Shown here: one piece after another, positions 1 through 64,000 of the stretch
How positions within the stretch are numbered: the stretch's first letter is position 1
How the letters are laid out: each line of letters starts with the position of its first letter
NCBI RefSeq assembly: GCF_900637655.1
Contig: NZ_LR134384.1
Span: 3,078,501 to 3,142,500, forward strand
Direction of reading: 5' to 3'
Origin: Segatella oris
Lineage (GTDB): Bacteria > Bacteroidota > Bacteroidia > Bacteroidales > Bacteroidaceae
DNA length: 64,000 nucleotides
Made by a program: the position numbers and the translations under genes
The notes under the pieces: generated by a model
The model's input: the letters and a program-made list of their open reading frames with translations, nothing else
What the model was told of the DNA's origin: nothing
The model's database searches: none

Positions 1-456
1 ACGCTTTTTGAGGGTGATGAATTACAATTTAACGTGTACAACAAAGGCTGGCAGAACGCACTCGTTATCAGCAGGGACAGAACTGCAATTTTTACAGGTA
101 ATGTATTAGCGCAGGGTGGCGTAACAGCTTACACCACGTCAGATAGGCGTTTGAAAGCGAATATCAAGCAGGTTGATAGTATGCGGATAATTCGCTCGCT
201 CGGTGGAACCTGGCAGTTCGATTACAAGGACACGGGTGAGCACAGTATAGGATTTATTGCGCAGAGCGTGAAAGGAAGCGTTCTAAGGAACATGGTTTAC
301 ACAGATGCAAAAGGCTATCTGAAGCTGAACTACCTCGACACGCGACTTATTGCACTCGCATTAGGTGCAGCCGTGCAGGTGGACGATAAGGTCGAGCGGT
401 TAAAGAAGCGGATAAAAGTGCTTGAAACAGAAATTGAAAAATTGAAAGGAAACTGA
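1..456 (+). CDS. Phage tail-fibre C-terminal chaperone domain (peptidase S74 type), 5' truncated
   Basis: The reading frame is open to base 1, so the gene begins left of the window and only about 151 codons are visible. The visible part carries the motif TTSDRRLKANI, the hallmark of the S74 intramolecular chaperone of endosialidase-type tail fibres. There the Ser of SDxRxK is the self-cleavage nucleophile and the domain helps the fibre trimer fold before being released. The C-terminus (about the last 30 residues) is a Lys/Glu-rich coiled coil, as in the family. The next gene starts 2 bp after the stop, so the late tail genes are co-transcribed. The S74 call is firm; the fibre body and its receptor cannot be seen. 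Confidence 0.85.
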   Translation, partial: TLFEGDELQFNVYNKGWQNALVISRDRTAIFTGNVLAQGGVTAYTTSDRRLKANIKQVDSMRIIRSLGGTWQFDYKDTGEHSIGFIAQSVKGSVLRNMVYTDAKGYLKLNYLDTRLIALALGAAVQVDDKVERLKKRIKVLETEIEKLKGN

Positions 457-458
457 AA

Positions 459-1565
459 ATGAGCATCATTAATGGTATCATACAGGCCCCTGTCAGCATT
501 GCGGACGTGAGGACCGTGCTCGGTGAGACGAGTAACGACCTTGCAACATTATGCAAAAGTGAAAAAATAAATATGTGGGCGAAGTTCAAGCCCGTGGAAC
601 TGAACAAGCCCTTTACCTCAGACGAGTTCGATTTTGAAAATAGAAAATGGCGTGACAATGCAACGTGGTTCAAGGGAGCGGACTTTGAGGGGGTTGGGAT
701 ATGCGGTATAAAAATCGCACATAGCAGCACTTTGCAAAGTCTGACAGAATTATACGACAAAGGACAAAGTAACTGGTCGCGTGTGAAAGTAGGTTCTACA
801 TTTGCATGCCCTTACCGGCTGTCTGATTTCGTAGGCTACAAGCATGCTGCGACTGCGCCTTTCAAAAGGCCTTTTGTCACAAGCAAGACAAATGAAAATG
901 GCAGCGTATTCGCAACGATGATGATAAAAAGTCTTGGTACGGAAAACGAACTGACGCTGCAGGAATTCGGTAAATTGTCGGAGGCTTATTTCGGGCTTGC
1001 ACTGAAAAATGCTGCAGGACAGATTGCTTATTTCAAAACGTCTGACAAACCTCTGAAAGACGGGGGAACAAGCGTGGAAATGCAGGGTATGATTTTCGCA
1101 ACTGGCAGCTATAAAGCCTATATTTTCCTTTGTTCCAGGGCGCTTGCATTCAACATACCTCCAGTACAGGCTACTACCTACTACACGATACATGACTTCA
1201 GACCGTCAGCTGTAGAAATCGTTTCTGATGCACAGCAGATGCACGATTACTTCTCGATTAAAGCGCGTGAGGACATCAGAGGACGTGTTATCGTAGAGGT
1301 AGAGATAAAGGACAACTATGTGCGTACTTCGAACAATGAGAATTTCTATATCATACTTAGATTTGCGACAAGCGAGCTTGGATCTCCGATGCTGGTAGGA
1401 GAGCAGGCGTTCACCTTTACTGATATCGAAGCTGGAACAAAATACACACATATCTTTAGCGGCCTGAAGGCTGAACAGCGCTACAAGATTGAATACACGT
1501 TCATGACCGTAACGCAGGAAATTTATATTATAGAATTAAACCCTTTTATTAATCAATTAAAATAG
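459..1565 (+). CDS. Hypothetical phage protein, probably tail/receptor-binding accessory
   Basis: 368 residues with no signal peptide or membrane segment. It begins 2 bp after the tail-fibre stop. The N-terminus (APVSIADVRTVLG, then NDLATLC and WAKFKPV) is a conserved-looking pattern that I associate with hypothetical proteins of Bacteroides-type prophages, but I know no function. The C-terminal third looks beta-rich (alternating hydrophobic residues in VIVEVEIKDNY and IYIIELNP), compatible with an Ig-like or jelly-roll domain. Position after the fibre suggests a virion or receptor-binding component; this is inference from context only. Confidence 0.7.
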   Translation: MSIINGIIQAPVSIADVRTVLGETSNDLATLCKSEKINMWAKFKPVELNKPFTSDEFDFENRKWRDNATWFKGADFEGVGICGIKIAHSSTLQSLTELYDKGQSNWSRVKVGSTFACPYRLSDFVGYKHAATAPFKRPFVTSKTNENGSVFATMMIKSLGTENELTLQEFGKLSEAYFGLALKNAAGQIAYFKTSDKPLKDGGTSVEMQGMIFATGSYKAYIFLCSRALAFNIPPVQATTYYTIHDFRPSAVEIVSDAQQMHDYFSIKAREDIRGRVIVEVEIKDNYVRTSNNENFYIILRFATSELGSPMLVGEQAFTFTDIEAGTKYTHIFSGLKAEQRYKIEYTFMTVTQEIYIIELNPFINQLK

Positions 1566-1571
1566 ACAATC

Positions 1572-1892
1572 ATGGAAGTAAAAGTAAAAGCAATTGCAGG
1601 CTTCAAGGCAAGTGTTGAAGCTGTAGGTACAGGTACGACTATCAAGGCCGTTGTTTCGGTTGAAAACGACAAGTATGCAAACATCGAAAATGGAAGTGTA
1701 AGCAGCAACGAGGCCAGCAAAGAACTTCTCGCGACTTTCGCGCATTTCGGAGGTATCAACATCAGTTACCTGACTACTGACGAAGACGAAATCATCAGCG
1801 TGGTTACCGACGTTGCAAAGTTCGTGAAGTACTGCAAGGCGAACGCAGCGAAGCTCGGCACAGTCAATGCAACAGAAGCAAAAGAAAAGTAA
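1572..1892 (+). CDS. Small hypothetical phage protein
   Basis: 106 residues starting 6 bp after the previous stop, so part of the same late operon. The sequence is acidic and Ala/Val-rich with a predicted beta N-terminal half (MEVKVKAIAGFKASVEAV) and a helical C-terminal tail ending in EATEAKEK-like charged residues. No motif that I recognise. Its compact size between fibre-region genes would suit a tail completion or capsid decoration protein, but nothing in the sequence proves this. Confidence 0.65.
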   Translation: MEVKVKAIAGFKASVEAVGTGTTIKAVVSVENDKYANIENGSVSSNEASKELLATFAHFGGINISYLTTDEDEIISVVTDVAKFVKYCKANAAKLGTVNATEAKEK

Positions 1893-1926
1893 ATAACAAA
1901 GTAATTTAGTAAGAATTAAAGTAAAA

Positions 1927-2388
1927 ATGAAAGTAAAAACGATTAAGGCAGTTGAAGCCTACAGAGCATTAAAGGCGTTGAAAGTGGGGGGTATGAGCAA
2001 TGAAGCCATGCTCGCAATATGGAAGGACCTCAAAGTTTTACGCCCTATTGCGGAGGCCTACGACAAAGATATCGAGGAGGTACGAGCAACACTTCAGGAC
2101 GAAGAGTTTGAGAAGATGCAACAGCGAGTGAAAGAGGCGCAGGAACTTGAGCGACGGGCAAAGGAAGATGTGCGCGGTATGACTGATGCTGAAAAGCAGG
2201 AAATCTCTGAAATCAATACCTGGTTTGCTGCGTGGAACAAAAAAGGCGAGGAGTATCTCAAATCGTTAGCTGAAAAAGAGGTTGAAGTTAAAATCGACCC
2301 GCTCGATGCTGCAGAACTCCTCAAAGCGTACAAAGGTTCGGACAGAACGTTCGAAGATGCAGAAAAACTTGATTGGCTTACGATGTAG
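1927..2388 (+). CDS. Hypothetical phage coiled-coil protein
   Basis: 153 residues, almost entirely Lys/Glu/Ala-rich and predicted helical. The middle (residues about 45-115) has heptad-like spacing typical of a coiled coil, with two conserved-looking Trp-containing segments (AIWKDLK and NTWFAAWNKKG). It lies 34 bp after the preceding gene and is the last gene before a strong hairpin, so it closes the late operon. No family recognised; a scaffold or chaperone-like role would be a guess. Confidence 0.65.
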   Translation: MKVKTIKAVEAYRALKALKVGGMSNEAMLAIWKDLKVLRPIAEAYDKDIEEVRATLQDEEFEKMQQRVKEAQELERRAKEDVRGMTDAEKQEISEINTWFAAWNKKGEEYLKSLAEKEVEVKIDPLDAAELLKAYKGSDRTFEDAEKLDWLTM

Positions 2389-2412
2389 TATATAGCCAAT
2401 TTAATAATCATC

Positions 2413-2440
2413 CCGGGGGGTAGAAAAAAGAAGCCCCCGG
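2413..2440 (+). terminator. GC-rich hairpin after late phage operon
   Basis: CCGGGGGG (2413-2420) pairs with CCCCCGG (2434-2440) over an A-rich loop, 25 bp after the stop at 2388. There is no good T-run after it, so it may be a factor-assisted terminator or part of the larger structure that follows. The 2434-2440 arm can instead pair with CCGGGGG at 2494-2500. Confidence 0.5.
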
Positions 2441-2449
2441 CCTGTTAAT

Positions 2450-2554
2450 AGTCATCTCACCTACATATTAACGCAATACGAAGTACCGCACGACCGGGGG
2501 CAAATACCCTTGTCGCGGCACTTCTTTTTTTGCGCTTATGTAAGTGAGATGATG
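2450..2554 (+). other. Long imperfect stem-loop, possible structured RNA
   Basis: A roughly 100-nt region folds back on itself. TCATCTCAC (2452-2460) matches GTGAGATGA (2544-2552), TACAT (2462-2466) matches ATGTA (2538-2542), CGCAA (2472-2476) matches TTGCG (2530-2534), GAAGT (2480-2484) matches ACTTC (2520-2524) and CCGC (2486-2489) matches GCGG (2515-2518). The apical loop carries CCGGGGG, which is complementary to the 3' arm of the hairpin just upstream. It ends 17 bp before the next start codon. It resembles a folded RNA or a protein-bound cruciform; no known family is recognised. Confidence 0.55.
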
Positions 2555-2570
2555 CAAAGATACAAAAAAT

Positions 2571-2819
2571 ATGATTATGAAGATAATAGACATCTTGAAA
2601 TTTAACAGGGAATTGATAAAAAGGCTTCGCGAGGCCGGTATACGCTTGAAAGACGAACAGTATATAGCCCTTTACAATGATTATACAGAACTACGTCTGC
2701 GCGGTGAGAAGGTTTCCTATATCGTGTTAGTATTGTCAACCCGCTACGCCGTGAGTGAGCGTACTGTGTACAGTCTTATAAAGCGGATGAACCGTGAGTG
2801 TAATGTATTTGCAGTATAA
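2571..2819 (+). CDS. Small HTH-like phage protein
   Basis: 82 residues, basic and helical. The C-terminal half (residues about 48-72: SYIVLVLSTRYAVSERTVYS and following LIKRMNR) has the spacing of a helix-turn-helix with the recognition helix at SERTVYSLIKRM, similar to small Mor/middle-gene type activators of transposable phages. The start could be the ATG at 2571 or the one 6 bp later. It sits between the folded region and the DNA-modification genes, so it may control them. The HTH reading is moderate; the regulatory target is inferred. Confidence 0.6.
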   Translation: MIMKIIDILKFNRELIKRLREAGIRLKDEQYIALYNDYTELRLRGEKVSYIVLVLSTRYAVSERTVYSLIKRMNRECNVFAV

Positions 2820-2884
2820 TTGTAGATGAATATTCTTTCTCTTTACGGGATATGCCGACCTTTGCAAGCCACTAAAAAACAAAA

Positions 2885-3739
2885 ATGATGAAGAAACAAT
2901 ATCTTTCAGCGCCGCTTCCATTTCAGGGACAGAAGCGGATGTTCGCCAAAGAGTACATCAAAGTACTCCAACAGTTCCCTGACAATACGACCTTCGTGGA
3001 TCTTTTCGGTGGCAGCGGTTTGTTGTCACATATCGCCAAGCATCAGAAGCCGAACTCCACCGTAGTCTATAATGACTTCGACGGTTATAGGCTGCGATTA
3101 GAGCACATTCCACAGACCAACGCATTGCTCTCCAGGCTGCGCAGCATTCTGTGCGATTATCCAAGAAAGAAAGCCATTGCAGGCGCCATGCGTAGGAGCG
3201 TCCTTTCCTGCATACACGAGTATGAGCACACTTTCGGTTATGTCGATTATATCACTCTGTCAGGCTCGCTCCTGTTTTCGATGAAATACGCTACCTGCTA
3301 TGAAGAGTTGTCGAAAGAAACGTTATATAACAGAATAAAAGCCACCGATTACCCACTTGCCGATACCTACCTTGACGGCCTGACCGTTACCTCATGTGAT
3401 TATCGTCAGCTGTTCGAGCAGTACAAGAATATACCCGATGTGGTGTTCCTCGTTGACCCTCCATATTTGAGCACAGACAGCAAAACATACAAAATGTATT
3501 GGAAACTGTCTGATTACCTTGATATACTAACCATCCTTGCTGGTCATCGTTTCATCTACTTCACTTCAAACAAATCCTCCATAACAGAGCTTTGTGAATG
3601 GATAGGTAAAAACAAGCTCATCGGCAACCCCTTTGAGAACTGCCACCGTAGGGAGTTCAATGCCCACATGAACTATAACGCTTCTTATACGGATATCATG
3701 CTTTATAAAAATACTGTTCAAATACCATTCGAACGATGA
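2885..3739 (+). CDS. D12-class N6-adenine DNA methyltransferase
   Basis: 284 residues. It shows the D12/Dam order of motifs: PFQGQKR near residue 12 (the substrate-proximal N-terminal motif), the SAM-binding motif FVDLFGGSG at about 37-45, and the catalytic DPPY at 191-194 in VFLVDPPYLS. This predicts methylation of adenine N6 in a short DNA target. ATG at 2885 is followed at once by a second ATG. The stop overlaps the start of the next gene in ATGA, so the two are translationally coupled. No restriction endonuclease is adjacent, so this is an orphan phage methyltransferase, usual for protecting phage DNA from host restriction. Confidence 0.88.
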   Translation: MMKKQYLSAPLPFQGQKRMFAKEYIKVLQQFPDNTTFVDLFGGSGLLSHIAKHQKPNSTVVYNDFDGYRLRLEHIPQTNALLSRLRSILCDYPRKKAIAGAMRRSVLSCIHEYEHTFGYVDYITLSGSLLFSMKYATCYEELSKETLYNRIKATDYPLADTYLDGLTVTSCDYRQLFEQYKNIPDVVFLVDPPYLSTDSKTYKMYWKLSDYLDILTILAGHRFIYFTSNKSSITELCEWIGKNKLIGNPFENCHRREFNAHMNYNASYTDIMLYKNTVQIPFER

Positions 3740-4374
3740 ACAAATATCACGAAATATTGAAGCGGATCATAGTTTCAGGGAAGACACAACATAACAGAAA
3801 AGGCAGTATCCGCTACCTGCTCAACGAGCAGCTGTCATTATCTCCAGTCGACCTGCTCGACATATTCGAGAGCCACGGCATAGCAAGAAAGAAATTAAAA
3901 AATGAGCTGCAGCTGTTCATGCAAGGCGAGCGTCAGGTGCAAAAATATCGTGAGGTTGGAATAAACTGGTGGGACTATTGCGGAAGCGTGCTGGTGAACA
4001 GTTATCCGACCTACTTTGAGAAACTGCCACCGCTGATAGCGAAAATAAATCGTGAGAAACGTAACAGCAAGAATTATGTGCTATTCCTTGGTGAAACCAA
4101 TGCGGAGAGTAATCAGGCTCCTTGCCTTAGCCTTGTGCAGTTCCAGATAGATGATGGAGAATTGGTGTTGTCGGCCTACCAAAGGAGCAGCGATGCTAAT
4201 TTAGGGTTACCTGCAGATATATACCACCTTTACCTCATGTCGCGACAGATAGACCTGCCGCTGAAAAACATAACGCTGAACCTCGGAAACGTGCACATAT
4301 ACGAGAATAACTTGGAGCGCACGAGGTTGCTGCTTGATGGTGATGAGACGGTGAGGTTTGAACTCAATGTTTGA
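3736..4374 (+). CDS. Thymidylate-synthase-fold protein with Asn-to-Asp substrate switch (putative cytosine-nucleotide enzyme)
   Basis: 212 residues that align with thymidylate synthase from residue 1. Matching the E. coli enzyme, Arg21 is kept at 21, Glu58 appears in NELQLFMQG as Glu57, the catalytic Cys146 is Cys130 (in QAPC), and Arg166/Asp169 are Arg150/Asp153 in YQRSSD. His207/Tyr209 are His187/Tyr189 in GNVHIYEN. Two key changes are seen. His147 is Leu131. Asn177, which reads uracil, is Asp161 at exactly the expected 8 residues after the Asp of RSxD. Asp here is known from T4 dCMP hydroxymethylase, so a dCMP or CMP (hydroxy)methylase is inferred. The C-terminal strand-closing segment of TS is missing, about 30 residues short. 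The start overlaps the methyltransferase stop. It could also be a catalytically reduced relative. Confidence 0.75.
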   Translation: MNKYHEILKRIIVSGKTQHNRKGSIRYLLNEQLSLSPVDLLDIFESHGIARKKLKNELQLFMQGERQVQKYREVGINWWDYCGSVLVNSYPTYFEKLPPLIAKINREKRNSKNYVLFLGETNAESNQAPCLSLVQFQIDDGELVLSAYQRSSDANLGLPADIYHLYLMSRQIDLPLKNITLNLGNVHIYENNLERTRLLLDGDETVRFELNV

Positions 4375-4450
4375 GTGCGTAAAGTCCCAATATATACTAT
4401 ACAAAGATAGTAATTTTCTGCGAGATATACAAATATTTGTAATAGAAAAA

Positions 4451-4483
4451 CGCCTCAAAATAAAAGATTTTTTGAGGCGTTTC
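4451..4483 (+). terminator. Intrinsic terminator after prophage modification genes
   Basis: CGCCTCAAAA (4451-4460) and TTTTGAGGCG (4470-4479) form a perfect 10-bp stem with a 9-nt loop. It lies 76 bp after the stop of the TS-like gene; A/T runs on both sides let it work in both directions. Confidence 0.75.
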
Positions 4484-4507
4484 TTGCACGTGTGCGCTCG
4501 AAAAAAA

Positions 4508-4570
4508 CACATTTCGTTTTACACAAAATAATCACATTTCGTTTTACCAAAGCGGTACATTTCGTTTTGC
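4508..4570 (+). repeat. Three direct repeats of a 15-bp motif at the prophage right end
   Basis: CACATTTCGTTTTAC occurs at 4508-4522 and 4533-4547, and TACATTTCGTTTTGC at 4556-4570, spaced 25 and 23 bp. Transposable Mu-like phages carry about three transposase-binding sites of this spacing at each end, with the outermost a few bases from the terminus. A CA dinucleotide at 4584-4585 would fit the usual terminal bases. The next feature (4645 on) is the terminator of a host housekeeping gene, so the phage/host boundary lies between. Alternative: arm-type sites of a tyrosine integrase. Confidence 0.6.
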
Positions 4571-4644
4571 CGGATTAATAAAGCATTCTGCTAAGGATTT
4601 CGCTGTGTAGCCCCTCCCTGATTTTTGATTTGCCAATCCAATAA

Positions 4645-4679
4645 AAAAGAGATGCATTAGGATGAAATGCATCTCTTTT
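4645..4679 (-). terminator. Terminator of the DUF349 gene
   Basis: AAAAGAGATGCATT (4645-4658) is the exact reverse complement of AATGCATCTCTTTT (4666-4679), 7-nt loop, with an A-run on the left giving U-run on the minus-strand transcript. It lies 21 bp beyond the stop at 4700. Confidence 0.85.
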
Positions 4680-4699
4680 CTAAAGTTTTATGCAGCGCT

Positions 4700-6514
4700 T
4701 TATTTATTCTCTGCGTCTATTGTTTTAATCTTCTGTTTGACCAATTCCAAATCGTCTTTGAGTCTCTGTACCTTGTGGTTCATCTCGTCAATGAGGCTAT
4801 TTCCTTTCTTACTGCTTGCATTCAGGAAGCCAAGATTATTCTCATAGGTGTTGATTTCTTGTTTCAATCCCTCATAACGGCGCATCAGACGGGCACGCTC
4901 ATTGTCAAGAGCTTCCTCGCCACGCTTAGCTACATTCTTCAGATTATTCTTGAAGTTATCCAGTCTTCTCTTGGCTGCAGTGATGTGAAGATCCTTATAA
5001 AGCTTGTCAAGTACTTCGTGATATTGTTGGTAAAGCTTATCTTTCTCTTTGTAAGGAACATGCCCAACTTTACTGTATTCATCTACCAAAGCCTGTACTT
5101 TCTCCTGTAAATCATCGACAGCTCCCTCTGCAAGTTCCTTGAGTTGGCTTATGATAGCTTTCTTTTTGTCAAGATTGGAGCGCTCTTCATTGCGAGTTCC
5201 TGCATTCGCTTCATTGCGGGCTTCAAAGAATTTGTTGCAGGCGGTGAGGAATTTACTCCACAATTCATCGCCAAGTTTCTTGGGAACAGTTCCAATAGTC
5301 TTCCATTCTTTCTGCAAAGCAATCATTTTATCTGTCGTTACTTTCCAGTCGGTACTCTCCATTAGGGCCTCAGCCTGCTCTACAAGTGCCTGCTTTTTAG
5401 CTACATTCTCACTGAAGCGCTGCTTCATTTCCTTGAAGAATACGGCTTTTTGTGCAAAGAAATCATCGCAGGCAGCACGGAAACGCTCGAATATCTTGAC
5501 GTTCATCTTCTGCGGAGCAAACCCAATCTTCTTCCATTCAGCCTGGATATTGATAATCTCCTTGGTTTTCTTTTCCCATTCACTCGCACCTTTATATTCA
5601 CCTTTGGCAATGGCTTCTACTTGTTCGCAGAGTGTAGTTTTCCGTGCAAGGTTGTCTTCTTCTTTCGCGCGCAGTTCGTCGAAGTGCTGTTGGTGGCGTT
5701 TATTGATAACCGTAGATGCCGCTTTAAATCGTGTCCAAATCTCCTCTCTAAGTTCTTTAGCCACAGGCCCTGTCTCGCGATATTGCTGATGCAGTTCCTG
5801 CAACTGATGGAAAGCACTGATTACATCGGTCTCTTCGGCCAGCTTTTCTGCTGCCTCGCACAGATGCGTCTTTATGCTCAAGTTCTTCTTGAAGTCGTAT
5901 TCGCGGGCTTCACGATTGAGATTAAGCTGGTCATAAAACTGCTCCACGTAGAGCTGATAGTTGCGCCACAGCTCGTTTGCCTTGTCTGCAGGCACGTTCT
6001 TTATCTCTTTCCAATGCTGTTGCAGCTCTTTGAATTCGTTATAATTCTTATTGGCTTCTTCAGGCGAAGTAGCCATATTCTTAATCTTTTCAATGATGTC
6101 AAGCTTCTTTTGCAGGTTCTCTTGTTTCTCTGCTTCCTGCTGCAGGAAGAGTTTTGCCCTACGTTCTTTGATGACACTCATCTCTGCCTTGAACACCTCT
6201 TCGTCTTCATCAGGGATCAAGACATATTTTTCGGGGTCGCCTCCAGCCTCAAGATAAGCTTTCTGTTGTGCTTCACGCTCAGCGATATGCAGCTTATAGA
6301 ATGAAGTCTTTAGATGGTCGAGTTCGTCTTTTGTGGGGTTTTCCTCATTGCCAACGATTTCCTTCAGTCGTTCAATAACCTCTGCCTTGCTCTTGTAGTT
6401 GTTGGGTTCGGCAGGGGCTTTTGCTGCATTTTCTACTTCAACCGGCGTCTCCTTTGCCAGCTGCTCATCACTTATTGTTCCCTCTTTGAGGGTGTTTTCT
6501 TGAGAGTCCATCAT
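4700..6514 (-). CDS. DUF349 repeat protein
   Basis: 604 residues, acidic and almost wholly alpha-helical. Four to five DUF349 repeats of about 70 residues are visible by their recurring core (L-WK-IG-P, for example QAEWKKIGFAPQKMN, QKEWKTIGTVPKKLG and QHWKEIKNVPADKAN) followed by LW-KF-AACN-FF-like segments. The N-terminal 90 residues are low-complexity and Glu-rich, and the C-terminus is a coiled coil ending in VKQKIKTIDAE. The family is widespread in Bacteroidetes as a single long cytoplasmic protein; its molecular role is not established. Met at 6514 is followed by a second Met. A strong terminator follows and a palindrome lies upstream. Confidence 0.85.
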   Translation of the reverse strand: MMDSQENTLKEGTISDEQLAKETPVEVENAAKAPAEPNNYKSKAEVIERLKEIVGNEENPTKDELDHLKTSFYKLHIAEREAQQKAYLEAGGDPEKYVLIPDEDEEVFKAEMSVIKERRAKLFLQQEAEKQENLQKKLDIIEKIKNMATSPEEANKNYNEFKELQQHWKEIKNVPADKANELWRNYQLYVEQFYDQLNLNREAREYDFKKNLSIKTHLCEAAEKLAEETDVISAFHQLQELHQQYRETGPVAKELREEIWTRFKAASTVINKRHQQHFDELRAKEEDNLARKTTLCEQVEAIAKGEYKGASEWEKKTKEIINIQAEWKKIGFAPQKMNVKIFERFRAACDDFFAQKAVFFKEMKQRFSENVAKKQALVEQAEALMESTDWKVTTDKMIALQKEWKTIGTVPKKLGDELWSKFLTACNKFFEARNEANAGTRNEERSNLDKKKAIISQLKELAEGAVDDLQEKVQALVDEYSKVGHVPYKEKDKLYQQYHEVLDKLYKDLHITAAKRRLDNFKNNLKNVAKRGEEALDNERARLMRRYEGLKQEINTYENNLGFLNASSKKGNSLIDEMNHKVQRLKDDLELVKQKIKTIDAENK

Positions 6515-6548
6515 GTCACTGAATTAGTTTATGATTTGAGTTTTTCAT

Positions 6549-6576
6549 TGCATAATGCAATTATTAACATTATGCA
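6549..6576 (-). promoter_or_regulatory. Palindrome upstream of the DUF349 gene, candidate operator
   Basis: TGCATAATG (6549-6557) and CATTATGCA (6568-6576) form a perfect 9-bp inverted repeat with a 10-bp centre, 35 bp before the start codon. The minus-strand -7-like box TAAGTTTG (6575-6582) overlaps its upstream edge, so a bound dimer would cover the transcription start. Confidence 0.5.
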
Positions 6577-6635
6577 AACTTAAATAAAAAAAGCGGAAAA
6601 TCCTAATTAAATCAAAGTTTTTTTCTTTTTGCGGT

Positions 6636-7562
6636 CTATAACAGGCGTTTATGGCGCAAAAACCACCATGAAGCACCCGACACGACAACTGAAAGTATCA
6701 GTGCAATGGCAAAACCATAAGAACTGGTTTCCATGCCGTTGACAAGGTTCATGCCGAAAAGACTCGAGATAAGTGTGGGAAACATCATGATGATACTCAC
6801 CGAAGTCAGCGTTCTCATCACAGTGTTCATGTTGTTGTTGATGATGCTTGAGTAGGTTTCCATCGTCGATTTGAGAATGTCCGAATAAATATTTGTCGTT
6901 TCACGAGCCTGTGTCATCTCAATGCCTACATCCTCAATGAGGTCTGCATCGAGTTCATCCACCTGCAGTTTGAACTTCAGTTTCTGCAACAGGTTCTCAT
7001 TCCCACGGATTGAAGTGATGAAATAAGTGAGCGAATCCTGTAGTCTGCTCAGTCCAATCAGACTTTCGTTGTTCACATCCTGATCGAGATTATGCTTGGC
7101 TTTGTCAATGAGTGTGCTGATTTGTTTGAGTCGTTTCAGATACCATACTGCACTTGAAAGAAACAGTCTGAAAGTGAGATCCACAAAGTCGGTAAAGCCT
7201 TCACGCCGCTTCTGCTGATAGCTTACGAAGTCTAACATCATGTTGGTTTCGTAGTAACAAACCGTGATGGTGACATCGCGTTTGTGGATAATACCCAATG
7301 GAACCGTGGTATATGGCGTGCGCGAACGCACCTCTTTCACGTATGGGATACGCAGAATGATGAGCATCCAGCCGTCATCATATTCATAACGGGCACGCTC
7401 GTCGGTATCGCTAATGTCGGAAAGAAAGTAGTCGGGGATATGGAAAGTATCTTGAAGATACTCCTGATCTTCGTCCGTAGGGCATGTAACTTGTATCCAG
7501 CAATTGGGCTGCCATTCCTTGATGGCACTCAAATTCTCATTGATATTCCAATAGTTTCTCAT
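6636..7562 (-). CDS. corA: CorA-family magnesium/divalent metal channel
   Basis: 308 residues. The long soluble N-terminal domain is mixed then helical, followed by two C-terminal membrane segments (about 245-268 and 279-300). The signature GMN stands at 270-272 between them (SSLFGMNLVNG), as in CorA pentameric Mg2+ channels. The C-terminus ends in a basic RHKRLL, matching the cytoplasmic positive ring. Length and layout agree with the family. The conserved pore-entrance motif after GMN is LVNG rather than the common MPE, as in many Bacteroidetes CorA proteins. The gene is monocistronic, and its 5' leader contains a hairpin close to the start codon. Confidence 0.88.
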   Translation of the reverse strand: MRNYWNINENLSAIKEWQPNCWIQVTCPTDEDQEYLQDTFHIPDYFLSDISDTDERARYEYDDGWMLIILRIPYVKEVRSRTPYTTVPLGIIHKRDVTITVCYYETNMMLDFVSYQQKRREGFTDFVDLTFRLFLSSAVWYLKRLKQISTLIDKAKHNLDQDVNNESLIGLSRLQDSLTYFITSIRGNENLLQKLKFKLQVDELDADLIEDVGIEMTQARETTNIYSDILKSTMETYSSIINNNMNTVMRTLTSVSIIMMFPTLISSLFGMNLVNGMETSSYGFAIALILSVVVSGASWWFLRHKRLL

Positions 7563-7566
7563 TGTT

Positions 7567-7603
7567 GCTAATCTCCGTTAATTAATAAGGTGTGGGGATT
7601 AGC
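7567..7603 (-). promoter_or_regulatory. Leader hairpin immediately before corA start
   Basis: On the minus strand the arms 7603-7594 and 7576-7567 (GCTAATCCCC and GGAGATTAGC) pair over 10 bp with one G-U pair and a 17-nt loop. The hairpin ends 4 nt before the corA ATG, where it could block ribosome access. A -7-like box TACCTTTG (minus, 7693-7686) would give a leader of about 120 nt. Confidence 0.45.
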
Positions 7604-7864
7604 ATCATACTAAACCTCACGCCTACAAACTAAATGTATCCGCGTGATAATCGTCCATATTTTGATTATGTTTTGATTTAACGCTGCAAAGGTAATCATT
7701 TCTGTTCAATTATGCTCATATATGCAAGAGAAAGTTTGGCAAGAAAAATGAAAAAGTAACAAGGGTGTGGTTTTCATGGGTTTTGATAACTGAAAGATGA
7801 AGCGTATTATACATTGGGGATAGAGGTTGATTGAAATGTAGTTATGTGTAAATTAATTTCGGGT

Positions 7865-8075
7865 TGAATTTGCATTCGCCTGTAAAAATCATTATCTTTG
7901 TGTCGGGGAGAGTGTGAAAGTGCTTTCCCCTTTTTCATGTCTTGTTGCAAAATCCCATGTAATCTGCGTCAAACAGTGTTGCAATATGCCTCAAAACGTC
8001 TCGCGATATGGCTGATATTACAGTGCAATATGATAGAGATTAAAGGTTGAAATGAATGAGATTAGCTGCCAATAG
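7865..8075 (+). repeat. Dispersed intergenic element, copy A: promoter, hairpin and 22-bp phased array
   Basis: This fills most of the 747-bp gap between corA and ddh. TTTG (7869-7872), 20 nt and TATCTTTG (7893-7900) form a consensus Bacteroidetes promoter. Directly after it a 10-bp hairpin (7905-7914 with 7921-7930) is followed by TTTTT. Then heptamers of the TGNNNCA class recur with 22-bp phase: TGTTGCA 7943, TGCGTCA 7965, TGCCTCA 7987, then weaker TGGCTGA 8009, TGATAGA 8031 and TGAATGA 8053. The element resembles copies at 33911-34207 and 43328-43622. Confidence 0.7.
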
Positions 8076-8086
8076 AATAAGAATGG

Positions 8087-8117
8087 AAAAGCGGACAAAT
8101 TGAGTTTGTCCGCTTTT
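8087..8117. terminator. Bidirectional intrinsic terminator
   Basis: AAAAGCGGACAAA (8087-8099) and TTTGTCCGCTTTT (8105-8117) form a perfect 13-bp stem with a 5-nt loop, followed by more T. It is suited to stop transcription from both sides; ddh ends 193 bp to the right on the minus strand. Confidence 0.8.
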
Positions 8118-8309
8118 TTGAGTATTTCCATAAAAGATGTTAATGCGTTTTGGGCATATACTTCATGTGTCCTTGTCTGTTTTGGGCTGTCATAAAGATG
8201 GGCCTGCAAATGCTATACCTGTCTTTTCTCCCTGTTTATAGTTCTTGTCAGTCAATGACTTTGTTTTGTCTTTTATAGGGAAAACAGGGCCGATTGGCTT
8301 GAAACCGTG

Positions 8310-9209
8310 TTACACCAACGTTGCCACAATCTCCTCACGCGTACCTGGAAGCATGTCGATGACGGGGATTTCAGGCATCGTGTAGCAGCCCGGTTGCAGA
8401 CGCATTGACGCGCGTGCCACGTTGACAAGCACTTGAGCGGTGAGTGCAGGATTGTTGATGCTCATGTTGAACTCCAATCGTTGGTTCTGCGTCTTGCCTG
8501 AAACACCTTTGCGAATAAGGTTTACACCATGGCCCATGTCGCGTACATCATCGACTGAGGCAACTGCAAATACGTGGGTTTCATCATGTGCAAAGTAGGG
8601 ATCGGCTTTGATTTCAGCGGTCACATCCTCGAGTTTTGCACCGTCTTCAAGTTCTACATAGACCATACGGCGATGAATACCTTCGCCCAATGGGATAGTA
8701 ACAGAAAGCGCATTCTTTACCCCTTCCTTGCTACGTACACACACTGAGTGACCCATTGACATGCCAGGGCCGAAGTTGGTGTAGGTTAAACCTTTCGGCG
8801 CAAGGCTTTCCATAAGCACACGAACGATAGAGTCTGAGCCCGGATCCCAGCCTGCAGAGATGACACTTACAGTATTGGTTTTCTTGTTGTTTGCCATCTG
8901 TTTGGTACGATAGTCAAGGATAGAAGTGTGTATATCGAAGCTGTCAACGGTGTTGATGCCTAATGCAGTGATCTTCTCTGCATATTCCGGACAGCTGCGA
9001 GTTGGCGTTGCAAGGATGGCCACATCAACGTCTTTGAGTTTCGTAATGTCGTCAACAACGTCGTAGGCTGACAGTTCTGCAGGTTTGTTTTTATCTCCCT
9101 GACGGCGTACGATACCTGCAATTTCGAAGTCATGTGAGGCTTCAAGCGCTTCAATGGTGTAGTGGCCGATGTTGCCATAGCCTACTACTGCTGCTCTGAT
9201 TTTCTTCAT
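8310..9209 (-). CDS. ddh: meso-Diaminopimelate D-dehydrogenase
   Basis: 299 residues, the usual Ddh length. The N-terminal Rossmann motif is VVGYGNIG (residues 8-15). The mid-region SVISAGWDPGSDSIVR and NFGPGMSMGHSV match the substrate domain of this family, and the C-terminus has FNMSINNPALTAQVLVN. The enzyme reductively aminates L-2-amino-6-oxopimelate with NADPH and ammonia to meso-DAP in one step (EC 1.4.1.16), supplying lysine and peptidoglycan. It stands alone, transcribed leftward, with a minus-strand -7-like box TAATTTTG at 9265-9258. It could be confused with other Gfo/Idh-like dehydrogenases, but the motif set is specific. Confidence 0.93.
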   Translation of the reverse strand: MKKIRAAVVGYGNIGHYTIEALEASHDFEIAGIVRRQGDKNKPAELSAYDVVDDITKLKDVDVAILATPTRSCPEYAEKITALGINTVDSFDIHTSILDYRTKQMANNKKTNTVSVISAGWDPGSDSIVRVLMESLAPKGLTYTNFGPGMSMGHSVCVRSKEGVKNALSVTIPLGEGIHRRMVYVELEDGAKLEDVTAEIKADPYFAHDETHVFAVASVDDVRDMGHGVNLIRKGVSGKTQNQRLEFNMSINNPALTAQVLVNVARASMRLQPGCYTMPEIPVIDMLPGTREEIVATLV

Positions 9210-9412
9210 CTTCTTTTTATTTTTTCGTTAGATGTTACATGAATTTATTTGCTATGACAAAATTACATGATTTAGATGAAAAATCCATTCTTTGCTTCTT
9301 GTTTTGTTTCTTTTTTATAATTCGGTAACAGTTGCAGTGATGATAGTTTATCAAAGATGTTTTGTGTTTCTTGATAATCCGTAGAATTATGGGCTGTTTT
9401 CTTGTCAAAATC

Positions 9413-9444
9413 ATTGCAAAATCATTTTTTTATGCCTAAATTTG
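9413..9444 (+). promoter_or_regulatory. Bacteroidetes promoter before the DUF1648-like gene
   Basis: ATTG (9413-9416), 20 nt, then TAAATTTG (9437-9444). Transcription would start near 9449, about 23 nt before the ATG at 9472. Confidence 0.6.
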
Positions 9445-9471
9445 CAATGGAATGAAATAATCATTGATGAG

Positions 9472-9960
9472 ATGAAAACACCTGAAAACAAACAAGTGAA
9501 TCAGAAATACAGCAAGGATTTCATGATTTTAGCCCTCTTGGTAGGACTTGTTATGCTTACAGCTCATGTCTATGATATGGCTCCTGCACTGATACCTACC
9601 CATTTCGGGCTGAACCTTTCAAGTCCAATGGGGTATGGGCCTAAGTCATCTTTGCTGGTTGTTGCAGTTATAGGCATTTGCTTTGGCTTGGCAGGTGTCG
9701 CCGCAGGGCATAGCAAGAACCTGCCAATTCGCATCAACGGACTCTCTATGCACAAGATGAATGAGGTTCAGAAAGAGGCTCTAAGGCAGCTTGTCTATCG
9801 CTTTACGGTCTGCATCATCCTCTTGTGTGCGTGCGTAGTCATGCTGCTTGTGCCTGTTGTTTTGCCGCGTGTGGCAGTCACAGTACTGTTTATTCTGCTG
9901 TTTGCCTGGCTTTTATACAGTGCTGTGAACGCCTCTTTCAAGATACGGAGAATGCGCTGA
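9472..9960 (+). CDS. Small integral membrane protein, DUF1648-like
   Basis: 162 residues from the ATG at 9472. An upstream in-frame TTG at 9442 falls on the promoter box, so it was not used. Four membrane segments are visible (about 20-40, 62-80, 112-135, 138-155). The segment ALIPTHFGLNLSSPMGYGPK between the first two matches the DUF1648 pattern (P-HF---G---GYG-K), a domain found in small bacterial membrane proteins sometimes linked to immunity or sporulation-delay systems. Function is unknown here. Downstream, the EamA gene converges with a gap of about 19 bp. Confidence 0.65.
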   Translation: MKTPENKQVNQKYSKDFMILALLVGLVMLTAHVYDMAPALIPTHFGLNLSSPMGYGPKSSLLVVAVIGICFGLAGVAAGHSKNLPIRINGLSMHKMNEVQKEALRQLVYRFTVCIILLCACVVMLLVPVVLPRVAVTVLFILLFAWLLYSAVNASFKIRRMR

Positions 9961-9979
9961 AACGACAGGTCTTGTTCTA

Positions 9980-10864
9980 TTATGCGTTGTGCTTGATAAG
10001 GATATAAACTGCAGAAACAATCATCACGAAGCCTATGCCGACACACCATGTCATGGGTTCTCCAAAGACAAGGATGCCGATAGCCATGGCCGTGAGAGGT
10101 TCGAAAGCACCAAGTGTGGCCACACTCGTGCTGTCTATGTTCTTCATTGCCATGACAAGGGTTACGTTACTGATAGTCGTTGGGATGAAACCTAATAATA
10201 ATAGGTAGAAAAATACGTTGATATTGCCGATCGGTTGGATATATCCCGTGGTGAACAATGAATATAAAGCAAGCAGCATCATAGCCATTAGAAAGACAAA
10301 GAAGTTGGTTTTCAGACTGCCCATATTCTTGATTTTCATGTTCGGATAGGCCACCATATAAATTGCATATAGTAGTCCTGAAGAGAGTTCAAGCAGCAAT
10401 CCGACACTTGATTTCACGTCGAAGCCATTCGTGATAATGCCTGACAGCATGGCAACACCAGCCACGGCAAGCATTATGGAGAGCGCAATGGGGAGCGTAA
10501 GTCGATGATGAGAGAAGATGATTTCAAGGATTGCTGTGAATACGGGGTAGGAGAAAAGCAGCGTTGTTGCCACACCGCTCGGCAGATAATTATAGCCGTT
10601 GACAAGGCAAATGGCTGAAACGGCGTAGAGCAGTGCCATGAAACTGAGCCGTAATCCCTCACCGAAAGTGAGTCGAAGTGACTTTCCGTTATAGATGAGT
10701 ATTATCATCATCAACAGGCAAGCGAAGCCAAAACGATAGACAAGCAGGGAAGAAATCTGCATGCCTGCAGCCAAGACAGGAATGCTGAAGAGGGGAATTG
10801 TCCCGAAAGTTGCCGAAGAAATGATGGCTTCGATATAGCCTTTTAGCTTTGAGTTTTGCATCAT
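9980..10864 (-). CDS. EamA-family (DMT superfamily) transporter
   Basis: 294 residues from ATG 10864; reading further upstream would only add a segment that runs over the preceding stop region. Ten hydrophobic helices are visible in two EamA halves, with the family's repeated pattern of short loops (GYNYLPSGVATTLLFSYPVF in the first half, GFIPTTISNVTLVMAMKNID in the second). Such proteins export small metabolites or amino acids; the substrate cannot be read from sequence. It is the last gene of a leftward run purL - chrA - chrA - eamA, 28 bp after the second chrA. Confidence 0.8.
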   Translation of the reverse strand: MMQNSKLKGYIEAIISSATFGTIPLFSIPVLAAGMQISSLLVYRFGFACLLMMIILIYNGKSLRLTFGEGLRLSFMALLYAVSAICLVNGYNYLPSGVATTLLFSYPVFTAILEIIFSHHRLTLPIALSIMLAVAGVAMLSGIITNGFDVKSSVGLLLELSSGLLYAIYMVAYPNMKIKNMGSLKTNFFVFLMAMMLLALYSLFTTGYIQPIGNINVFFYLLLLGFIPTTISNVTLVMAMKNIDSTSVATLGAFEPLTAMAIGILVFGEPMTWCVGIGFVMIVSAVYILIKHNA

Positions 10865-10892
10865 GAGTCGTTGAGATCTTATGTAGCGTAAA

Positions 10893-11465
10893 TCAATAAA
10901 GCAGCAGTAATCCAGCAAAAGCTGCATAACCAATCATTCGGATGGGGTTGATGCCGATGATTTTCGTACCTACAAAGGTCACAACGAAAAGGGCAATGCT
11001 TATCCAAAAAGTCCAAGGATCAGCGGGAGTAGAGAAGTTTTCGGGCGTCATCAGCAACAATGTTGCTGCTGCCAACAGGCCAACGATAGCCGGACGAAGC
11101 CCAAGAAAGATGCTCTGAACAGCTGTTGTCTGCATGTATTTCATGAACATCTTACTGATAAGTATCATTAATATGAACGAAGGAAGCACCAAAGCAAAGG
11201 TTGCAGTGACCGAACCGAGAATGGCAATTGGTTCAGAATAGCCTGCATGATGAACGGCACTGTAGCCGCAATAGGTAGCCGAGTTGATACCAACAGGGCC
11301 GGGTGTCATCTGACTGATAGCGATAACATTGGTAAATTCACTGGTAGTGAGCCAATGAAATCGGGTGACTACCATGCTCTGGATTAACGAAATCATGGCG
11401 TATCCGCCACCGAAACCGAATAAACCAATTTCAAAAAATGCGATGAAAAGCTGTAGAAAAACCAT
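10893..11465 (-). CDS. chrA: Half-size chromate transporter (CHR domain), second of pair
   Basis: 190 residues from ATG 11465. It is a single CHR domain with the signature FGFGGGYAMISLIQ near the N-terminus and MTPGPVGINSATYCGY around residue 65, followed by four to five membrane segments. Single-domain ChrA proteins work as hetero-oligomers of two oppositely oriented halves, which fits the paired gene immediately upstream (13 bp gap). Proton-linked chromate or related anion export is the family role; the natural substrate in an anaerobe may be another oxyanion such as sulfate. Confidence 0.87.
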   Translation of the reverse strand: MVFLQLFIAFFEIGLFGFGGGYAMISLIQSMVVTRFHWLTTSEFTNVIAISQMTPGPVGINSATYCGYSAVHHAGYSEPIAILGSVTATFALVLPSFILMILISKMFMKYMQTTAVQSIFLGLRPAIVGLLAAATLLLMTPENFSTPADPWTFWISIALFVVTFVGTKIIGINPIRMIGYAAFAGLLLLY

Positions 11466-11478
11466 TGTCTGATATCGT

Positions 11479-12015
11479 TTATTCTGTTGGTTTGATATAT
11501 TTGCCGTAGATATAGCCACCAAATGCCGCTGCAACAATCACCCAAATAGGGTTCACTCCAAGCAGCCATATGGCCAAAGCCCCTGCAATCGGTATCCAAC
11601 AATTGGCCAAATTGATGTGTGTATCCTTAGCCAAAGTAAATGTTGGTGCTGCTATTAAGGCCACCACAGCAGGGCGAATGCCGGCAAACATCGCAGCAAC
11701 AACCGAATTGTTTTGAAACTGATGGAAGAACATCGCAATGAGAAGAATGATGATAAAAGAGGGTAGGGTAGCTCCCAAGGCTGTGCAGATTGCACCTGGA
11801 ATCTTCTTGATTTTGTAGCCAATAAAGGTGCTGATGTTGATTGCAAAGACGCCGGGACAGGTCTGGGCAATGGCGAGTAGGTCGATGAACTCGTCCTTGC
11901 TGACCCATTTGTTGCGGCGAACGACGTCCTCTTCTATCATGGGAATCATGGCATAGCCACCTCCGAAGGTGACTATGCCAATCTTGAAGAATGTCTTGAA
12001 TAGGTTTATATACAT
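11479..12015 (-). CDS. chrA: Half-size chromate transporter (CHR domain), first of pair
   Basis: 178 residues from ATG 12015 (MYINLFKTFFKIG). Signature motifs TFGGGYAMIPMIEED and TCPGVFAINISTFIGYKI are conserved, followed by helices rich in Ile/Ala. It pairs with the downstream half gene. The start lies 22 bp after the purL stop, so expression is probably tied to purL read-through. The two halves are clearly diverged copies of one domain, consistent with old duplication and opposite membrane topology. Confidence 0.87.
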   Translation of the reverse strand: MYINLFKTFFKIGIVTFGGGYAMIPMIEEDVVRRNKWVSKDEFIDLLAIAQTCPGVFAINISTFIGYKIKKIPGAICTALGATLPSFIIILLIAMFFHQFQNNSVVAAMFAGIRPAVVALIAAPTFTLAKDTHINLANCWIPIAGALAIWLLGVNPIWVIVAAAFGGYIYGKYIKPTE

Positions 12016-12037
12016 TCTTGTTTTCGTGTTATCAATT

Positions 12038-15000
12038 TTAATTGTTTGTCTTTTCTTCAATCCATTTGCGTGCATTGACAAAGGCTTCTATCCAAGGTGT
12101 CACTTCATCTTGCTTGCGATTGCGCGGATAGTAAGCATTCTGCCAAGGGAAGATCGCACGTTCCGGATGTGGCATCATAGCCAAATGACGACCGTCTTTA
12201 GAGCAAATGCCGGCCACATTATAGTCTGATCCGTTTGGATTTCCTGGGTATTCAGCATAGTTGTACTTGGCAACTACGTTGTAATGGTCCTCCGGTTCGG
12301 GCAGATAGAAGCGCCCTTCACCATGTGCAACCCATATCCCGAGCTTGCTTCCGCTAAGACTATGCAGCATGATACTCTCGTTCTGAGGGATAGTTAAGCC
12401 GAGGAATGAACTCTCAAACTTCTTGGAATTGTTGTGGCATAAATGGCTTCTGTGCGTGTGTTCAGGGTTGATGAGATTGAGTTCTATCATCAACTGACAA
12501 CCATTACAGATGCCAAGACTGAGCGTATCTTGACGTGCATAGAACTTCTCCAGCGCCTCTTTTGCCTTCTGATTATATAGGAATGCGCCTGCCCAACCCT
12601 TTGCACTGCCGAGTACATCGCTATTGGAGAAACCGCCACAGAACACAATGAAGTTCACATCTTCAAGCGTTTCGCGTCCACTGATGAGGTCAGTCATCAT
12701 GACATCCTTAACATCAAAGCCCGCTAAATAAAGCGTATAAGCCATTTCTCGCTCTCCATTGGTTCCCTTTTCGCGTATGATTGCGGCCTTTACGCCTGAA
12801 GGTTGACGCTGGCCTACAGTCAAACCATAGCTTTCCAAAGTGCCTTTGAAGTAGCTGTTGAACTGTAATTCAATCGCTTGCTTCTTGTAGTTGGTGAAGC
12901 GTTTCTTTGCCATTCCGTTGAAACTCTGGTCGCGATCGAGCAGATATGAAGTCTTGAACCATGTGTCGCGCAGTGTATCAATGTCGAATTCATGCACAAT
13001 CTCATCCTTCTTTACAGTTATCTTGCGATTGTTTGGCGTAGGATAACCAATCTTTGCAAAGCCTATTCCTGCATCTTCAAGATATTCCAAGAGCTCTGCC
13101 TTGTGTGTATCGCTCACTTGAATAACGACACCTGGGTTCTCTGCAAACAGCATTTTAACGAGGTCATTGCCTGCAATATCGTGCAGATTGATGTTCAACC
13201 CGCCCGCTTTATTGGCGAAAGTCATCTCCAACAAGGTGGTAATCAGACCACCGGCACTGATATCATGTCCTGCCATTACCCACCCGCGGCGGATTAACTC
13301 CTGTACGGCGTTGAAGCAATCTACGAAGTATTCGGGGTTCTTTACTGTCGGAACGTCGCTGCCTACTTTGCCCAAACTCTGTGCAAAGGCGCTACCTCCG
13401 AGATGTTGCTCGTCAAAACTGAAGTCAATATGGTAGAGACTGGAGTTCTTGTCATTGATAATTACAGGGCTTACTACCTTTTTTACGTCGCTCACTTCAC
13501 CTCCTGCGCTGACGATTACAGTGCCGGGAGCAATGATTTTCTCACCATTTGGATATTGTTGTGAAAGAGAAAGCGAGTCTTTTCCAGTCGGAACATTCAC
13601 ATGAATGGCACAACAGAAGTCGCTTAATGCCTCAACTGCTGCGTAAAGGCGGGCATCTTCGCCCTTTTGTGAACGGCAGGGCCACATCCAGTTGGCGCTT
13701 AAACTGACACTGTCAAGGCCTTCTTCCAATGGCGCCCACACGAGATTGGTCAGTGACTCGGCTACAGAGAGCACGCTTCCTGCCTTTGGATCGGCCAACC
13801 CTGCTTGCGGAGCATGCCCCATAGCAGTGGCAATACCCTTCTCTCCACGGTAATCCAAGGCCACAACTCCACAGTCGGAAAGTGGCAATTGAATTTCACC
13901 TTGTCCCTGTTGGCGGGCAATCTTTCCCGTAACAGAACGGTCAACTTTGTTTGTCAACCAGTCTTTGCAGGCCACAGCTTCTAATTGAAGCACGCGATTC
14001 AGATAGTTGTCGAGGTGATCTTCGCTATACTTGACATCATCATATCGGCGTTCTACGGTCTCATCTACCATGACAGTCTTCGGCGTATGGCCAAACATCT
14101 GTGCCACATCCAAGTCGAATGGCTTCACACCATCAGCCTGCTTGAAACAGAAATGTGCATCACCTGTCGTCTCACCGACCACATACATCGGCGCACGTTC
14201 ACGCTCGGCAATCTTCTGAACATGGTCTAAATACTTCTCATCAATGAGCAATCCCATGCGTTCCTGGCTTTCATTGGCAATGATTTCCTTTGCCGAAAGG
14301 GTCTTGTCTCCAATCGGAAGCTTGGCCATGTCAATCTCTCCACCACATTCTTCAACCAATTCTGAAAGGCAATTCAAGTGGCCTGCACTGCCATGGTCAT
14401 GAATGCTGACAACAGGATTTTCGTCTTCTTCAACCAAAGCACGCACGAGGTTATAGGCTCGTTTCTGCATTTCGGGATTGGCACGCTGTATGGCATTCAG
14501 TTCAATTCCATTGCTGTAGCGACCTGTATCCACAGAAGAAACGCTGCCACCACCTAAACCTATGCGGTAATTATCACCTCCTACAACGACAATCTTATTG
14601 CCTTTCTGTGGCTCTTTCTTCAGACAATCGCGCTTCTTTCCATAGCCCACACCGCCTGCAAGCATGATAACTTTGTCGTAAGCATACTTTTCTTGGTTCT
14701 CCTGATGCTCGAAAGTGAGCACCGATCCGCAAATTAAAGGCTGACCAAACTTGTTTCCAAAGTCGCTCGCTCCATTGGAAGCCTTGATCAATATCTGTTC
14801 AGGACTCTGGTAAAGCCACTTTCTGACAGGCATGATATCTTCCCAATCGCGCTCCACATCGGGCTTTCCTTGTTCGTCTTTCAGACGCGGATAAGCCGTC
14901 ATATAACAGGCTGTGCCGGCTATTGGCCATGAACCTGTGCCACCACCCATGCGGTCACGTATCTCACCTCCGGTTCCTGTGGCAGCTCCGTTGAAGGGTT

Positions 15001-15766
15001 CTACAGTCGTTGGAAAGTTATGTGTTTCGGCTTTCAGCGAGATAACGCTCTCTATTTCCTTGACTTTGAAATAGTCACTTGTGCTCTGGTCGGCCGGTGC
15101 AAACTGCTCAATGACCGGGCCTTGGGCAAAAGCTACGTTGTCTTTATAGGCAGAAAGAATCTTATTGGGGTTCTCCTTGGTGGTCTTTTTAATCATGTTG
15201 AAAAGCGAAGACTCCTTTTCTTTGCCGTCAATTACAAACTGACCACCGAATATTTTGTGGCGACAATGCTCTGAATTTATCTGTGCAAAGCCGAATATTT
15301 CAGAGTCGGTGAGCGGTCTTCCATTCTCTTTTTCCAGTTTATGAAGATATGAAATTTCATCCTTACTCAATGCAAGTCCTTCTTCTTCATTGTATTTTTC
15401 AAGGTCGTCCACGTATTGAATGGGCTCGGCTTCATGGTTTACCGTGAAGATGTCCTGACCGATACCGTTGTACATGCGCTGCAACATCGGGTCGTGTTCT
15501 GCGTCTTCCGAGTCAACGGGGAAATACTCTTCAATACGCAAAATGCCGTCAAGACTCATGTTTTGAGTAATCTCAACGGCATTCGTACTCCATGGAGTAA
15601 TCATTTCGCGACGTGGCCCTACGAAGAAACCCGTAAGTTCTTGAGCCTCTTCAAGCGTTGCATCGCCATAAAGCCAGCTAAGTTTACTGATTTCATCTGG
15701 ATTGAGCTGATGGTCAACTTCAGTCGCAATCACACTCTTTGATTGAGTTCTGAAAAAAAGAATCAT
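12038..15766 (-). CDS. purL: Phosphoribosylformylglycinamidine synthase, large single-chain type
   Basis: 1242 residues, the long form with fused glutaminase. It makes FGAM from FGAR, glutamine and ATP in purine synthesis (EC 6.3.5.3). It shows the AIRS-type ATP-grasp-like core (QINSEHCRHKIFGGQF, KAETHNFPTTVEPFNGAATG, GGTGSWPIAG) and the second half (GKDSLSLSQQY, HDISAGGLITTLLEMTFA). The C-terminal class I amidotransferase has nucleophile Cys1087 in LGICNGCQL and the His/Glu of MPHPERA at about 1200-1202. All key residues are present. It leads the run with two chrA genes and eamA, and has a clear promoter upstream. Confidence 0.96.
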   Translation of the reverse strand: MILFFRTQSKSVIATEVDHQLNPDEISKLSWLYGDATLEEAQELTGFFVGPRREMITPWSTNAVEITQNMSLDGILRIEEYFPVDSEDAEHDPMLQRMYNGIGQDIFTVNHEAEPIQYVDDLEKYNEEEGLALSKDEISYLHKLEKENGRPLTDSEIFGFAQINSEHCRHKIFGGQFVIDGKEKESSLFNMIKKTTKENPNKILSAYKDNVAFAQGPVIEQFAPADQSTSDYFKVKEIESVISLKAETHNFPTTVEPFNGAATGTGGEIRDRMGGGTGSWPIAGTACYMTAYPRLKDEQGKPDVERDWEDIMPVRKWLYQSPEQILIKASNGASDFGNKFGQPLICGSVLTFEHQENQEKYAYDKVIMLAGGVGYGKKRDCLKKEPQKGNKIVVVGGDNYRIGLGGGSVSSVDTGRYSNGIELNAIQRANPEMQKRAYNLVRALVEEDENPVVSIHDHGSAGHLNCLSELVEECGGEIDMAKLPIGDKTLSAKEIIANESQERMGLLIDEKYLDHVQKIAERERAPMYVVGETTGDAHFCFKQADGVKPFDLDVAQMFGHTPKTVMVDETVERRYDDVKYSEDHLDNYLNRVLQLEAVACKDWLTNKVDRSVTGKIARQQGQGEIQLPLSDCGVVALDYRGEKGIATAMGHAPQAGLADPKAGSVLSVAESLTNLVWAPLEEGLDSVSLSANWMWPCRSQKGEDARLYAAVEALSDFCCAIHVNVPTGKDSLSLSQQYPNGEKIIAPGTVIVSAGGEVSDVKKVVSPVIINDKNSSLYHIDFSFDEQHLGGSAFAQSLGKVGSDVPTVKNPEYFVDCFNAVQELIRRGWVMAGHDISAGGLITTLLEMTFANKAGGLNINLHDIAGNDLVKMLFAENPGVVIQVSDTHKAELLEYLEDAGIGFAKIGYPTPNNRKITVKKDEIVHEFDIDTLRDTWFKTSYLLDRDQSFNGMAKKRFTNYKKQAIELQFNSYFKGTLESYGLTVGQRQPSGVKAAIIREKGTNGEREMAYTLYLAGFDVKDVMMTDLISGRETLEDVNFIVFCGGFSNSDVLGSAKGWAGAFLYNQKAKEALEKFYARQDTLSLGICNGCQLMIELNLINPEHTHRSHLCHNNSKKFESSFLGLTIPQNESIMLHSLSGSKLGIWVAHGEGRFYLPEPEDHYNVVAKYNYAEYPGNPNGSDYNVAGICSKDGRHLAMMPHPERAIFPWQNAYYPRNRKQDEVTPWIEAFVNARKWIEEKTNN

Positions 15767-15806
15767 ACTTTTCTATAATTAAAAATAGGTAATATAATCT
15801 GTTGTG

Positions 15807-15837
15807 CAAAGTTAATGTAAATCGCTCATAAATCAAA
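15807..15837 (-). promoter_or_regulatory. purL promoter
   Basis: On the minus strand TTTG (15837-15834), 19 nt, TAACTTTG (15814-15807): an exact consensus. It predicts a start near 15803 and a leader of about 36 nt. Confidence 0.75.
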
Positions 15838-16007
15838 ATAAAAGTGATGTTTTTATTGAAGGATAGGGTAAAGACCAATCTGATAAATTCTCCTATGTAA
15901 GTTGTTTGTCTTTCAGCAGCACAGTCTTTCCTGTCTTTTTGAAGGGAAATAGTAAACGGCACCATTGAACTGACACCCTGTTTCGCTTGTAGTTTTCTTC
16001 TGGTTTT

Positions 16008-16040
16008 GTAAATATTGTTCCCCTGTTTTTAACACTTCCA
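16008..16040 (+). repeat. 33-bp dispersed motif, copy 1
   Basis: GTAAATATT followed by 4 variable bases and CCTGTTTTTAACACTTC recurs at 53585-53617, and in part (CCTGTTTTTACC) at 55858-55869. At both full copies it precedes a 22-bp phased array and then a TTTCAAATACGC motif, so it belongs to a second composite intergenic element. Confidence 0.55.
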
Positions 16041-16137
16041 GAACACACCAAATAGAAAAGAAAAGCTGCTCTCAATGCTTTTACGAAGTCATTTCTTGGT
16101 TTCTGCATTCCTGTTTCTGTCTCTTTGTCTTGTCATC

Positions 16138-16233
16138 TCAGTCACTTTACCGTGCTTTCTGAGTCAAAACACACAGTCATCTCATGCGAATTGCAAGGCA
16201 ATTTGACGCAAAAGGCAAGGCTTTTCTGCGTGA
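16138..16233 (+). repeat. 22-bp phased array, degenerate copy in the purL-mutS gap
   Basis: Cores in 22-bp register: TCAGTCA 16138, TGAGTCA 16160, TGACGCA 16204 and, one base off, TGCGTGA 16227; the position at 16182 is eroded. The 743-bp gap 15767-16510 holds only the purL promoter, the 33-bp motif, this array and TTTCAAATACGCGAG at 16334-16348. I see no gene in it. Confidence 0.5.
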
Positions 16234-16333
16234 TTTCACCTCTTTATTTGCTTCGAATTTCATAATAGCTTGATAGACAGAGTGTTGCAAACTATTAAAA
16301 AACAGCACGTATTTGGACCGAAGATGTCTTTCA

Positions 16334-16348
16334 TTTCAAATACGCGAG
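16334..16348 (+). repeat. TTTCAAATACGCGAG motif, copy 1
   Basis: Identical or nearly identical 15-mers occur at 24672-24686 and 53912-53926, with an inverted pair (CTCGCGTATTTT and GAATACGCGAG) at 55880-55923. The copies at 16334 and 24672 are followed by an A/T stretch and AAGGCTTTT, so the repeat is longer than the core. Confidence 0.55.
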
Positions 16349-16510
16349 TATAGCGAAGGCTTTTGTAAAGTTTCTTGGGGAAATACAAATTATACCTTCT
16401 TATATGCAATTATATGAGACGATTTGCAGCCTTTTTGTTAACATTCGGATAGGAAATACCGGATAAGGCGACAGACTTTCCGCATTCAAATGTATGTAGA
16501 AAAGTTTGAT

Positions 16511-18364
16511 TCAGCCGGCAAACTCGGCAGTTTCTCCTTGAGGTTGCGCCGTCGAAAGGCCGTCTATCTCTTTCAATACGCCTTTCAACAGATACGTTGC
16601 ATTTTGATTTCGTGCTACGCCTGGCGTGATTTTATAGGAATAGGTAACTGCCGTTCCGAGTTCAATCTCAAAGCAATAGTTGCTGAAATGGCGGGGATAT
16701 TCGTTTGCAAGCTTTGAAAGTTCAAGGTCGTGTGTGGCGATAAGGCCCGTAACGGGTAATTTGCAGATGTTCTCCAAGAAGAGTCTTGAGCCGTTGAGCT
16801 TGTCGAGTGAATTCGTCCCTTTCAGTATTTCGTCGAGGATAATGAGTGTAGACGGACTTTCGGCAGGCTTCCCTTGGACATAAACAGGGTGTTTGCAGAA
16901 GCGTATGAGCTGTTGCAAGCGTCGCAGTTCGGCGTTGAAATACGAGATGCCTCCTGCCAGATCATCCGTCGTGCGCATGCTGCTGAAGAGGTTGAATGAG
17001 GAGGTTCGCATTCGTTTTGCAAACACCGGAGCACCGTTTCTGGCCAGAATATAGTTGATACCTATGGTTCTTAGGAACGTACTTTTACCTGCCATGTTCG
17101 CTCCGGTCACAATGGTATAACTGCCATTTTCAATCGAAAAGTCGTTCTTGACGGCTTTTGTTCCGAGGAAAGGATGATAGATTTCCTCTGCTTCAAAACA
17201 GACCTTCTGTTCTGTCGTGACTTCTGCTGTGGTGGTTTCCGGGTGATTATAGGCGAAACGTCCCCACGAAACGAGGGCGTCAATATGGCTTAATGCCTTG
17301 ACTTGAGCGGCAATTTGTGCTTTAAAATCATGTTCCCAACGCAAGTATTCGCGTATGAGGAAGTAGTCGTTCAGCCCAAATGTGTCGATAATCATCAGTC
17401 CTAAGATGTTTCCCCTGCGGTCAAGTCGGTTGATGATACTTGTCAATAGTGCAGCCTGTTGGCGGGCATTGCGCAGCGTGTCGACCTCTTTCTGCAGGGA
17501 AAGTGGCAGGTCGTGCAGGCTGACACATTGCTTGATGAGTTGTTGAAAGCCCTCTGCCTCGCGATGAATTTTGGCAGTTCGCTTGGCAATATTACGGGTT
17601 GCAGCGTTGCAGGCAAGGTAGACGATGAAGAATTGCAGGGTGGCATAGAAGACAGGGACATTGCCTTCGATGAGTCCGAAGAGTGAAAGAATGATGAGTA
17701 AAGGCAGCAGGCAGAGCATCAGAGAGGCCACAATGAGCGACCAACGCGTGGAGAACCACCTTGGACATGATGCTTTCGAAAGCTCGTTTTGCAAGGCGAG
17801 CATGGCCAAGGTGTCAATGGTTTGCCCTTCTCCCAAGGCTTGAAAGTTGTCCATGAAGCTGACTTGGTGGCTCATATAATGGATTTCCTTGGGCTGAAAC
17901 TGTATCTCTTCAAATGAAAGATTGCGTGCCAACAAAGCTTTTCCGCCTGTGGTCACCGTGCGGTTGAGGCGTGCAAAGAGTGAGTTTTGCCCGAAAACAT
18001 CGAGGTCAAAGGTAAAAGGATGATGATAATCCATGAAGTCTTGTCCGCTGTCAAAGGCTGAATAGTTGCCTTCAATGGCTTCTAATTCGTGCGTATAGAC
18101 GGCAAGTAGTTGCTCTGTCTGCTTGATAGTGCTTGCGTTTTTGTTGTCGAAAAAGCGCGTAAATAGGTATGCTGAAAGGCAAATCACAGCCATCAGAAGG
18201 CCTGATTTGCTCCATGCTGTCATGGCAAAAACGGCAATCGAGGCAACGATAAGCATGAAAAGGGCTATTTCACCCACGATAAAATAACGGTTGTAACGTT
18301 TCAGTCGGCTGATGACAGCGGTCATCTTGGCCTTTTGTTCAAGGTAGTGTTTTTGATTTTCCAT
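16511..18364 (-). CDS. Membrane-associated MutS-family ATPase
   Basis: 617 residues from ATG 18364. The C-terminal third is a MutS domain V: Walker A TGANMAGKST at about residue 430, a Walker B region STLIILDEILKGTNSLD and the MutS-type trailing motif TGLIATHDLEL. The N-terminal mismatch-recognition domain of MutS is absent. Instead there are two hydrophobic hairpins (about 30-75 and 215-265), so the ATPase is probably membrane bound. MutS2's Smr nuclease tail is also absent. Such proteins are common in Bacteroidetes without an assigned role. The start overlaps the upstream gene by 26 bp, so they are coupled. Confidence 0.82.
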   Translation of the reverse strand: MENQKHYLEQKAKMTAVISRLKRYNRYFIVGEIALFMLIVASIAVFAMTAWSKSGLLMAVICLSAYLFTRFFDNKNASTIKQTEQLLAVYTHELEAIEGNYSAFDSGQDFMDYHHPFTFDLDVFGQNSLFARLNRTVTTGGKALLARNLSFEEIQFQPKEIHYMSHQVSFMDNFQALGEGQTIDTLAMLALQNELSKASCPRWFSTRWSLIVASLMLCLLPLLIILSLFGLIEGNVPVFYATLQFFIVYLACNAATRNIAKRTAKIHREAEGFQQLIKQCVSLHDLPLSLQKEVDTLRNARQQAALLTSIINRLDRRGNILGLMIIDTFGLNDYFLIREYLRWEHDFKAQIAAQVKALSHIDALVSWGRFAYNHPETTTAEVTTEQKVCFEAEEIYHPFLGTKAVKNDFSIENGSYTIVTGANMAGKSTFLRTIGINYILARNGAPVFAKRMRTSSFNLFSSMRTTDDLAGGISYFNAELRRLQQLIRFCKHPVYVQGKPAESPSTLIILDEILKGTNSLDKLNGSRLFLENICKLPVTGLIATHDLELSKLANEYPRHFSNYCFEIELGTAVTYSYKITPGVARNQNATYLLKGVLKEIDGLSTAQPQGETAEFAG

Positions 18365-18881
18365 CGTTTTCAGTTGTCGGATTTGGGTCCGGTGTGTATT
18401 TCTCAACAGCCTCATGAGCCTTTTTCATGACTTTACCTGATAGTTTACTGCGTTTTTCAAGAAACCACAGAAAGTTCATTCCGGAGGGTGATGTCGGCTT
18501 GAGAAGCGGATCTTTACTGATGACCGTAGACGCGTTTACAGGGTTGGAACTCATGATACTGGGGGCTTTTGCCGTGATAACGACCGTGTTAATCGTGATA
18601 GCTTTAGGCAAGAGCAACACCGTGTCCTTTATATTGGTCAGATTTAATGTGCGGTTTACGTAGCTGTTATGCGAGAAAGTGACGCTCCGCGAAGCCCTGT
18701 CAGTAATGGTATAATGGCCTTGTCGGTCGGTCATATACATTTTGTTGGTGTTCGTGTAGACTTTAACGCCTGCTAAAGGTTGGCGAGTTTCCATGTCAAG
18801 AACCACGCCGTTACGTTGCGCCATGCCCTGAATGGCTGTCAGAATCAGTAGGAGTGTAAGAAAGAAATACCTGATTTTCAT
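18339..18881 (-). CDS. Secreted carboxypeptidase-regulatory-like domain protein
   Basis: 180 residues. Residues 1-21 are a signal peptide ending at GMAQ. Then comes a CarboxypepD_reg-like beta domain with the usual pattern GVVLDMETRQPLAGVKVYTN and TDRQGHYTI, as seen at the N-terminus of TonB-dependent receptors, but no receptor follows. The C-terminal 60 residues are basic and low-complexity (KVMKKAHEAVEKY and PNPTTENDGK). It is likely a periplasmic or outer-membrane-associated protein of unknown role. Its 3' end overlaps the MutS-like gene. Confidence 0.78.
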   Translation of the reverse strand: MKIRYFFLTLLLILTAIQGMAQRNGVVLDMETRQPLAGVKVYTNTNKMYMTDRQGHYTITDRASRSVTFSHNSYVNRTLNLTNIKDTVLLLPKAITINTVVITAKAPSIMSSNPVNASTVISKDPLLKPTSPSGMNFLWFLEKRSKLSGKVMKKAHEAVEKYTPDPNPTTENDGKSKTLP

Positions 18882-19140
18882 TTTCCGTTCTTGTTACTTG
18901 ATAGAAGATTTCAACCTTTTCTGCAAAGATAAATATAAAATATTGAAGGCCATAAAAGCTTCCCCGAGTTTATGTTTTCTTATCTTTTTTTGAATTTTTG
19001 ATGCACGATGAAAGGGAGAGAAGATAGAGTTGATGAGCAAAGCTGAAAGTCAATGGCTGTCAAGGTTAGGCATCAGGGGTGATGTTCGTTAAATAACACA
19101 AAAACCGGTAAACTTATTTCGTTTTTCAATATCTAAGGTG

Positions 19141-19148
19141 TATATTTG
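19141..19148 (+). promoter_or_regulatory. -7 box of the OmpA-lipoprotein gene
   Basis: TATATTTG (TAnnTTTG) 42 bp before the ATG; the -33 region is only a weak TTTC at 19117-19120. The 308-bp gap 18882-19189 contains nothing else that I can identify. Confidence 0.5.
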
Positions 19149-19189
19149 CAATATCGAATAAATGGATTATCAATTAAAAAGAGAGGAAT

Positions 19190-20044
19190 ATGAAAAAAAA
19201 CGTATTTTTACTTACAATGGTGGCCGGAGTGCTTCTCATAAGCAGTTGTGCCAGCAAGAAAGATCTGGAGAACTGTCAGAATGAAAACCGCGAATTGACT
19301 GCCAATTATCAGAACACGAAGGAAGAACTTGCTGCGAGCAAGGCACGCGTTGCAAGTCTTGAAGAGCAGTTGGCGCAGCAAAAGAAGAATGTTGCAGCAT
19401 TGCAAAACGCTCTCGATAAGAGTCTTGTGAATGCTAATGCCAATAACATCAATATCTCAAAGCTGGTAGATCAGATCAACGAAAGCAATCAGTATATCCG
19501 CCATTTGGTTGAGGTGAAGAGTAAGAGTGACTCTCTCAACATGGTACTTACCAATAACTTGACCCGCTCGTTGAGTCGGGAAGAGATGAAAGAAGTTGAT
19601 ATTAAGGTGCTCAAGGGAGTTGTCTATATCTCTTTGGCCGATAACATGCTCTATAAGAGTGGCAGTTATGAGATCAATGATCGTGCCGAAGAAACGCTTA
19701 GAAAGATAGCTAAGATCATCATGGATTATAAGGATTATGACGTACTTATTGAGGGAAATACTGACAATGTGCCTGTCAATACGAAGTCAGCGGCAATGAA
19801 GAACATCCGCAACAATTGGGATCTCTCTGCTTTGCGCGCTTCTTCTGTTGTGCAATATCTGCAGGATCGCTTTGGGGTTGCACCGAAACGACTCACTGCC
19901 GGAGGCCGAGGAGAATACAATCCTGTTGCTTCCAATGACACGGAATTGGGCAAACAGCGCAACCGCCGTACCCAGATTATCATCACTCCGAAGCTCGATC
20001 AGTTCATGGATTTGATTGATAAAGCACCTGAAGAGAAGAAGTAA
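19190..20044 (+). CDS. OmpA-family peptidoglycan-binding lipoprotein
   Basis: 284 residues. The signal peptide ends in the lipobox LISSC (Cys20), so the protein is a lipoprotein. Residues 25-120 are an Ala/Gln/Asn-rich coiled coil (AASKARVASLEEQLAQQKKN). Residues 150-275 are an OmpA C-terminal domain with the diaminopimelate-contact motif GNTDNVPVNTK and NWDLSALRASSVVQYL, GGRGEYNPVASN and NRRTQIIITP. It should tether outer membrane to peptidoglycan as a Lpp/Pal analogue. It stands alone, with its own promoter and terminator. Confidence 0.9.
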   Translation: MKKNVFLLTMVAGVLLISSCASKKDLENCQNENRELTANYQNTKEELAASKARVASLEEQLAQQKKNVAALQNALDKSLVNANANNINISKLVDQINESNQYIRHLVEVKSKSDSLNMVLTNNLTRSLSREEMKEVDIKVLKGVVYISLADNMLYKSGSYEINDRAEETLRKIAKIIMDYKDYDVLIEGNTDNVPVNTKSAAMKNIRNNWDLSALRASSVVQYLQDRFGVAPKRLTAGGRGEYNPVASNDTELGKQRNRRTQIIITPKLDQFMDLIDKAPEEKK

Positions 20045-20073
20045 ACCCTGTATTGAGATTTGAATATAAAAAG

Positions 20074-20105
20074 GAGCAAAGTTGAAACATCAGCTTTGCT
20101 CTTTT
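20074..20105 (+). terminator. Terminator after the OmpA lipoprotein gene
   Basis: GAGCAAAG (20074-20081) pairs perfectly with CTTTGCTC (20094-20101), then TTTTGTTTT. It separates this gene from the convergent cls gene. Confidence 0.8.
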
Positions 20106-20225
20106 GTTTTATCCTTTTGTATGGTTTTAATGATGTTCTGTCTGCAGGCAAGTATAACTTTGATAGAAGCTTGCTGCAAGTAAAATTTCCCTCTTTTGGG
20201 GAGGGCAGTAGGGGATGTTCTCGCC

Positions 20226-21650
20226 CTATAGTAACGGACTCAGCAACCTCACAATGCTTTCCCAAAGTCGTAAGAAGAAAGAACGATGTGTGAAATCACG
20301 TATTTCTTCGATGTCAACACAATCCTTTTCATCTTTCAAATAGATTTCCTTGATGCGTAAAGCCATGTCTTTATCATAGAAGAAAACATTGCATTCGAAG
20401 TTGTTCTCAAAACTTCTGAAGTCGATGTTCGTACTGCCACAAGTGCAGAGATGATCATCACTTACCATCAGTTTTGAATGATTGAAGCCTGCTTTATAAA
20501 GGAAAACCTTGGCTCCCGCCTCTACAATCTCACCCAAATATGACTTGCATGCCCACTCCACAAGCTTGGCGTCGCCGTGCATGGGGATTATCAGTCGCAC
20601 GTCAACTCCCGACAAAGCAGCTGTCCGAATGGCGAAAAGTATGGGTTCGGTAGGCAGGAAATAGGGCGTTTCCATATACACATAATGCTTCGCTTCAATA
20701 AGAATGCGCACATAACCTTGCATGATGTCAGGCCATGGTTGAATGGGACTGCTCGTTACAATCTGCGCCAGACAGTTGTTTCTTTCAATGTGTGTATTCT
20801 CCGGATAATAGCGGTGGTCGGCCAGCAATGTGCGTGCAACGAAGTACCAATCTATCAGGAATGCACGCTGCATGGAATAGACAACGCTACCTGTGATGCG
20901 CATATGGGTGTCGCGCCAAGGCTGTCCTTTAGTGCCTTTTACATAGCGCATAGCGATGTTCATGCCACCGATGAAGCCTGTTTCTCCGTCGATAACGCAT
21001 ATCTTTCGATGGTTACGATAGTTCACCTTGCTTGTCAAAGCCGGGAAACGCACGGGAATAAAGGGCTTCACTTCTATTCCTTCGCGCTTCATTCTATTGA
21101 AGAATTTGTCGCGAACATTCCAACAACCTACGTCGTCATAGATAATCCTAACCTCAACCCCTTGCCTCACTTTGTCAATCAACGCATCAGCAATGAGCAT
21201 GCCGAGCGGGTCGTCATCAAAGATATAAGTATCGATATGGATGTGGTCTTGTGCCCTTCCGATAGTGCGGAGCAGCGCAAGAAAGAAATCACTTCCATGG
21301 GTGTAGATGTCTGCATTGTTGTCTTTGAAAGGCAAAGCCATGCTCTGATTGGCAAAAAGATGCATCAACTGGCGTGCGTTTTCAGGCAGATGCAGGTTGC
21401 GTTGTTCCGTGAATTCAAGCATACTTCGCTTCGTCAGTTCGTCCAAACTGTGCTGACTGATGAAGTGTTGTCTGCGGTAATTCTGTCCAAAGAAGATATA
21501 AATGATGATGCCTACTATCGGGATGAAAGAAAGCACCATGAGCCAAGCTACAGTCTTTGCAGGCTGCCGATTGTCCATCAGAACGGCTATCATGGCCAGT
21601 ATGACACTGATAGTGTAGATGCTTACTATAATCCAATGCAGATAAGACAT
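20226..21650 (-). CDS. cls: Cardiolipin synthase
   Basis: 474 residues. Two N-terminal membrane helices (about 5-25 and 35-55) precede two phospholipase-D type HKD motifs: H214-K216-D221 in NHRKICVID and H391-K393-D398 in NHSKLMVSD, each followed by a G-N pattern (GGMNI and GSTNID). This is the bacterial Cls that condenses two phosphatidylglycerols to cardiolipin and glycerol at the inner membrane. Its ATG follows the queE stop with no gap (TAA then ATG), so it is co-translated with the queuosine genes, although the functions are unrelated. Confidence 0.93.
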   Translation of the reverse strand: MSYLHWIIVSIYTISVILAMIAVLMDNRQPAKTVAWLMVLSFIPIVGIIIYIFFGQNYRRQHFISQHSLDELTKRSMLEFTEQRNLHLPENARQLMHLFANQSMALPFKDNNADIYTHGSDFFLALLRTIGRAQDHIHIDTYIFDDDPLGMLIADALIDKVRQGVEVRIIYDDVGCWNVRDKFFNRMKREGIEVKPFIPVRFPALTSKVNYRNHRKICVIDGETGFIGGMNIAMRYVKGTKGQPWRDTHMRITGSVVYSMQRAFLIDWYFVARTLLADHRYYPENTHIERNNCLAQIVTSSPIQPWPDIMQGYVRILIEAKHYVYMETPYFLPTEPILFAIRTAALSGVDVRLIIPMHGDAKLVEWACKSYLGEIVEAGAKVFLYKAGFNHSKLMVSDDHLCTCGSTNIDFRSFENNFECNVFFYDKDMALRIKEIYLKDEKDCVDIEEIRDFTHRSFFLRLWESIVRLLSPLL

Positions 21651-22223
21651 TTATTGAAAACCAATCATTTTGTGGGTTTGCAGACTCAGACGCCACTTGG
21701 GATGTGACGCTATATAACGGATACAAGCCTGCGTAATGGCCCTGTTCTGAACGTCGTTGCCCACGTCACAGGGTTGCAGATAATAGTAGTCGGCCTCAAT
21801 TCCGAGGTCATCAACAGGTTTTTGTCCGTCGAAAATGCACTTCAGTTCGTTGCATTCGGTAACAACGACATGCTCTTTCGGCGATATGGTCAGCCAGTCG
21901 AGATTGGGCGGGGGCACGTTTGTTCCGTTGGATTCCATGGCTACATAGAAGTCTTCGGCATGCAAGGCATCAATCAGTTTGCTGTCGACTTGCAGCGTGG
22001 GTTCGCCTCCGGTGAGCACCACGAAGCCTGCCGTTTTCCATTCTCTGACAGCATCAACGATAGCCTCGGCCGTCATTTCGTGATACAATTTGAAATCAGT
22101 ATCACAGAAACTGCACTTCAAGTTGCATCCGCTGAAACGGATAAACACTGCTGCACGGCCCGTGTTTCGGCCTTCGCCTTGCAGTGAGTAGAAGATTTCA
22201 TTGACCTTATACGTCTTCTTCAT
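21651..22223 (-). CDS. queE: 7-Carboxy-7-deazaguanine synthase
   Basis: 190 residues. The radical-SAM cluster motif is C33-x3-C37-x2-C40 in SGCNLKCSFCDTD, preceded by FYSLQGEGRNTGR, the QueE signature that binds the substrate, and followed by LTGGEPTLQ. It converts 6-carboxytetrahydropterin to CDG in preQ0/queuosine synthesis (EC 4.3.99.3). The C-terminus PKWRLSLQTHKMIGF is also family-typical. It overlaps queD by 17 bp, which confirms that they act together. Confidence 0.94.
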   Translation of the reverse strand: MKKTYKVNEIFYSLQGEGRNTGRAAVFIRFSGCNLKCSFCDTDFKLYHEMTAEAIVDAVREWKTAGFVVLTGGEPTLQVDSKLIDALHAEDFYVAMESNGTNVPPPNLDWLTISPKEHVVVTECNELKCIFDGQKPVDDLGIEADYYYLQPCDVGNDVQNRAITQACIRYIASHPKWRLSLQTHKMIGFQ

Positions 22224-22542
22224 ACGTGGCTATATTTCCATCACTTTCCTGCACAGTGGCCTTATAGCAGGTAGGAATCTGCTCGGTTATCCAGCGTGCA
22301 ATGTTCTCGGCTGTAGGGTTGAAAGGCAGCACTTTGTTGATATCGGCATGGTCAAGTCGGCCATGAATGAGGCGCTTTACTTCTGAAAAGTCAGCCACCA
22401 TGCCGTCTTTGTTGAGCTCACGTGCCTTGCAGAACACCGTGATGTGCCAGTTATGACCATGCACATTGCTGCATTTACTCTTGTAAGAGAGGGTCAGATG
22501 GTGTGAGGCTGATACCTCGAAACTCTTTTGTATGTAATACAT
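22207..22542 (-). CDS. queD: 6-Carboxytetrahydropterin synthase
   Basis: 111 residues, short but complete. Zinc ligands are His15 (in SASHHL), His28 and His30 (HGHNW); catalytic Cys24 precedes them in KCSNVHGH. Later DHADINK and NPTAENIARWI complete the family pattern. It makes CPH4 from 7,8-dihydroneopterin triphosphate, the step before QueE (EC 4.1.2.50). First gene of queD-queE-cls, starting 21 bp downstream of the dnaG stop, so it may also be read from the dnaG promoter. Confidence 0.93.
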   Translation of the reverse strand: MYYIQKSFEVSASHHLTLSYKSKCSNVHGHNWHITVFCKARELNKDGMVADFSEVKRLIHGRLDHADINKVLPFNPTAENIARWITEQIPTCYKATVQESDGNIATYEEDV

Positions 22543-22563
22543 ATCCTGTTCTTTTCGGTTAGT

Positions 22564-24507
22564 CTATACGATAATATTATTGCCCAACTGCTTTGCAAGC
22601 GCATTGCGTATGGCCGTCATTTCCTTATATTCGGTCATGAGTGGCATGAGATTGTCAGCCGAAGCCTTGGCAATTTGCTGCTTTAATTCGCGCAGATGCT
22701 TCTCAACATACTCCATTCTGAAGTCGAGCATCAAGTGAATGGCACGGTTTCGAAGGCTCTCATTGTCGCTCTTCACTTGCTGACTTTCAGACAGTTTGAA
22801 CCGTTCTTCGGTCATATGGATAGCTAATTGGCTGATATGAATGTCGTGATGATGCACGAAATAAGGTTCAGTGTCGAACGAACGGTCGTGTCCTTTCTCC
22901 ACAACTTCTTTCAAAATCTGATTGTAGACAGGGCTTTCGAACGACAAACCATCGGCAGAAAGACAGTAATCAAAGTATTCGGCAATCGATAATTGCAGTG
23001 GTTTCCCGTCGCTATCCTCTATGTTCTCGAAGACAACTCGATTGCCATGCTTGATAATCATCTGCAACATGAGCTGCTCTGCCTTGGATTCTATGTTTGC
23101 TTGGCTTTGAGATTGAATAGCGCTTTGATTGGCTTGAAGAGGCTGTGGGCCCGTAGCTGTGGGCTGAACTGCCGTAGGAGTCATCGAGCCCGTGGCCTTT
23201 CTGTCACGTATCATGTTGTTCATCTGGGTGATAAGTGTGGCTTCATTGATGCCGATACGCTGTGAACAGTCGTGCAGATAGGTATCGCGGAGGATGGGAT
23301 TCTGCACCATCGAGATGCTCGTGACAATGGAGTTGATAGCCTCCGAGCGCTTCAAGGGGTCGGTTTCATTGTCAAGCAGCAAGGCCGTCTTAAAGCGGAT
23401 GAAGTCTGTGGCATGTTGTTCGATATAGTCTTTGAACTCTTCTGCCGTGTGTTTTCGTGCGAAACTGTCGGGATCATCATTGTCGGGAAGCAGCAGCACT
23501 TTAAGGTTCATGCCCTCTTGAAGCAGCATGTCTGTACCGCGAAGTGCCGCATGAATGCCTGCCGCATCACCGTCATAGAGCAACGTTATGTTGGCGGTGA
23601 AGCGGTGAAGTGTATGTATCTGGTGAATGCTCAAGGCCGTTCCGGAGTTTGCAACGACGTTTTCAATGCCGCACTGGTGCATGGAAATCACATCCGTGTA
23701 GCCTTCAACCATGTAGACACGGTCTGCTTTTGCAATCGCTTTCTTGGCCTGATAGATGCCGTAAAGCTCATGATCTTTGTGATAGATGTCACTGTCTGGC
23801 GAGTTGACATACTTCTGATTGACGCCTTTTGTGCGTGCATCGAGCACGCGACCCCCAAAGCCAACCACCTTGCCGCTTATGCCTATCCAAGGAAAGATGA
23901 CGCGACCTGAATAGCGATCAACTAATTCTCCGCGCTCATTTCGATAGCAAATGCCGGTCTTCAGCAGGTATTCGTCTTGGAAACCCTTTTGCCGTGCCGT
24001 ACGTCCGAGCGTCAAACGGTCGGGTAAGTCAAAGCCTAATTTGAACTTTCTGATAATATCATCGCGGAAGCCTCGCGTGCGGAAGTATTGCATCCCAATA
24101 GCCACGCCGTCGACATTGTTATGGAGTATGTCTTCAAAATAGCCGGAAGCCCACTCGTTGATGATGAACATGCTTTCGCGTTCGCTTTGCTCTCGTTTCT
24201 CATCATCGGTCAGTTCGCGTTCCTTTATCTCTATATGATACTTGTTAGCTAACCAGCGAAGCGCCTCGGGATAGGTCATTTGCTCATGCTCCATGATGAA
24301 ACTTATGGGATTTCCTCCTTTGCCACAGCCGAAACAATGACAGGTTCCACGGGCCGGAGAAACATAGAAAGACGGTGTCTTCTCATTGTGGAAAGGGCAT
24401 AATCCCTTATAGTTACTGCCACTTTTTCGCAGCGTAACAAACTCGGAAACAACGTCAACGATGTTTGCAGCGTCTTTGATTCGCTCAACTGTTAGTCTGT
24501 CAATCAT
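22564..24507 (-). CDS. dnaG: DNA primase
   Basis: 647 residues. The N-terminal CHC2 zinc finger has C37-H40-C58-C61 in CPFHNEKTPSF and CHCFGCGKGG. The catalytic core follows with RFRTRG-like strands, the TOPRIM motifs VYMVEGYTDVISMH and LLYDGDAAGI, and a C-terminal helicase-binding region after a Gln-rich linker (about residues 440-475). It synthesises RNA primers at the fork. The start is confirmed by the usual MID-x6-I-x2-A-x-IVDVV N-terminus. A perfect promoter lies only 9 bp upstream, implying an almost leaderless mRNA. Confidence 0.95.
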   Translation of the reverse strand: MIDRLTVERIKDAANIVDVVSEFVTLRKSGSNYKGLCPFHNEKTPSFYVSPARGTCHCFGCGKGGNPISFIMEHEQMTYPEALRWLANKYHIEIKERELTDDEKREQSERESMFIINEWASGYFEDILHNNVDGVAIGMQYFRTRGFRDDIIRKFKLGFDLPDRLTLGRTARQKGFQDEYLLKTGICYRNERGELVDRYSGRVIFPWIGISGKVVGFGGRVLDARTKGVNQKYVNSPDSDIYHKDHELYGIYQAKKAIAKADRVYMVEGYTDVISMHQCGIENVVANSGTALSIHQIHTLHRFTANITLLYDGDAAGIHAALRGTDMLLQEGMNLKVLLLPDNDDPDSFARKHTAEEFKDYIEQHATDFIRFKTALLLDNETDPLKRSEAINSIVTSISMVQNPILRDTYLHDCSQRIGINEATLITQMNNMIRDRKATGSMTPTAVQPTATGPQPLQANQSAIQSQSQANIESKAEQLMLQMIIKHGNRVVFENIEDSDGKPLQLSIAEYFDYCLSADGLSFESPVYNQILKEVVEKGHDRSFDTEPYFVHHHDIHISQLAIHMTEERFKLSESQQVKSDNESLRNRAIHLMLDFRMEYVEKHLRELKQQIAKASADNLMPLMTEYKEMTAIRNALAKQLGNNIIV

Positions 24508-24515
24508 AGATAAGG

Positions 24516-24546
24516 CAAAGTTAATAAAAAACGTTGAAACCGCAAA
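24516..24546 (-). promoter_or_regulatory. dnaG promoter
   Basis: Minus strand TTTG (24546-24543), 19 nt, TAACTTTG (24523-24516). Consensus in both boxes. Only 8 nt separate the box from the dnaG ATG at 24507. Confidence 0.75.
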
Positions 24547-24671
24547 GCGTGGTGCATAACAAAAGAAAATATAATCTCATCAAGGTTTTGTTGCCATGTT
24601 TTTCAGATTATCATACTTCTTTACAAAAGCCTTTTCAGGAAGGGCCTTGCCGAAAAATAAAATGCAGGTGG

Positions 24672-24686
24672 CTTCAAATACGCGAG
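24672..24686 (+). repeat. TTCAAATACGCGAG motif, copy 2
   Basis: CTTCAAATACGCGAG matches 16334-16348 except for one base, and is followed by TTTTAAGGCTTTT as in copy 1. Confidence 0.55.
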
Positions 24687-24772
24687 TTTTAAGGCTTTTA
24701 AGCAAAGGCTTGAACATTAGAGATTTAACTCAAGAAAAGCTTTCTTGGAGTTTGTTTTCGTTGTAATTGGGT

Positions 24773-24882
24773 GCTGATTTGACGCAAATTGTTGGCTGAT
24801 TTGAGGCAAGTTACACTTCATTTTGACGCATCTTGGCTTACGAAATGCACCATATTGCGGCGTGTTTTGACGCAAATGGCGT
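24773..24882 (-). repeat. 22-bp phased array, five exact-length units (dnaG-ndh gap)
   Basis: Five contiguous 22-nt units start at 24773, 24795, 24817, 24839 and 24861. The core at unit position 8 is TGACGCA, TGAGGCA, TGACGCA, TGCACCA and TGACGCA. Orientation is opposite to the arrays at 43.4 and 50.3 kb. The gap 24508-25227 separates divergent dnaG and NDH-2; apart from the dnaG promoter, this array and the motif at 24672 I find nothing. Confidence 0.75.
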
Positions 24883-25227
24883 GATAAGTCGATTGCTATG
24901 GGCAGATGAATAGCTGCAAATGAGTGCAAAATGGGCACTTATGTGACTTCTGTTTTCCTGGAAGGTGTTTCTGAAAGTGGGTGTTTTTTTACGATTTATC
25001 TTTACAAAAAGGATTGGATTTTCAAGGAGTAGTGCGGGCTGTTGTTTGTAAATTCACTCACATTTCGGCCTTCATGAACTCATGTTCTTCGTCTTTCGGG
25101 ATTGCAGCATGCTGTCTGCGGTTTTGCAAAGTGGGAGAAATCATAGAGAAAAAGGATGCTTTTTGTGGTTTCGGCACTGTTTTTGCTGTGTATGACAGCG
25201 TATTAATCGTATTGGGATAATAAAGAT

Positions 25228-26502
25228 ATGAGAGCAAATATTAAGCGCAATGAACAGCGAAGAGTTGTTGTCGTAGGAGGTGGTCTGGGGGGACTGAAAA
25301 TGGTTTCGAGTCTCCGTGACACAGACTATCAGGTGGTGTTGGTAGACAAGAACAATTATAATCAGTTTCCACCGCTGATTTATCAGGTGGCTTCGGCTGG
25401 TTTGGAGCCGAGCAATATATCGTTTCCTTTTCGTAGATTGTTTCAGGGATGGAAGAACTTTTTCTTTCGAATGGCCGAGGTTGAGCATATTGATACCGAG
25501 GAGAAAGCCATTCGCACATCCATCGGAACGATACACTATGACGACTTGGTGCTGGCTGCCGGTGCAACAACCAATTTCTTTGGAAACAAGAATATCGAGG
25601 CTTCAGCGTTGCCGATGAAGTCGGTTAGTGAGGCTATGCGGCTGCGCAACACGATTTTGCAGAACCTTGAAAGGGCTGAAACTGAAGACAATGAAGCTTG
25701 CAGGCAAGCGTTGATGAACATAGCAATCGTAGGAGGCGGCCCGTCTGGTGTAGAGATTGCCGGTGCATTGGCTGAGATGAAGCGCACCATTCTACCCCGT
25801 GATTATCCCGATCTTGATACTTCTTGCATGCGCATCTATCTCATCAATGCAGCTCCACGCCTTTTAGGTGCCATGGCAGAAAAGTCTTCTCGTGAGGCAG
25901 AGAAAGCCTTGAAAGAACTCGGAGTGGAGATAATGGCCGGATGTATGGTGACAGATTATGTAGATCATGAATTGATTTTGAAGGATGGAAGTCATCTTCC
26001 TGTGGAGACAGTGATATGGGTGAGCGGTATTCGTGCTAACCATATAGACGGTATTCCGACAGATAGTATCGGACGTGGTGGCCGCATCATAACGGATCGT
26101 TTCAATCGGGTTAAGGGAATGGAGAATGTCTATGCCATTGGCGATCAATGCTTGATAGAAGGTGATAAGGCCTATCCGCAGGGACATCCACAGTTGGCTC
26201 AGGTGGCAATGCAACAGGCAGAGAACTTGGCAATGAACCTGAAACGGCAGGATAAAAACGAGCAGGAGCATCCCTTTTCTTATAGAAATTTAGGCACAAT
26301 GGCAACCATTGGGCGCAAAAAGGCCGTTGTAGAGATTGGTAGATTGAAGTTTGGAGGCTTCTTTGCCTGGCTTCTCTGGTTGGTTGTTCACTTGCGTTCT
26401 ATTCTTGGAGTAAGGAATAAAACGATTGTGTTTCTCAATTGGATGTGGAGTTATTTCAATTATAAACAGAGCCTTCGATTGATATTAAAGGCGAAACGCT
26501 GA
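25228..26502 (+). CDS. ndh: Type II NADH dehydrogenase (NDH-2)
   Basis: 424 residues, a flavoprotein of the two-dinucleotide-binding-domain class. FAD site VVVVGGGLGGLK at residues 13-24; NADH site IAIVGGGPSGVEIAGALAE around 170; the quinone-enzyme signature VYAIGDQ with GHPQLAQVAMQQ near 310-335. The C-terminal helix RLKFGGFFAWLLWLVVHL is the membrane-anchoring amphipathic/hydrophobic end typical of NDH-2. It oxidises NADH and reduces menaquinone without pumping ions. Monocistronic, divergent from dnaG. Confidence 0.9.
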   Translation: MRANIKRNEQRRVVVVGGGLGGLKMVSSLRDTDYQVVLVDKNNYNQFPPLIYQVASAGLEPSNISFPFRRLFQGWKNFFFRMAEVEHIDTEEKAIRTSIGTIHYDDLVLAAGATTNFFGNKNIEASALPMKSVSEAMRLRNTILQNLERAETEDNEACRQALMNIAIVGGGPSGVEIAGALAEMKRTILPRDYPDLDTSCMRIYLINAAPRLLGAMAEKSSREAEKALKELGVEIMAGCMVTDYVDHELILKDGSHLPVETVIWVSGIRANHIDGIPTDSIGRGGRIITDRFNRVKGMENVYAIGDQCLIEGDKAYPQGHPQLAQVAMQQAENLAMNLKRQDKNEQEHPFSYRNLGTMATIGRKKAVVEIGRLKFGGFFAWLLWLVVHLRSILGVRNKTIVFLNWMWSYFNYKQSLRLILKAKR

Positions 26503-26693
26503 TAGCAGTAGCTGTTGAAATGAGGCCGTGAGTCCTTGGTTTCTGATATTGGGATGTCTGTCTAAAGATAGAAGCCAAGGACGCTGTTGACTTGTGTCAT
26601 TTGATATTCTTCATTTTATGTCAACTCACTTGCATGGGATTGAAGTGATAGTTATAAGCTTCAAGCCCTATTATTCATAGCCTATTGCACGCA

Positions 26694-26727
26694 AAAACGG
26701 GAACCCTTGAATAAGGATTCCCGTTTT
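26694..26727. terminator. Terminator between NDH-2 and tRNA-His
   Basis: AAAACGGGAACCCTT and AAGGATTCCCGTTTT (26713-26727) pair with one mismatch across a GAAT loop. A and T runs on the flanks suit termination from the tRNA side (minus) as well as the NDH-2 side (plus). Confidence 0.75.
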
Positions 26728-26729
26728 GG

Positions 26730-26804
26730 GGTGGAGGGTGGGACTCGAACCCACGACATTCAGAACCACAATCTGACGCTCTAACCAACTGAACTACATC
26801 CACC
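26730..26804 (-). tRNA. tRNA-His (GTG)
   Basis: Read on the minus strand the cloverleaf is clear: D arm GTTCAGTTGGTTAGAGC, anticodon arm CAGATTGTGGTTCTG with anticodon GTG, and T arm GTGGGTTCGAGTCCCAC. An extra G at -1 (26804) pairs with the discriminator C (26730), the histidine identity element. CCA is not encoded. One U-C mismatch sits in the acceptor stem. Confidence 0.95.
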
Positions 26805-26897
26805 ATGTAATGCGTTTGCTATTGTTGTTTAGCGGGTGCAAAGGTATGAGAAAAGTTTGGATTGACCAAACTTTTCCCTTGTTTTTTTGCTGTTTTT

Positions 26898-27248
26898 TTA
26901 TTTGGCAGGTGTTTGAGGAGCCTGTGGTACCTGCTGACTTGCCCCAAATCCCTGGGTATTTGTTGGGTTGGTGGTCTGTGTTTCGGTTGCACTCTTCTCC
27001 ATAACGCTTTGTTCTGTTGCTGCCTGTGGTGCTACATAAGCACATGCAACACTAAGGATTACCATTGAAACAGCGAGCGCCCATGTTGCTTTTTCTACCA
27101 CATTGGTCGTCTTGCGAACGCCCATAATGGCATTTGATGATGAGAAGTTTGAGGCCAAACCACCACCTTTTGATTCTTGAATAAGTACGACAAGCACCAT
27201 CAAAATGGCTGCTAATACGATCAATACAACGAATAATGTGTAAATCAT
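26898..27248 (-). CDS. secG: Preprotein translocase subunit SecG
   Basis: 116 residues. Two membrane segments (2-22 and 53-73) flank the conserved cytosolic loop LIQESKGGGLASNFSSSNAIMG, which is diagnostic of SecG. The C-terminus after residue 80 is a Gln/Thr/Pro-rich tail, a usual extension in Bacteroidetes. It assists SecYE in protein export. It starts 5 bp after the preceding gene and is the last of the run sigma-54 regulator - lptE - TPR protein - secG. Confidence 0.93.
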   Translation of the reverse strand: MIYTLFVVLIVLAAILMVLVVLIQESKGGGLASNFSSSNAIMGVRKTTNVVEKATWALAVSMVILSVACAYVAPQAATEQSVMEKSATETQTTNPTNTQGFGASQQVPQAPQTPAK

Positions 27249-27253
27249 TTCCC

Positions 27254-28093
27254 TTATTTTTTGTTTTTATTATTTATTATCAATTTCTCCAAGAAACGTA
27301 TTTGGTCTGCAAAGTAAGCATTTTTTTTTGGATTATTCAAATTTAAACGCTTAATAATTTCCAATGCCTTTGCATATCGTCCCTGTTTGACATAGATGCG
27401 AGCCAGCGTTTCTGTGAAATAATTTTCATCGCCTTCGTTCTCTTCTTGGAGTTGTAGTTCAGGCTCAAGTGAGAGTGTTGGTGTCGGCGTTTCTGTTTCA
27501 ATATCTTCTATCTGATAGCTTATGGCGTAGTTCTTTGTCAGTTCTTCATTCGTATCTTCTTCTGTTCTGAGGTTGAAACCGCCGTCTTCAATGAAGTTGT
27601 CTATCAGAGTTGTTGTGCGGTCCTGGGCCTTCTGCTGGCGTTGTTCCTGTTCTTCTTCCTCTTCAAGGTTAAGTAGATAGGAGACGTAGTCCACGGTTGC
27701 ATCGGCTGGAGTGGGGCGGCGGGTTTTGTCCTTAGCTTCTTCTTCTGTGCCTTCGGGAATGGAATCGAGGAAGCTGTCAATGAGTTTCGTTGTGCGATCT
27801 CCGTTCTCGGCCGTTGTCTCGTGTAGCTTCCTTTGGGTTGAAGTAGATTTGTCTGCATGCACTTTATAATGGGCAGCCTCAATCATATTGAAGAGAATGC
27901 GTCGGTCGGTGATGCAAATAGCAGCTTTGCGCAGCTCTTCATCGAATGCAGGATCATGCAGAATGTAAAGGTTTTGCAGCATCAGTATGCGTGCCGTTTG
28001 ATAGTAGGGGTGGAGTGCAATGAAACTACGGAGATCGTAAAGGGTCTCGCGATCCATGTATTCGGGATGCAGTATAAGGCGCTTAATGTCCAT
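27254..28093 (-). CDS. TPR-containing protein of the lptE-secG operon
   Basis: 279 residues, cytoplasmic. The N-terminal 90 residues are helical (LHPEYMDRETLYDLRSFIAL and HPYYQTARILMLQNLY). The middle is acidic and low-complexity with two nearly identical segments (TTKLIDSFLDSIPEGTEEE and RTTTLIDNFIEDGG). The C-terminus is a TPR-like pair (LARIYVKQGRYAKALEIIKRLN and NPKKNAYFADQIRFLEKLI). The repeated short linear motif suggests a docking peptide. The family is conserved next to secG in Bacteroidales; no function known to me. Confidence 0.75.
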   Translation of the reverse strand: MDIKRLILHPEYMDRETLYDLRSFIALHPYYQTARILMLQNLYILHDPAFDEELRKAAICITDRRILFNMIEAAHYKVHADKSTSTQRKLHETTAENGDRTTKLIDSFLDSIPEGTEEEAKDKTRRPTPADATVDYVSYLLNLEEEEEQEQRQQKAQDRTTTLIDNFIEDGGFNLRTEEDTNEELTKNYAISYQIEDIETETPTPTLSLEPELQLQEENEGDENYFTETLARIYVKQGRYAKALEIIKRLNLNNPKKNAYFADQIRFLEKLIINNKNKK

Positions 28094-28099
28094 CTTTTA

Positions 28100-28612
28100 T
28101 TACCAATTGGCTACAGTTGCATTGAAAATTTGGTCGACAATATCCTTTATCATCTGTGTAACGAGTTCCTCTTGAACGGAATTCAAGCTTCTGGCAGACT
28201 CGTAACTGGCAGTCGATGTAAACTGTTTCTCGATGAATTCCGGGCGGTTTTTGGGATTGGTAATCCTCACATTGACAGTCATAGAGAGTTCTGTCTGGGC
28301 CGAAGTTCCATTACTTGTCACCGACTTATTGCGCTGGTTGTATTGCGTAATCTCTCCTTCTATCTTTATATCTCCATTGCGTTTCACCAGAATTAGTTTC
28401 GTATGATCGGCAAATTGATCTTTCAATCGGTTGTTGAAAAGAGGCCCCATAGGTCCCCATACATAGCTGGAACGAATGGGAAAATCGGCAATCTGTATTG
28501 TCTTTGTCTTGCTGTAGTCGATGCTGGCGCCATTGAACTTGTAGCCTTTGAAGGCACATGAGCTTATCAGTATAAGCAGACTGACTGCCAATATGTATTT
28601 CAGTTTCTTCAT
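28100..28612 (-). CDS. lptE: LPS assembly lipoprotein LptE
   Basis: 170 residues from ATG 28612 (MKKLKYILA); an ATG 24 bp upstream would spoil the signal peptide. Lipobox LISSC with acylated Cys at 19. The mature part has the LptE pattern of Bacteroidetes (YKFNGASIDYSKTKTIQIA, FNNRLKDQF, GDIKIEGEITQYNQR, then a C-terminal helix). It plugs and assists LptD in inserting LPS into the outer membrane. It follows the sigma-54 regulator by 20 bp and precedes the TPR gene by 6 bp. Confidence 0.85.
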   Translation of the reverse strand: MKKLKYILAVSLLILISSCAFKGYKFNGASIDYSKTKTIQIADFPIRSSYVWGPMGPLFNNRLKDQFADHTKLILVKRNGDIKIEGEITQYNQRNKSVTSNGTSAQTELSMTVNVRITNPKNRPEFIEKQFTSTASYESARSLNSVQEELVTQMIKDIVDQIFNATVANW

Positions 28613-28632
28613 TTTCGTGGGAGTTGATGACG

Positions 28633-29901
28633 TCAAATAGATTTATCTAATCCGTATTGCTTGATACGTCGGTAGAGCGTACGGTCTGAAATACCCAATT
28701 CCTGTGCTGCTTTCTTGCGATTTCCACCATTGCGTTCCAGGGCTTTCTCTACCATCTGACGCCCTAAGTCATTGAGGTTCAAGCTTTCGGGTTCACGTAT
28801 TTCCTCGGCAATAACATCGTAGGCAGCAGGTTGTGTTTGCTGACTTGGTGTACTGATGATACCATAAGGATTTTTATTCTCACCGCGTATAAGCGCTGTT
28901 TCCTGTGGAGAAGCGAGCGATTGACTTTGAAAACCCTGTGCACCGGATAGCGAACGGGTCTCGTCAAGCTGCTTTTTCAGCATGTTCATGTCGCGTTTTA
29001 AGTCGCTGACATTGCCTCGGAGTTCATACAATATCTTATATAGTATCTCGCGTTCTGTTTCGTAAGAGTGCTCTCCTGGCTTCGAAATGGTGGCCAACTG
29101 CGTACTTTCCGTATCCTTTGGAATAAAGTGTAACAAGGCTTCTGCATTGATTTCGCGCTGTTCACTGAGTACCGACATCTGCTCTGTGATGTTCTTTAAC
29201 TGGCGAATATTACCCGGCCATTTGTATTGCATGAGTAATTGTTTGGCCTCATCTGTAAGCGTAATCTTTGGAAGATGATACTTTTCAGCCATCTGCATGG
29301 CGAAAAGACGGAACAAAAGTACGATGTCTTCGCCCCTATCTCGCAAGGGAGGCATCTGCACGGGAATAGTATTCAGACGGTAAAATAGGTCTTCACGAAA
29401 CCTGCCTTCACTGACAGCCTTGCGCATGTTGACGTTTGTTGCAGCCACGATACGCACATTTGTCTTCCTGATTTCCTGTCCTCCAACACGAATATACTCA
29501 CCCGTTTCGAGCACACGGAGCAGTCGTGCCTGTGTAGCAAGTGGCAGTTCGCCCACTTCATCAAGGAAAATCGTACCCTTATTTGCTGTTCCAAAGTAGC
29601 CTTCGCTTTCTCCAATAGCTCCTGTGAACGAGCCTTTCTCGTGGCCAAACAGTTCACTGTCAATCGTTCCTTCAGGGATAGAACCGCAGTTAATGGCAAA
29701 ATATCTCTCGCGACGGCGGGGAGAATTGTCGTGAATAACACGTGGAATAATCTCTTTGCCGACGCCACTTTCACCTACAACCAATACAGATAGGTCGGTT
29801 GGGGCTACCTGCAGGGCTATGTCTAAAGCTCTGTTTAGCCCATCACTATTGCCTACAATGTTGTAGCGTTGCTTTATTTTTTGCAGTTCAGAAGTATTCA
29901 T
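28633..29901 (-). CDS. Sigma-54-interacting AAA+ transcriptional activator
   Basis: 422 residues. No receiver or other sensory domain: the AAA+ domain starts at residue about 15. Walker A is GESGVGKE (43-50) and the sigma-54 contact loop is GSFTGA (90-95, a variant of GAFTGA). The R-finger region is GEYIRVGGQEIRKTNVRIVAATN, and a Fis-type HTH at the C-terminus is KKAAQELGISDRTLYRRIKQYG. A Gln/Ser-rich linker (about 270-370) separates them. It should drive RpoN promoters constitutively or under control of a partner. Conserved ahead of lptE in this order. A minus-strand box TAATTTTG (29916-29909) sits 7 bp before the ATG. Confidence 0.9.
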   Translation of the reverse strand: MNTSELQKIKQRYNIVGNSDGLNRALDIALQVAPTDLSVLVVGESGVGKEIIPRVIHDNSPRRRERYFAINCGSIPEGTIDSELFGHEKGSFTGAIGESEGYFGTANKGTIFLDEVGELPLATQARLLRVLETGEYIRVGGQEIRKTNVRIVAATNVNMRKAVSEGRFREDLFYRLNTIPVQMPPLRDRGEDIVLLFRLFAMQMAEKYHLPKITLTDEAKQLLMQYKWPGNIRQLKNITEQMSVLSEQREINAEALLHFIPKDTESTQLATISKPGEHSYETEREILYKILYELRGNVSDLKRDMNMLKKQLDETRSLSGAQGFQSQSLASPQETALIRGENKNPYGIISTPSQQTQPAAYDVIAEEIREPESLNLNDLGRQMVEKALERNGGNRKKAAQELGISDRTLYRRIKQYGLDKSI

Positions 29902-30004
29902 TGGATGACAAAATTACATATTTTATTCCATAATCCTGCTAATTTGGCAGACTTTTTATATGTTTTTAGGGCAGCGATTACCGTGCAGTGGTTTCGCCAA
30001 TCCA

Positions 30005-30997
30005 TTAATTTCGTTTGCCAAACTTGATGAGTAGCAGGCCTATTCCCGTCCAAAGCAACTCGCGGAGTCTTACAATCAATGCTACGAAGATACCCGCACT
30101 TGCTGATATACCCAATGCTGTTGTCGACATCAGAAAGCCACCCTCGCGTCCTCCAAGCTGCAGAGGAATGAAAAAAAGCAGGTTAGCAAAGAGGCTTGTA
30201 AAGGCAAGAATGAGCACACATTGCAAGAAATCAACATTCGGCATGAGCACCAATAGCACGAAAAATATTTCTAAAGCCGAGCAAATGCGACATGATAATT
30301 CCAACAGAACTGCCGAAACAAAGGTCTTGGGGTTCTGCTTATGAAGAGCTGCTATCTGTTGATCTATGGTGTCAAGTTGCTCGCGATGACTTTCAACAAA
30401 AGGCTGTGCCCACTTCTTCAAGAGAGGAATATGCCCGAGAAACTTCATCACTCGGTTGGCCAATCCCTTGCGATAGCCCGATATGAAGAACCAAATTCCT
30501 AATAGACAGAAGGCACCTGTGACAGCCAGCAGCGTTGCTAAGAGCAGCGTTATAGGCTGTGTGAGCATGAAAATAACTATCGAAAGCAACCAAAAACAGA
30601 AATGACTGAAGATGTGAGTCATGGCATAAAGGATTACCGATGACGATGCACGCTCCGGTCCTATGTATGGAGAAAGCGACATGATACGGTAAGGTTCGCC
30701 CCCCATCAGACCGCCGGGAGTGGCATAGTTGAGGGCAAATCCCGACACGGTAATCTTATAAAGCCATGCAAAGGATATTTTCTTTTGTCCTTTGTCGGCT
30801 TTCTGTGAATTGATAATGATATACCATGCCGAAGTGTTGAAGATGTAGAGAAAGGCCCAAAGCACGACAACGGCAATGAACCAATAGCCTGCATGACACA
30901 GCCCTTCCCACACTTGGTGGAAATCAAGCTGTGTAATCATGATGCCGAGAACGACAATCCCGAAGATGAAAAATCCGTTCTGATACTTCTTATTCAT
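30005..30997 (-). CDS. Lysylphosphatidylglycerol-synthase-TM-like flippase (UPF0104)
   Basis: 330 residues from ATG 30997 (MNKKYQNG), which overlaps the pdxA end by 8 bp; reading further upstream would run through pdxA. About eight membrane segments with the family motifs ALNYATPGGLMGGEPYR and, near the C-terminus, LQLGGREGGFL. This is the transmembrane domain found in MprF flippases, here without the synthase half. Such stand-alone proteins are proposed lipid or glycolipid flippases. Last gene of rlmN - lipoprotein - pdxA - flippase. Confidence 0.82.
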   Translation of the reverse strand: MNKKYQNGFFIFGIVVLGIMITQLDFHQVWEGLCHAGYWFIAVVVLWAFLYIFNTSAWYIIINSQKADKGQKKISFAWLYKITVSGFALNYATPGGLMGGEPYRIMSLSPYIGPERASSSVILYAMTHIFSHFCFWLLSIVIFMLTQPITLLLATLLAVTGAFCLLGIWFFISGYRKGLANRVMKFLGHIPLLKKWAQPFVESHREQLDTIDQQIAALHKQNPKTFVSAVLLELSCRICSALEIFFVLLVLMPNVDFLQCVLILAFTSLFANLLFFIPLQLGGREGGFLMSTTALGISASAGIFVALIVRLRELLWTGIGLLLIKFGKRN

Positions 30998-32075
30998 GCT
31001 TTTTCTTTGGTATAGAGAAGCGAACTTTCTCCCCATCATCATGCTTTTCGCGGTAAAGCTTAGGCAAAGGATTCTGCAAAGGCTCGTCATAACGCTTGCG
31101 GTTGCGGTAGATGTCGATGGCTGTATAAATGGCATGACGCAGTGAAGAAGCATCGGCTATGCACTGACCTGCAATATCAAAGCGAGTATGGCAATCGGGT
31201 TCAGTGGCTATAATGGGTAGGTTGGCATTGAATTTTACCACACTTTCCGTAGCAAGGGCTTTTAATGGAGGCACTCCCTGGTCGTAATATAGGGCCAAGA
31301 TGCCGTCAAACTGGTCGTAATAACCATTTTCAAAGAATTCTTCAGCAGTGTAAGGACCGAATGCCTGCACGCTGTCCTCTTCCATTTCTTTAATTGCAGG
31401 CAAGATAATCTCTTGCTCTTCTTTGCCTTGTGCCGTAGGATTTAAGGATAAAACAGCAATGCGTGGATTGGAAATATTAAAGTCGCGGCGAATGGTTTTG
31501 AATAATAATGTAGCCTTTTCTTTTACTAAATCCTTGGTCAACACATTTGCAATGTCCTTTACAGAAGCCCTTTCTGCCGCAACCATCAGCCGCAGGTTGT
31601 CACTGATATAAAGGGTAGAAGCTTTGTTTCCTTCGCCTAAACAAGTTTCAATATACTTGCTGATGCCGGTAAATTTGTAGCCTTCAATGTGAATATTGCT
31701 GTCTTCCACCGGACAATTCACGAGCACATCATAGGCATCATCCCGATAATCGGTCATGGCTTTATCAAGTGCTTTCAATGCAGCAGCACCGCTTTCAGGC
31801 GACACTATGCCCATCTCCACTTTCACATCATCGTCGAAACATGTCAGCAGATTAATGCGGTTTTCAACTGCTTCATCGGCAGTATTGATGATACTGAAGT
31901 TTCCTTGAATGTCAAGTGCCTTGCGATGATAAGATGCTATCTTGGGAGAACCATAGATGATTGGCGTGCAAAGCTCCAGCATCTCGGGTTCAGAGAAAGC
32001 CTTAAAGATGAGTTCATATCCGATACCATTAGTATCACCATGTGTGATAGCCACACGAATTTTCTTATTTTCCAT
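30990..32075 (-). CDS. pdxA: 4-Hydroxythreonine-4-phosphate dehydrogenase
   Basis: 361 residues. N-terminal AITHGDTNGIGYELIFKAF, the metal/substrate region TGISKYIETCLGEG, the conserved His-containing segments and the C-terminal YHDQG-like LYYDQGVPPLKAL with EPDCHTRFDIAGQCIADASSLRHA. PdxA oxidises 4-phosphohydroxy-threonine with NAD in pyridoxal-5-phosphate synthesis (EC 1.1.1.262). A charged extension of about 30 residues follows the usual end. Its start overlaps the upstream lipoprotein gene by 11 bp and its end overlaps the flippase gene, so the four-gene run is translationally linked. Confidence 0.93.
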   Translation of the reverse strand: MENKKIRVAITHGDTNGIGYELIFKAFSEPEMLELCTPIIYGSPKIASYHRKALDIQGNFSIINTADEAVENRINLLTCFDDDVKVEMGIVSPESGAAALKALDKAMTDYRDDAYDVLVNCPVEDSNIHIEGYKFTGISKYIETCLGEGNKASTLYISDNLRLMVAAERASVKDIANVLTKDLVKEKATLLFKTIRRDFNISNPRIAVLSLNPTAQGKEEQEIILPAIKEMEEDSVQAFGPYTAEEFFENGYYDQFDGILALYYDQGVPPLKALATESVVKFNANLPIIATEPDCHTRFDIAGQCIADASSLRHAIYTAIDIYRNRKRYDEPLQNPLPKLYREKHDDGEKVRFSIPKKKHE

Positions 32076-32682
32076 TGTTATTCTTTATATTTATAGAGCC
32101 CAGTATGGCGTTAAGCTGACCGAGCAGAGTTTTCTTATTGCTTATTTCGGGCGCATAGAGGAAGCCTTCTGCGAAGATGAGTCCTTCTCCTTCAGGGCGC
32201 TTATAGACGTTGCAGATGAATAGCCCTCCCATGGCATCGCCCTGCATCTCCCATAGTCCTTCATAGCGACATCGCCTTTTCTTTGGGTTGAAATGCCCCT
32301 TGACAGAAGCCTTCAGCGTTGTGATGAACATCGAATCGGTTTCACCTTTAATATTGATTTGCATCACACTGTCGTGCAACTGACAGAAACGTTCCACGCT
32401 TAGTGGCAGTGTGTCGGCAGTCGTTACTTTGTAGATAGCTACGTTTTTCATGCCTGTTGTGGCATTGTTGGATATCCATAGAAATCCTTTTCCTTGTTTG
32501 CTCGACCGCATGTCAGCAGGCAATTCAATGCTCATTCCCATCAGTTTGCGCACTCGTTCCTGCATCTCGGGATTGTCTTCATACGGGTGGTTGAGCCGTC
32601 CGAGCATTCCCTTTCGCCGACCGTTGCAGCCACAAAACACGAGCATTGCAGCCAACATGAAGACAATGATCTTATTGCTCAT
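32065..32682 (-). CDS. Hypothetical lipoprotein in the rlmN-pdxA operon
   Basis: 205 residues from ATG 32682 (MSNKIIVFMLA), inside the rlmN 3' end. Lipobox FCGC, so lipidated. The middle (GKGFLWISNNATTGMKNVAIYKV) resembles the second half of DUF4837 lipoproteins, and VKGHFNPKKRRCRYEGLWEMQGDAMGG continues the pattern, but the protein is only about half of the usual DUF4837 length as I remember it. No function known. Overlaps with rlmN (11 bp) and pdxA (11 bp) support a real gene. Confidence 0.75.
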   Translation of the reverse strand: MSNKIIVFMLAAMLVFCGCNGRRKGMLGRLNHPYEDNPEMQERVRKLMGMSIELPADMRSSKQGKGFLWISNNATTGMKNVAIYKVTTADTLPLSVERFCQLHDSVMQINIKGETDSMFITTLKASVKGHFNPKKRRCRYEGLWEMQGDAMGGLFICNVYKRPEGEGLIFAEGFLYAPEISNKKTLLGQLNAILGSINIKNNNGK

Positions 32683-33718
32683 GACGGATTTCGCCGATTT
32701 TCTTCGACGTAGAAAGCAGTCCGCAGGCTGCAAAGATATCTTGTCCGCGACTCGCACGGATAGTCGTGAAGATGCCATGTGATGTCAGATAGTCGCGCAA
32801 TTCCTCCATTCTCTTCTCGTCGGCACCATGCAGTGGCACGTCAGGTATTTGGTGGAAGCGTATCAGATTGATGCGACAGTCAAGACCTTTCAACAGTTTT
32901 ACAAGCTCACGGGCATGTGTCATAGAGTCGTTTACGCCTCCGAAGACGATATATTCAAACGACAAACGACGTTGGTGGGAGAAGTCATAATTGCGCAGAA
33001 GTTCCACGATTTCCGCAATACTCATGCCCTTTTGGGCCGGCATAAGCTCGGCTCTTTGCTCGGCTATCGGCGAATGAAGACTGATAGCTACATGGCAATC
33101 GCTCTCTTCAATGAAGCGTTTCAGCTTGTTCTTAACGCCGACACTGCTTACCGTTATGCGCTTCGGACTCCATGCCCAGCCGTAGTCGGCCGTGAGAATC
33201 TCCGTTGTTCGCAGAATGTTGTCAAGGTTGTCCATCGGCTCCCCCTGTCCCATGAACACGATATTCGTAAGTTTATCCACTTCGGGAAGCGAATAAATCT
33301 GGTTCAAGATGTCACAAGTTGTCAGGCTTCCCTCAAAGCCTTGCTTTCCCGTTTGACAGAAAAGACAGTTCATTTTGCAGCCCACCTGACACGAAACGCA
33401 AAGAGTGGCGCGGTCATTCTCGGGGATATACACCGTTTCTACAAACTTTCCGCTTGCTGTGGGGAATAGATATTTGATGGTTCCGTCCTTGGAATGCTGT
33501 GCTTCCAAAGCTTCTGCACAACCTATAGTGTAGGCTTCTTCTAATTTTGCACGGTTAGTTTTGGATATATTTGTCATCTCGTCAATGTGCTTCACGTGAT
33601 GCGTATATAGCCATTTTGCAATCTGTCCGCCCGTAAAGGCAGGCATTCCCAATTGCTTGCAGGCTTCCTTGAGCTCGTTCAAGGTCATGCCTAAAAGTGC
33701 TTTCTTCGAAGAAATCAT
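32672..33718 (-). CDS. rlmN: 23S rRNA (adenine-2503-C2) methyltransferase
   Basis: 348 residues. Radical-SAM motif C114-x3-C118-x2-C121 in QVGCKMNCLFCQTG. The second methyl-carrying Cys is near the C-terminus in RASRGQDIFAACGLL, and VFMGQGEPMDNLDNI and SVGVKNKL lie in the core. It methylates A2503 of 23S rRNA and A37 of some tRNAs. The -7 box TATCTTTG is separated from the ATG by only 4 nt, so the mRNA would be leaderless, or else translation begins at Met11 (33688). Homologues begin with a similar KK-LLGMTL segment, so the longer form is preferred. Confidence 0.94.
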   Translation of the reverse strand: MISSKKALLGMTLNELKEACKQLGMPAFTGGQIAKWLYTHHVKHIDEMTNISKTNRAKLEEAYTIGCAEALEAQHSKDGTIKYLFPTASGKFVETVYIPENDRATLCVSCQVGCKMNCLFCQTGKQGFEGSLTTCDILNQIYSLPEVDKLTNIVFMGQGEPMDNLDNILRTTEILTADYGWAWSPKRITVSSVGVKNKLKRFIEESDCHVAISLHSPIAEQRAELMPAQKGMSIAEIVELLRNYDFSHQRRLSFEYIVFGGVNDSMTHARELVKLLKGLDCRINLIRFHQIPDVPLHGADEKRMEELRDYLTSHGIFTTIRASRGQDIFAACGLLSTSKKIGEIRHEQ

Positions 33719-33722
33719 ACTG

Positions 33723-33730
33723 CAAAGATA
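33723..33730 (-). promoter_or_regulatory. -7 box of rlmN operon
   Basis: Minus strand TATCTTTG at 33730-33723, directly before the rlmN start codon (33718). No clear -33 TTTG at 19-20 nt. Confidence 0.5.
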
Positions 33731-33910
33731 ATAAATAATGTTGAATGTTTCACGCTTTGTATTGTTTTTTTGATTTGTGGAGAGAGCGTGGAATGCAGGG
33801 GTAAGGAGTGTGGTTTGTTTTCAGACAGTCTTTAAGCCCTTGCAAATTGCGACTTAGGTATAGGCTCACAGGGCTGTAATTTGATATTGGAAAGCAGCAA
33901 AAAAGATTTT

Positions 33911-34207
33911 GAAAAATAATCAAAAAACATGACAATAAGAATTGTTCCGCATGGTTCTGTTTTTCCATAAACAGCAAATTGTCTTCTCACATGAATGCTT
34001 CAGTCATGTCATTTGCATCATTTCGTCTTGCCATCTAAGGCATATTGCAGTGTGTTTTGCGTCATTTTATCTTGCGATTTGACGCATATTACACACTGAT
34101 TTGACGCATATTGAATGCCTTCTTGGAAGGAGTAACAAAAAAGGGAAAACCAAATTGCGGTCTTCCCTACGGCAAAGATAATCATTTTTTGAGGCAAATG
34201 CAAATGG
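33911..34207 (-). repeat. Dispersed intergenic element, copy B (full length)
   Basis: On the minus strand: TTTG (34204-34201), 20 nt, TATCTTTG (34180-34173), then hairpin GGGAAGACC / GGTTTTCCC with T6. Five contiguous 22-nt units follow with cores TGCGTCA, TGCGTCA, TGACGCA, TGCCTTA and TGATGCA, and a 3' part with AAAACAGAACCATGC and TTGTCATGTTTTTTGATTA. It aligns end to end with copy C at 43328-43622 on the opposite strand. It occupies the divergent rlmN / glycosyltransferase gap. Confidence 0.8.
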
Positions 34208-34294
34208 ATAATGAAATATCTTTACTTTTAGAGCGACATTAAAGAGCCTGTGGAAAAATCGTGTTTCAGCAGCATGTAATTCGATTTTATTTGC

Positions 34295-34302
34295 TATCTT
34301 TG
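34295..34302 (+). promoter_or_regulatory. -7 box before the glycosyltransferase operon
   Basis: TATCTTTG, 84 bp before the ATG at 34387. No clear -33 box at standard spacing. Confidence 0.45.
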
Positions 34303-34386
34303 CAGGAAATATGGTGTCGTTGCTGACATGCCAAGGGGCAATCCGGCGGTTGCAACAGTGCCTCAACACGCGTTAAACACATTTTT

Positions 34387-36807
34387 ATGATTGGAAAAAT
34401 AGACTGTTTTCTGCCTTGCAGCAATCCCAACGACCTGAAAGAGACCATCGAGATGTTGCGGAAGAGTAAGACAATCCGACAGATAAACTTACTCGTGGAC
34501 TCGGATTTCAAGGTCGCGGAGCGGGCTGATGACTGCACGACTATCGTTGTTGACAATTTGCTTTCGACCGACACCATGCGCAAAGTCAGTGAAAATGCAG
34601 AGGCCGACTATGTGCTTCTTGCGCTCAAATCAACGCCTCTTGTGTTAGGCCAGCATGCACTTGACCGCCTGCTTCGTGTGGCCACAGATACCCATGCGGC
34701 CTTGGTTTATAGCGATTATCATGCGGTTGTTGACGGGAAACGCGAGCAACATCCAGTCATAGACTATCAGATGGGGAGTCTGCGTGACGATTTTGATTTC
34801 GGTTCCTTGCTGTTCATTCGTGCCGATCTGTTGCATGAATATGCTGCAACTTGCGGTAAAGAGGGCGGTCATCAGTTTGCTTTTGCCGGACTTTACGACC
34901 TGCGTCTGTTCCTCAGTCGCAAGGGGAAACTCTTCCATATCAATGAATATCTCTATACAACAGAGGAGTCTGATACGCGAAAGAGCGGTGAACGCCAGTT
35001 CGATTACGTCAATCCGCGCAACCGCGAGGTGCAGATCGAAATGGAAAAGGCTGTTACTTTGCATCTCGAAGCCGTTGGTGCACGCATTGATACGCATGAT
35101 TATGAAGCGCCAAACTTTAACCGTGAGCCTTTCAATTGCGAGGCCTCTGTCGTCATTCCAGTGTATAATCGCGAGCGAACGATAGCCGATGCCGTGAAAA
35201 GTGCATTGCAACAAGAGGCCGATTTCAAGTATAATGTGATTGTTGTCAATAATCACAGCAGTGACCATACAGGCGATATCCTGCGCGAGTTGGCTTGCGA
35301 ACGCCTCATAGTTATTGAGCCTGAACGCACTGATTTGGGGATTGGCGGCTGCTGGAATGTAGCTGTTGACGATGCAAGGTGTGGCCGTTTTACCGTTCAG
35401 TTGGATAGCGATGATCTCTATTCTTCCCCACATACGCTGCAGAAAATCGTTGATGCGTTCCATGAACAGCATGCAGCAATGATTATAGGTGCCTATCGTA
35501 TGTGTGATTTTGAACTCAAGACACTGCCTCCGGGAATGATAGAACATCGTGAATGGACCGAAGATAACGGTTGCAACAATGCCTTACGCATTAATGGTTT
35601 GGGTGCTCCACGCGCATTCTTTACGCCACTTCTGCGTGAAATTCATTTCCCTAACACCAGTTATGGCGAGGATTATGCGTTGGGATTGGCTTTCAGTCGC
35701 CGCTATCGTATAGGCAGAATATACGATGAACTCTATCTTTGCAGGCGGTGGGGAGGCAACAGCGATGCTGCATTGAGCATTGAAAAGGTGAATGCCAACA
35801 ATCTTTATAAGGACCGTTTGCGCACGATAGAGTTGAAGGCACGCCGTCAGTTGGTGAGCAAAAAGGCTTCTCTTGGTGACGATGACGACTTGAAACGCTT
35901 TTTCAATCAACAGTTGAAACAGTGGGAGGATGCCCGAAAACGCTATCAAGACCTGCGGGATGTGAAGACAAAACAATTAGGCATATTGCGCGTGCAGTAT
36001 AATCCGGCACGCATGGTAAGCACTGGAGCGAAGATTGATGCACACACATTGGCACAGCGTCCTTGCTTTCTTTGTGCATCAAATCGGCCGAAAGAACAGC
36101 TGACGGAAAGGCTTGATGATGACTTCTGTCTGCTTGTTAATCCGTTCCCTATCCTTCCTATCCACTTCACTATTCCTGCTTTGCGCCATGAGCCACAGGC
36201 TATTCTGTCGCATTATGGTGAGGTTCATAAGCTGCTTTCAAGGTATAAAGCGCTCATGGTGTTCTATAATGGGCCGAAATGTGGGGCGAGTGCTCCCGAT
36301 CATCAGCATCTGCAAGCGGGTGAAAGTGGGCTTGTGCCCTTGCAACGTGAATGGAAACGCATGCAAAAAAGCCTTGAGCCGATAGTCACATTGAATGAAG
36401 ATAACGATGTTTGTCTGCTTCGTGACTTCGTGGTTCCAGCGCTTGTCATTCGCAGTACGAGTGCCGAGAGCGACGAAAAGCTCTTTCATCTTGTGTATAA
36501 GTGCTTGCCGTTACGTGACGGAGAGACCGAGCCGATGATGAATATCGTGGCTTGGCGTGAAGGCAGACAGTATATTTCAGTGGTTATTCCGCGTGAAAAG
36601 CATCGCCCGGATTGCTATTTTGACGAGGGCGAAAAACAGTTGTTGGTAAGTCCCGGGGCCTTGGATATGTCGGGATTGCTGATTGTTCCGCGTGAAGAAG
36701 ACTTCAATAAACTGACCGAAACGCAGGCTGAAACCATCCTGAAAGAGTGTGGTGTCACTGAAAAGACAATGCAGGCGGTGGTTGAACGCATAAAAGAAAA
36801 CAACTGA
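34387..36807 (+). CDS. GT2 glycosyltransferase fused to a HIT-like (DUF4922) domain
   Basis: 806 residues, cytoplasmic. Residues 1-245 look like a degenerate GT2 domain (ADYVLLAL and LVYSDYHAV). Residues 255-480 are a normal GT2 domain with ASVVIPVYNRERTIADAVKS, the metal motif DSDD in FTVQLDSDDLY, and SYGEDYALGLAFS. After a helical linker, residues 545-806 are a HIT-superfamily domain of the DUF4922 type: zinc-like pair RPCFLCASNRP, then LLVNPFPILPIHFTI and the active-site-like PDHQHLQAG. That fold transfers or cleaves nucleotides on sugar-phosphates. Fusion of sugar transferase and nucleotidyl-type domain suggests one pathway. The next two genes follow by 2 bp each. Confidence 0.83.
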   Translation: MIGKIDCFLPCSNPNDLKETIEMLRKSKTIRQINLLVDSDFKVAERADDCTTIVVDNLLSTDTMRKVSENAEADYVLLALKSTPLVLGQHALDRLLRVATDTHAALVYSDYHAVVDGKREQHPVIDYQMGSLRDDFDFGSLLFIRADLLHEYAATCGKEGGHQFAFAGLYDLRLFLSRKGKLFHINEYLYTTEESDTRKSGERQFDYVNPRNREVQIEMEKAVTLHLEAVGARIDTHDYEAPNFNREPFNCEASVVIPVYNRERTIADAVKSALQQEADFKYNVIVVNNHSSDHTGDILRELACERLIVIEPERTDLGIGGCWNVAVDDARCGRFTVQLDSDDLYSSPHTLQKIVDAFHEQHAAMIIGAYRMCDFELKTLPPGMIEHREWTEDNGCNNALRINGLGAPRAFFTPLLREIHFPNTSYGEDYALGLAFSRRYRIGRIYDELYLCRRWGGNSDAALSIEKVNANNLYKDRLRTIELKARRQLVSKKASLGDDDDLKRFFNQQLKQWEDARKRYQDLRDVKTKQLGILRVQYNPARMVSTGAKIDAHTLAQRPCFLCASNRPKEQLTERLDDDFCLLVNPFPILPIHFTIPALRHEPQAILSHYGEVHKLLSRYKALMVFYNGPKCGASAPDHQHLQAGESGLVPLQREWKRMQKSLEPIVTLNEDNDVCLLRDFVVPALVIRSTSAESDEKLFHLVYKCLPLRDGETEPMMNIVAWREGRQYISVVIPREKHRPDCYFDEGEKQLLVSPGALDMSGLLIVPREEDFNKLTETQAETILKECGVTEKTMQAVVERIKENN

Positions 36808-36809
36808 AA

Positions 36810-38153
36810 ATGGTCTTGAAAGATAATCATATGCAGGTAGATACACAGCCGGATGTGTCGGTAGGCATTGTCAGTGGAAGTCAGATTAGGTTTCGTCTTG
36901 ATGCGCCTTATCTTGTAGAGGGGGGGCTTGCAGAGGGCGAACAAACGGTTGCTTTTGCTGAAAAAAGTATACATTGGAAAGGAAAATGCTATCAAGAGCT
37001 GACTTTCATACCACAACAAAGCGATGCTTCTTTCTCACTTTTCGATGTCACTATAGGTGTAAACTTTCATTGGGAGCGTAAGGAAACACAGACTTTTCTT
37101 GGCAGATTGAAGTTCATAGTCAATGAAGATAAGGTGTGTGCTGTCAATGAATTGCCGGTTGAAAGCTATTTGGAGAGTGTTATCTCAAGTGAAATGAGTG
37201 CTACTTCGAGCCTCGAACTGCTCAAGGCTCATGCTGTGATATCGCGTAGTTGGCTGTTGGTGCAGATGCAAAACCGCAAGGATAATCATGGAAAAAGCAA
37301 GTCCATGTCGTCTGAAATGCCTACTGAAGGAGAACTTATCCGCTGGTATGACCGCGAAGATCATACGCTTTTCGATGTCTGTGCCGATGATCATTGCCAG
37401 CGTTATCAAGGAATAACGAAAGAAACAAGCCCACAGGTGGCAGAGGCTATCAGGCAAACCAAGGGGCAGGTGCTGCTGTATGACGGTGAAATCTGCGATG
37501 CAAGGTTCTCTAAATGCTGTGGAGGTGAGACTGAAGAGTTCCAATATTGCTGGGAGAACTTGCGCAAACCTTATCTCGTTGCCCTACGTGATGCGCCGCA
37601 TAATGAGTCACTTCAGTTGAATGTTGAGGCTGATGCAGACCGTTGGATACGCTCAAATCCGGAGAGTTTCTGCAATACACACGATGTAAAAGTGCTTTCA
37701 CAAGTGCTCAACAACTATGACCAGGAGACGTCAGACTTCTACCGTTGGCGCGTGGAATACACGCAGGAGCAGCTTCAGATGCTGATAACCGAGAAGCTTG
37801 AAATAGACTTTGGGCATATCATTGACCTTATTCCTGTGGAGCGTGGAACGAGTGGAAGACTTTCAAAGCTTAAGATAATAGGTGACAGAAAGACGCTTGT
37901 CATTGGCAAGGAACTGGAGATTCGCCGTGCTTTGAGCAAGACTCATCTCTACAGTTCGGCTTTTGTGGTCGATGCACTTGACCGCAATGAGCAGGGAATT
38001 CCGCAGCGGTTTGTCCTCATTGGAGCCGGTTGGGGGCATGGTGTAGGGCTTTGTCAGATTGGCGCAGCCGTCATGGGAGAGCGTGGTTACAATTATAATG
38101 AAATCCTGTTGCATTATTATAAAGGTGCAACTATCGAACAAATCTATCATTAG
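36810..38153 (+). CDS. SpoIID/LytB-domain cell-wall protein
   Basis: 447 residues. The SpoIID core is clear: VNELPVESYLESVISSEMSATSSLE (about 112-135) holds the conserved catalytic Glu of the lytic-transglycosylase fold, and KGQVLLYDGEICDARFSKCCGGETE and GWGHGVGLCQIGAAVMGERGYN near the C-terminus complete it. SpoIID acts on peptidoglycan glycan strands, cleaving those stripped of stem peptides. No N-terminal signal peptide is evident from either ATG (36810 or 36831), which is odd for a wall enzyme. Coupled to the genes on both sides. Confidence 0.87.
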   Translation: MVLKDNHMQVDTQPDVSVGIVSGSQIRFRLDAPYLVEGGLAEGEQTVAFAEKSIHWKGKCYQELTFIPQQSDASFSLFDVTIGVNFHWERKETQTFLGRLKFIVNEDKVCAVNELPVESYLESVISSEMSATSSLELLKAHAVISRSWLLVQMQNRKDNHGKSKSMSSEMPTEGELIRWYDREDHTLFDVCADDHCQRYQGITKETSPQVAEAIRQTKGQVLLYDGEICDARFSKCCGGETEEFQYCWENLRKPYLVALRDAPHNESLQLNVEADADRWIRSNPESFCNTHDVKVLSQVLNNYDQETSDFYRWRVEYTQEQLQMLITEKLEIDFGHIIDLIPVERGTSGRLSKLKIIGDRKTLVIGKELEIRRALSKTHLYSSAFVVDALDRNEQGIPQRFVLIGAGWGHGVGLCQIGAAVMGERGYNYNEILLHYYKGATIEQIYH

Positions 38154-38155
38154 AC

Positions 38156-39442
38156 ATGAAGAATTCAAGACCTTGGACATGGGTTCCTTCACTTTATTTC
38201 GCTGAAGGGCTGCCTTATATTGCCGTGACAGTGCTGGCCATCGAAATCTATATGCAGCTTGGGTTGAGTGATGCAGAAGTGACATTCTATACCTCTTGGC
38301 TCTATTTACCATGGGTGATAAAGCCTTTCTGGAGTCCTTTTCTCGAGTTGTATAAGACAAAACGCTGGTGGATTACAGCCATGCAACTGCTTCTTGGCGC
38401 TGCTTTTGCGGGCGTTGCCTTTACCATTCAGGCTTCATGGTGGCTGCAAGGAACAATTTGTTTCTTTTGGATGATGGCCTTTTCAAGTGCAACTCACGAC
38501 GTAGCTGCTGATGGTTTCTACATGATGGGACTTGACCAACACGACCAAGCGTTCTTTGTGGGCATTCGAAGTACGTTCTATCGCCTTTCAATGATAGTCG
38601 GGAAAGGAGTTCTTATCATGCTTGCCGGTGTGCTTCAAGTGGTGTTCCGTTATCAGATTAAATTCTCATGGAGTCTTATTTTCTATGGACTGACAGGGCT
38701 TTTCATCGCTTTCTATCTCTATCATAACTATGTTCTTCCACACCCGAAAGAGGATGCTGACCATGTAAAGAAGCGGGGTGCAGAGGATATTCTGATGGAG
38801 TTTGTGATGACTTTCGTTACATTCTTCTCCAAGAAACAAGTGCTTGTGGCTATTCCTTTCTTGCTTCTTTTCCGACTTCCAGAGGCATTGTTGACTCCCG
38901 TTTCACAGCTTTTCCTGCAAGCCTTGCCAAGTAAAGGCGGATTAGGGCTGTCACCTCAGGAGTTCGGATTGGTCAATGGAACTGTCGGAGTGATAGGTTT
39001 GTTGGTAGGAGGTGTTATCGGTGGGATGCTGGCGAGCCGTGATGGACTGAAGAAGTGGCTATGGCCTATGACCTGTGCAATAACAATTCCCAATGTTGCT
39101 TACGTGTATTTAGCTTATGCAATGCCTGAAAGCTTGATTGCAATCAACGTGTGCGTATGTCTTGAGAACTTTGGTTATGGCTTTGGTTTCAGTGCATATA
39201 TGCTCTTCATGATATACTTTTCTCAAGGTCAGCACAAGACATCTCATTATGCACTTTGCACGGGGTTCATGGCCCTTTCGATGATGTTGCCGGGCTTGTT
39301 TGCCGGTGCTTTGGCCCAGGCGGTAGGCTATCGGATGTTCTTTATCATTGTGATGATCAGCTGTTTGCTGCCGTTCGCCGTTGCCTCCTTCCTGAAAATC
39401 GACCCGAACTTCGGTAAGAAAGAAGTAGAAGAAGAATTATAA
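38156..39442 (+). CDS. AmpG-like major facilitator transporter
   Basis: 428 residues with about 12 membrane segments. It starts PWTWVPSLYFAEGLPYIAVT and later has ATHDVAADGFYM, both typical of the AmpG/acetyl-CoA-transporter branch of the MFS, which imports anhydro-muropeptides for peptidoglycan recycling. Cytoplasmic loop HPKEDADHVKKRGAEDI lies in the middle. It follows the SpoIID gene by 2 bp and is followed by a terminator, so the operon is GT2/HIT - spoIID-like - ampG-like. Substrate is inferred from family and neighbours. Confidence 0.85.
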   Translation: MKNSRPWTWVPSLYFAEGLPYIAVTVLAIEIYMQLGLSDAEVTFYTSWLYLPWVIKPFWSPFLELYKTKRWWITAMQLLLGAAFAGVAFTIQASWWLQGTICFFWMMAFSSATHDVAADGFYMMGLDQHDQAFFVGIRSTFYRLSMIVGKGVLIMLAGVLQVVFRYQIKFSWSLIFYGLTGLFIAFYLYHNYVLPHPKEDADHVKKRGAEDILMEFVMTFVTFFSKKQVLVAIPFLLLFRLPEALLTPVSQLFLQALPSKGGLGLSPQEFGLVNGTVGVIGLLVGGVIGGMLASRDGLKKWLWPMTCAITIPNVAYVYLAYAMPESLIAINVCVCLENFGYGFGFSAYMLFMIYFSQGQHKTSHYALCTGFMALSMMLPGLFAGALAQAVGYRMFFIIVMISCLLPFAVASFLKIDPNFGKKEVEEEL

Positions 39443-39449
39443 AACAAGG

Positions 39450-39485
39450 AAAAGGCTTGCAAACGGTGATGTCTGCAGGCCTTTT
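39450..39485. terminator. Terminator between convergent operons
   Basis: AAAAGGCTTGCA (39450-39461) pairs with TGCAGGCCTTTT (39474-39485), one G-U pair, 12-nt loop. It sits right after the AmpG-like stop and before the end of the minus-strand gene. Confidence 0.75.
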
Positions 39486-39498
39486 ATATTAGATGTTT

Positions 39499-40020
39499 TC
39501 ATTTCAGAAGTTCGGGCAGAGCTATCATTCCTTGCATTTTAAAAGGCTTTTTCATGCGCTTATATGTGGTCTTTTCCTCATCTTCTTCTGGCTGAAAAAG
39601 TCGTGTGATGATTTTATCGAGGAAGAAAGAACCTTGCCGATAGCGAAAGATATATTTCATATTGTAGAAATATTTGCCTCCTCCCCAACTGATAAGCAAC
39701 ATGAAACCACGCTTGGTTTGCATGAGACTGTCTACACAGAAGTTCTTACATTCAAAGTCGGCAAGCGGTAATTTGATAGTTGCAAACCTTGTCTTACCAC
39801 TTGAGAAATGGATATATCCGCGTCGAAACTCATCATTCGTATCTCTGACATACCTTATTTGATAAGTCTTTTTGCCATATAACTGACCTTTCAATGTCAG
39901 TCTTTGCCAAACGTCCCAGCGTGGTATCTCTTCTCGAAAACCAGTCTTTCCGACATTTGCACATTGTCCTTGAAAAGCAAGACAAAGCAAGGAATAGAGT
40001 AACAACAAGTATTTGTTCAT
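39499..40020 (-). CDS. Hypothetical secreted protein
   Basis: 173 residues. Residues 1-20 are a signal peptide (LLLLYSLLCLAFQGQCA). The mature part is basic and aromatic-rich with predicted beta strands (RLTLKGQLYGKKTYQIRYVR, GYIHFSSGKTRFATIKLPLA, GKYFYNMKYIFRYRQG). No known family recognised. It starts 11 bp after the upstream gene and is the last of the aguA-aguB run, so it may be only a passenger. Confidence 0.65.
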   Translation of the reverse strand: MNKYLLLLYSLLCLAFQGQCANVGKTGFREEIPRWDVWQRLTLKGQLYGKKTYQIRYVRDTNDEFRRGYIHFSSGKTRFATIKLPLADFECKNFCVDSLMQTKRGFMLLISWGGGKYFYNMKYIFRYRQGSFFLDKIITRLFQPEEDEEKTTYKRMKKPFKMQGMIALPELLK

Positions 40021-40031
40021 GTCGTTGGGCT

Positions 40032-40598
40032 TTAATCAAGTATTGGATAATAATAGTTGACGCCGAGACACCCCTCATATTGCTCAATCTTTACAGGCGC
40101 CCCGATTTGTAATTTATTGTAAAGTTTGTGGGAGATATATACCCTTTCATCTTCTTTTAAGTCATTCCATGGAGCGAGTTTTAAGTAATATCGATGCCCT
40201 TTTCCTGTTGTACTCGACTTATCTTTAATGCTCGAATCAAAATACTTTGGCTTAGATGGGTCGAAAGTTATATTGCAAAATATGAGCGTACTATAGCTAT
40301 AAACAAAGCAACCGATTAGTATTACTCCAATGAAAAGAAGCAAATCGCGCTGCCCATACGTTGGCGTTATGTGCTCATTTCGTGTGCAAAGATAAGTCAG
40401 GACGAGTGTAACCACGATGACAATCAACCAGAATTGAGAAGGAATATGAAGGAGATTCTCTCGCCAAGCACTATATAACAGGCCTAAAGAACAAACACTT
40501 CCTATCGACAATAGCGATGGATGAGGGTCTGTTTTACTGACATAAAATTTCGCCAATCCATGGCTTTTGTTGTAGACAATGATTGCAACGAGGGGCAA
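40032..40598 (-). CDS. C-terminal part of a probably frameshifted membrane protein
   Basis: The largest frame begins at a TTG (40598) and has no nearby ATG. Its frame also stays open upstream and encodes IHSIAALLPLVAIIVYN, a good membrane helix that continues naturally from KANKLKK at the end of the cytosolic part of the upstream gene. Three more membrane segments follow, then a soluble beta-rich tail (GHRYYLKLAPWNDLKEDERV and PVKIEQYEGCLG). The simplest reading is one gene 40032-41166 with a one-base frame change near 40618. Function unknown. Confidence 0.55.
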   Translation of the reverse strand: MPLVAIIVYNKSHGLAKFYVSKTDPHPSLLSIGSVCSLGLLYSAWRENLLHIPSQFWLIVIVVTLVLTYLCTRNEHITPTYGQRDLLLFIGVILIGCFVYSYSTLIFCNITFDPSKPKYFDSSIKDKSSTTGKGHRYYLKLAPWNDLKEDERVYISHKLYNKLQIGAPVKIEQYEGCLGVNYYYPILD

Positions 40599-41166
40599 AA
40601 GTGCGGCAATTGAGTGGATAGATTATTTTCTTGAGCTTGTTTGCCTTATTTCTGATATCTTCTTCACTTGCTCCATAGTGCAAATCTGATAGCATTTCTT
40701 CCGTCTCTTGCTTTTCATCAATGATATCTTTGTTTTGAAATTGCGAATGAGCCCATGCTTCTATGCTCGCAAAACCATCGTAATCATTGGATATAATAAT
40801 AAACTTTGACAACCTCGTTGCATGCAGAGTGATTCGGTTTTTCTCATCTTCATAGCAGTCAATCTCAGCCATTGGAAGGATTGTTTTGCCGAAAATGCTA
40901 ACACGAATCACGGCTTCTGGTGTGATGAACAGCTTCGAAACTACTTGGTTTATCACATAACCCATACTGCCAATAATAAAGGCTAAGGCCAGCAACCCCA
41001 AGTAAATGCGTGCTGATAAGTCATAATCGTCAAACGTCATCATGGTATAAAAGGTCATGAGACCAAGGAAAATGAAGAGTAAAGCGACTATCCAGGCACC
41101 GACGATTGACGATTTTTGTGGGCGATGTTCACCGAGAATGCGATGATGTTTCAATGGTTTGTACAT
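40534..41166 (-). CDS. N-terminal part of a probably frameshifted membrane protein
   Basis: 210 residues from ATG 41166, 15 bp after the aguB stop. Two membrane helices (about 22-44 and 53-73) are followed by a soluble PH-like domain (KLFITPEAVIRVSIFGKTIL then MAEIDCYEDEKNRITLHA) and a charged helix (EEDIRNKANKLKKI). The last 25 residues (YPLNCRTFAPRCNHCLQQKP) are Cys/Arg/Pro-rich, unlike the rest, and are read out of frame over the start of a hydrophobic helix that makes sense in the other frame. Hence the ending is likely an artefact of a frameshift. Function unknown. Confidence 0.55.
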   Translation of the reverse strand: MYKPLKHHRILGEHRPQKSSIVGAWIVALLFIFLGLMTFYTMMTFDDYDLSARIYLGLLALAFIIGSMGYVINQVVSKLFITPEAVIRVSIFGKTILPMAEIDCYEDEKNRITLHATRLSKFIIISNDYDGFASIEAWAHSQFQNKDIIDEKQETEEMLSDLHYGASEEDIRNKANKLKKIIYPLNCRTFAPRCNHCLQQKPWIGEILCQ

Positions 41167-41181
41167 AACTTTACAGCTATT

Positions 41182-42069
41182 TTACTCGTCGATATAGCGC
41201 TTAGTGATGTCCTGATAGCTGTCAATGCGGCGGTCACGGAGGAATGGCCACCACCTGCGTACTTGCTCACTGTGGTGCATGTCAACTTCTATCACGATGC
41301 TTTCTTCTTCATTATTGCTGGCTCTGTAATGGATTTCGCCCTGCGGTCCGACAGCAAAGCTGCTGCCCCAGAACTCAATTCCTCGCGTTTGTCCGCTTGG
41401 ATCAGGCTCATGACCAACGCGATTAACGGCAATGACAGGTAGTCCGTTGGCCACTGCATGTCCACGCATTACGGTCGTCCATGCCTCACGTTGTCGCTCC
41501 TGTTCATCGGGCGTATCGCTGCTTTCATAGCCAATGGCCGTGGGATAGATAAGGATTTCGGCCCCTTGCAGCGCCATTAAGCGGGCTGCTTCGGGATACC
41601 ATTGGTCCCAACATACCAACACTCCGAGTCGCCCTATGCTTGTGTCGATGGGATGAAAACCAAGATCTCCGGGCGTGAAATAAAACTTTTCGTAGTATGC
41701 AGGGTCATCAGGAATGTGCATTTTCCGATACTTCCCGGCTATCGTTCCGTCTTTTTCTATCACTACAGCCGTATTGTGATAGAGTCCCGGGGCACGCTTT
41801 TCAAACAGCGAAGTGACGATAACCACTCCGTATTGCTTGGCCAATTCACCATAGAAACCCGTTGAAGGCCCTGGTATCGGCTCTGCAAAATCGAAGTTGT
41901 TGACGTCTTCCACCTGGCAGAAGTAAAGCGAATTGTGAAGTTCCTGCAACACAATGAGCTGTGCTCCACGGGCAGCTAAGTCGGCTATTCCCTTTGCCAA
42001 GCGTTGAATGTTCACAGCAGGATCAGCAACATTATGTTGCTGGAGAAAACCTATTTTTATTTCTTTCAT
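41182..42069 (-). CDS. aguB: N-carbamoylputrescine amidohydrolase
   Basis: 295 residues from ATG 42069. Nitrilase-superfamily triad Glu43 (IVLQELHNS), Lys116 (GKYRKMHIPD) and Cys153 (VLVCWDQWYPE); the surrounding residues are those of N-carbamoylputrescine amidases. It releases ammonia and CO2 from N-carbamoylputrescine to give putrescine (EC 3.5.1.53). Its start overlaps the aguA stop in ATGA, so both enzymes of the pathway are made together. Confidence 0.94.
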   Translation of the reverse strand: MKEIKIGFLQQHNVADPAVNIQRLAKGIADLAARGAQLIVLQELHNSLYFCQVEDVNNFDFAEPIPGPSTGFYGELAKQYGVVIVTSLFEKRAPGLYHNTAVVIEKDGTIAGKYRKMHIPDDPAYYEKFYFTPGDLGFHPIDTSIGRLGVLVCWDQWYPEAARLMALQGAEILIYPTAIGYESSDTPDEQERQREAWTTVMRGHAVANGLPVIAVNRVGHEPDPSGQTRGIEFWGSSFAVGPQGEIHYRASNNEEESIVIEVDMHHSEQVRRWWPFLRDRRIDSYQDITKRYIDE

Positions 42070-43094
42070 AACTTTGGATATTGCATAGTGAGACAATGAA
42101 GTGAGCCGTGCTGACGGATAACCGTGCGTGCATCAATGCCTATAACCTTGCGGTCGGGGAAGGCTTTCTGCAGTTGTTGCATAGCTAAACGGTCTCTTTC
42201 GGGTTGTGCATACGTAGGACAGAGCACGTGATGATTGAGGATAACGAAGTTGGCATAGGTTGCAGGAAGCCGCTCTTTATTGTCGTATATCGGCTCAGGA
42301 AAAGGCAATCGCAGCAGATGATAGGGCTTCCCCTCAAGCGTGCGCAGTGTTTTCAGCTGGTCTTCCAAAGCTTGGAAGTCAGCGAAATGCACATCTTCTT
42401 CGTCGCTGTATATATATAATAAGGTGTCATTGGGCGCCAATCTCACGGTCGTGTCAATATGTCCGTCGGTGTCATCGCCAAGGAGTTGACCGTGTTCAAG
42501 CCATACAATGCGCTCTGCATGCAGTGTTTCGAGCAGCTTTCTCTCAATGTCTTCACGCGTCATGGGTTGGTTTCTGTGAGGTGCCAAAAGGCAGCATGTG
42601 GTGGTGAAAATGGTGCCTTTACCGTCACTTTCAATGCTTCCACCCTCTAAAACGAAGTCGGTGTGGTCTTCTATGGTGCCGTCAAAGGCTCCCATTTGAG
42701 CCATGTTGCGTGTGATGGCATTGTCTTTCTGCCAGTTGAATTTCTCTCCCCAGCCATTGAATTTGAAGTCAAGCATGCGTAATTCAGAACCGTTCGAAAG
42801 CGTGACAGCGCCGTGGTCGCGTGCCCAAGTGTCGTTGGTATCTATCGCGAAATAGCGGATATTGGCATGTTGACTGCTTGAAAGTTGCTGCTCAAGCAGG
42901 GCTTTCACCTTGTCGGGTTCAGGCGTAACGATGAGAAGTTGCTCATCCGTTGTGATGACTTTCGCCATTTCAATGAATGTCTTTGTAATGTCTTCGAGAT
43001 AGGGAAGCCAGTCGGTTTGAGCATGGGGCCACGTGAGTTGAATGCCTCGTTGCGGTGCCCATTCAGCCGGAAGTACAAAGTCTTTGTTTGCCAT
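42066..43094 (-). CDS. aguA: Agmatine deiminase
   Basis: 342 residues from ATG 43094 (MANKDFVLPAEW); an ATG 21 bp upstream is less likely because the family starts at this point. Active-site features are DTNDTWARDHGAV, FVLEGGSIESDG and the catalytic Cys in HGSLHCLTMQYP at the C-terminus. It hydrolyses agmatine to N-carbamoylputrescine and ammonia (EC 3.5.3.12), upstream of AguB. A minus-strand box TAATTTTG (43144-43137) lies 42 bp before the start. No arginine decarboxylase gene is in the window. Confidence 0.95.
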   Translation of the reverse strand: MANKDFVLPAEWAPQRGIQLTWPHAQTDWLPYLEDITKTFIEMAKVITTDEQLLIVTPEPDKVKALLEQQLSSSQHANIRYFAIDTNDTWARDHGAVTLSNGSELRMLDFKFNGWGEKFNWQKDNAITRNMAQMGAFDGTIEDHTDFVLEGGSIESDGKGTIFTTTCCLLAPHRNQPMTREDIERKLLETLHAERIVWLEHGQLLGDDTDGHIDTTVRLAPNDTLLYIYSDEEDVHFADFQALEDQLKTLRTLEGKPYHLLRLPFPEPIYDNKERLPATYANFVILNHHVLCPTYAQPERDRLAMQQLQKAFPDRKVIGIDARTVIRQHGSLHCLTMQYPKL

Positions 43095-43327
43095 ATCGTA
43101 GGAGTGATAGTTCAATATATAATCGTTTGCTGGTTACAAAATTAGTTGTTTTTTTCCAATTGTTGTGAGTTTGAAGAATAGAAAGGTGAATATTTTTGTG
43201 AGAAATGAGAGTAGCGCACGCTTCATTCAGGGTGCATCGTGAAGCTTTTCAGGGCGTTTCGAATGCGGTTTTCATAGCTTTGGAAAGCCGGAATGAACGC
43301 TTTGATTGTAAACTTAAATGACAGTTG

Positions 43328-43622
43328 ATTTGCATTTGCTTAGAAAATTGATTACCTTTGCCGTAGGGGAAGACCGCAATGTGGTTTTCCCTTTTTTGTT
43401 ATGCCTTGCAGAATGGTTTGCAATATGCGTCAAATCAGCGTGTCATATGCGTCAAGTTATATGCTGAAGTGACGCAAAATGCACAGCAATATGCCTTAGA
43501 TTGAAGGGCGAAATGATACGAATGACAGGACAAAAGCATTCATTTGGGAAGATAATTTGCAGTTAATAGAAAAACAGAACCATGCAGAATAACTCTTGTT
43601 GTCATGTTTTTTGATTATTTTT
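43328..43622 (+). repeat. Dispersed intergenic element, copy C (full length)
   Basis: TTTG (43329-43332), 20 nt, TACCTTTG (43353-43360), then hairpin GGGAAGACC / GGTTTTCCC with T6. Cores in exact 22-bp phase: TGCGTCA 43426, TGCGTCA 43448, TGACGCA 43470, TGCCTTA 43492, TGATACG 43514. The 3' part has AAAACAGAACCATGC and TTGTCATGTTTTTTGATTA, as in copy B. It lies between divergent aguA and the fetA-like gene. Confidence 0.8.
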
Positions 43623-43714
43623 ATTTATTTTTCGATGTCCGAATATCCATCAAGAAAGCATAATACTTATGGCGTTGTTTACGGTCACTCCTTGCTAAAA
43701 TTATATTGATTGAT

Positions 43715-43745
43715 ATTGCATTTAGGATAAAAAACCGTAACTTTG
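43715..43745 (+). promoter_or_regulatory. Promoter of the fetA-like operon
   Basis: ATTG (43715-43718), 19 nt, TAACTTTG (43738-43745). Predicted start near 43749, about 17 nt before the ATG. Confidence 0.65.
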
Positions 43746-43765
43746 CCTTATAAAAAGCAACGGAA

Positions 43766-44371
43766 ATGCTGGAAATCAAGAACGGAACCCTAAACGGAGT
43801 GGAGCATCCCGCGACGGCTGCCGACATTAACTTAGTGGTTGATGCGGGCGAAATGCTCTGTATCTATGCTTGGCGCAGCGACAAACGGCAGGCGATTGTC
43901 CATACTCTTTTAGGGTTACAACCTCTCAAGTCGGGCTTTATGTCGGTTGATGGTGATGTAATCGACGAGCGTTCGGCAGCTTATTATCGAAGTCATACAG
44001 CCTTCGTGCCGCGCGATTTACGGTTGCCTTTCAAAACGGTTAGCGAGACTATGCAGGCAATGATGACGGTCGATAAAGACTTGACAAAAGGCACTATTGA
44101 AAGCGAATGGCGCAAGGTGGGCATAGCGGATGGCCTGTGGAATGCGCTTGTTGAGCACGTAGGGCAGGATATTTTGCAGCAAATGATGATGGTTGTAGCC
44201 GTGATGAGAGGGTGTAATCACATGATTATCGACCTGCTTCCCGGGGCTATGACGCCTGAAATGATGGGCTATCTACGGCAGTACACGGCTTCTGGCGGAC
44301 TGATTGTGATAGCTACTGACGATGAAGAAGTAAAGGGGCAGTGCGACAAGTCGCTGCTCGAACCGCAATGA
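43766..44371 (+). CDS. FetA-like ABC protein lacking the ATPase motifs (pseudo-ATPase)
   Basis: 201 residues that follow an ABC nucleotide-binding domain in layout (INLVVDAGEMLCIY, LLGLQPLKSGFMSVDGDVID, TVSETMQA). The catalytic motifs are gone. The Walker A site reads AWRSDKRQA (35-43) instead of G-x4-GKS/T, and the Q-loop position has VPRD. The LSGGQ region is HVGQDILQ (131-138). Walker B MIID keeps Asp156 but has Leu in place of the catalytic Glu, and the switch His is Asp. The reading frame is intact and promoter-driven, and fetB follows by 16 bp. It is probably a structural or regulatory partner of FetB. Confidence 0.75.
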   Translation: MLEIKNGTLNGVEHPATAADINLVVDAGEMLCIYAWRSDKRQAIVHTLLGLQPLKSGFMSVDGDVIDERSAAYYRSHTAFVPRDLRLPFKTVSETMQAMMTVDKDLTKGTIESEWRKVGIADGLWNALVEHVGQDILQQMMMVVAVMRGCNHMIIDLLPGAMTPEMMGYLRQYTASGGLIVIATDDEEVKGQCDKSLLEPQ

Positions 44372-44387
44372 TTAAATAGAACAAGCA

Positions 44388-45179
44388 ATGAATATTGGTT
44401 TTATGGGTATCTGTATCCTCGTGATACTGCTGTGTGTCCCGGTATATCTGATTTATTTCTATAAGCTCAATCTGCAGCGCAAGTTTGCCTTGGCTTTGGC
44501 TAAAGTCGTGGGTTATTTGGCTTTGACTGGCATCATGTTGGAGTTTGTTTTCCGCATGAACAACATCGCACTCAATATCCTTTGGGTGGTGTTGTTGGCC
44601 TTGCTGACTTCGGTGGTGACGGTGAACAGGGCACGCTTGACCATGAAAAGCTATTTCATTCCGGCTTTCATTTCTACGCTTGTCGTGACATTCGGCATCG
44701 GTGTTCTTGTGGTTCTGGCTGCTTTTTCGACCGAAAATCCCTTTGATGCACGCTATCTTATTCCCGTGACGGGCTTCATTCTTGGTGGCATTATGGAGAG
44801 CAATTGCAAGGCACTTGAAACCTATTATGCGGGTTTGAGAAATCATAACGCTCTTTTCTACTATCTTCTGGGCAATGGGGCAAGCCATAATCAGGCTGTA
44901 AGATATTTCGTGAAACGGGCTTTGGAACGTAGCATGATACCGTCATTGGGGCGCATGGCTTATATAATAATAGGTGTAACACCAATGGTGATGTGGGCAA
45001 TGTTGCTGGCAGGAAGCGATGTCTATTCGGCTGTTCTGATGCAGTTGCTGACGTTTGCAATGGTGTTGGCAGCCTCGCCTTTAGCCTTGTTGCTGACTCT
45101 GATGCTTGCCAAACGCTACGCATTCGATGAATATGGCAAGCTGAAATCACAGGAAATGGTAAACAAGGCAGAAGCATGA
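44388..45179 (+). CDS. fetB: FetB-type (UPF0014) ABC permease
   Basis: 263 residues with about seven membrane segments. Family landmarks are RARLTMKSYFIPAFIST after the third helix, the central RYLIPVTGFILGGIMESN and ALERSMIPSLGRMAYIIIGV followed by TPMVMWAMLLAG, as in UPF0014/FetB. In E. coli FetA-FetB exports iron and protects against oxidative stress. Here the partner ATPase is degenerate, so how transport is powered is unclear. Its 3' end overlaps the endonuclease gene by ATGA. Confidence 0.85.
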   Translation: MNIGFMGICILVILLCVPVYLIYFYKLNLQRKFALALAKVVGYLALTGIMLEFVFRMNNIALNILWVVLLALLTSVVTVNRARLTMKSYFIPAFISTLVVTFGIGVLVVLAAFSTENPFDARYLIPVTGFILGGIMESNCKALETYYAGLRNHNALFYYLLGNGASHNQAVRYFVKRALERSMIPSLGRMAYIIIGVTPMVMWAMLLAGSDVYSAVLMQLLTFAMVLAASPLALLLTLMLAKRYAFDEYGKLKSQEMVNKAEA

Positions 45180-46045
45180 AGAAGACTTTTCTGCTTGATT
45201 TAGCTTTTCTGACGTTGCTCTTTGGGGCGTTAGGATGTGACTTTGCCAAGGGAGGGCACAAGCCTTTGATCGGCAGTATACGGCAGACGGTCGAAGCATG
45301 CGCAGTGAACGACACTGAAACCACTGTCAGAAAGAACATCAAGTACAAGGCCCCTGCAGGCGATGATCGGTTGCTGACACAGCTGGTTCCTAAGGATATT
45401 CCACAACAGTTGTTGCGGAGAGTGGGCTATGTGGTGTCGTATAATCCCGAAACGCATATTCCAAATTGGGTTGCCTGGCAGCTGACGGAGTCGCATACTA
45501 CCGGCCCTTACAAGCGCAAAGGCATTGAATTTCAGGAAGACAACGAGGCAGAAGGCGTGAAAGTAAACACGTTTGACTACAGTAGGAGTGGCTATGATCG
45601 TGGTCATATGTGTCCTTCGGGCGACAATAAGTGGGATAAGACGGCGCAACAACAGTCATTTCTCATGACGAATATATGTCCGCAGAACCGCAATCTGAAT
45701 GCAGGTGACTGGAATGAAATGGAAAATCAGTGTCGCAAGTGGGCTAAACAGTATGGCCGTATCTATATCGTGGCAGGCCCAATTCTTTACAATCAGAAGC
45801 ACAAAACTATCGGTAAGGCTAAGGTTGTGGTGCCGGAAGCATTCTTTAAAGTGGTGCTTTGCATGGAAGGAACACCCAAGGCGATAGGCTTCATCTATAA
45901 AAATGAGGCAGGAAACCGACCGAAAGGCGACTATGTGAATAGCATTGATGCGATAGAACGCATTACAGGTTTCGACTTCTTTCCTGCACTTGAAGATGCA
46001 CTTGAAGCGAAAGTGGAGGCTGAAGCAAACCTTGCTGACTGGTAA
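45176..46045 (+). CDS. DNA/RNA non-specific endonuclease (NUC1 family), exported
   Basis: 289 residues. The N-terminal signal ends in the lipobox-like GALGC (Cys21), so it is probably a lipoprotein. The nuclease core has the His-Me motif DRGHMCPSGD (141-150) with general-base His144, and the Mg-binding Asn lies in MTNICPQNRNLNAGDWNEME. The upstream PNWVAWQLT is a family mark. It degrades nucleic acid outside the cytoplasm, probably for scavenging or matrix DNA. Translationally coupled to fetB (ATGA overlap). Confidence 0.9.
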   Translation: MKKTFLLDLAFLTLLFGALGCDFAKGGHKPLIGSIRQTVEACAVNDTETTVRKNIKYKAPAGDDRLLTQLVPKDIPQQLLRRVGYVVSYNPETHIPNWVAWQLTESHTTGPYKRKGIEFQEDNEAEGVKVNTFDYSRSGYDRGHMCPSGDNKWDKTAQQQSFLMTNICPQNRNLNAGDWNEMENQCRKWAKQYGRIYIVAGPILYNQKHKTIGKAKVVVPEAFFKVVLCMEGTPKAIGFIYKNEAGNRPKGDYVNSIDAIERITGFDFFPALEDALEAKVEAEANLADW

Positions 46046-46094
46046 AAAACGTTAAACAATAGGCGATTGACCTTACATCATGTAATAAAATGGC

Positions 46095-46102
46095 TATCTT
46101 TG
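46095..46102 (+). promoter_or_regulatory. -7 box of nif3 operon
   Basis: TATCTTTG. The expected transcription start (about 46107) leaves only 8 nt before ATG 46115 but 17 nt before ATG 46124, which favours the second start. Confidence 0.5.
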
Positions 46103-46123
46103 TAGTCTCATTTTATGCATCGC

Positions 46124-46912
46124 ATGAAGATAAAGGAAGTAATTGGTGCCCTTGAACAGTTCGCGCCTCTGCCTCTGCAGGCTGACTATGACAATGCTGG
46201 CCTACAGATTGGATTGACAGAAGCGGAAGTCTCAGGGGCTTTATTGTGTCTTGACGTGACCCCGAAAATCGTTGATGAGGCGGTTGCAAAAGGCTGTAAT
46301 CTCATCGTTTCTCACCATCCGCTCATTTTTCGTAAGTTGAATAGGATTGCCGATGAGAATGAAGTGCAGGTGACAGTGCGTAAGGCTATTGAGCAACATG
46401 TCGCTATTGTGTCTATGCATACGAATATAGACAGTGCACGAGGTGGCGTGAACTTCAAGATAGCTGAAAAGCTCGGACTGCACAATCTGCATTTCTTTGG
46501 TAAGCAGACTGTCGTTGACGGGGTTGAAGGAGGCGAAGGAGTTGTGGGCGAATTCATGGGAGAATTGGCAGCCGATGACCTTGTATTGTTGCTCAAAAAA
46601 TGTTTCGATGTGGAGTGTGTGCAGTGCAATCAGCTGCTGCGTAGGCCCATTCGGAGGGTTGCAGTCTGTGGTGGGGCGGGATCGTTCCTGCTTGATGATG
46701 CCATAGCTGCAGGTGCAGATGCTTTTATTACGGGCGAAATGCACTATCATGAGTACTTTGGTCACGACCAGGAAATACAGATTGCAGTCATTGGTCACTA
46801 TCAGAGTGAACAGTTTACGAATGAAATTTTTAAATCAATCATAGAGGAACGGTGTGCTGGTGTGAGTTGTTATCTCACGGAATTGAACACTAATCCCATC
46901 ATTTATTTATAA
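46124..46912 (+). CDS. Nif3-like dinuclear metal centre protein (DUF34)
   Basis: 262 residues from ATG 46124 (MKIKEVIGALEQ). Metal-ligand motifs are NLIVSHHPLIF with two His, MHTNIDSARGGVN, and GHYQSEQF with Glu near the C-terminus. A hexameric ring protein with a two-metal site; GTP cyclohydrolase I type 2-like and other roles have been proposed, but function is uncertain. It is 5 bp before the zinc-ribbon coiled-coil gene, a pairing conserved in many bacteria. Confidence 0.9.
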   Translation: MKIKEVIGALEQFAPLPLQADYDNAGLQIGLTEAEVSGALLCLDVTPKIVDEAVAKGCNLIVSHHPLIFRKLNRIADENEVQVTVRKAIEQHVAIVSMHTNIDSARGGVNFKIAEKLGLHNLHFFGKQTVVDGVEGGEGVVGEFMGELAADDLVLLLKKCFDVECVQCNQLLRRPIRRVAVCGGAGSFLLDDAIAAGADAFITGEMHYHEYFGHDQEIQIAVIGHYQSEQFTNEIFKSIIEERCAGVSCYLTELNTNPIIYL

Positions 46913-46917
46913 GAATT

Positions 46918-47754
46918 ATGGCAAAGAAAGATCCTACAGATTTGTCAGTTGAGGAGAAGTTGAAGACCCTCTATCAGCTGCAGACAACATTGAGTAGCAT
47001 TGATGAGAAGAAAGCATTGCGTGGAGAACTTCCTTTGGAGGTTCAAGATTTGGAAGATGAACTTGAAGGTTTGCACATCCGCGTAGAGAAGATTCAGAAC
47101 GAAATCGCAGAGTTTCAGGATGCTGTTGCCCAGAAAAAGCACGAGATTACTGATGCTGAGGCCAGTGTAGAGCGCTATAAGAGCCAGCTTAACGATGTGA
47201 AGAACAATCGTGAGTATGATACTTTGACGAAAGAAATCGAGTTCCAGTCGCTGGAAATAGAGCTTTGTAACAAGAAGATTAAAGAGGCAGCGATTAAGAT
47301 AGAGGAGTGTAAACGCGATCTTGAAAGTACACAACAGAGTATCAGTGAACGTGAAGAAGATCTCAATGAGAAGCGAGATGAACTGGATGAGATTATGCAA
47401 GAGACCCGCGAAGAAGAGGATAAGCTGAAAGCAAAGGCTAAGGAACTCGAGACAAAGATAGAGCCTCGCCTGCTGACAAGCTTCAAACGAATTCGCAAGA
47501 ATGCCCGTAATGGACTTGGAATTGTTTATGTTCAGCGTGATGCTTGTGGTGGTTGCTTTAACAAAATCCCTCCACAGCGCCAGTTAGACATAAAGATGCA
47601 TAAGAAAATCATCGTTTGTGAGTACTGCGGTCGCATTATGATTGACCCGGAATTGGCTGGTGTAAAGACAGAAAAGTCTGCTGCAGAGGAGAAGCCGAAG
47701 CGTGCAAAACGAACAATTCGCAAGAAGAAAGAAGAGACAGAAACTGCAGAATGA
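46918..47754 (+). CDS. Coiled-coil protein with C4 zinc ribbon
   Basis: 278 residues. Residues 10-190 form a long antiparallel coiled coil (continuous heptads, Glu/Lys-rich). Residues 200-245 are a zinc ribbon, C-x2-C (ACGGCFN) and C-x2-C (VCEYCGR), with PPQRQLDIKMHKKIIV between, as in the C4-type zinc-ribbon (CT398/FlgZ-like) family. The tail is basic (KPKRAKRTIRKKKE). Partner of Nif3 by position. Likely binds nucleic acid or a protein partner; role unknown. Confidence 0.88.
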   Translation: MAKKDPTDLSVEEKLKTLYQLQTTLSSIDEKKALRGELPLEVQDLEDELEGLHIRVEKIQNEIAEFQDAVAQKKHEITDAEASVERYKSQLNDVKNNREYDTLTKEIEFQSLEIELCNKKIKEAAIKIEECKRDLESTQQSISEREEDLNEKRDELDEIMQETREEEDKLKAKAKELETKIEPRLLTSFKRIRKNARNGLGIVYVQRDACGGCFNKIPPQRQLDIKMHKKIIVCEYCGRIMIDPELAGVKTEKSAAEEKPKRAKRTIRKKKEETETAE

Positions 47755-47778
47755 GGCAGCAACTGTAATGGAAACAGG

Positions 47779-47812
47779 AAACTGAAAGATTGACAATCTT
47801 TCAGTTTTTTTT
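47779..47812 (+). terminator. Terminator after the zinc-ribbon gene
   Basis: AAACTGAAAGAT (47779-47790) pairs with ATCTTTCAGTTT (47796-47807), then a T8 run. Confidence 0.85.
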
Positions 47813-47846
47813 ATATTTTGTCTGCTCATTTTCCTTTTTTTCTTAT

Positions 47847-47854
47847 TAAATTTG
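47847..47854 (+). promoter_or_regulatory. -7 box of the AraC-type gene
   Basis: TAAATTTG, 84 bp before the ATG at 47939; no clear -33 element at standard spacing. Confidence 0.4.
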
Positions 47855-47938
47855 CAGCCCATAAAAAGGAAAGTGATTGGTAGACAATCTGTAGATTGTA
47901 TATAGGAATAACAATAATCAATAAAAAAATAGCGAACA

Positions 47939-48409
47939 ATGCCTAAGTATAACATTACAGAAAAGCGTGAACGGTCGGCCGTTTATCGCGTTCTGATGAG
48001 TTCAGAGGTAAAAGATGACCTGCAAGAGAGAATTAATCAAAAGATTATAATCGAGCAGAAGTATAGGGATAAAGACTACAGTGCAAAGCAATTAGCTGAT
48101 GATTTGGGAACTAATGTGCGTTATGTTTCGGCTGTATGTGCCGAACGTTTCCACACAAACTATTGTGGATTGGTTAACGCACAGCGTGTAAATGAAGCCA
48201 TGTCAATGCTTGTTGATACGCGATATCTTAAATTTCGCATTGAAGATATCGGAGAAATGGTTGGCTTTTCCAATCGACAGAGCTTCTATGGTGCTTTCTT
48301 CCGTTTCAAGAATATGACTCCCAGACAGTATCGTCAGAATTATATGGATAGTCATCCTGAATTGGCTAAGCCGAAAACTACACGCAATCGTTCGCGTAAA
48401 ACAGCCTGA
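47939..48409 (+). CDS. Small AraC-type DNA-binding protein
   Basis: 156 residues with essentially only the DNA-binding part of AraC/XylS. The first HTH is YSAKQLADDLGTNVRYVSAV (about 51-70) and the second is IEDIGEMVGFSNRQSFYGAFFRFKNMTPRQYRQ (about 100-132), the usual consensus with F in place of S-F. There is no ligand-binding N-terminal domain, only about 45 charged residues. The C-terminal tail is basic. Stand-alone AraC HTH proteins of this type are common in Bacteroidales and regulate unknown targets. Confidence 0.87.
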   Translation: MPKYNITEKRERSAVYRVLMSSEVKDDLQERINQKIIIEQKYRDKDYSAKQLADDLGTNVRYVSAVCAERFHTNYCGLVNAQRVNEAMSMLVDTRYLKFRIEDIGEMVGFSNRQSFYGAFFRFKNMTPRQYRQNYMDSHPELAKPKTTRNRSRKTA

Positions 48410-48412
48410 AAA

Positions 48413-48444
48413 TTTGTTTAAGTGGGATTTTTAGCTTAACTTTG
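48413..48444 (+). promoter_or_regulatory. Promoter of the TTD14-like gene
   Basis: TTTG (48413-48416), 20 nt, TAACTTTG (48437-48444): a perfect match to the Bacteroidetes consensus; start near 48449, leader about 22 nt. Confidence 0.8.
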
Positions 48445-48470
48445 TGTCTTGATTGTACACAACGAAACAG

Positions 48471-49556
48471 ATGAAAACAGTTAAGAAAATAGTTCTCACG
48501 GGCGGCCCTTGTGCAGGGAAAACAACGGCTTTGGTTAAGGTTATTGAACACTTTTCGAGCCTTGGCTATAAGGTTTTTACCATTCCAGAGGTGCCGACAA
48601 TGTTCAGTCAGTCGGGTATGGACTATCTGACGACGAATAAAAAACTTTTTTATGAAGGCGAAAAGGCTACGTTGGAAGTACAGTTGGCGCTTGAGGATAA
48701 GTTCCAACGAATGGCTGAACAGTGTGAAGAACCGGCTGTGATCATCTGTGATCGTGGCGCAATGGATATCTCTGCCTATATGAGTTCCGAGATGTGGAAC
48801 GCTATAACGAAAGATGTGGGGACGAGTACGAGCGAACTTCGCGACCACCGTTATGATGCGGTCTTACATTTGGTTTCGGCTGCAGATGGTGCAGAAAAGT
48901 TCTATATTACCAGCAATAACAAACAGCGTACAGAGGGTTTGGAGTTGGCCCGTGTGCTTGATAAGAAGGTGATTGAAGCCTGGACGGGACATCCGCACTT
49001 GCGAGTTATCAACAATCATGAGGACTTTAATAACAAGCTTCATCGTGTATTGAAGGAGATTTCGAATGTTCTGGGTATTCCACAACCAATCGTTGAAGAG
49101 CGAAAATACATTGTAGAACTGACCGGTGAGATACCAAACTGTATTGAAAGTGAAATCACCCAGACCTATTTAGTGGCTGAACCGGGGTGCGAAGTGCGCT
49201 TGCGTCGTCGTGGTTGGCAGGGCAAATACGTCTATGTGCATACGACAAAAAAGAATATTTCTGACACAGAACAGCTTGAAACAGAGCGTCAGATAAGCAA
49301 GAACCTCTATACATCGCTGTTGCAGCAAGCTGATCCTTATCGTCAAAAGATACAGAAAACGCGCAAGAGTTTCATTTGGAAAGGGCAGTATTTTGAATTG
49401 GATAACTTTCAAAAGCCTGTCAGCGGACTGATGATTTTGGAAACAAAAGGCATTGCAGAAAAGGAGTCTGTGAACTTCCCTCCTTTTATTAAAGTGGTAA
49501 AAGACATTACGGGTGTGCAGCAATATTATAATTACAATATTGCTTTGAAAGGCTAA
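48471..49556 (+). CDS. P-loop ATPase/CYTH fusion, TTD14-like
   Basis: 361 residues from ATG 48471 (MKTVKKIVLTGGP); an upstream TTG lies within the leader. N-terminal AAA_28-type P-loop GGPCAGKT (11-18), IICDRGAMDISAY as Walker-B-like segment near 100. From about 205 comes a CYTH-like triphosphate tunnel domain: IESEITQTYL, EVRLRRRGWQGKYVYVHTTK, alternating charged strands, and GLMILETKG with catalytic-type Glu. This two-domain layout is that of TRPL translocation defect 14 proteins of animals, known to bind GTP and phosphoinositides; the bacterial role is not known. Own promoter, monocistronic. Confidence 0.82.
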   Translation: MKTVKKIVLTGGPCAGKTTALVKVIEHFSSLGYKVFTIPEVPTMFSQSGMDYLTTNKKLFYEGEKATLEVQLALEDKFQRMAEQCEEPAVIICDRGAMDISAYMSSEMWNAITKDVGTSTSELRDHRYDAVLHLVSAADGAEKFYITSNNKQRTEGLELARVLDKKVIEAWTGHPHLRVINNHEDFNNKLHRVLKEISNVLGIPQPIVEERKYIVELTGEIPNCIESEITQTYLVAEPGCEVRLRRRGWQGKYVYVHTTKKNISDTEQLETERQISKNLYTSLLQQADPYRQKIQKTRKSFIWKGQYFELDNFQKPVSGLMILETKGIAEKESVNFPPFIKVVKDITGVQQYYNYNIALKG

Positions 49557-49597
49557 GAACAGCACTTTCAAAGTAAAAATGTTAGGGATGTTCCATC

Positions 49598-50137
49598 TTA
49601 AAGGCTGATTTCTTTCAAGAGATTGCCATTGAGATGGAATATTTTTATGGTTCCATTTTCGTATATTCCAAGCGTCGGAGGATTGCCTCCTTTAGGAAAT
49701 GTGACCGACCCTGTGTTGCAAATAACGGTGTTTTCTGTCCTCTCAAGCTCCCAAAGATGGGTGTGTCCATAGATGATTGCATCAAAACTACCTTTGGGGC
49801 GGTTCACCTTATTATATATATGACCATGCGTAAGCAATAGTTTCTTACCCTCATCTACCAGAAGCATGTAGTCTTGCAGGATAGGAAAGGAGAGCAACAT
49901 CTGGTCGACTTCAGAGTCACAGTTACCTCTTACGGCCACAATCTCATCGGCAATGGCATTCAGTTTTTCAGCAATGGCCTTGGGGTTCAGGCCCTCCGGC
50001 AGTCCGTTTCGTGGGCCATAGTTCAATATGTCGCCCATGATGCACATCATGTCGCAATGTTGTTGATGATAGAAATCAAGCATTTTCTCTAATGCCGGCA
50101 GTGAACCGTGAATGTCGGATACCAATAGATATTTCAT
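49598..50137 (-). CDS. YfcE/MJ0936-type metallophosphodiesterase
   Basis: 179 residues from ATG 50137 (MKYLLVSDIHGS). Calcineurin-like motifs in order: SDIHGS (7-12), GDILNYGPRN, RGNCDSE, LTHGH and YGHTH near 140, all metal ligands present. Length and order match the YfcE family of small phosphodiesterases, active on phosphodiester test substrates; the physiological substrate is unknown. It converges on the TTD14-like gene with a 41-bp gap lacking an obvious terminator. Confidence 0.9.
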   Translation of the reverse strand: MKYLLVSDIHGSLPALEKMLDFYHQQHCDMMCIMGDILNYGPRNGLPEGLNPKAIAEKLNAIADEIVAVRGNCDSEVDQMLLSFPILQDYMLLVDEGKKLLLTHGHIYNKVNRPKGSFDAIIYGHTHLWELERTENTVICNTGSVTFPKGGNPPTLGIYENGTIKIFHLNGNLLKEISL

Positions 50138-50338
50138 GTTTTCAGCTTCGTTTGAATGTATTTTGTTATGGATGAATTCCAATGCAATATTCGGAATTTT
50201 CTCTGGAATACGCAAGTTTTGGAGGCGAATAAATGTGTAATAAGCATAATGCACATGGAAAACGGATTGTTTTTATCAGTTAGAATGGACTTCTATGAGG
50301 GGTGTTGAAGATGTAGTTTGTGTTATTTTAGCCCGTCA

Positions 50339-50435
50339 TCTGCGTCAAGTGACACGCTAACTTGCGTCAAATGACACGCTAACTTGCATCAAATGACACG
50401 CTGATCTGCGTCAAATCAGCATGTAATTCGCCTTA
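50339..50435 (+). repeat. 22-bp phased array, cleanest copy (yfcE-nrdD gap)
   Basis: Four contiguous 22-nt units from 50339 to 50426 read TCTGCGTCAAGTGACACGCT, CTTGCGTCAAATGACACGCT, CTTGCATCAAATGACACGCT and TCTGCGTCAAATCAGCATGT, each plus two further bases (AA or GA). A fifth core, CGCCTTA, is at 50429. The units are far more alike than at other loci, indicating recent duplication. The rest of the 612-bp gap 50138-50749 is A/T-rich with the nrdD promoter at its end. Confidence 0.85.
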
Positions 50436-50706
50436 TATTGCAAGGCTGTTCGTAATGTGTTGAGATGCAGGTTGATACAAATTTCAGACTGATTTGTTGG
50501 ATGAGGTATGTGGATTGTAAATCAATTAAATGATAATGTTTTACGTATTACATATTGATTAAATGTTTTCTGTTTTGAAAACAAAAACAAATCATGTTGT
50601 TTTCAAAGTTTTCCAAAAATTTTTGTAATATATTGATAACTAACAACTTGACATTTATTAACACGCAAAAAGTTGTCCAAAACGATTAACTTATATATTT
50701 ATATGC

Positions 50707-50714
50707 TATCTTTG
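50707..50714 (+). promoter_or_regulatory. -7 box of nrdD
   Basis: TATCTTTG, 35 bp before the ATG. The -33 region shows no TTTG at 19-20 nt, so an activator may be needed. Confidence 0.5.
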
Positions 50715-50749
50715 CAAATGAATTTCAAACCATATTCACCTATAAAATA

Positions 50750-52972
50750 ATGATACAGACCGTAGTAAAAAGAGACGGACGAATAGTCGGTTTCAACGAA
50801 CAGAAAATCATGGCAGCCATCCGAAAGGCCATGATGCACACCGAAAAGGGTGAGGATGACGCACTCGTACAGAAGATTACAGACCACATTTGCATTCATG
50901 GCAAGAGTCAGATGACCGTGGAGAAAATTCAGGATTCCGTTGAAATGGAGCTCATGAAGAGTGCTCGAAAGGATGTAGCACAGAAGTATATTGCCTATCG
51001 CAATCAGCGAAGCATCGCACGAAAAGCCAAGACCCGTGACGTGTTTATGGAGATTGTGAACATCAAGAATAATGATGTGACACGCGAAAATGCCAATATG
51101 AATGCAGACACTCCGGCCGGAATGATGATGAAGTTTGCTTCGGAAACAACGAAACCCTTTGTGGATGATTATCTGTTGTCTGAAGATGTGCGTGATGCTG
51201 TGGCACATAATTACATTCATATTCACGACAAAGACTATTATCCGACAAAGAGTCTGACTTGCGTTCAGCATCCGTTGGATCATATTCTGGAGCATGGTTT
51301 CGTGGCCGGACACGGCTCTTCGCGACCTGCCAAGCGTATAGAAACGGCGGCAGTATTGGCTTGTATCTCTTTAGAAACTTGCCAGAATGAAATGCACGGC
51401 GGTCAGGCTATCCCTGCGTTTGACTTCTATTTGGCTCCCTATGTGCGCAGTTCATATATAGAAGAGGTGAAAAACTTGGAGAAACTGACGGGACGTGATC
51501 TTGCTTCACTGTATCATAAGGAGTTTGATGACTTTATTCTGAAAGACCTTGATGGGCTTGAAGGCGACGAAAGACTTTGTCAGCACGCTATGAACAAGAC
51601 CGTGAACCGCGTGCATCAAGCTATGGAAGCCTTCATTCACAACATGAATACCATTCACAGTAGGGGTGGAAATCAAGTGGTTTTCTCGTCAATCAACTAT
51701 GGAACGGATACCTCGGCAGAGGGGCGTTGCATCATGCGTGAACTGCTGAAATCAACGTATGAGGGTGTCGGTAATGGTGAAACGGCTATTTTCCCGATAC
51801 AGATATGGAAGAAAAAACGTGGTGTAAGCTATCTTCCTGAAGACCGGAACTATGATCTTTATCAGTTGGCCTGCAAGGTAACTGCACGCCGTTTCTTCCC
51901 GAATTTCTTAAATCTTGATGCCACGTTCAACTGGAACAGCAATTGGAAAGCTGACGATCCGAAGCGCTATCTGTGGGAAGTTGCGACAATGGGATGCCGC
52001 ACTCGCGTTTTTGAAAACCGTTTCGGTCCAAAGACAAGTGTGGCTCGTGGTAACCTTAGTTTTACGACAATCAACATCGTTAAGTTAGCTATTGAGTGCA
52101 TGCAAATCGCTGATAAGGAAGAGCGTATCAATGCTTTCTTCGCCAAACTCGACAATATATTGGAGATAACAGCTAAGCAGTTGGACGACCGTTTCCAGTT
52201 CCAGAAGACTGCTTTTGCCAAGCAATTCCCGCTGTTGATGACGAAGTTGTGGATTGATTGCGATAAGCTTCAGCCTTCAGATACGATTGAAAGTGTGCTT
52301 AATCAAGGCACTCTCGGTATCGGTTTCATTGGTCTGGCCGAATGTTTGAAGGCTTTGATAGGCAAGCATCATGGTGAAAGCGAAGAAGCGCAGGCTTTAG
52401 GTTTGAGGATTGTAACGTATATGCGTGACCGTGTTAACGATTTCTCGGAGCGTTATCAGCATAATTACAGTGTGTTGGCAACGCCGGCTGAAGGACTGTC
52501 GGGACGTTTCACAAAGTTCGACCGCAAGCGTTTCGGTGAGATAGAAGGTGTGACCGACCGCGAATATTATACTAATTCAAACCACGTTCCGGTATATTAT
52601 AAGTGCTCGGCACTGCATAAGGCACAGGTGGAAGCACCTTATCATGACCTTACACGTGGCGGACATATCTTCTATGTAGAGATTGATGGCGATGCAACGC
52701 ATAATCCGGAGGTCATTGCTAACGTAGTAGATATGATGGATAAATACAACATTGGATATGGCAGTGTGAACCATAATCGCAACCGTTGTATGGATTGTGG
52801 CTATGAAAATTCGGATGCCAAGCTCGATGTCTGCCCTAAGTGTGGCAGCCAACATATAGATAGGTTGCAGCGCATCACAGGCTATTTAGTGGGGACAACA
52901 GACCGTTGGAACCAAGGAAAATTAGCCGAATTGAACGATCGCGTGACGCATGTTGATGGTGCTTGTAAGTAA
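50750..52972 (+). CDS. nrdD: Anaerobic ribonucleoside-triphosphate reductase
   Basis: 740 residues. N-terminal ATP-cone (VVKRDGRIVGFNEQKIMAAI). The core has HDKDYYPTKSLTCVQ and NTIHSRGGNQVVFSSINYGTDT. The C-terminal zinc site C-x2-C ... C-x2-C is in CMDCGYENSD and VCPKCGS, and the glycyl-radical segment RITGYLVGTTDRWNQGK places the radical at about Gly711. It reduces NTPs to dNTPs under anaerobiosis, with formate as reductant in this class. Followed by nrdG after a strong hairpin. Confidence 0.95.
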   Translation: MIQTVVKRDGRIVGFNEQKIMAAIRKAMMHTEKGEDDALVQKITDHICIHGKSQMTVEKIQDSVEMELMKSARKDVAQKYIAYRNQRSIARKAKTRDVFMEIVNIKNNDVTRENANMNADTPAGMMMKFASETTKPFVDDYLLSEDVRDAVAHNYIHIHDKDYYPTKSLTCVQHPLDHILEHGFVAGHGSSRPAKRIETAAVLACISLETCQNEMHGGQAIPAFDFYLAPYVRSSYIEEVKNLEKLTGRDLASLYHKEFDDFILKDLDGLEGDERLCQHAMNKTVNRVHQAMEAFIHNMNTIHSRGGNQVVFSSINYGTDTSAEGRCIMRELLKSTYEGVGNGETAIFPIQIWKKKRGVSYLPEDRNYDLYQLACKVTARRFFPNFLNLDATFNWNSNWKADDPKRYLWEVATMGCRTRVFENRFGPKTSVARGNLSFTTINIVKLAIECMQIADKEERINAFFAKLDNILEITAKQLDDRFQFQKTAFAKQFPLLMTKLWIDCDKLQPSDTIESVLNQGTLGIGFIGLAECLKALIGKHHGESEEAQALGLRIVTYMRDRVNDFSERYQHNYSVLATPAEGLSGRFTKFDRKRFGEIEGVTDREYYTNSNHVPVYYKCSALHKAQVEAPYHDLTRGGHIFYVEIDGDATHNPEVIANVVDMMDKYNIGYGSVNHNRNRCMDCGYENSDAKLDVCPKCGSQHIDRLQRITGYLVGTTDRWNQGKLAELNDRVTHVDGACK

Positions 52973-52980
52973 GAATGATA

Positions 52981-53011
52981 TCCCCTCCCTTGTCTGAAGG
53001 GAGGGGATTTT
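52981..53011 (+). terminator. Hairpin between nrdD and nrdG
   Basis: TCCCCTCCCTT (52981-52991) pairs perfectly with AAGGGAGGGGA (52997-53007), 5-nt loop, then TTTT. It begins 9 bp after the nrdD stop and is strong enough to terminate most transcripts, giving less nrdG than nrdD. Confidence 0.8.
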
Positions 53012-53031
53012 GCTGTATTTTTGTTTGGAAA

Positions 53032-53547
53032 ATGGCTATGATAAGTGTTTTGAAAATAGTGCACGACACGATGGTTGACGGCCCGGGATTTCGCACATCC
53101 ATTTATTGTGCAGGCTGTCCGAATGGCTGCCCAGGTTGTCATAACCCGCAGTCGTGGGATATTAAGAATGGAACGATGATGGAAACTGCCGAAATTATGC
53201 AGGAAATCACTAAGGATCCTTTTGCCAATGTGACTTTCACGGGGGGGGATCCAATGTTCCAACCTGAAGGTTTCCTGGCCTTGGCAAAGGCTATCAAGTA
53301 TCAGACGAAGAAAACGATATGGTGTTATAGTGGCTTTGTTTTCGAAACATTGTTGAAGAGCCCGGCACAGCGTGAATTGCTTCAATACGTTGATGTGTTG
53401 GTTGATGGTCCTTTTATAGAGGCACAGAAAGATACTGATTTGATTTTCAGAGGCAGCAGCAATCAGCGTCTGATTGATGTAAAGCGCTCGTTGGAAGAGG
53501 GCATGACCGTGCTGTTGGATTATCGCCCGTTGGAACTCGGCATGTGA
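53032..53547 (+). CDS. nrdG: Anaerobic ribonucleotide reductase activating protein
   Basis: 171 residues from ATG 53032; in-frame codons before it belong to the terminator hairpin. Radical-SAM motif C29-x3-C33-x2-C36 (GCPNGCPGCHNPQSW) with an extra Cys at 26, then VTFTGGDPMFQ for SAM binding. The enzyme makes the glycyl radical on NrdD with SAM and a 4Fe-4S cluster. C-terminus RLIDVKRSLEEGM is family-typical. Confidence 0.94.
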   Translation: MAMISVLKIVHDTMVDGPGFRTSIYCAGCPNGCPGCHNPQSWDIKNGTMMETAEIMQEITKDPFANVTFTGGDPMFQPEGFLALAKAIKYQTKKTIWCYSGFVFETLLKSPAQRELLQYVDVLVDGPFIEAQKDTDLIFRGSSNQRLIDVKRSLEEGMTVLLDYRPLELGM

Positions 53548-53584
53548 AAAGCAGGAGAATAACGGCCAAGTAACTCTGCTTTTT

Positions 53585-53617
53585 GTAAATATTATAGCCT
53601 GTTTTTAACACTTCTAA
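53585..53617 (+). repeat. 33-bp dispersed motif, copy 2
   Basis: GTAAATATTATAGCCTGTTT and the following TTAACACTTC match 16008-16040 with changes only in the 4-base spacer and the last bases. Confidence 0.55.
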
Positions 53618-53693
53618 GTATCTCCTTCTGTAGAAATAAAGAAGCAGAAATAGGGGAGTTACCTCATGATTGAATTGATTTTAGCATACAATA

Positions 53694-53766
53694 TGGCGTG
53701 TAATGCATTGTAATTTGATGCAAATTACACGCTTTTTTGCGTCAGAATACGCGATGAAATGATGCA
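53694..53766 (+). repeat. 22-bp phased array, degenerate copy (nrdG-HsdR_N gap)
   Basis: Cores at exact 22-bp steps: TGGCGTG 53694, TGATGCA 53716, TGCGTCA 53738, TGATGCA 53760. The 613-bp gap 53548-54160 also holds the 33-bp motif (53585) and TTTCAAATACGCAAA (53912-53926), in the same order as in the purL-mutS gap. No gene seen. Confidence 0.6.
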
Positions 53767-54160
53767 GATTACGCTGTAACTCCATACAGATTGCAATACT
53801 TTTTGTCGTGATTTTACTGCGAATATCAGCTTGAAATTCATAACGTACTGATTTTCAATAGTTTGCTAAATGCCTGAAATTTGAGCGAATTTGGAGTGAG
53901 GAAGAGTTTTGTTTCAAATACGCAAATCTGATGAGAGCTATTGTAAAATTAGTTGAAGAAAATTAACATATAATTCGTTTCCTTATAGGAGTTGTCGAAA
54001 ATAGATACGCCTTGTTGCTGCGTTTGTAGGAGGATGACGGTTTACCTAAAGGTTGTGATTGAAAGAAAGTTTTCTTTTTGTGGTATCATTGTGTCTGAAT
54101 TTCGTTTTCGGTAGAAGCAGATTGTCTTGAAAAATTACCTGTTTAGAGGTTGATTTCCAA

Positions 54161-54619
54161 TCAAATTTGTTGAATTTCTTGATAGTTTGGGATGTCCTCT
54201 AAATATAAATATTTTTGATAGTTATAATCCATTTTGCAGCAATAGTGTTGGAGACCGTTAGACACAATGAGATAGTCTACGTGGAGTAGCATATTGTAGA
54301 CCGTGATTTGGTCAAACACTTTCTGTGTAATGGCAATATGGGGTGCCTTGTATTCAATGATGATACGCGGTTTCAGTTCACGTGAATAGAGTACGGTGTC
54401 TGCACGAAGATGCTTGTCGCCAATCTTAAGTTTCACCTCGTTTGCCAAAAGAGTTGCGGGGTAACCTTTGTGATTAATCAAAAAATGTACAAAGTGTTGA
54501 CGCACCCATTCTTCTGGAGTGAGAGCCACATACTTACGGCGTAAAATATCGAAAATCGTTGGCTTTGTGGGAGTGCCGGATAACTTTATTTCGTAATCGG
54601 GTAGGTTTAATGGAATCAT
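54161..54619 (-). CDS. Orphan HsdR N-terminal-like (PD-(D/E)xK fold) protein
   Basis: 152 residues from ATG 54619 (MIPLNLPDYEIKL). It matches the HSDR_N domain: TPEEWVRQHFVHFLINHKGYP, then the nuclease-type core KHLRADTVLYSRELKPRIIIEYKAP with Asp and E-x-K in place, and VDYLIVSNGLQHYCCKMDY. No helicase or specificity subunit is present. This small protein is conserved in Bacteroidetes head-to-head with holA, which hints at a housekeeping DNA role rather than restriction. Nuclease activity is possible, not shown. Confidence 0.82.
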   Translation of the reverse strand: MIPLNLPDYEIKLSGTPTKPTIFDILRRKYVALTPEEWVRQHFVHFLINHKGYPATLLANEVKLKIGDKHLRADTVLYSRELKPRIIIEYKAPHIAITQKVFDQITVYNMLLHVDYLIVSNGLQHYCCKMDYNYQKYLYLEDIPNYQEIQQI

Positions 54620-54698
54620 TTTATTATTTTTGCAGAGAAAGAACGGGCTGTAGATAAGGGCTTTCTTATAATTACAAGCCTCTATTGCCTGTTTTTTG

Positions 54699-54706
54699 CA
54701 AAGATA
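54699..54706 (-). promoter_or_regulatory. -7 box of the HsdR_N-like gene
   Basis: Minus strand TATCTTTG (54706-54699) in the 110-bp divergent region shared with holA; leader about 75 nt. Confidence 0.45.
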
Positions 54707-54729
54707 AACAATAAAAATAAAATATCGGG

Positions 54730-55764
54730 ATGCCTGAAAAGAAAAATACAGGAACATCGTATGAAACGATAATGCGTGACTTGAAAGCACGCAATTTTTC
54801 ACCTATATATATATTGATGGGTGAAGAATCCTATTACATTGATAAGATTTCAGATTATATTGCAGATAATGTGCTGAAGCCGGAAGAGCGTGATTTCAAT
54901 CAAACTATAGTGTTTGGCTCTGATGTTTCGGCCTCACAAATCGTGGATTCTGCCAAGGCTTTTCCAATGATGGCCGAGAAACGGGTTGTGATAGTGAAAG
55001 AATCACAGAACTTGAAAGGTACGGAACCTTTGGAAAAATATTTCAAAAATCCAGTTCCTTCCACGGTTCTTGTCTTTTGTCATAAGAATGGAAGTATTGA
55101 TAAAAGAAAGAAGATTATTCCAGCTGCACAGGCAGGTGGCGCTGTGATTTTTGAGAGTAAGAAACTTTATGAGCGCGAATTGCCTGGATTTATTGAAACT
55201 TATTTGCGGCAGCATCAAGCCACAGTAGAACAGAAAGCTGCCCAGATGATTGCCGATCATGTGGGAGCTGACTTGAACAGATTGACTTCTGAACTTGATA
55301 AGGTCTTGATTTCTTTGCCTGCATCTGACAGGAGGGTAACCCCTGATGTGGTTGAAAAGGAAATAGGAGTCAGTAAAGATTTCAATGCTTTTGAACTACG
55401 AAATGCAATCGTTCAGAGGGATATTTATAAGGCGAATTTAATTATAAAATATTTTGACAACAATCCCAAAGCAGGATCGTTGTTTTCATTTCTCCCAATG
55501 CTCTTTTCTTATTTCGAAAATCTGATGATAGCATTTTATTCGCCAAATAAAAACAATGAAAATGCTGTTGCGGAGTTCCTGGAATTGAGAAATGGGTGGG
55601 CTGCCAGAGACTATCTTACAGGGATGCGAAACTACTCGGGAATGAAAACGATGCAGATAATTTCTAAAATAAGAGAAATAGATGCCAAAAGTAAAGGTCT
55701 TGATAACCCAAATACACCTCCGGGAGAGTTAATGAAGGAGCTGATTTTCTTCATTTTGCACTAA
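54730..55764 (+). CDS. holA: DNA polymerase III subunit delta
   Basis: 344 residues. The delta-family layout is clear: IYILMGEESYYIDKISDYI (degenerate P-loop domain, no Walker A), VFGSDVSASQIVDSAKAFPMMAEKRVVIVKE, then the lid LPGFIETYLRQHQATVEQKA, and the C-terminal collar domain with AFELRNAIVQRDIYKANLII. It opens the beta clamp in the clamp-loader complex. It is followed by an intrinsic terminator. Confidence 0.92.
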   Translation: MPEKKNTGTSYETIMRDLKARNFSPIYILMGEESYYIDKISDYIADNVLKPEERDFNQTIVFGSDVSASQIVDSAKAFPMMAEKRVVIVKESQNLKGTEPLEKYFKNPVPSTVLVFCHKNGSIDKRKKIIPAAQAGGAVIFESKKLYERELPGFIETYLRQHQATVEQKAAQMIADHVGADLNRLTSELDKVLISLPASDRRVTPDVVEKEIGVSKDFNAFELRNAIVQRDIYKANLIIKYFDNNPKAGSLFSFLPMLFSYFENLMIAFYSPNKNNENAVAEFLELRNGWAARDYLTGMRNYSGMKTMQIISKIREIDAKSKGLDNPNTPPGELMKELIFFILH

Positions 55765-55800
55765 AAACACCCTTTTTCTACCTCTTTTTTCTCTAAAACG

Positions 55801-55826
55801 AGCACTCTTGAAGGGTGCTTTTTTTA
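55801..55826 (+). terminator. holA terminator
   Basis: AGCAC (55801-55805) and GTGCT (55815-55819), extended by weaker pairs, then T7, 37 bp after the holA stop. Confidence 0.65.
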
Positions 55827-55879
55827 GGCTTAAATCATTATAAATAAGCATTTTAACCTGTTTTTACCCCCTCTAAAAC

Positions 55880-55923
55880 TCGCGTATTTTCAAAATATAA
55901 ACCCCTCGTTCAGAATACGCGAG
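55880..55923. repeat. Inverted pair of the ATACGCGAG motif
   Basis: CTCGCGTATTTT (55879-55890) and AATACGCGAG (55914-55923) are inverted copies of the motif at 16334 and 24672. CCTGTTTTTACC at 55858 just upstream echoes the 33-bp motif. No 22-bp array is present in this gap. Confidence 0.5.
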
Positions 55924-55984
55924 CTATGGCGTTTTTAGCCAATTTAAGCCCCCTTGAATTTAGAGTTAACTTTTATTTGCGTTT

Positions 55985-56480
55985 ATAATAATAAACTTTA
56001 CGATACTAAATTACAACGGCGGCACCATGTATTTATGTATATAAATATTATATTTGTGTTTGTATAAATATATTCTTGTTTTTAGTTGCAATATGTAAAT
56101 GTATATATTTAGATATCAATTCTTATATGCATATATATGTTTCATATTATAATTTAACATAATAGCTTTGATATTCAGTGATTTATACAGTTTTTTCAAA
56201 TCAAATATCAATATAAACGCCTCGATTCTTATTTCTATATTGCATATCCATATAGATCTTGTTTAATACCAATAAATATCTATCTATAAACCAATAACTT
56301 TACTATACTTTGCTATATAAAGCATTATATAGTATTTTGACTTGTAAATTTAGTTTTGTATTTTATATAGCTGTTCCGTCACATGTGTATATGTAGAATT
56401 GTAAACTTTACAAATTAAAACATAAATTCTTTGATTCTAAATTTAATATACAATTGTTGCGTATCTCATTTTTTTGTTTT
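55985..56480. other. Very A/T-rich intergenic stretch
   Basis: About 500 bp composed mostly of TATA-, ATAT- and TTTA-type runs with only isolated GC spots (ACGGCGGC at 56014). It is the one long host gap without a 22-bp array. No ORF, no DnaA-box cluster (TTATCCACA) and no tRNA seen. Possible explanations are a curved/nucleoid-bound silencer upstream of the XRE gene, or a remnant of transferred DNA. Confidence 0.6.
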
Positions 56481-56487
56481 ACTTTTG
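56456..56487 (+). promoter_or_regulatory. Promoter of the XRE regulator
   Basis: GTTG (56456-56459), 20 nt, TACTTTTG (56480-56487); leader about 48 nt. Confidence 0.5.
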
Positions 56488-56539
56488 TAAAATCAATGAA
56501 AATTAGGGTAAAGTTCCCTTTTTTGCATGTTATAAGCTT

Positions 56540-57007
56540 ATGAAAGATAGAATTAAAATGATTATGGAGAGTCAACACATGACTCAGCAAACCTTTGCTC
56601 AGTTCATACAAATCTCCCCTGCTTCACTCAGCAGTATCTTCAATGGGAGAACCAAACCGACCTTGGCTATCGCTGAAGCTATTAAGGCGAAGATACCATC
56701 TTTGTCTACCGACTGGCTTTTGTTTGGTTCAGGATCCATGTATATGGGAGATAAATCTGCATCTGATTCCGGGACAACTGATAACACTTCTGTGCCTCAG
56801 GAAGGCTTGGTCGATTTTCCAGGAGCTTCTAACTCCTCCACTCCAACACTTTTTGATCAAGATGTTGTGCACGGTGTTGGAGCAACACTCAATAACACTA
56901 AGAAAATAACTACGAAAATAATTGACAATCATCAGCGTAAAATTGTAGAAATAAGAGTCTTTTATGATGATAAGACTTGGGAGACTTTTGTTCCTCAAAA
57001 AGGTTAA
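56540..57007 (+). CDS. XRE-family HTH transcriptional regulator
   Basis: 155 residues. Residues 1-62 are a Cro/CI HTH (MTQQTFAQFIQISPASLSSI then FNGRTKPTLAIAEAIKAKIP and STDWLLFGSGSMY), the S24/phage-repressor style N-terminal domain. The middle is low complexity (Ser/Thr/Asp). The C-terminal 35 residues (KIVEIRVFYDDKTWETFVPQ) form a small beta unit. No protease or ligand domain. It lies before pyrK but that operon has its own promoter at 57011, so control of pyrimidine genes is only possible, not shown. Confidence 0.87.
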   Translation: MKDRIKMIMESQHMTQQTFAQFIQISPASLSSIFNGRTKPTLAIAEAIKAKIPSLSTDWLLFGSGSMYMGDKSASDSGTTDNTSVPQEGLVDFPGASNSSTPTLFDQDVVHGVGATLNNTKKITTKIIDNHQRKIVEIRVFYDDKTWETFVPQKG

Positions 57008-57010
57008 GTG

Positions 57011-57041
57011 TTTGTCGATTTAGTTTTTTTTCTTATCTTTG
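57011..57041 (+). promoter_or_regulatory. pyrK-pyrD promoter
   Basis: TTTG (57011-57014), 19 nt, TATCTTTG (57034-57041): consensus. Start near 57045, leader about 22 nt; it lies just after the XRE stop. Confidence 0.75.
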
Positions 57042-57066
57042 CATAAATCTAAATGCAAAAGCAAAG

Positions 57067-57843
57067 ATGAAGAAATTCATTCATGATCTGACGGTTAAGT
57101 CAGTAGAGGCACTTAGTTCTAAGCACGTGCTTTTGAAGCTTACGTCTGATAGTCCTCTACCGACAATAACGCCAGGACAATTTGTCGAAGTCCGAGTTGA
57201 TTATTCTCCGTCAACCTATCTTCGGCGTCCAATTTCAATAAACTTAGTAGATTATCAGCAAAATGAACTGTGGCTTCTCATTGCCATGATTGGTGATGGA
57301 ACGCGACAGTTAGGAAAACTCCATGTCGGAGATACGCTGAATTGTCTTTATCCTTTGGGAAACGGTTTCACACTCCCTACGGATCCGAGTGAAAACATGC
57401 TGTTGGTTGGTGGCGGTGTGGGGGTAGCTCCACTGCTTCATTTAGGACATGAAATTAAAGAAAGAGGTGGAGAACCCTCTTTCCTGTTGGGTGCCCGCAC
57501 TAAAGATGACCTGTTAGAGCTTGACCTGTTTCAGCAACTTGGGCATGTCTATGTGACGACAGAAGATGACAGTTTGGGCGAGAAAGGTTTTGTAACAGAC
57601 CATTCAGTTCTCAAAAAAGAAAAGTTTTCGCGTATAGCTACCTGTGGGCCTAAGCCAATGATGATCAGTGTAGCGCGTTATGCACATGCAAGAGGCATCG
57701 AATGTGAGGTGTCTTTAGAAAATAAAATGGCGTGCGGATTGGGTGCTTGTCTATGTTGTGTTGAGAAGACAACAGAGGGTAATTTATGCGTCTGTAAAGA
57801 GGGACCGGTGTTAAATATTAAGAAGTTATTATGGCAGATCTAA
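57067..57843 (+). CDS. pyrK: Dihydroorotate dehydrogenase electron-transfer subunit
   Basis: 258 residues from ATG 57067; earlier in-frame codons overlap the promoter and the XRE gene. FAD region [16 protein letters not shown] region [17 protein letters not shown], and a C-terminal 2Fe-2S site with Cys in CGLGACLCC and CVCKEGPV. It passes electrons from PyrD flavin to NAD in type 1B dihydroorotate dehydrogenase. Its 3' end overlaps pyrD by 13 bp. Confidence 0.94.
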
Positions 57844-58736
57844 ATGTAAAAATAAATAACTTAAATTTCAAGAACCCTGTAATGACTGCTTCAGGGACCT
57901 TTGGGTACGGTCTTGAGTTTGCAGATCTTGTACCACTTGATGAACTTGGAGGTATCATCGTAAAGGGTACGACATTACTTCCGCGCGAAGGGAATGATTA
58001 TCCTCGTATGGCCGAAACAGCCAGTGGGATGCTCAATTGTGTTGGATTGCAGAATAAAGGTGTCGATTATTTTTGTTCAAAGATCTATCCACAGATTAAG
58101 GATATTGACACGAACATGATTGTCAATGTGAGTGGAAACAGTGCTGAGTCGTATGCTGCATGTGCTCAACGGATAGATGAACTCAATCGTATTCCTGCCA
58201 TTGAACTGAATATCAGCTGTCCGAATGTGAAAGAAGGAGGCATGGCTTTCGGTGTGACCTGTGAGGGGGCAGCAAGCATTGTCAAGGCTGTCAGAGCCGT
58301 ATATCACAAGACATTGATTGTGAAGCTCTCTCCGAATGTGACGGATATTGCTGCAATTGCCCGCGCTTGTGAGGCAGAAGGAGCTGATGCCGTCTCGTTA
58401 ATCAATACCTTAATGGGTATGGCTGTGGATATTGAAAAGCGACAACCGCTGTTGAGCATTCGTACGGGAGGATTGAGTGGTCCTGCCGTGAAGCCTGTAG
58501 CTTTGCGTATGGTTTATGACGTGGCCCATGCAGTAAAGATACCCGTGGTAGGCTTAGGAGGCATCAGCAGTGCAGAGGATGCGATTGAATTTCTGATGTG
58601 TGGTGCCACAGCTATAGAGATAGGAACAGCTAATTTTGTAGATCCTGCGATTACGAAAAAGGTGAAAGACGGAATGAATACCTGGCTGGATTCCCATGGC
58701 TGCACCAGTGTCAGGGATATTATTGGTGTCATTTGA
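57831..58736 (+). CDS. pyrD: Dihydroorotate dehydrogenase, class 1B catalytic subunit
   Basis: 301 residues. TIM-barrel with N-terminal [44 protein letters not shown] (the class 1 catalytic Cys), [14 protein letters not shown] and [15 protein letters not shown]. Class 1B is supported by the partner pyrK. It oxidises dihydroorotate to orotate with NAD as final acceptor (EC 1.3.1.14), the fourth step of UMP synthesis. Confidence 0.95.
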
Positions 58737-58780
58737 CCGTAATAATGGCGTACAATATGTGGCGTTCCAATAAAAAGCAT

Positions 58781-58788
58781 TAACTTTG
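58781..58788 (+). promoter_or_regulatory. -7 box of the slyD-like gene
   Basis: TAACTTTG, 29 bp before the ATG at 58818; -33 region only a weak match. Confidence 0.5.
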
Positions 58789-58817
58789 TAGAATAATCAT
58801 ATATAATAATAGGTATA

Positions 58818-59417
58818 ATGGAAAATAAAATCAGCAAATATATTGCTGCTTCATACACGCTGTATGATGTGACAGAAGGCAAGAAAGAAGTGATAGAACA
58901 GACCGTTGATAAACGTCCTTTCGATTTCCTGAGTGGCTTCGGTATCACTATTCCTGCATTCGAGGAGGCCTTGGTTAATCTTAACAAGGGTGAACATTTT
59001 GATTTCACGCTCACTCCCGACCAGGCTTATGGAGACCATAATCCAGAGCATGTGCTTGATCTTGACAAGTCAATCTTCAGTGTCAATGGTAAGTTTGACG
59101 ATGAACATATAGTTGTAGATGCTGTCATTCCACTTCAAAACGAAGATGGAAACCGCTTCAACGGCCACGTACTTGCCATTTCAGAGGATAAGGTGAAGGT
59201 GGATCTCAATCATCCGTTGGCAGGCAAGACCTTGAATTTCGTTGGTGAGATTGCTGAAAACCGCGAGGCGACAAATGAGGAAATCTCCAAGTTTATGAAT
59301 ATGCTCAGCGGTGAAGGTGGTTGCAGTGGCTGCGGAGGTGGCTGTGGCGAAGGTGGTTGTGAAAGCGGCGGTGAAGGCTGTTGCGGTGGCAGCTGTGGTG
59401 GCGGTTGCCATGAATAG
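58818..59417 (+). CDS. SlyD-like FKBP peptidyl-prolyl isomerase with Cys-rich tail
   Basis: 199 residues. FKBP core interrupted by an insert-in-flap domain, as in SlyD: FDFLSGFGITIPAFEEALVNL, FDFTLTPDQAYGDHNPEHVLDLD, then VDLNHPLAGKTLNFVGEIAENREAT. The last 33 residues are Gly/Cys-rich with eight Cys and a final His (CSGCGGGC, GCCGGSCGGGCHE), replacing the His-rich nickel-binding tail of E. coli SlyD. It should act as a proline isomerase/chaperone with metal binding. It precedes aroC by 15 bp. Confidence 0.9.
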   Translation: MENKISKYIAASYTLYDVTEGKKEVIEQTVDKRPFDFLSGFGITIPAFEEALVNLNKGEHFDFTLTPDQAYGDHNPEHVLDLDKSIFSVNGKFDDEHIVVDAVIPLQNEDGNRFNGHVLAISEDKVKVDLNHPLAGKTLNFVGEIAENREATNEEISKFMNMLSGEGGCSGCGGGCGEGGCESGGEGCCGGSCGGGCHE

Positions 59418-59432
59418 GATGAAAAAACAGGC

Positions 59433-60512
59433 ATGATGAGAAACACTTTTGGCAATATATTCACGCTCACTACCTTTGGTGAAAGTCACGGTGTGGCTGT
59501 GGGAGGCGTTGTTGATGGTATGCCTGCCGGCATAGCTATCGACATGGAGTTCATCCAGAACGAACTGAACCGTCGTCGACCGGGCCAGAGTAAAATTACT
59601 ACAAGCCGTGCTGAACCGGACAAGGTAGAGTTTTTCAGTGGTGTCTTTGATGGTAAATCCACTGGAACACCAATCGGTTTTGCTGTCTACAACACTAATC
59701 AGCACTCGAAAGACTATGACAACATGCGTGATTTATTCCGCCCTTCGCATGCCGATTTCACGTATTATGCAAAATATGGGCTACGCGATCATCGTGGTGG
59801 TGGTCGTTCTTCGGCCCGCATCACCATAGCCCGCTGTGTGGCAGGAGCCTTGGCCAAGCTTGTGCTCCGCAAGCTGAATATCAGTGTCAGAGCTTATACT
59901 TCGCAAGTGGGAGACATTGCGCTTGACCACGATTACCGTCATTACGACCTCAACACCACAGAAGATAATATCGTTCGCTGCCCGGATCAGGAGATGGCTG
60001 CACGCATGGCAGCACTCATTGCACAGGTAAAAGCAGAGGGAGACACCATTGGTGGCGTTATCAGTTGCGTCATTCAAGGTTGTCCTGTAGGACTCGGAGA
60101 ACCGGAGTTCAGTAAACTTCATGCCCAGTTGGGAGCCGCCATGCTCGGTATCAACGCCGTGAAAGGCTTTGAATATGGTATGGGTTTTGCGGGAGTGGGA
60201 CAGCGTGGCAGCACCATGAACGATGCTTTTGTGTCACATCATGGCCAGATTTCAACGGTAACCAATCACAGTGGAGGAATTCAAGGAGGCATCAGCAATG
60301 GCGAGGATATTTATTTTCGCGTTGCATTCAAGCCCGTAGCTACGCTTCTCATGCCACAACAGACCGTTGATATCCAAGGTCATTCTGCAACGATAGATGT
60401 CCGTGGGCGTCATGATCCCTGCGTATTGCCGAGAGCAGTCCCTGTTGTTGAAGCTATGGCTGCTATGGTAATATTAGACAATTATCTTCTGAATTTGACC
60501 ACAAAAGTATAA
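59433..60512 (+). CDS. aroC: Chorismate synthase
   Basis: 359 residues; a second ATG (59436) is an equally good start. Family signatures are [11 protein letters not shown] near residue 10, [37 protein letters not shown], and [12 protein letters not shown] late in the chain with [19 protein letters not shown]. It makes chorismate from EPSP using reduced FMN (EC 4.2.3.5), the last shikimate step. Cotranscribed with the slyD-like gene. Confidence 0.95.
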
Positions 60513-60550
60513 AAAGAGTAATTTTTTTTACTTATTTTATACTTGAATTG

Positions 60551-60581
60551 TTTGCTTTTTGCATAAAAGGTATTATTTTTG
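60551..60581 (+). promoter_or_regulatory. Promoter of a candidate small RNA
   Basis: TTTG (60551-60554), 19 nt, TATTTTTG (60574-60581): consensus, 38 bp after the aroC stop, with no ORF downstream. Confidence 0.65.
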
Positions 60582-60585
60582 TATC

Positions 60586-60684
60586 GGCGATTACGAAGTT
60601 CGTGAGAATGGATAATCGTCTTAGTTAAGTCTAGTTTAGTTTTTGTGTTGGTTGAGGGCAGTCAATTGGCTGCCCTCATTTTTT
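60586..60684 (+). ncRNA. Candidate intergenic small RNA, about 100 nt
   Basis: A consensus promoter (60551-60581) and an intrinsic terminator (TGAGGGCA 60653-60660 with TGCCCTCA 60671-60678, then T6) bracket about 100 nt without an ORF. The 5' part contains short complementary pieces (GCGATTACGA and TCGTGAGAATGG with GATAATCGTC), so it can fold. It belongs to no RNA family that I recognise. Confidence 0.55.
60653..60684 (+). terminator. Intrinsic terminator of the candidate small RNA
   Basis: Perfect 8-bp stem TGAGGGCA / TGCCCTCA with a 10-nt loop, followed by six T. Confidence 0.8.
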
Positions 60685-60855
60685 GTGGAGGAAAGACCGA
60701 AAGAGACTGAAAAGATATTGCACACAGGATGAAATTCTAAGTTTTCCCTATTTCATGTAAACATTGCTTTCTATCTTTATTCAATTCGTTAATAATCAAG
60801 AAGTTATGAGTTTTGAATGGAATTGTGTGGCAATATGCTGTAGAAAAGCGTTGTT

Positions 60856-60965
60856 ATCTGCGTCAAATCACCTCGCCATCTGCATCAAGTTAGCACGTGT
60901 TTTGAGTCAAAATGCGGTGTAATCTGCATCAAGTTATCGCGTTGAATGACGCAAATTGGAAACCG
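60856..60965 (+). repeat. 22-bp phased array, five units (aroC-TonB gap)
   Basis: Units start at 60856, 60878, 60900, 60922 and 60944 with the core at unit position 4: TGCGTCA, TGCATCA, TGAGTCA, TGCATCA, TGACGCA. As at 7.9, 34.1 and 43.4 kb it lies downstream of a promoter-hairpin unit (the candidate small RNA). The remainder of the 809-bp gap 60513-61321 has an 18-nt-spaced promoter for the receptor gene and no other feature that I can support. Confidence 0.75.
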
Positions 60966-61238
60966 AGTATTTTGAAATCAGGAATTAACACCTTTTTTCT
61001 CATTTTCCTTCTCCTGCTTGGCTGTATTTTAAATTGGTAGTTTCAAGCCGATAACCTTTGCAAAGATAAGAAGGCGGTGCCGGCAATATGCCTCTGCATT
61101 CAATATTGCAAGTGGGCCGACATGGTTGTCACTGTTCATGATTTTTACAGTTATTAGCAGATTATAGAGGATGACAGCTTGGGGTAGACAGGGCTTAGAA
61201 CCAAATGAAAACCGTTTAAAATACTCATTTGTAGGTAT

Positions 61239-61268
61239 TGTTTGCAGTATTGTTATTTTTTAATTTTG
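61239..61268 (+). promoter_or_regulatory. Promoter of the TonB-dependent receptor
   Basis: TTTG (61239-61242), 18 nt, TAATTTTG (61261-61268); leader about 50 nt to ATG 61322. Confidence 0.5.
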
Positions 61269-61321
61269 CAAAAAATATTTTGATATTTTATACATTGCAG
61301 CATTGAAAGGGTTTTAGAATC

Positions 61322-64000
61322 ATGAGAGTTATCGCACCAATTCTATGTAGGCGGATGCGTGTTTTTGTTTTGTTTATGGTCTTAGTATTGTGCCCTTGTG
61401 TTCAATTCTTGCGGGCCAGCACCACTGAAGAAAGCGTTTCATTGACGATTACAGACCGCGAAGGGCAGGCTTTGCCTTTTGCTTCAGTTATCGTGGAGAG
61501 TGCCGGTCTCACCTATACTGCCGATGCGCAAGGGCAACTTCGTCTCAAGTCGACCCTCTTCACAGGCAAGGGGACACGACTGACTGTGTCGTATTTGGGA
61601 AAAGCCACGCGCAGTTTGACCATTACGCAAGAGGCTGTTGCGAAGAATAAGAAGATAAACATAGCATTAGACGACAACAACCTCTATCTGAAAGGCGTTC
61701 AAGTGAATGCTACGCGCACGCCAAGACACAGCAACTCTTCAATGCTGATACAGCGAAACACGATTGACAACATCCAAGCTTACAGCATGGCCGACATCGT
61801 TCAGTCACTTCCGGGAAAGGCTATTCTCAATACCGACATGCACAATGCCAGCTTTCTGACTCTGCGCTCGGCATTGCAGGGAGACCTGCAGAACCCGCTC
61901 GATGCTTATTCGCGTAACAAGCTTAACGACTATGTGCGTAATGCTGCTTTCGGTATTGCCTATGTGGTGGACGGCACTCCTATCTCCAACAACACCAACA
62001 TGCAGCTTGACAGTTATGGTAAGTGGGGTGGGGTGAAGATGTTTAATCGCCGTTTCAATACCGATAATAATGAGAATGTGGGCAGTGGAAATGACCTGCG
62101 TTTAATTCCCGCATCATCTATAGAGAGTGTTGAAGTCATATCGGGTGTGGCTCCGGTAAAATATGGCGACCTGAGCAGTGGGGCTGTCATCATCAATCGT
62201 CGTGCCGGACTTACTCCTTTCTATGGCAGTGTAAAGGTGCAGTATGACATTTTCAATGCATCGTTGGGAAAGGGTTTCTCTCTCGGTGAACGTTGGGGAT
62301 TGCTTAATCTCAACGTAGACTATATGCACAGTACACGCGACCGACGCGACCGATTGAAGACCAATGCCAACATTGCTTTCAATGCCACGTGGACGCATAC
62401 ACTTAGTAGGGCCTTGGGTTGGAAGAACACAATCTCTGCTGATTTCTCCAAGAATATCGACGGACTGAAAAGTGATCCCGATGCAACACTCAATAGAACA
62501 CGAACCGACAGGCAGAACCTTCGCTTGGCTTTCCGCGGTGCACTTTCACCCCAGGAAAATGCTTTCATCGATGGTATAGACTATAATTTCTCGCTCTCTC
62601 TGTCGCATCAATACGACATGCACGAAGAGTTTATCGCTAACAACAGGCTTAATCTCATCACCGATGCCTATACTAACGGGCTGCACGAAACTGATGTTGC
62701 ACCACCTTATTATAATGCGCTTTTGGAGATTGATGGCAAACCTTTGGCGCTCTCGGGTAATATCGAAGCGCGTAGGACGCTGAAATGGGGACAATCCACA
62801 CATACGCTTAGTCTGGGTTTCTTCGCTCGTCATGAGTCCAATCATGGTCGGGGAAAGATTTTCAATGCTGAAACACCGTTCTATGATGGTGGGCAAGGTG
62901 GCCGCGGTGACCGTTCTTATAAGTATCGCAACCGCATCCAACTAAATCAATCAGGACTCTATGTGCAGGATAAATTCATGTTGTCTACAGCCCATGGAAC
63001 GCTTAGTACAACGGCAGGTGTGCGACTTGAATTCCAGAACCGACGCTTTGCAGCCAGTCCGCGCATCAATACGATGTGGGCCTTTGACAATGGGTTGAGC
63101 TTCAATGCAGCCTATGGTATCAGTTATAAGATACCCGCCACAGCTTATCTCTATCCCGAAAACGTGTATTTCGACCGTCTTGTGTACAGCAATTACAGCA
63201 ATAATGCCAAAGAACGACTGTTTTTATACAAGACAAAGGTCGTTGATCCCACCAATCCCAACCTGCGTTCTCCTTATACTCACAGCTTCGAATTGGGTAC
63301 AACATACGCCAAGTCCAACTTCAATACATCGCTGACAGGCTATCTGAAGATTGATCAGAGAGGCATAAGTTCAGAGGCTGTGCTCGATACTATGTGGGTT
63401 CAGCGCTATGAAACCGTATCTCAGCAGCCCAATCAGTGCCCCATTTATGCACCAAAGGGCGCTCCCGAGCTGATTATCGACTATTACTATACGCCTCGCA
63501 ACCAGCTTTACAGCCGTAATGCAGGCTTGGAATGGATTGGAGGTCTGCGCAATATCAAACCTATAGGATTGGATGTTAACTTCTCTATGGTTTATAATTA
63601 CAGCTTTTACTATCAGAAAGGGGAACGCATGGGCACAAGCATCGACCTTGATAAAGAGGCGGTTGCCGGTATCTATAAGCCAACGAAGAACAGTTCTAAC
63701 GAACTCATCTCAACCCTTAGTCTTACCAAGCAGATCCCTACTCTTGGCTTGATATTCAATCTGCGCTTGCAAAACTTCTGGTTCCGACACTTTAATCGTC
63801 ATGGCTTTGATATCTATCCTATCGGCTATATCGATCAGAATTTTCATCGTGTATATCTTGATGAAGAGCAGCGTAAAGACATTCGCTGGACTTATATCCG
63901 ACTGAAAGACAGTGAACCTGTAAATATCTCGCAGCCTATCATCATTCCCAACTGTCATCTTCGGGTGTCTAAGGAGATTGGAAAAAAACTGCGCCTTTCG
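61322..64000 (+). CDS. TonB-dependent outer-membrane receptor, 3' truncated
   Basis: 893 codons are visible and the frame is open to the window end. Start at ATG 61322 or 61355; a signal peptide follows (VFVLFMVLVLCPCVQFLRAS). Residues about 40-120 are a carboxypeptidase-like beta domain (LTITDREGQALPFASVIVES and ADAQGQLRL). Then comes the plug domain (SMADIVQSLPGKAILNTD, YVVDGTPISNNTNMQLD and SIESVEVISGVAPVKYGDLS, a TonB-plug signature). Long beta strands of the barrel follow from about 300, with frequent aromatic girdle residues. No SusD follows within the window, so substrate (siderophore, peptide or glycan) cannot be told. Confidence 0.9.
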   Translation, partial: MRVIAPILCRRMRVFVLFMVLVLCPCVQFLRASTTEESVSLTITDREGQALPFASVIVESAGLTYTADAQGQLRLKSTLFTGKGTRLTVSYLGKATRSLTITQEAVAKNKKINIALDDNNLYLKGVQVNATRTPRHSNSSMLIQRNTIDNIQAYSMADIVQSLPGKAILNTDMHNASFLTLRSALQGDLQNPLDAYSRNKLNDYVRNAAFGIAYVVDGTPISNNTNMQLDSYGKWGGVKMFNRRFNTDNNENVGSGNDLRLIPASSIESVEVISGVAPVKYGDLSSGAVIINRRAGLTPFYGSVKVQYDIFNASLGKGFSLGERWGLLNLNVDYMHSTRDRRDRLKTNANIAFNATWTHTLSRALGWKNTISADFSKNIDGLKSDPDATLNRTRTDRQNLRLAFRGALSPQENAFIDGIDYNFSLSLSHQYDMHEEFIANNRLNLITDAYTNGLHETDVAPPYYNALLEIDGKPLALSGNIEARRTLKWGQSTHTLSLGFFARHESNHGRGKIFNAETPFYDGGQGGRGDRSYKYRNRIQLNQSGLYVQDKFMLSTAHGTLSTTAGVRLEFQNRRFAASPRINTMWAFDNGLSFNAAYGISYKIPATAYLYPENVYFDRLVYSNYSNNAKERLFLYKTKVVDPTNPNLRSPYTHSFELGTTYAKSNFNTSLTGYLKIDQRGISSEAVLDTMWVQRYETVSQQPNQCPIYAPKGAPELIIDYYYTPRNQLYSRNAGLEWIGGLRNIKPIGLDVNFSMVYNYSFYYQKGERMGTSIDLDKEAVAGIYKPTKNSSNELISTLSLTKQIPTLGLIFNLRLQNFWFRHFNRHGFDIYPIGYIDQNFHRVYLDEEQRKDIRWTYIRLKDSEPVNISQPIIIPNCHLRVSKEIGKKLRLS

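Follow-up and report, generated by a model that had tools for sequence, protein, structure and literature searches.

Arrays of 22-bp units built on a TGNNNCA core and held in exact phase recur in the intergenic DNA of the chromosome analysed, many of them in the middle of a dispersed element some 385 bp long. Their symmetric cores are conserved from copy to copy in this genome, the two halves show no compensatory pairing, and related genomes carry arrays of the same geometry made of other sequences. We give an even chance to the reading in which a dimeric protein, with dyad symmetry and a DNA specificity that shifts from species to species, would bind these arrays cooperatively as its landing strips. 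A phased array had been predicted from the letters of the window, the whole 64,000-nucleotide stretch analysed, which corresponds to positions 3078501-3142500 of a closed 3,168,212-bp chromosome. That observation is real; it is confirmed here and extended by a second dyad in each unit, the surrounding element, the different units of relatives and a kinship to BrickBuilt, a family of elements in Porphyromonas gingivalis, which likewise belongs to the Bacteroidales. The closest named relatives of the NrdD protein encoded in the window are those of Segatella paludivivens and other Prevotella-type bacteria, a comparison from which the window's own genome was possibly left out.

Runs of at least three TGNNNCA cores were found seven times at a step of 22 bp in the window, and not at all at steps 15-21 or 23-39. 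Pairs of cores numbered 22 at step 22 and 16 at step 44, with 0-4 at each of the remaining steps from 10 to 59. In 100 order-2 shuffles of the window the mean was 1.65 step-22 pairs (maximum 5) and triples were absent, so the comparison with shuffled DNA that had been proposed as a check came out on the side of the phase. At the site first described, beginning at 50341, four near-identical units with TGNNNCA cores at 22-bp spacing are followed by an in-phase fifth site (CGCCTTA, at 50429), as predicted, and the array has a TRF score of 117. The same register had been announced for seven further intergenic sites in the window, and a 22-position unit profile recovered all eight. The 16.14-kb site fails the strict test, with strict cores only at 16160 and 16204 within the array region, and was picked up by the profile (start 16138, 4 units, score 51). 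That eight of nine long gaps carry an array is about right: by our own gene call seven of the nine gaps of at least 400 bp do (those at 40021-40533 and 55765-56539 do not), and the 24.78-kb array sits in a 340-bp gap. The features are listed in Table 1.

Table 1. Arrays, dispersed-element copies and adjoining features in the window (window coordinates; a point marks features given without strand).
Feature	Position	Strand	Remarks
Array	7943..8059	.	Strict cores 7943-7993; profile extends to 6 units
Full-length dispersed element around degenerate array; family seed	16005..16387	+	
Degenerate array	16138..16210	.	TCAGTCA, TGAGTCA, TCATGCG, TGACGCA
Dispersed-element copy (model 31-377) around the 24.78-kb array	24608..24977	-	
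Array, 5 cores	24780..24874	.	
Array, 5 in-phase positions (4 are TGNNNCA)	34014..34108	.	Between divergent rlmN and glycosyltransferase gene
Type II flank	34127..34230	.	GGGAAAACC..GGTCTTCCC inverted repeat; GATTATCTTTG on other strand
Array	43404..43498	.	Strict cores 43426-43476
Metallophosphoesterase gene, neighbour of the 50319..50450 array	49598-50254	-	Divergent from nrdD
Array first reported	50319..50450	.	TGTGTTA, TGCGTCA x2, TGCATCA, TGCGTCA, CGCCTTA, in a single 22-bp register
nrdD, neighbour of the 50319..50450 array	50750-52972	+	Divergent from metallophosphoesterase gene
Full-length dispersed element	53582..53966	+	TTTTGTAAA .. array .. TTGTAAA-N14-TTAACA
Array, 3 cores	53716..53766	.	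Between convergent nrdG and HSDR_N gene
Dispersed-element partial copy (model 1-300) around the 60.86-kb array	60765..61064	-	
Array, 5 cores	60859..60953	.	

The arrays are not confined to the window. In 400 kb, taken as 20 evenly spaced 20-kb stretches, 18 step-22 runs of at least three cores were counted, and the other steps from 8 to 59 gave 0-1 runs each, except the double step of 44 with 8; strict step-22 runs numbered 40 in the 864 kb made up of 40 stretches together with the window. When the unit profile was chained in phase, 76 arrays reached a score of at least 20 in the 864 kb and a single one did so in one shuffle of the same DNA, the shuffle serving as control because the profile was built in part from the arrays it finds. 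Extrapolation from the 76 arrays gives about 280 per genome.

As to the earlier remark that genes carry none, nearly all of these arrays are intergenic: 38 of the 40 strict ones lie in gaps, with one in a weak 64-codon ORF and one at a stretch edge, and 73 of the 76 profile arrays are intergenic, the other three lying partly over weak ORFs. According to a simple gene caller of our own, strict arrays were present in 0 of 477 gaps below 250 bp and in 37 of 153 gaps of 250-3000 bp. The 38 intergenic strict arrays were distributed over 18 tandem, 11 convergent and 9 divergent gene pairs; per kb of gap the convergent class was highest, at 0.45 vs 0.27 and 0.33 for the other two. A distribution by macrodomain or for segregation was considered and rejected, since 98 loci (merged from the listed part of 240 matches) are spread over 3.17 Mb like random points, with a coefficient of variation of spacing of 0.99 vs 0.98 at random.

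The anatomy of the unit was derived from 186 units, selected as TGNNNCA, with the consensus AATTTG-MNK-CAAATT-RC-MNK-GY. Each 22-nt unit (AATTTGMNKCAAATTRCMNKGY) holds two dyads: A, whose centre is the middle position of TGNNNCA, and B, which is weaker and lies exactly 11 bp away. The predicted symmetry of the TG-three-CA core is borne out, the common middles coming as reverse-complement pairs at about equal frequency (TGCGTCA 51 and TGACGCA 43; TGATGCA 23 and TGCATCA 19; TGAGTCA 13 and TGACTCA 13). A TGA half is present on one strand or the other in 178 of the 186 cores, and TGCNGCA occurs once. Adjacent units are identical in 43 of 176 cases, 26 being expected in this genome, and the excess is a trace of tandem duplication.

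Base pairing across the dyads was scored in the same genome. Positions 2/4 and 13/15 proved anti-complementary (z -9.6 and -5.2) and the remaining variable symmetric pairs lay between z -3.5 and 2.9, the TG/CA pairs being fixed by the selection of units. Pairing in cis fell below pairing across units in the arrays of this genome (z -3.1) and of the relative G323 (z -3.2); the corresponding z values were 0.3 for G309, -1.4 for G328, -1.8 for the named set, 1.1 for G392, 1.6 for G092 and 1.7 for G164. Compensatory arm changes, by which a structured RNA or a REP hairpin would be recognised, were thus negative in two genomes and near zero in the other sets. Since the symmetric positions vary without base-pair covariation, the palindrome in this genome is a property of the double-stranded site.

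Many arrays lie midway in the dispersed intergenic element, the profile of which (384 model positions) was grown from the 16-kb site. The left part comprises an end TTTTGTAAA...TTTAACACTT, the block ACCAAATAGAAA and then about four array units; to the right of the array follow TGATTGTCAATGCATTGCAAAA, GCGTATTTGGA, TTTTGAATACGC and the right end CATTTGTAAA...TTAACA. With 37 copies of at least 110 bits in 864 kb, the element is, like a MITE, short, dispersed and present in many intergenic copies. Profiles of the two flanks matched 42 (right) and 29 (left) times in the same DNA, and exact TTGTAAA-N12..16-TTAACA was found 15 times, in all 15 cases in or within 60 bp of elements. Orientation relative to the neighbouring genes is mixed. 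Median pairwise identity between copies is 46% (alignment including 60 bp outside each side), and the copies are old. The left-right flank distance is 120-124 bp in 17 of the 28 paired copies and at most 195 bp; because no paired flanks are farther apart, no gene-bearing copy was seen among these 28 pairs in 864 kb, where a further 14 right and 1 left matches had no partner. Measured from the right flank, the phase of the last core is the same in 34 of 38 rows (sought over 30 nt). Terminal inverted repeats were not found in the 27 copies with both ends, the best 12-nt match between the left end and the reverse-complemented right end being 8.04 vs 8.01 after shuffling; the ends are alike directly (direct match 9.15), not inverted. 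As to target duplication, the mean longest word shared outside the element was 4.74 vs 4.51 for re-paired sides (p 0.11).

By single-linkage grouping, 128 of 197 flanks of 100 arrays fell into six groups of at least three members. The groups of 50 and 45 are the two sides of the element just described, those of 12 and 3 belong to the two sides of a different one, and those of 11 and 7 co-occur at two arrays. Because the groups pair into three sets, at least three kinds of array surroundings exist, and arrays occur with unrelated flanks. The group of 11 (L012, L025, L038, L040, L176 and L179 of this genome) is an intergenic repeat with palindromic CAACTCGGTACGAGTTG, altered in one copy. In the window the type II flank is similar to what lies left of the arrays at 43.4 and 7.9 kb, and at 7830-7938, 34127-34230 and 43300-43421 a GGGGAAGACC..GGTTTTCCC-like inverted repeat adjoins a TATCTTTG/TACCTTTG box, which we take to be similar to the Bacteroidetes -7 promoter element. 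The motif TTGATNRTCAA was tried as a general companion of the arrays (6 near the arrays of this genome vs 1.2 expected) and dropped, as in relatives it was met once near the arrays of G323 (0.5 expected) and not at all near those of four other genomes.

Conservation was compared over the ungapped array in 31 element copies, selected by the right-flank profile. Mean pairwise identity was 0.75 in the TG/CA columns and 0.48 where columns lie outside the A core. In the two dyad-centre columns it was 0.31 and 0.29, vs 0.26 from composition. Since the right-flank profile was derived from copies first found by the whole element, with a possible bias to good arrays, this test is not wholly free of selection. 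The values suggest that old copies have kept their putative contacts and lost the centres. The same element position alternates among TGANGCA, TGCNTCA and TGANTCA from copy to copy, and TGCNGCA occurs in none of the 31 copies and twice in the 38-row phase table, both times out of the common register.

A comparison at shorter range was provided by the close pair G328 and G170 (93% identity), in which 13 clusters, some of them weak and A+T-rich, were compared. In the arrays 67 of 1148 sites had changed and in the surrounding 150 bp 81 of 1392, so conservation is no higher in the former; both rates lie below those of all intergenic DNA (1113 of 10537) and of third codon positions (3602 of 26119). 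Substitutions affected 31 of 620 sites in high-information phases and 36 of 619 in the others (p 0.53, with low power), which stands against strong site-level constraint there. Between the two species the 13 clusters differ by 2 gap positions in total. The orthologous arrays G170:C136 and G328:C88 (L143, L140) differ inside mainly at one B-dyad centre, by CCTT to GAGA, a pattern that is not general over all 13 clusters.

Of 398 genomes sampled in the genus, 18 had a match at E 1e-5 to the profile of this genome, which is itself one of the 18, with at most 14 candidates scored per genome. In a set of 60 relatives there were three matches, namely the genome itself and two congeners; the 24 members that belong to other families of the order gave no match. 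In matching relatives the units differ: G392 has TGCACCA with AAACGCANTGCGTTT, G092 TGACTCA with TATTACNNNGTAATA and G309 TGCSGCA, and G164 has a distinct TTAWTAA/GTAG unit type in phase with a TGCGGCA array. A scan free of any consensus counted lag-22 clusters against the median of other lags. The excess was clear in this genome (80 vs 7), G323 (19 vs 2), G092 (8 vs 1) and G023 (7 vs 1), less marked in G309 (12 vs 2, lag 33 being higher), G164 (5 vs 1), G392 (33 vs 19) and G099 (11 vs 5), masked stretches of N having inflated the counts of the last two; G404 showed none (3 vs 2).

Palindromic clusters at lag 22 (p<0.05) made up 33 of 82 in this genome, where nine other lags gave 14 of 140, and 9 of 20 in G323, 9 of 12 in G309, 9 of 18 in G392, 6 of 8 in G092, 4 of 5 in G164, 2 of 6 in G099, 1 of 7 in G023 and 0 of 3 in G404. 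Around nrdD in 80 named genomes, genic clusters included, 16 of 26 lag-22 clusters were palindromic (p<0.03), vs 33 of 243 at the remaining lags from 15 to 28. Fourteen of these 16 are from Prevotella-type bacteria, one is from a Mediterranea and one from an unplaced Bacteroidales MAG, and their sequences vary by locus. The named species carry units other than TGNNNCA; the one strict TGNNNCA run in the 80 loci, in Bacteroides rodentium, is not palindromic (p 0.57). A base-centred dyad was found in 34 of 35 palindromic arrays of this genome, and in 48 of 56 others, with 12 of 17 in the named set by itself, vs 39% under column permutation of the consensus of this genome, counts that are not independent trials because the species share ancestry. 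The A+T maximum lies at a distance of 4-5 bp from each dyad, giving a peak every 11 bp, in seven of eight sets (not in G164). The flanks of the element are almost absent from the sampled relatives, with 1 clear copy in 192 kb of G323. We tentatively propose a Prevotellaceae-wide class of arrays in which the period of 22 bp, the two base-centred dyads per unit and the 11-bp A+T phasing would be fixed, while the sequence would turn over and specificities would coexist.

A second 22-bp array type, CTAC-N-TTAWTAA-N-GTAG or CGTAGG-TTAWTAA, was seen in G164 (L243 4848, L244 2486, L245 13206 and L246 11802) and G309 (L183 16124 and L187 14271), both of which have the TGNNNCA type as well; arrays of the two types adjoin each other in G164 without a break of register. 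A second array type stands beside the first in G323 too. In G099 (L231 6857-7077) about 10 units of AATTATCCAAACGTGGAGAACA switch midway to AGTTATACAAACGTGTATAATG with the 22-bp step kept.

In the reading that we prefer, each 22-bp unit would offer two base-centred dyads 11 bp apart. The stronger is the A site, TTTG-NNN-CAAA, where one half or both read TGA in nearly all cases; the B site, RC-NNN-GY, is weaker. Because A+T-rich steps lie midway between the dyads, successive sites would come to lie on one face of bendable DNA. A dimer may bind every 22 bp, perhaps every 11, along three to six units of intergenic DNA, often as the fixed centre of the composite element with its further conserved blocks, and may bend or wrap the DNA; in this genome the conserved contacts would be TG/CA with a TGA half, and specificity would drift between species. 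A protein that requires fixed spacing and dyad geometry, not a fixed sequence, would be the simplest common cause, and one might guess that the complex forms a local nucleoprotein structure separating or organising neighbouring transcription units. The exact phase, the near-equal use of both core orientations, the core conservation across the 31 copies, the lack of compensation, the presence of arrays in unrelated flanks, the base-centred dyads and the A+T phasing argue for a binding array; the G328/G170 substitutions, the excess of identical neighbours, the two arrays that fold well (see below) and the poor conservation of array positions argue against it. The cooperative array of the original prediction fits, because of the strict phase, the symmetric core and the core conservation across copies. 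The roles suggested with it were those of a nucleoid organiser, segregation or a regulator; the random-like loci and the 11 of 38 arrays between convergent genes point neither to an ori/ter segregation site nor to a promoter operator.

The strongest rival, which we regard as unlikely, takes the arrays for selfish or neutral repeats, a minisatellite within old miniature elements that spread and decay with no host function, the differences between species reflecting a separate repeat amplified in each. Dispersed families that share their flanks, the surplus of identical adjacent units, G328/G170 substitutions that are not concentrated at low-information phases and element flanks nearly missing in sampled relatives all agree with it. 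It accords poorly with core columns conserved beside centres near background, with an element that has neither terminal inverted repeats nor significant target duplication, with an array length and phase that are mostly fixed, and with a geometry common to unrelated sequences. A recombinase or transposase that moves the elements by binding the arrays, or their remnants, is quite improbable: the arrays are central and not terminal, the ends are alike directly and not inverted, the copies are old, and a gene-bearing copy is missing among the 28 flank pairs, even though the period of 22, the position inside dispersed elements with conserved ends and the second array type beside the first in G164 and G323 would suit such an enzyme.

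Were the arrays operators of one regulon, controlling the adjoining genes, the nine between divergent genes would be well placed; the 11 between convergent genes, where promoters are not expected and the rate per kb is highest, and the mixed orientation of the element to its neighbours make this very improbable. We give almost no credence to a structured RNA or cruciform in which the palindromic units act as hairpins. The consensus is indeed palindromic, two of five arrays fold better than shuffles as RNA (z -2.3 and -3.65; the others -0.8, -0.5 and -0.03) and cis pairing is weakly positive in G392, G092 and G164. Symmetric positions in this genome, however, are not complementary above expectation, those next to the centres are anti-complementary, cis pairing is below cross-unit pairing here and in G323, and Rfam finds only a tRNA in the window. 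Because the half-sites do not compensate, a hairpin or RNA function is not supported in this genome.

Several known systems resemble the arrays. The BIMEs and REPs of enterobacteria, present in hundreds of copies and bound by protein, are intergenic mosaics that combine conserved blocks with palindromic units. The mosaic structure is the likeness; REPs act as stem-loops and have no 22-bp phase, whereas the arrays here lack compensatory pairing. Iterons and the ParR/parC centromere repeats are short phased repeats with cooperative dimer binding (22 bp in R6K iterons, 11 bp in R1 parC), but they are single loci near replication or partition genes, and the arrays here occupy 98 loci chromosome-wide in place of one or a few. 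TnsB of Tn7 and MuA of phage Mu bind arrays of 22-bp sites, which lie at the ends of the transposon next to its transposase genes; those sites are not palindromic, whereas the arrays here are central and dyad-symmetric, with no gene-bearing copy seen.

The closest described thing, in the literature at hand, is BrickBuilt of P. gingivalis. BrickBuilt comprises dispersed intergenic elements with a leader, tandem 23-nt repeats and a tail (Klein et al. 2015, PMC4596501), 19 in number, with IS-like terminal inverted repeats and a repeat number that varies between strains, viewed by the authors as a minisatellite within a MITE (PMC4596501). Both families are dispersed intergenic elements with internal tandem near-palindromic repeats, the BrickBuilt consensus being near-palindromic by our computation (p 0.006). 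They differ in the repeat (AGAYCATARTATCCTCTCRTRTG of 23 nt vs AATTTGMNKCAAATTRCMNKGY of 22 nt), in number and ends (19 elements with terminal inverted repeats vs about 280 arrays per genome and a main element without such repeats) and in variability (repeat number changing between strains vs mostly 3-6 units here, with at least three flank kinds). No description of 22-bp arrays in Prevotella was found in the literature covered, most subscription journals and preprints lying outside that coverage, and titles and abstract beginnings name only the P. gingivalis elements as comparable in Bacteroidales. The earlier remark, whose author knew of no described family with this form, missed BrickBuilt, a close relative.

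Intergenic DNA of a kind abundant in Prevotella-type bacteria gains a precise, testable form, and the likeness to BrickBuilt suggests that the latter belongs to a wider class of palindromic minisatellites. If a protein binds the arrays, a major DNA-binding protein of Bacteroidota is still to be found, and the change of sequence under constant geometry would be a bacterial case of protein-repeat co-evolution, comparable to eukaryotic centromeres. A Prevotellaceae-wide class, if true, would imply a family of DNA-binding proteins with rigid quaternary geometry and fast-changing specificity that coats hundreds of intergenic sites, and a chromatin-like or selfish system not yet described.

The position of arrays is not well conserved among relatives. 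A conserved position around nrdD/nrdG was considered and is not claimed: 5 of 19 relatives reach 26 of 44 lag-22 matches upstream of nrdD, and in one of these five lag 22 is no better there than other lags. G323 has an array upstream of nrdD, but its nrdG-HSDR_N gap is just about 86 bp, with no room for the nrdG-side element of the window. In the window a stand-alone HSDR_N domain protein (Pfam PF13588) is encoded at 54161-54802 (-), between nrdG and the DNA polymerase III delta gene, and the HSDR_N gene adjoins nrdG in several relatives too.
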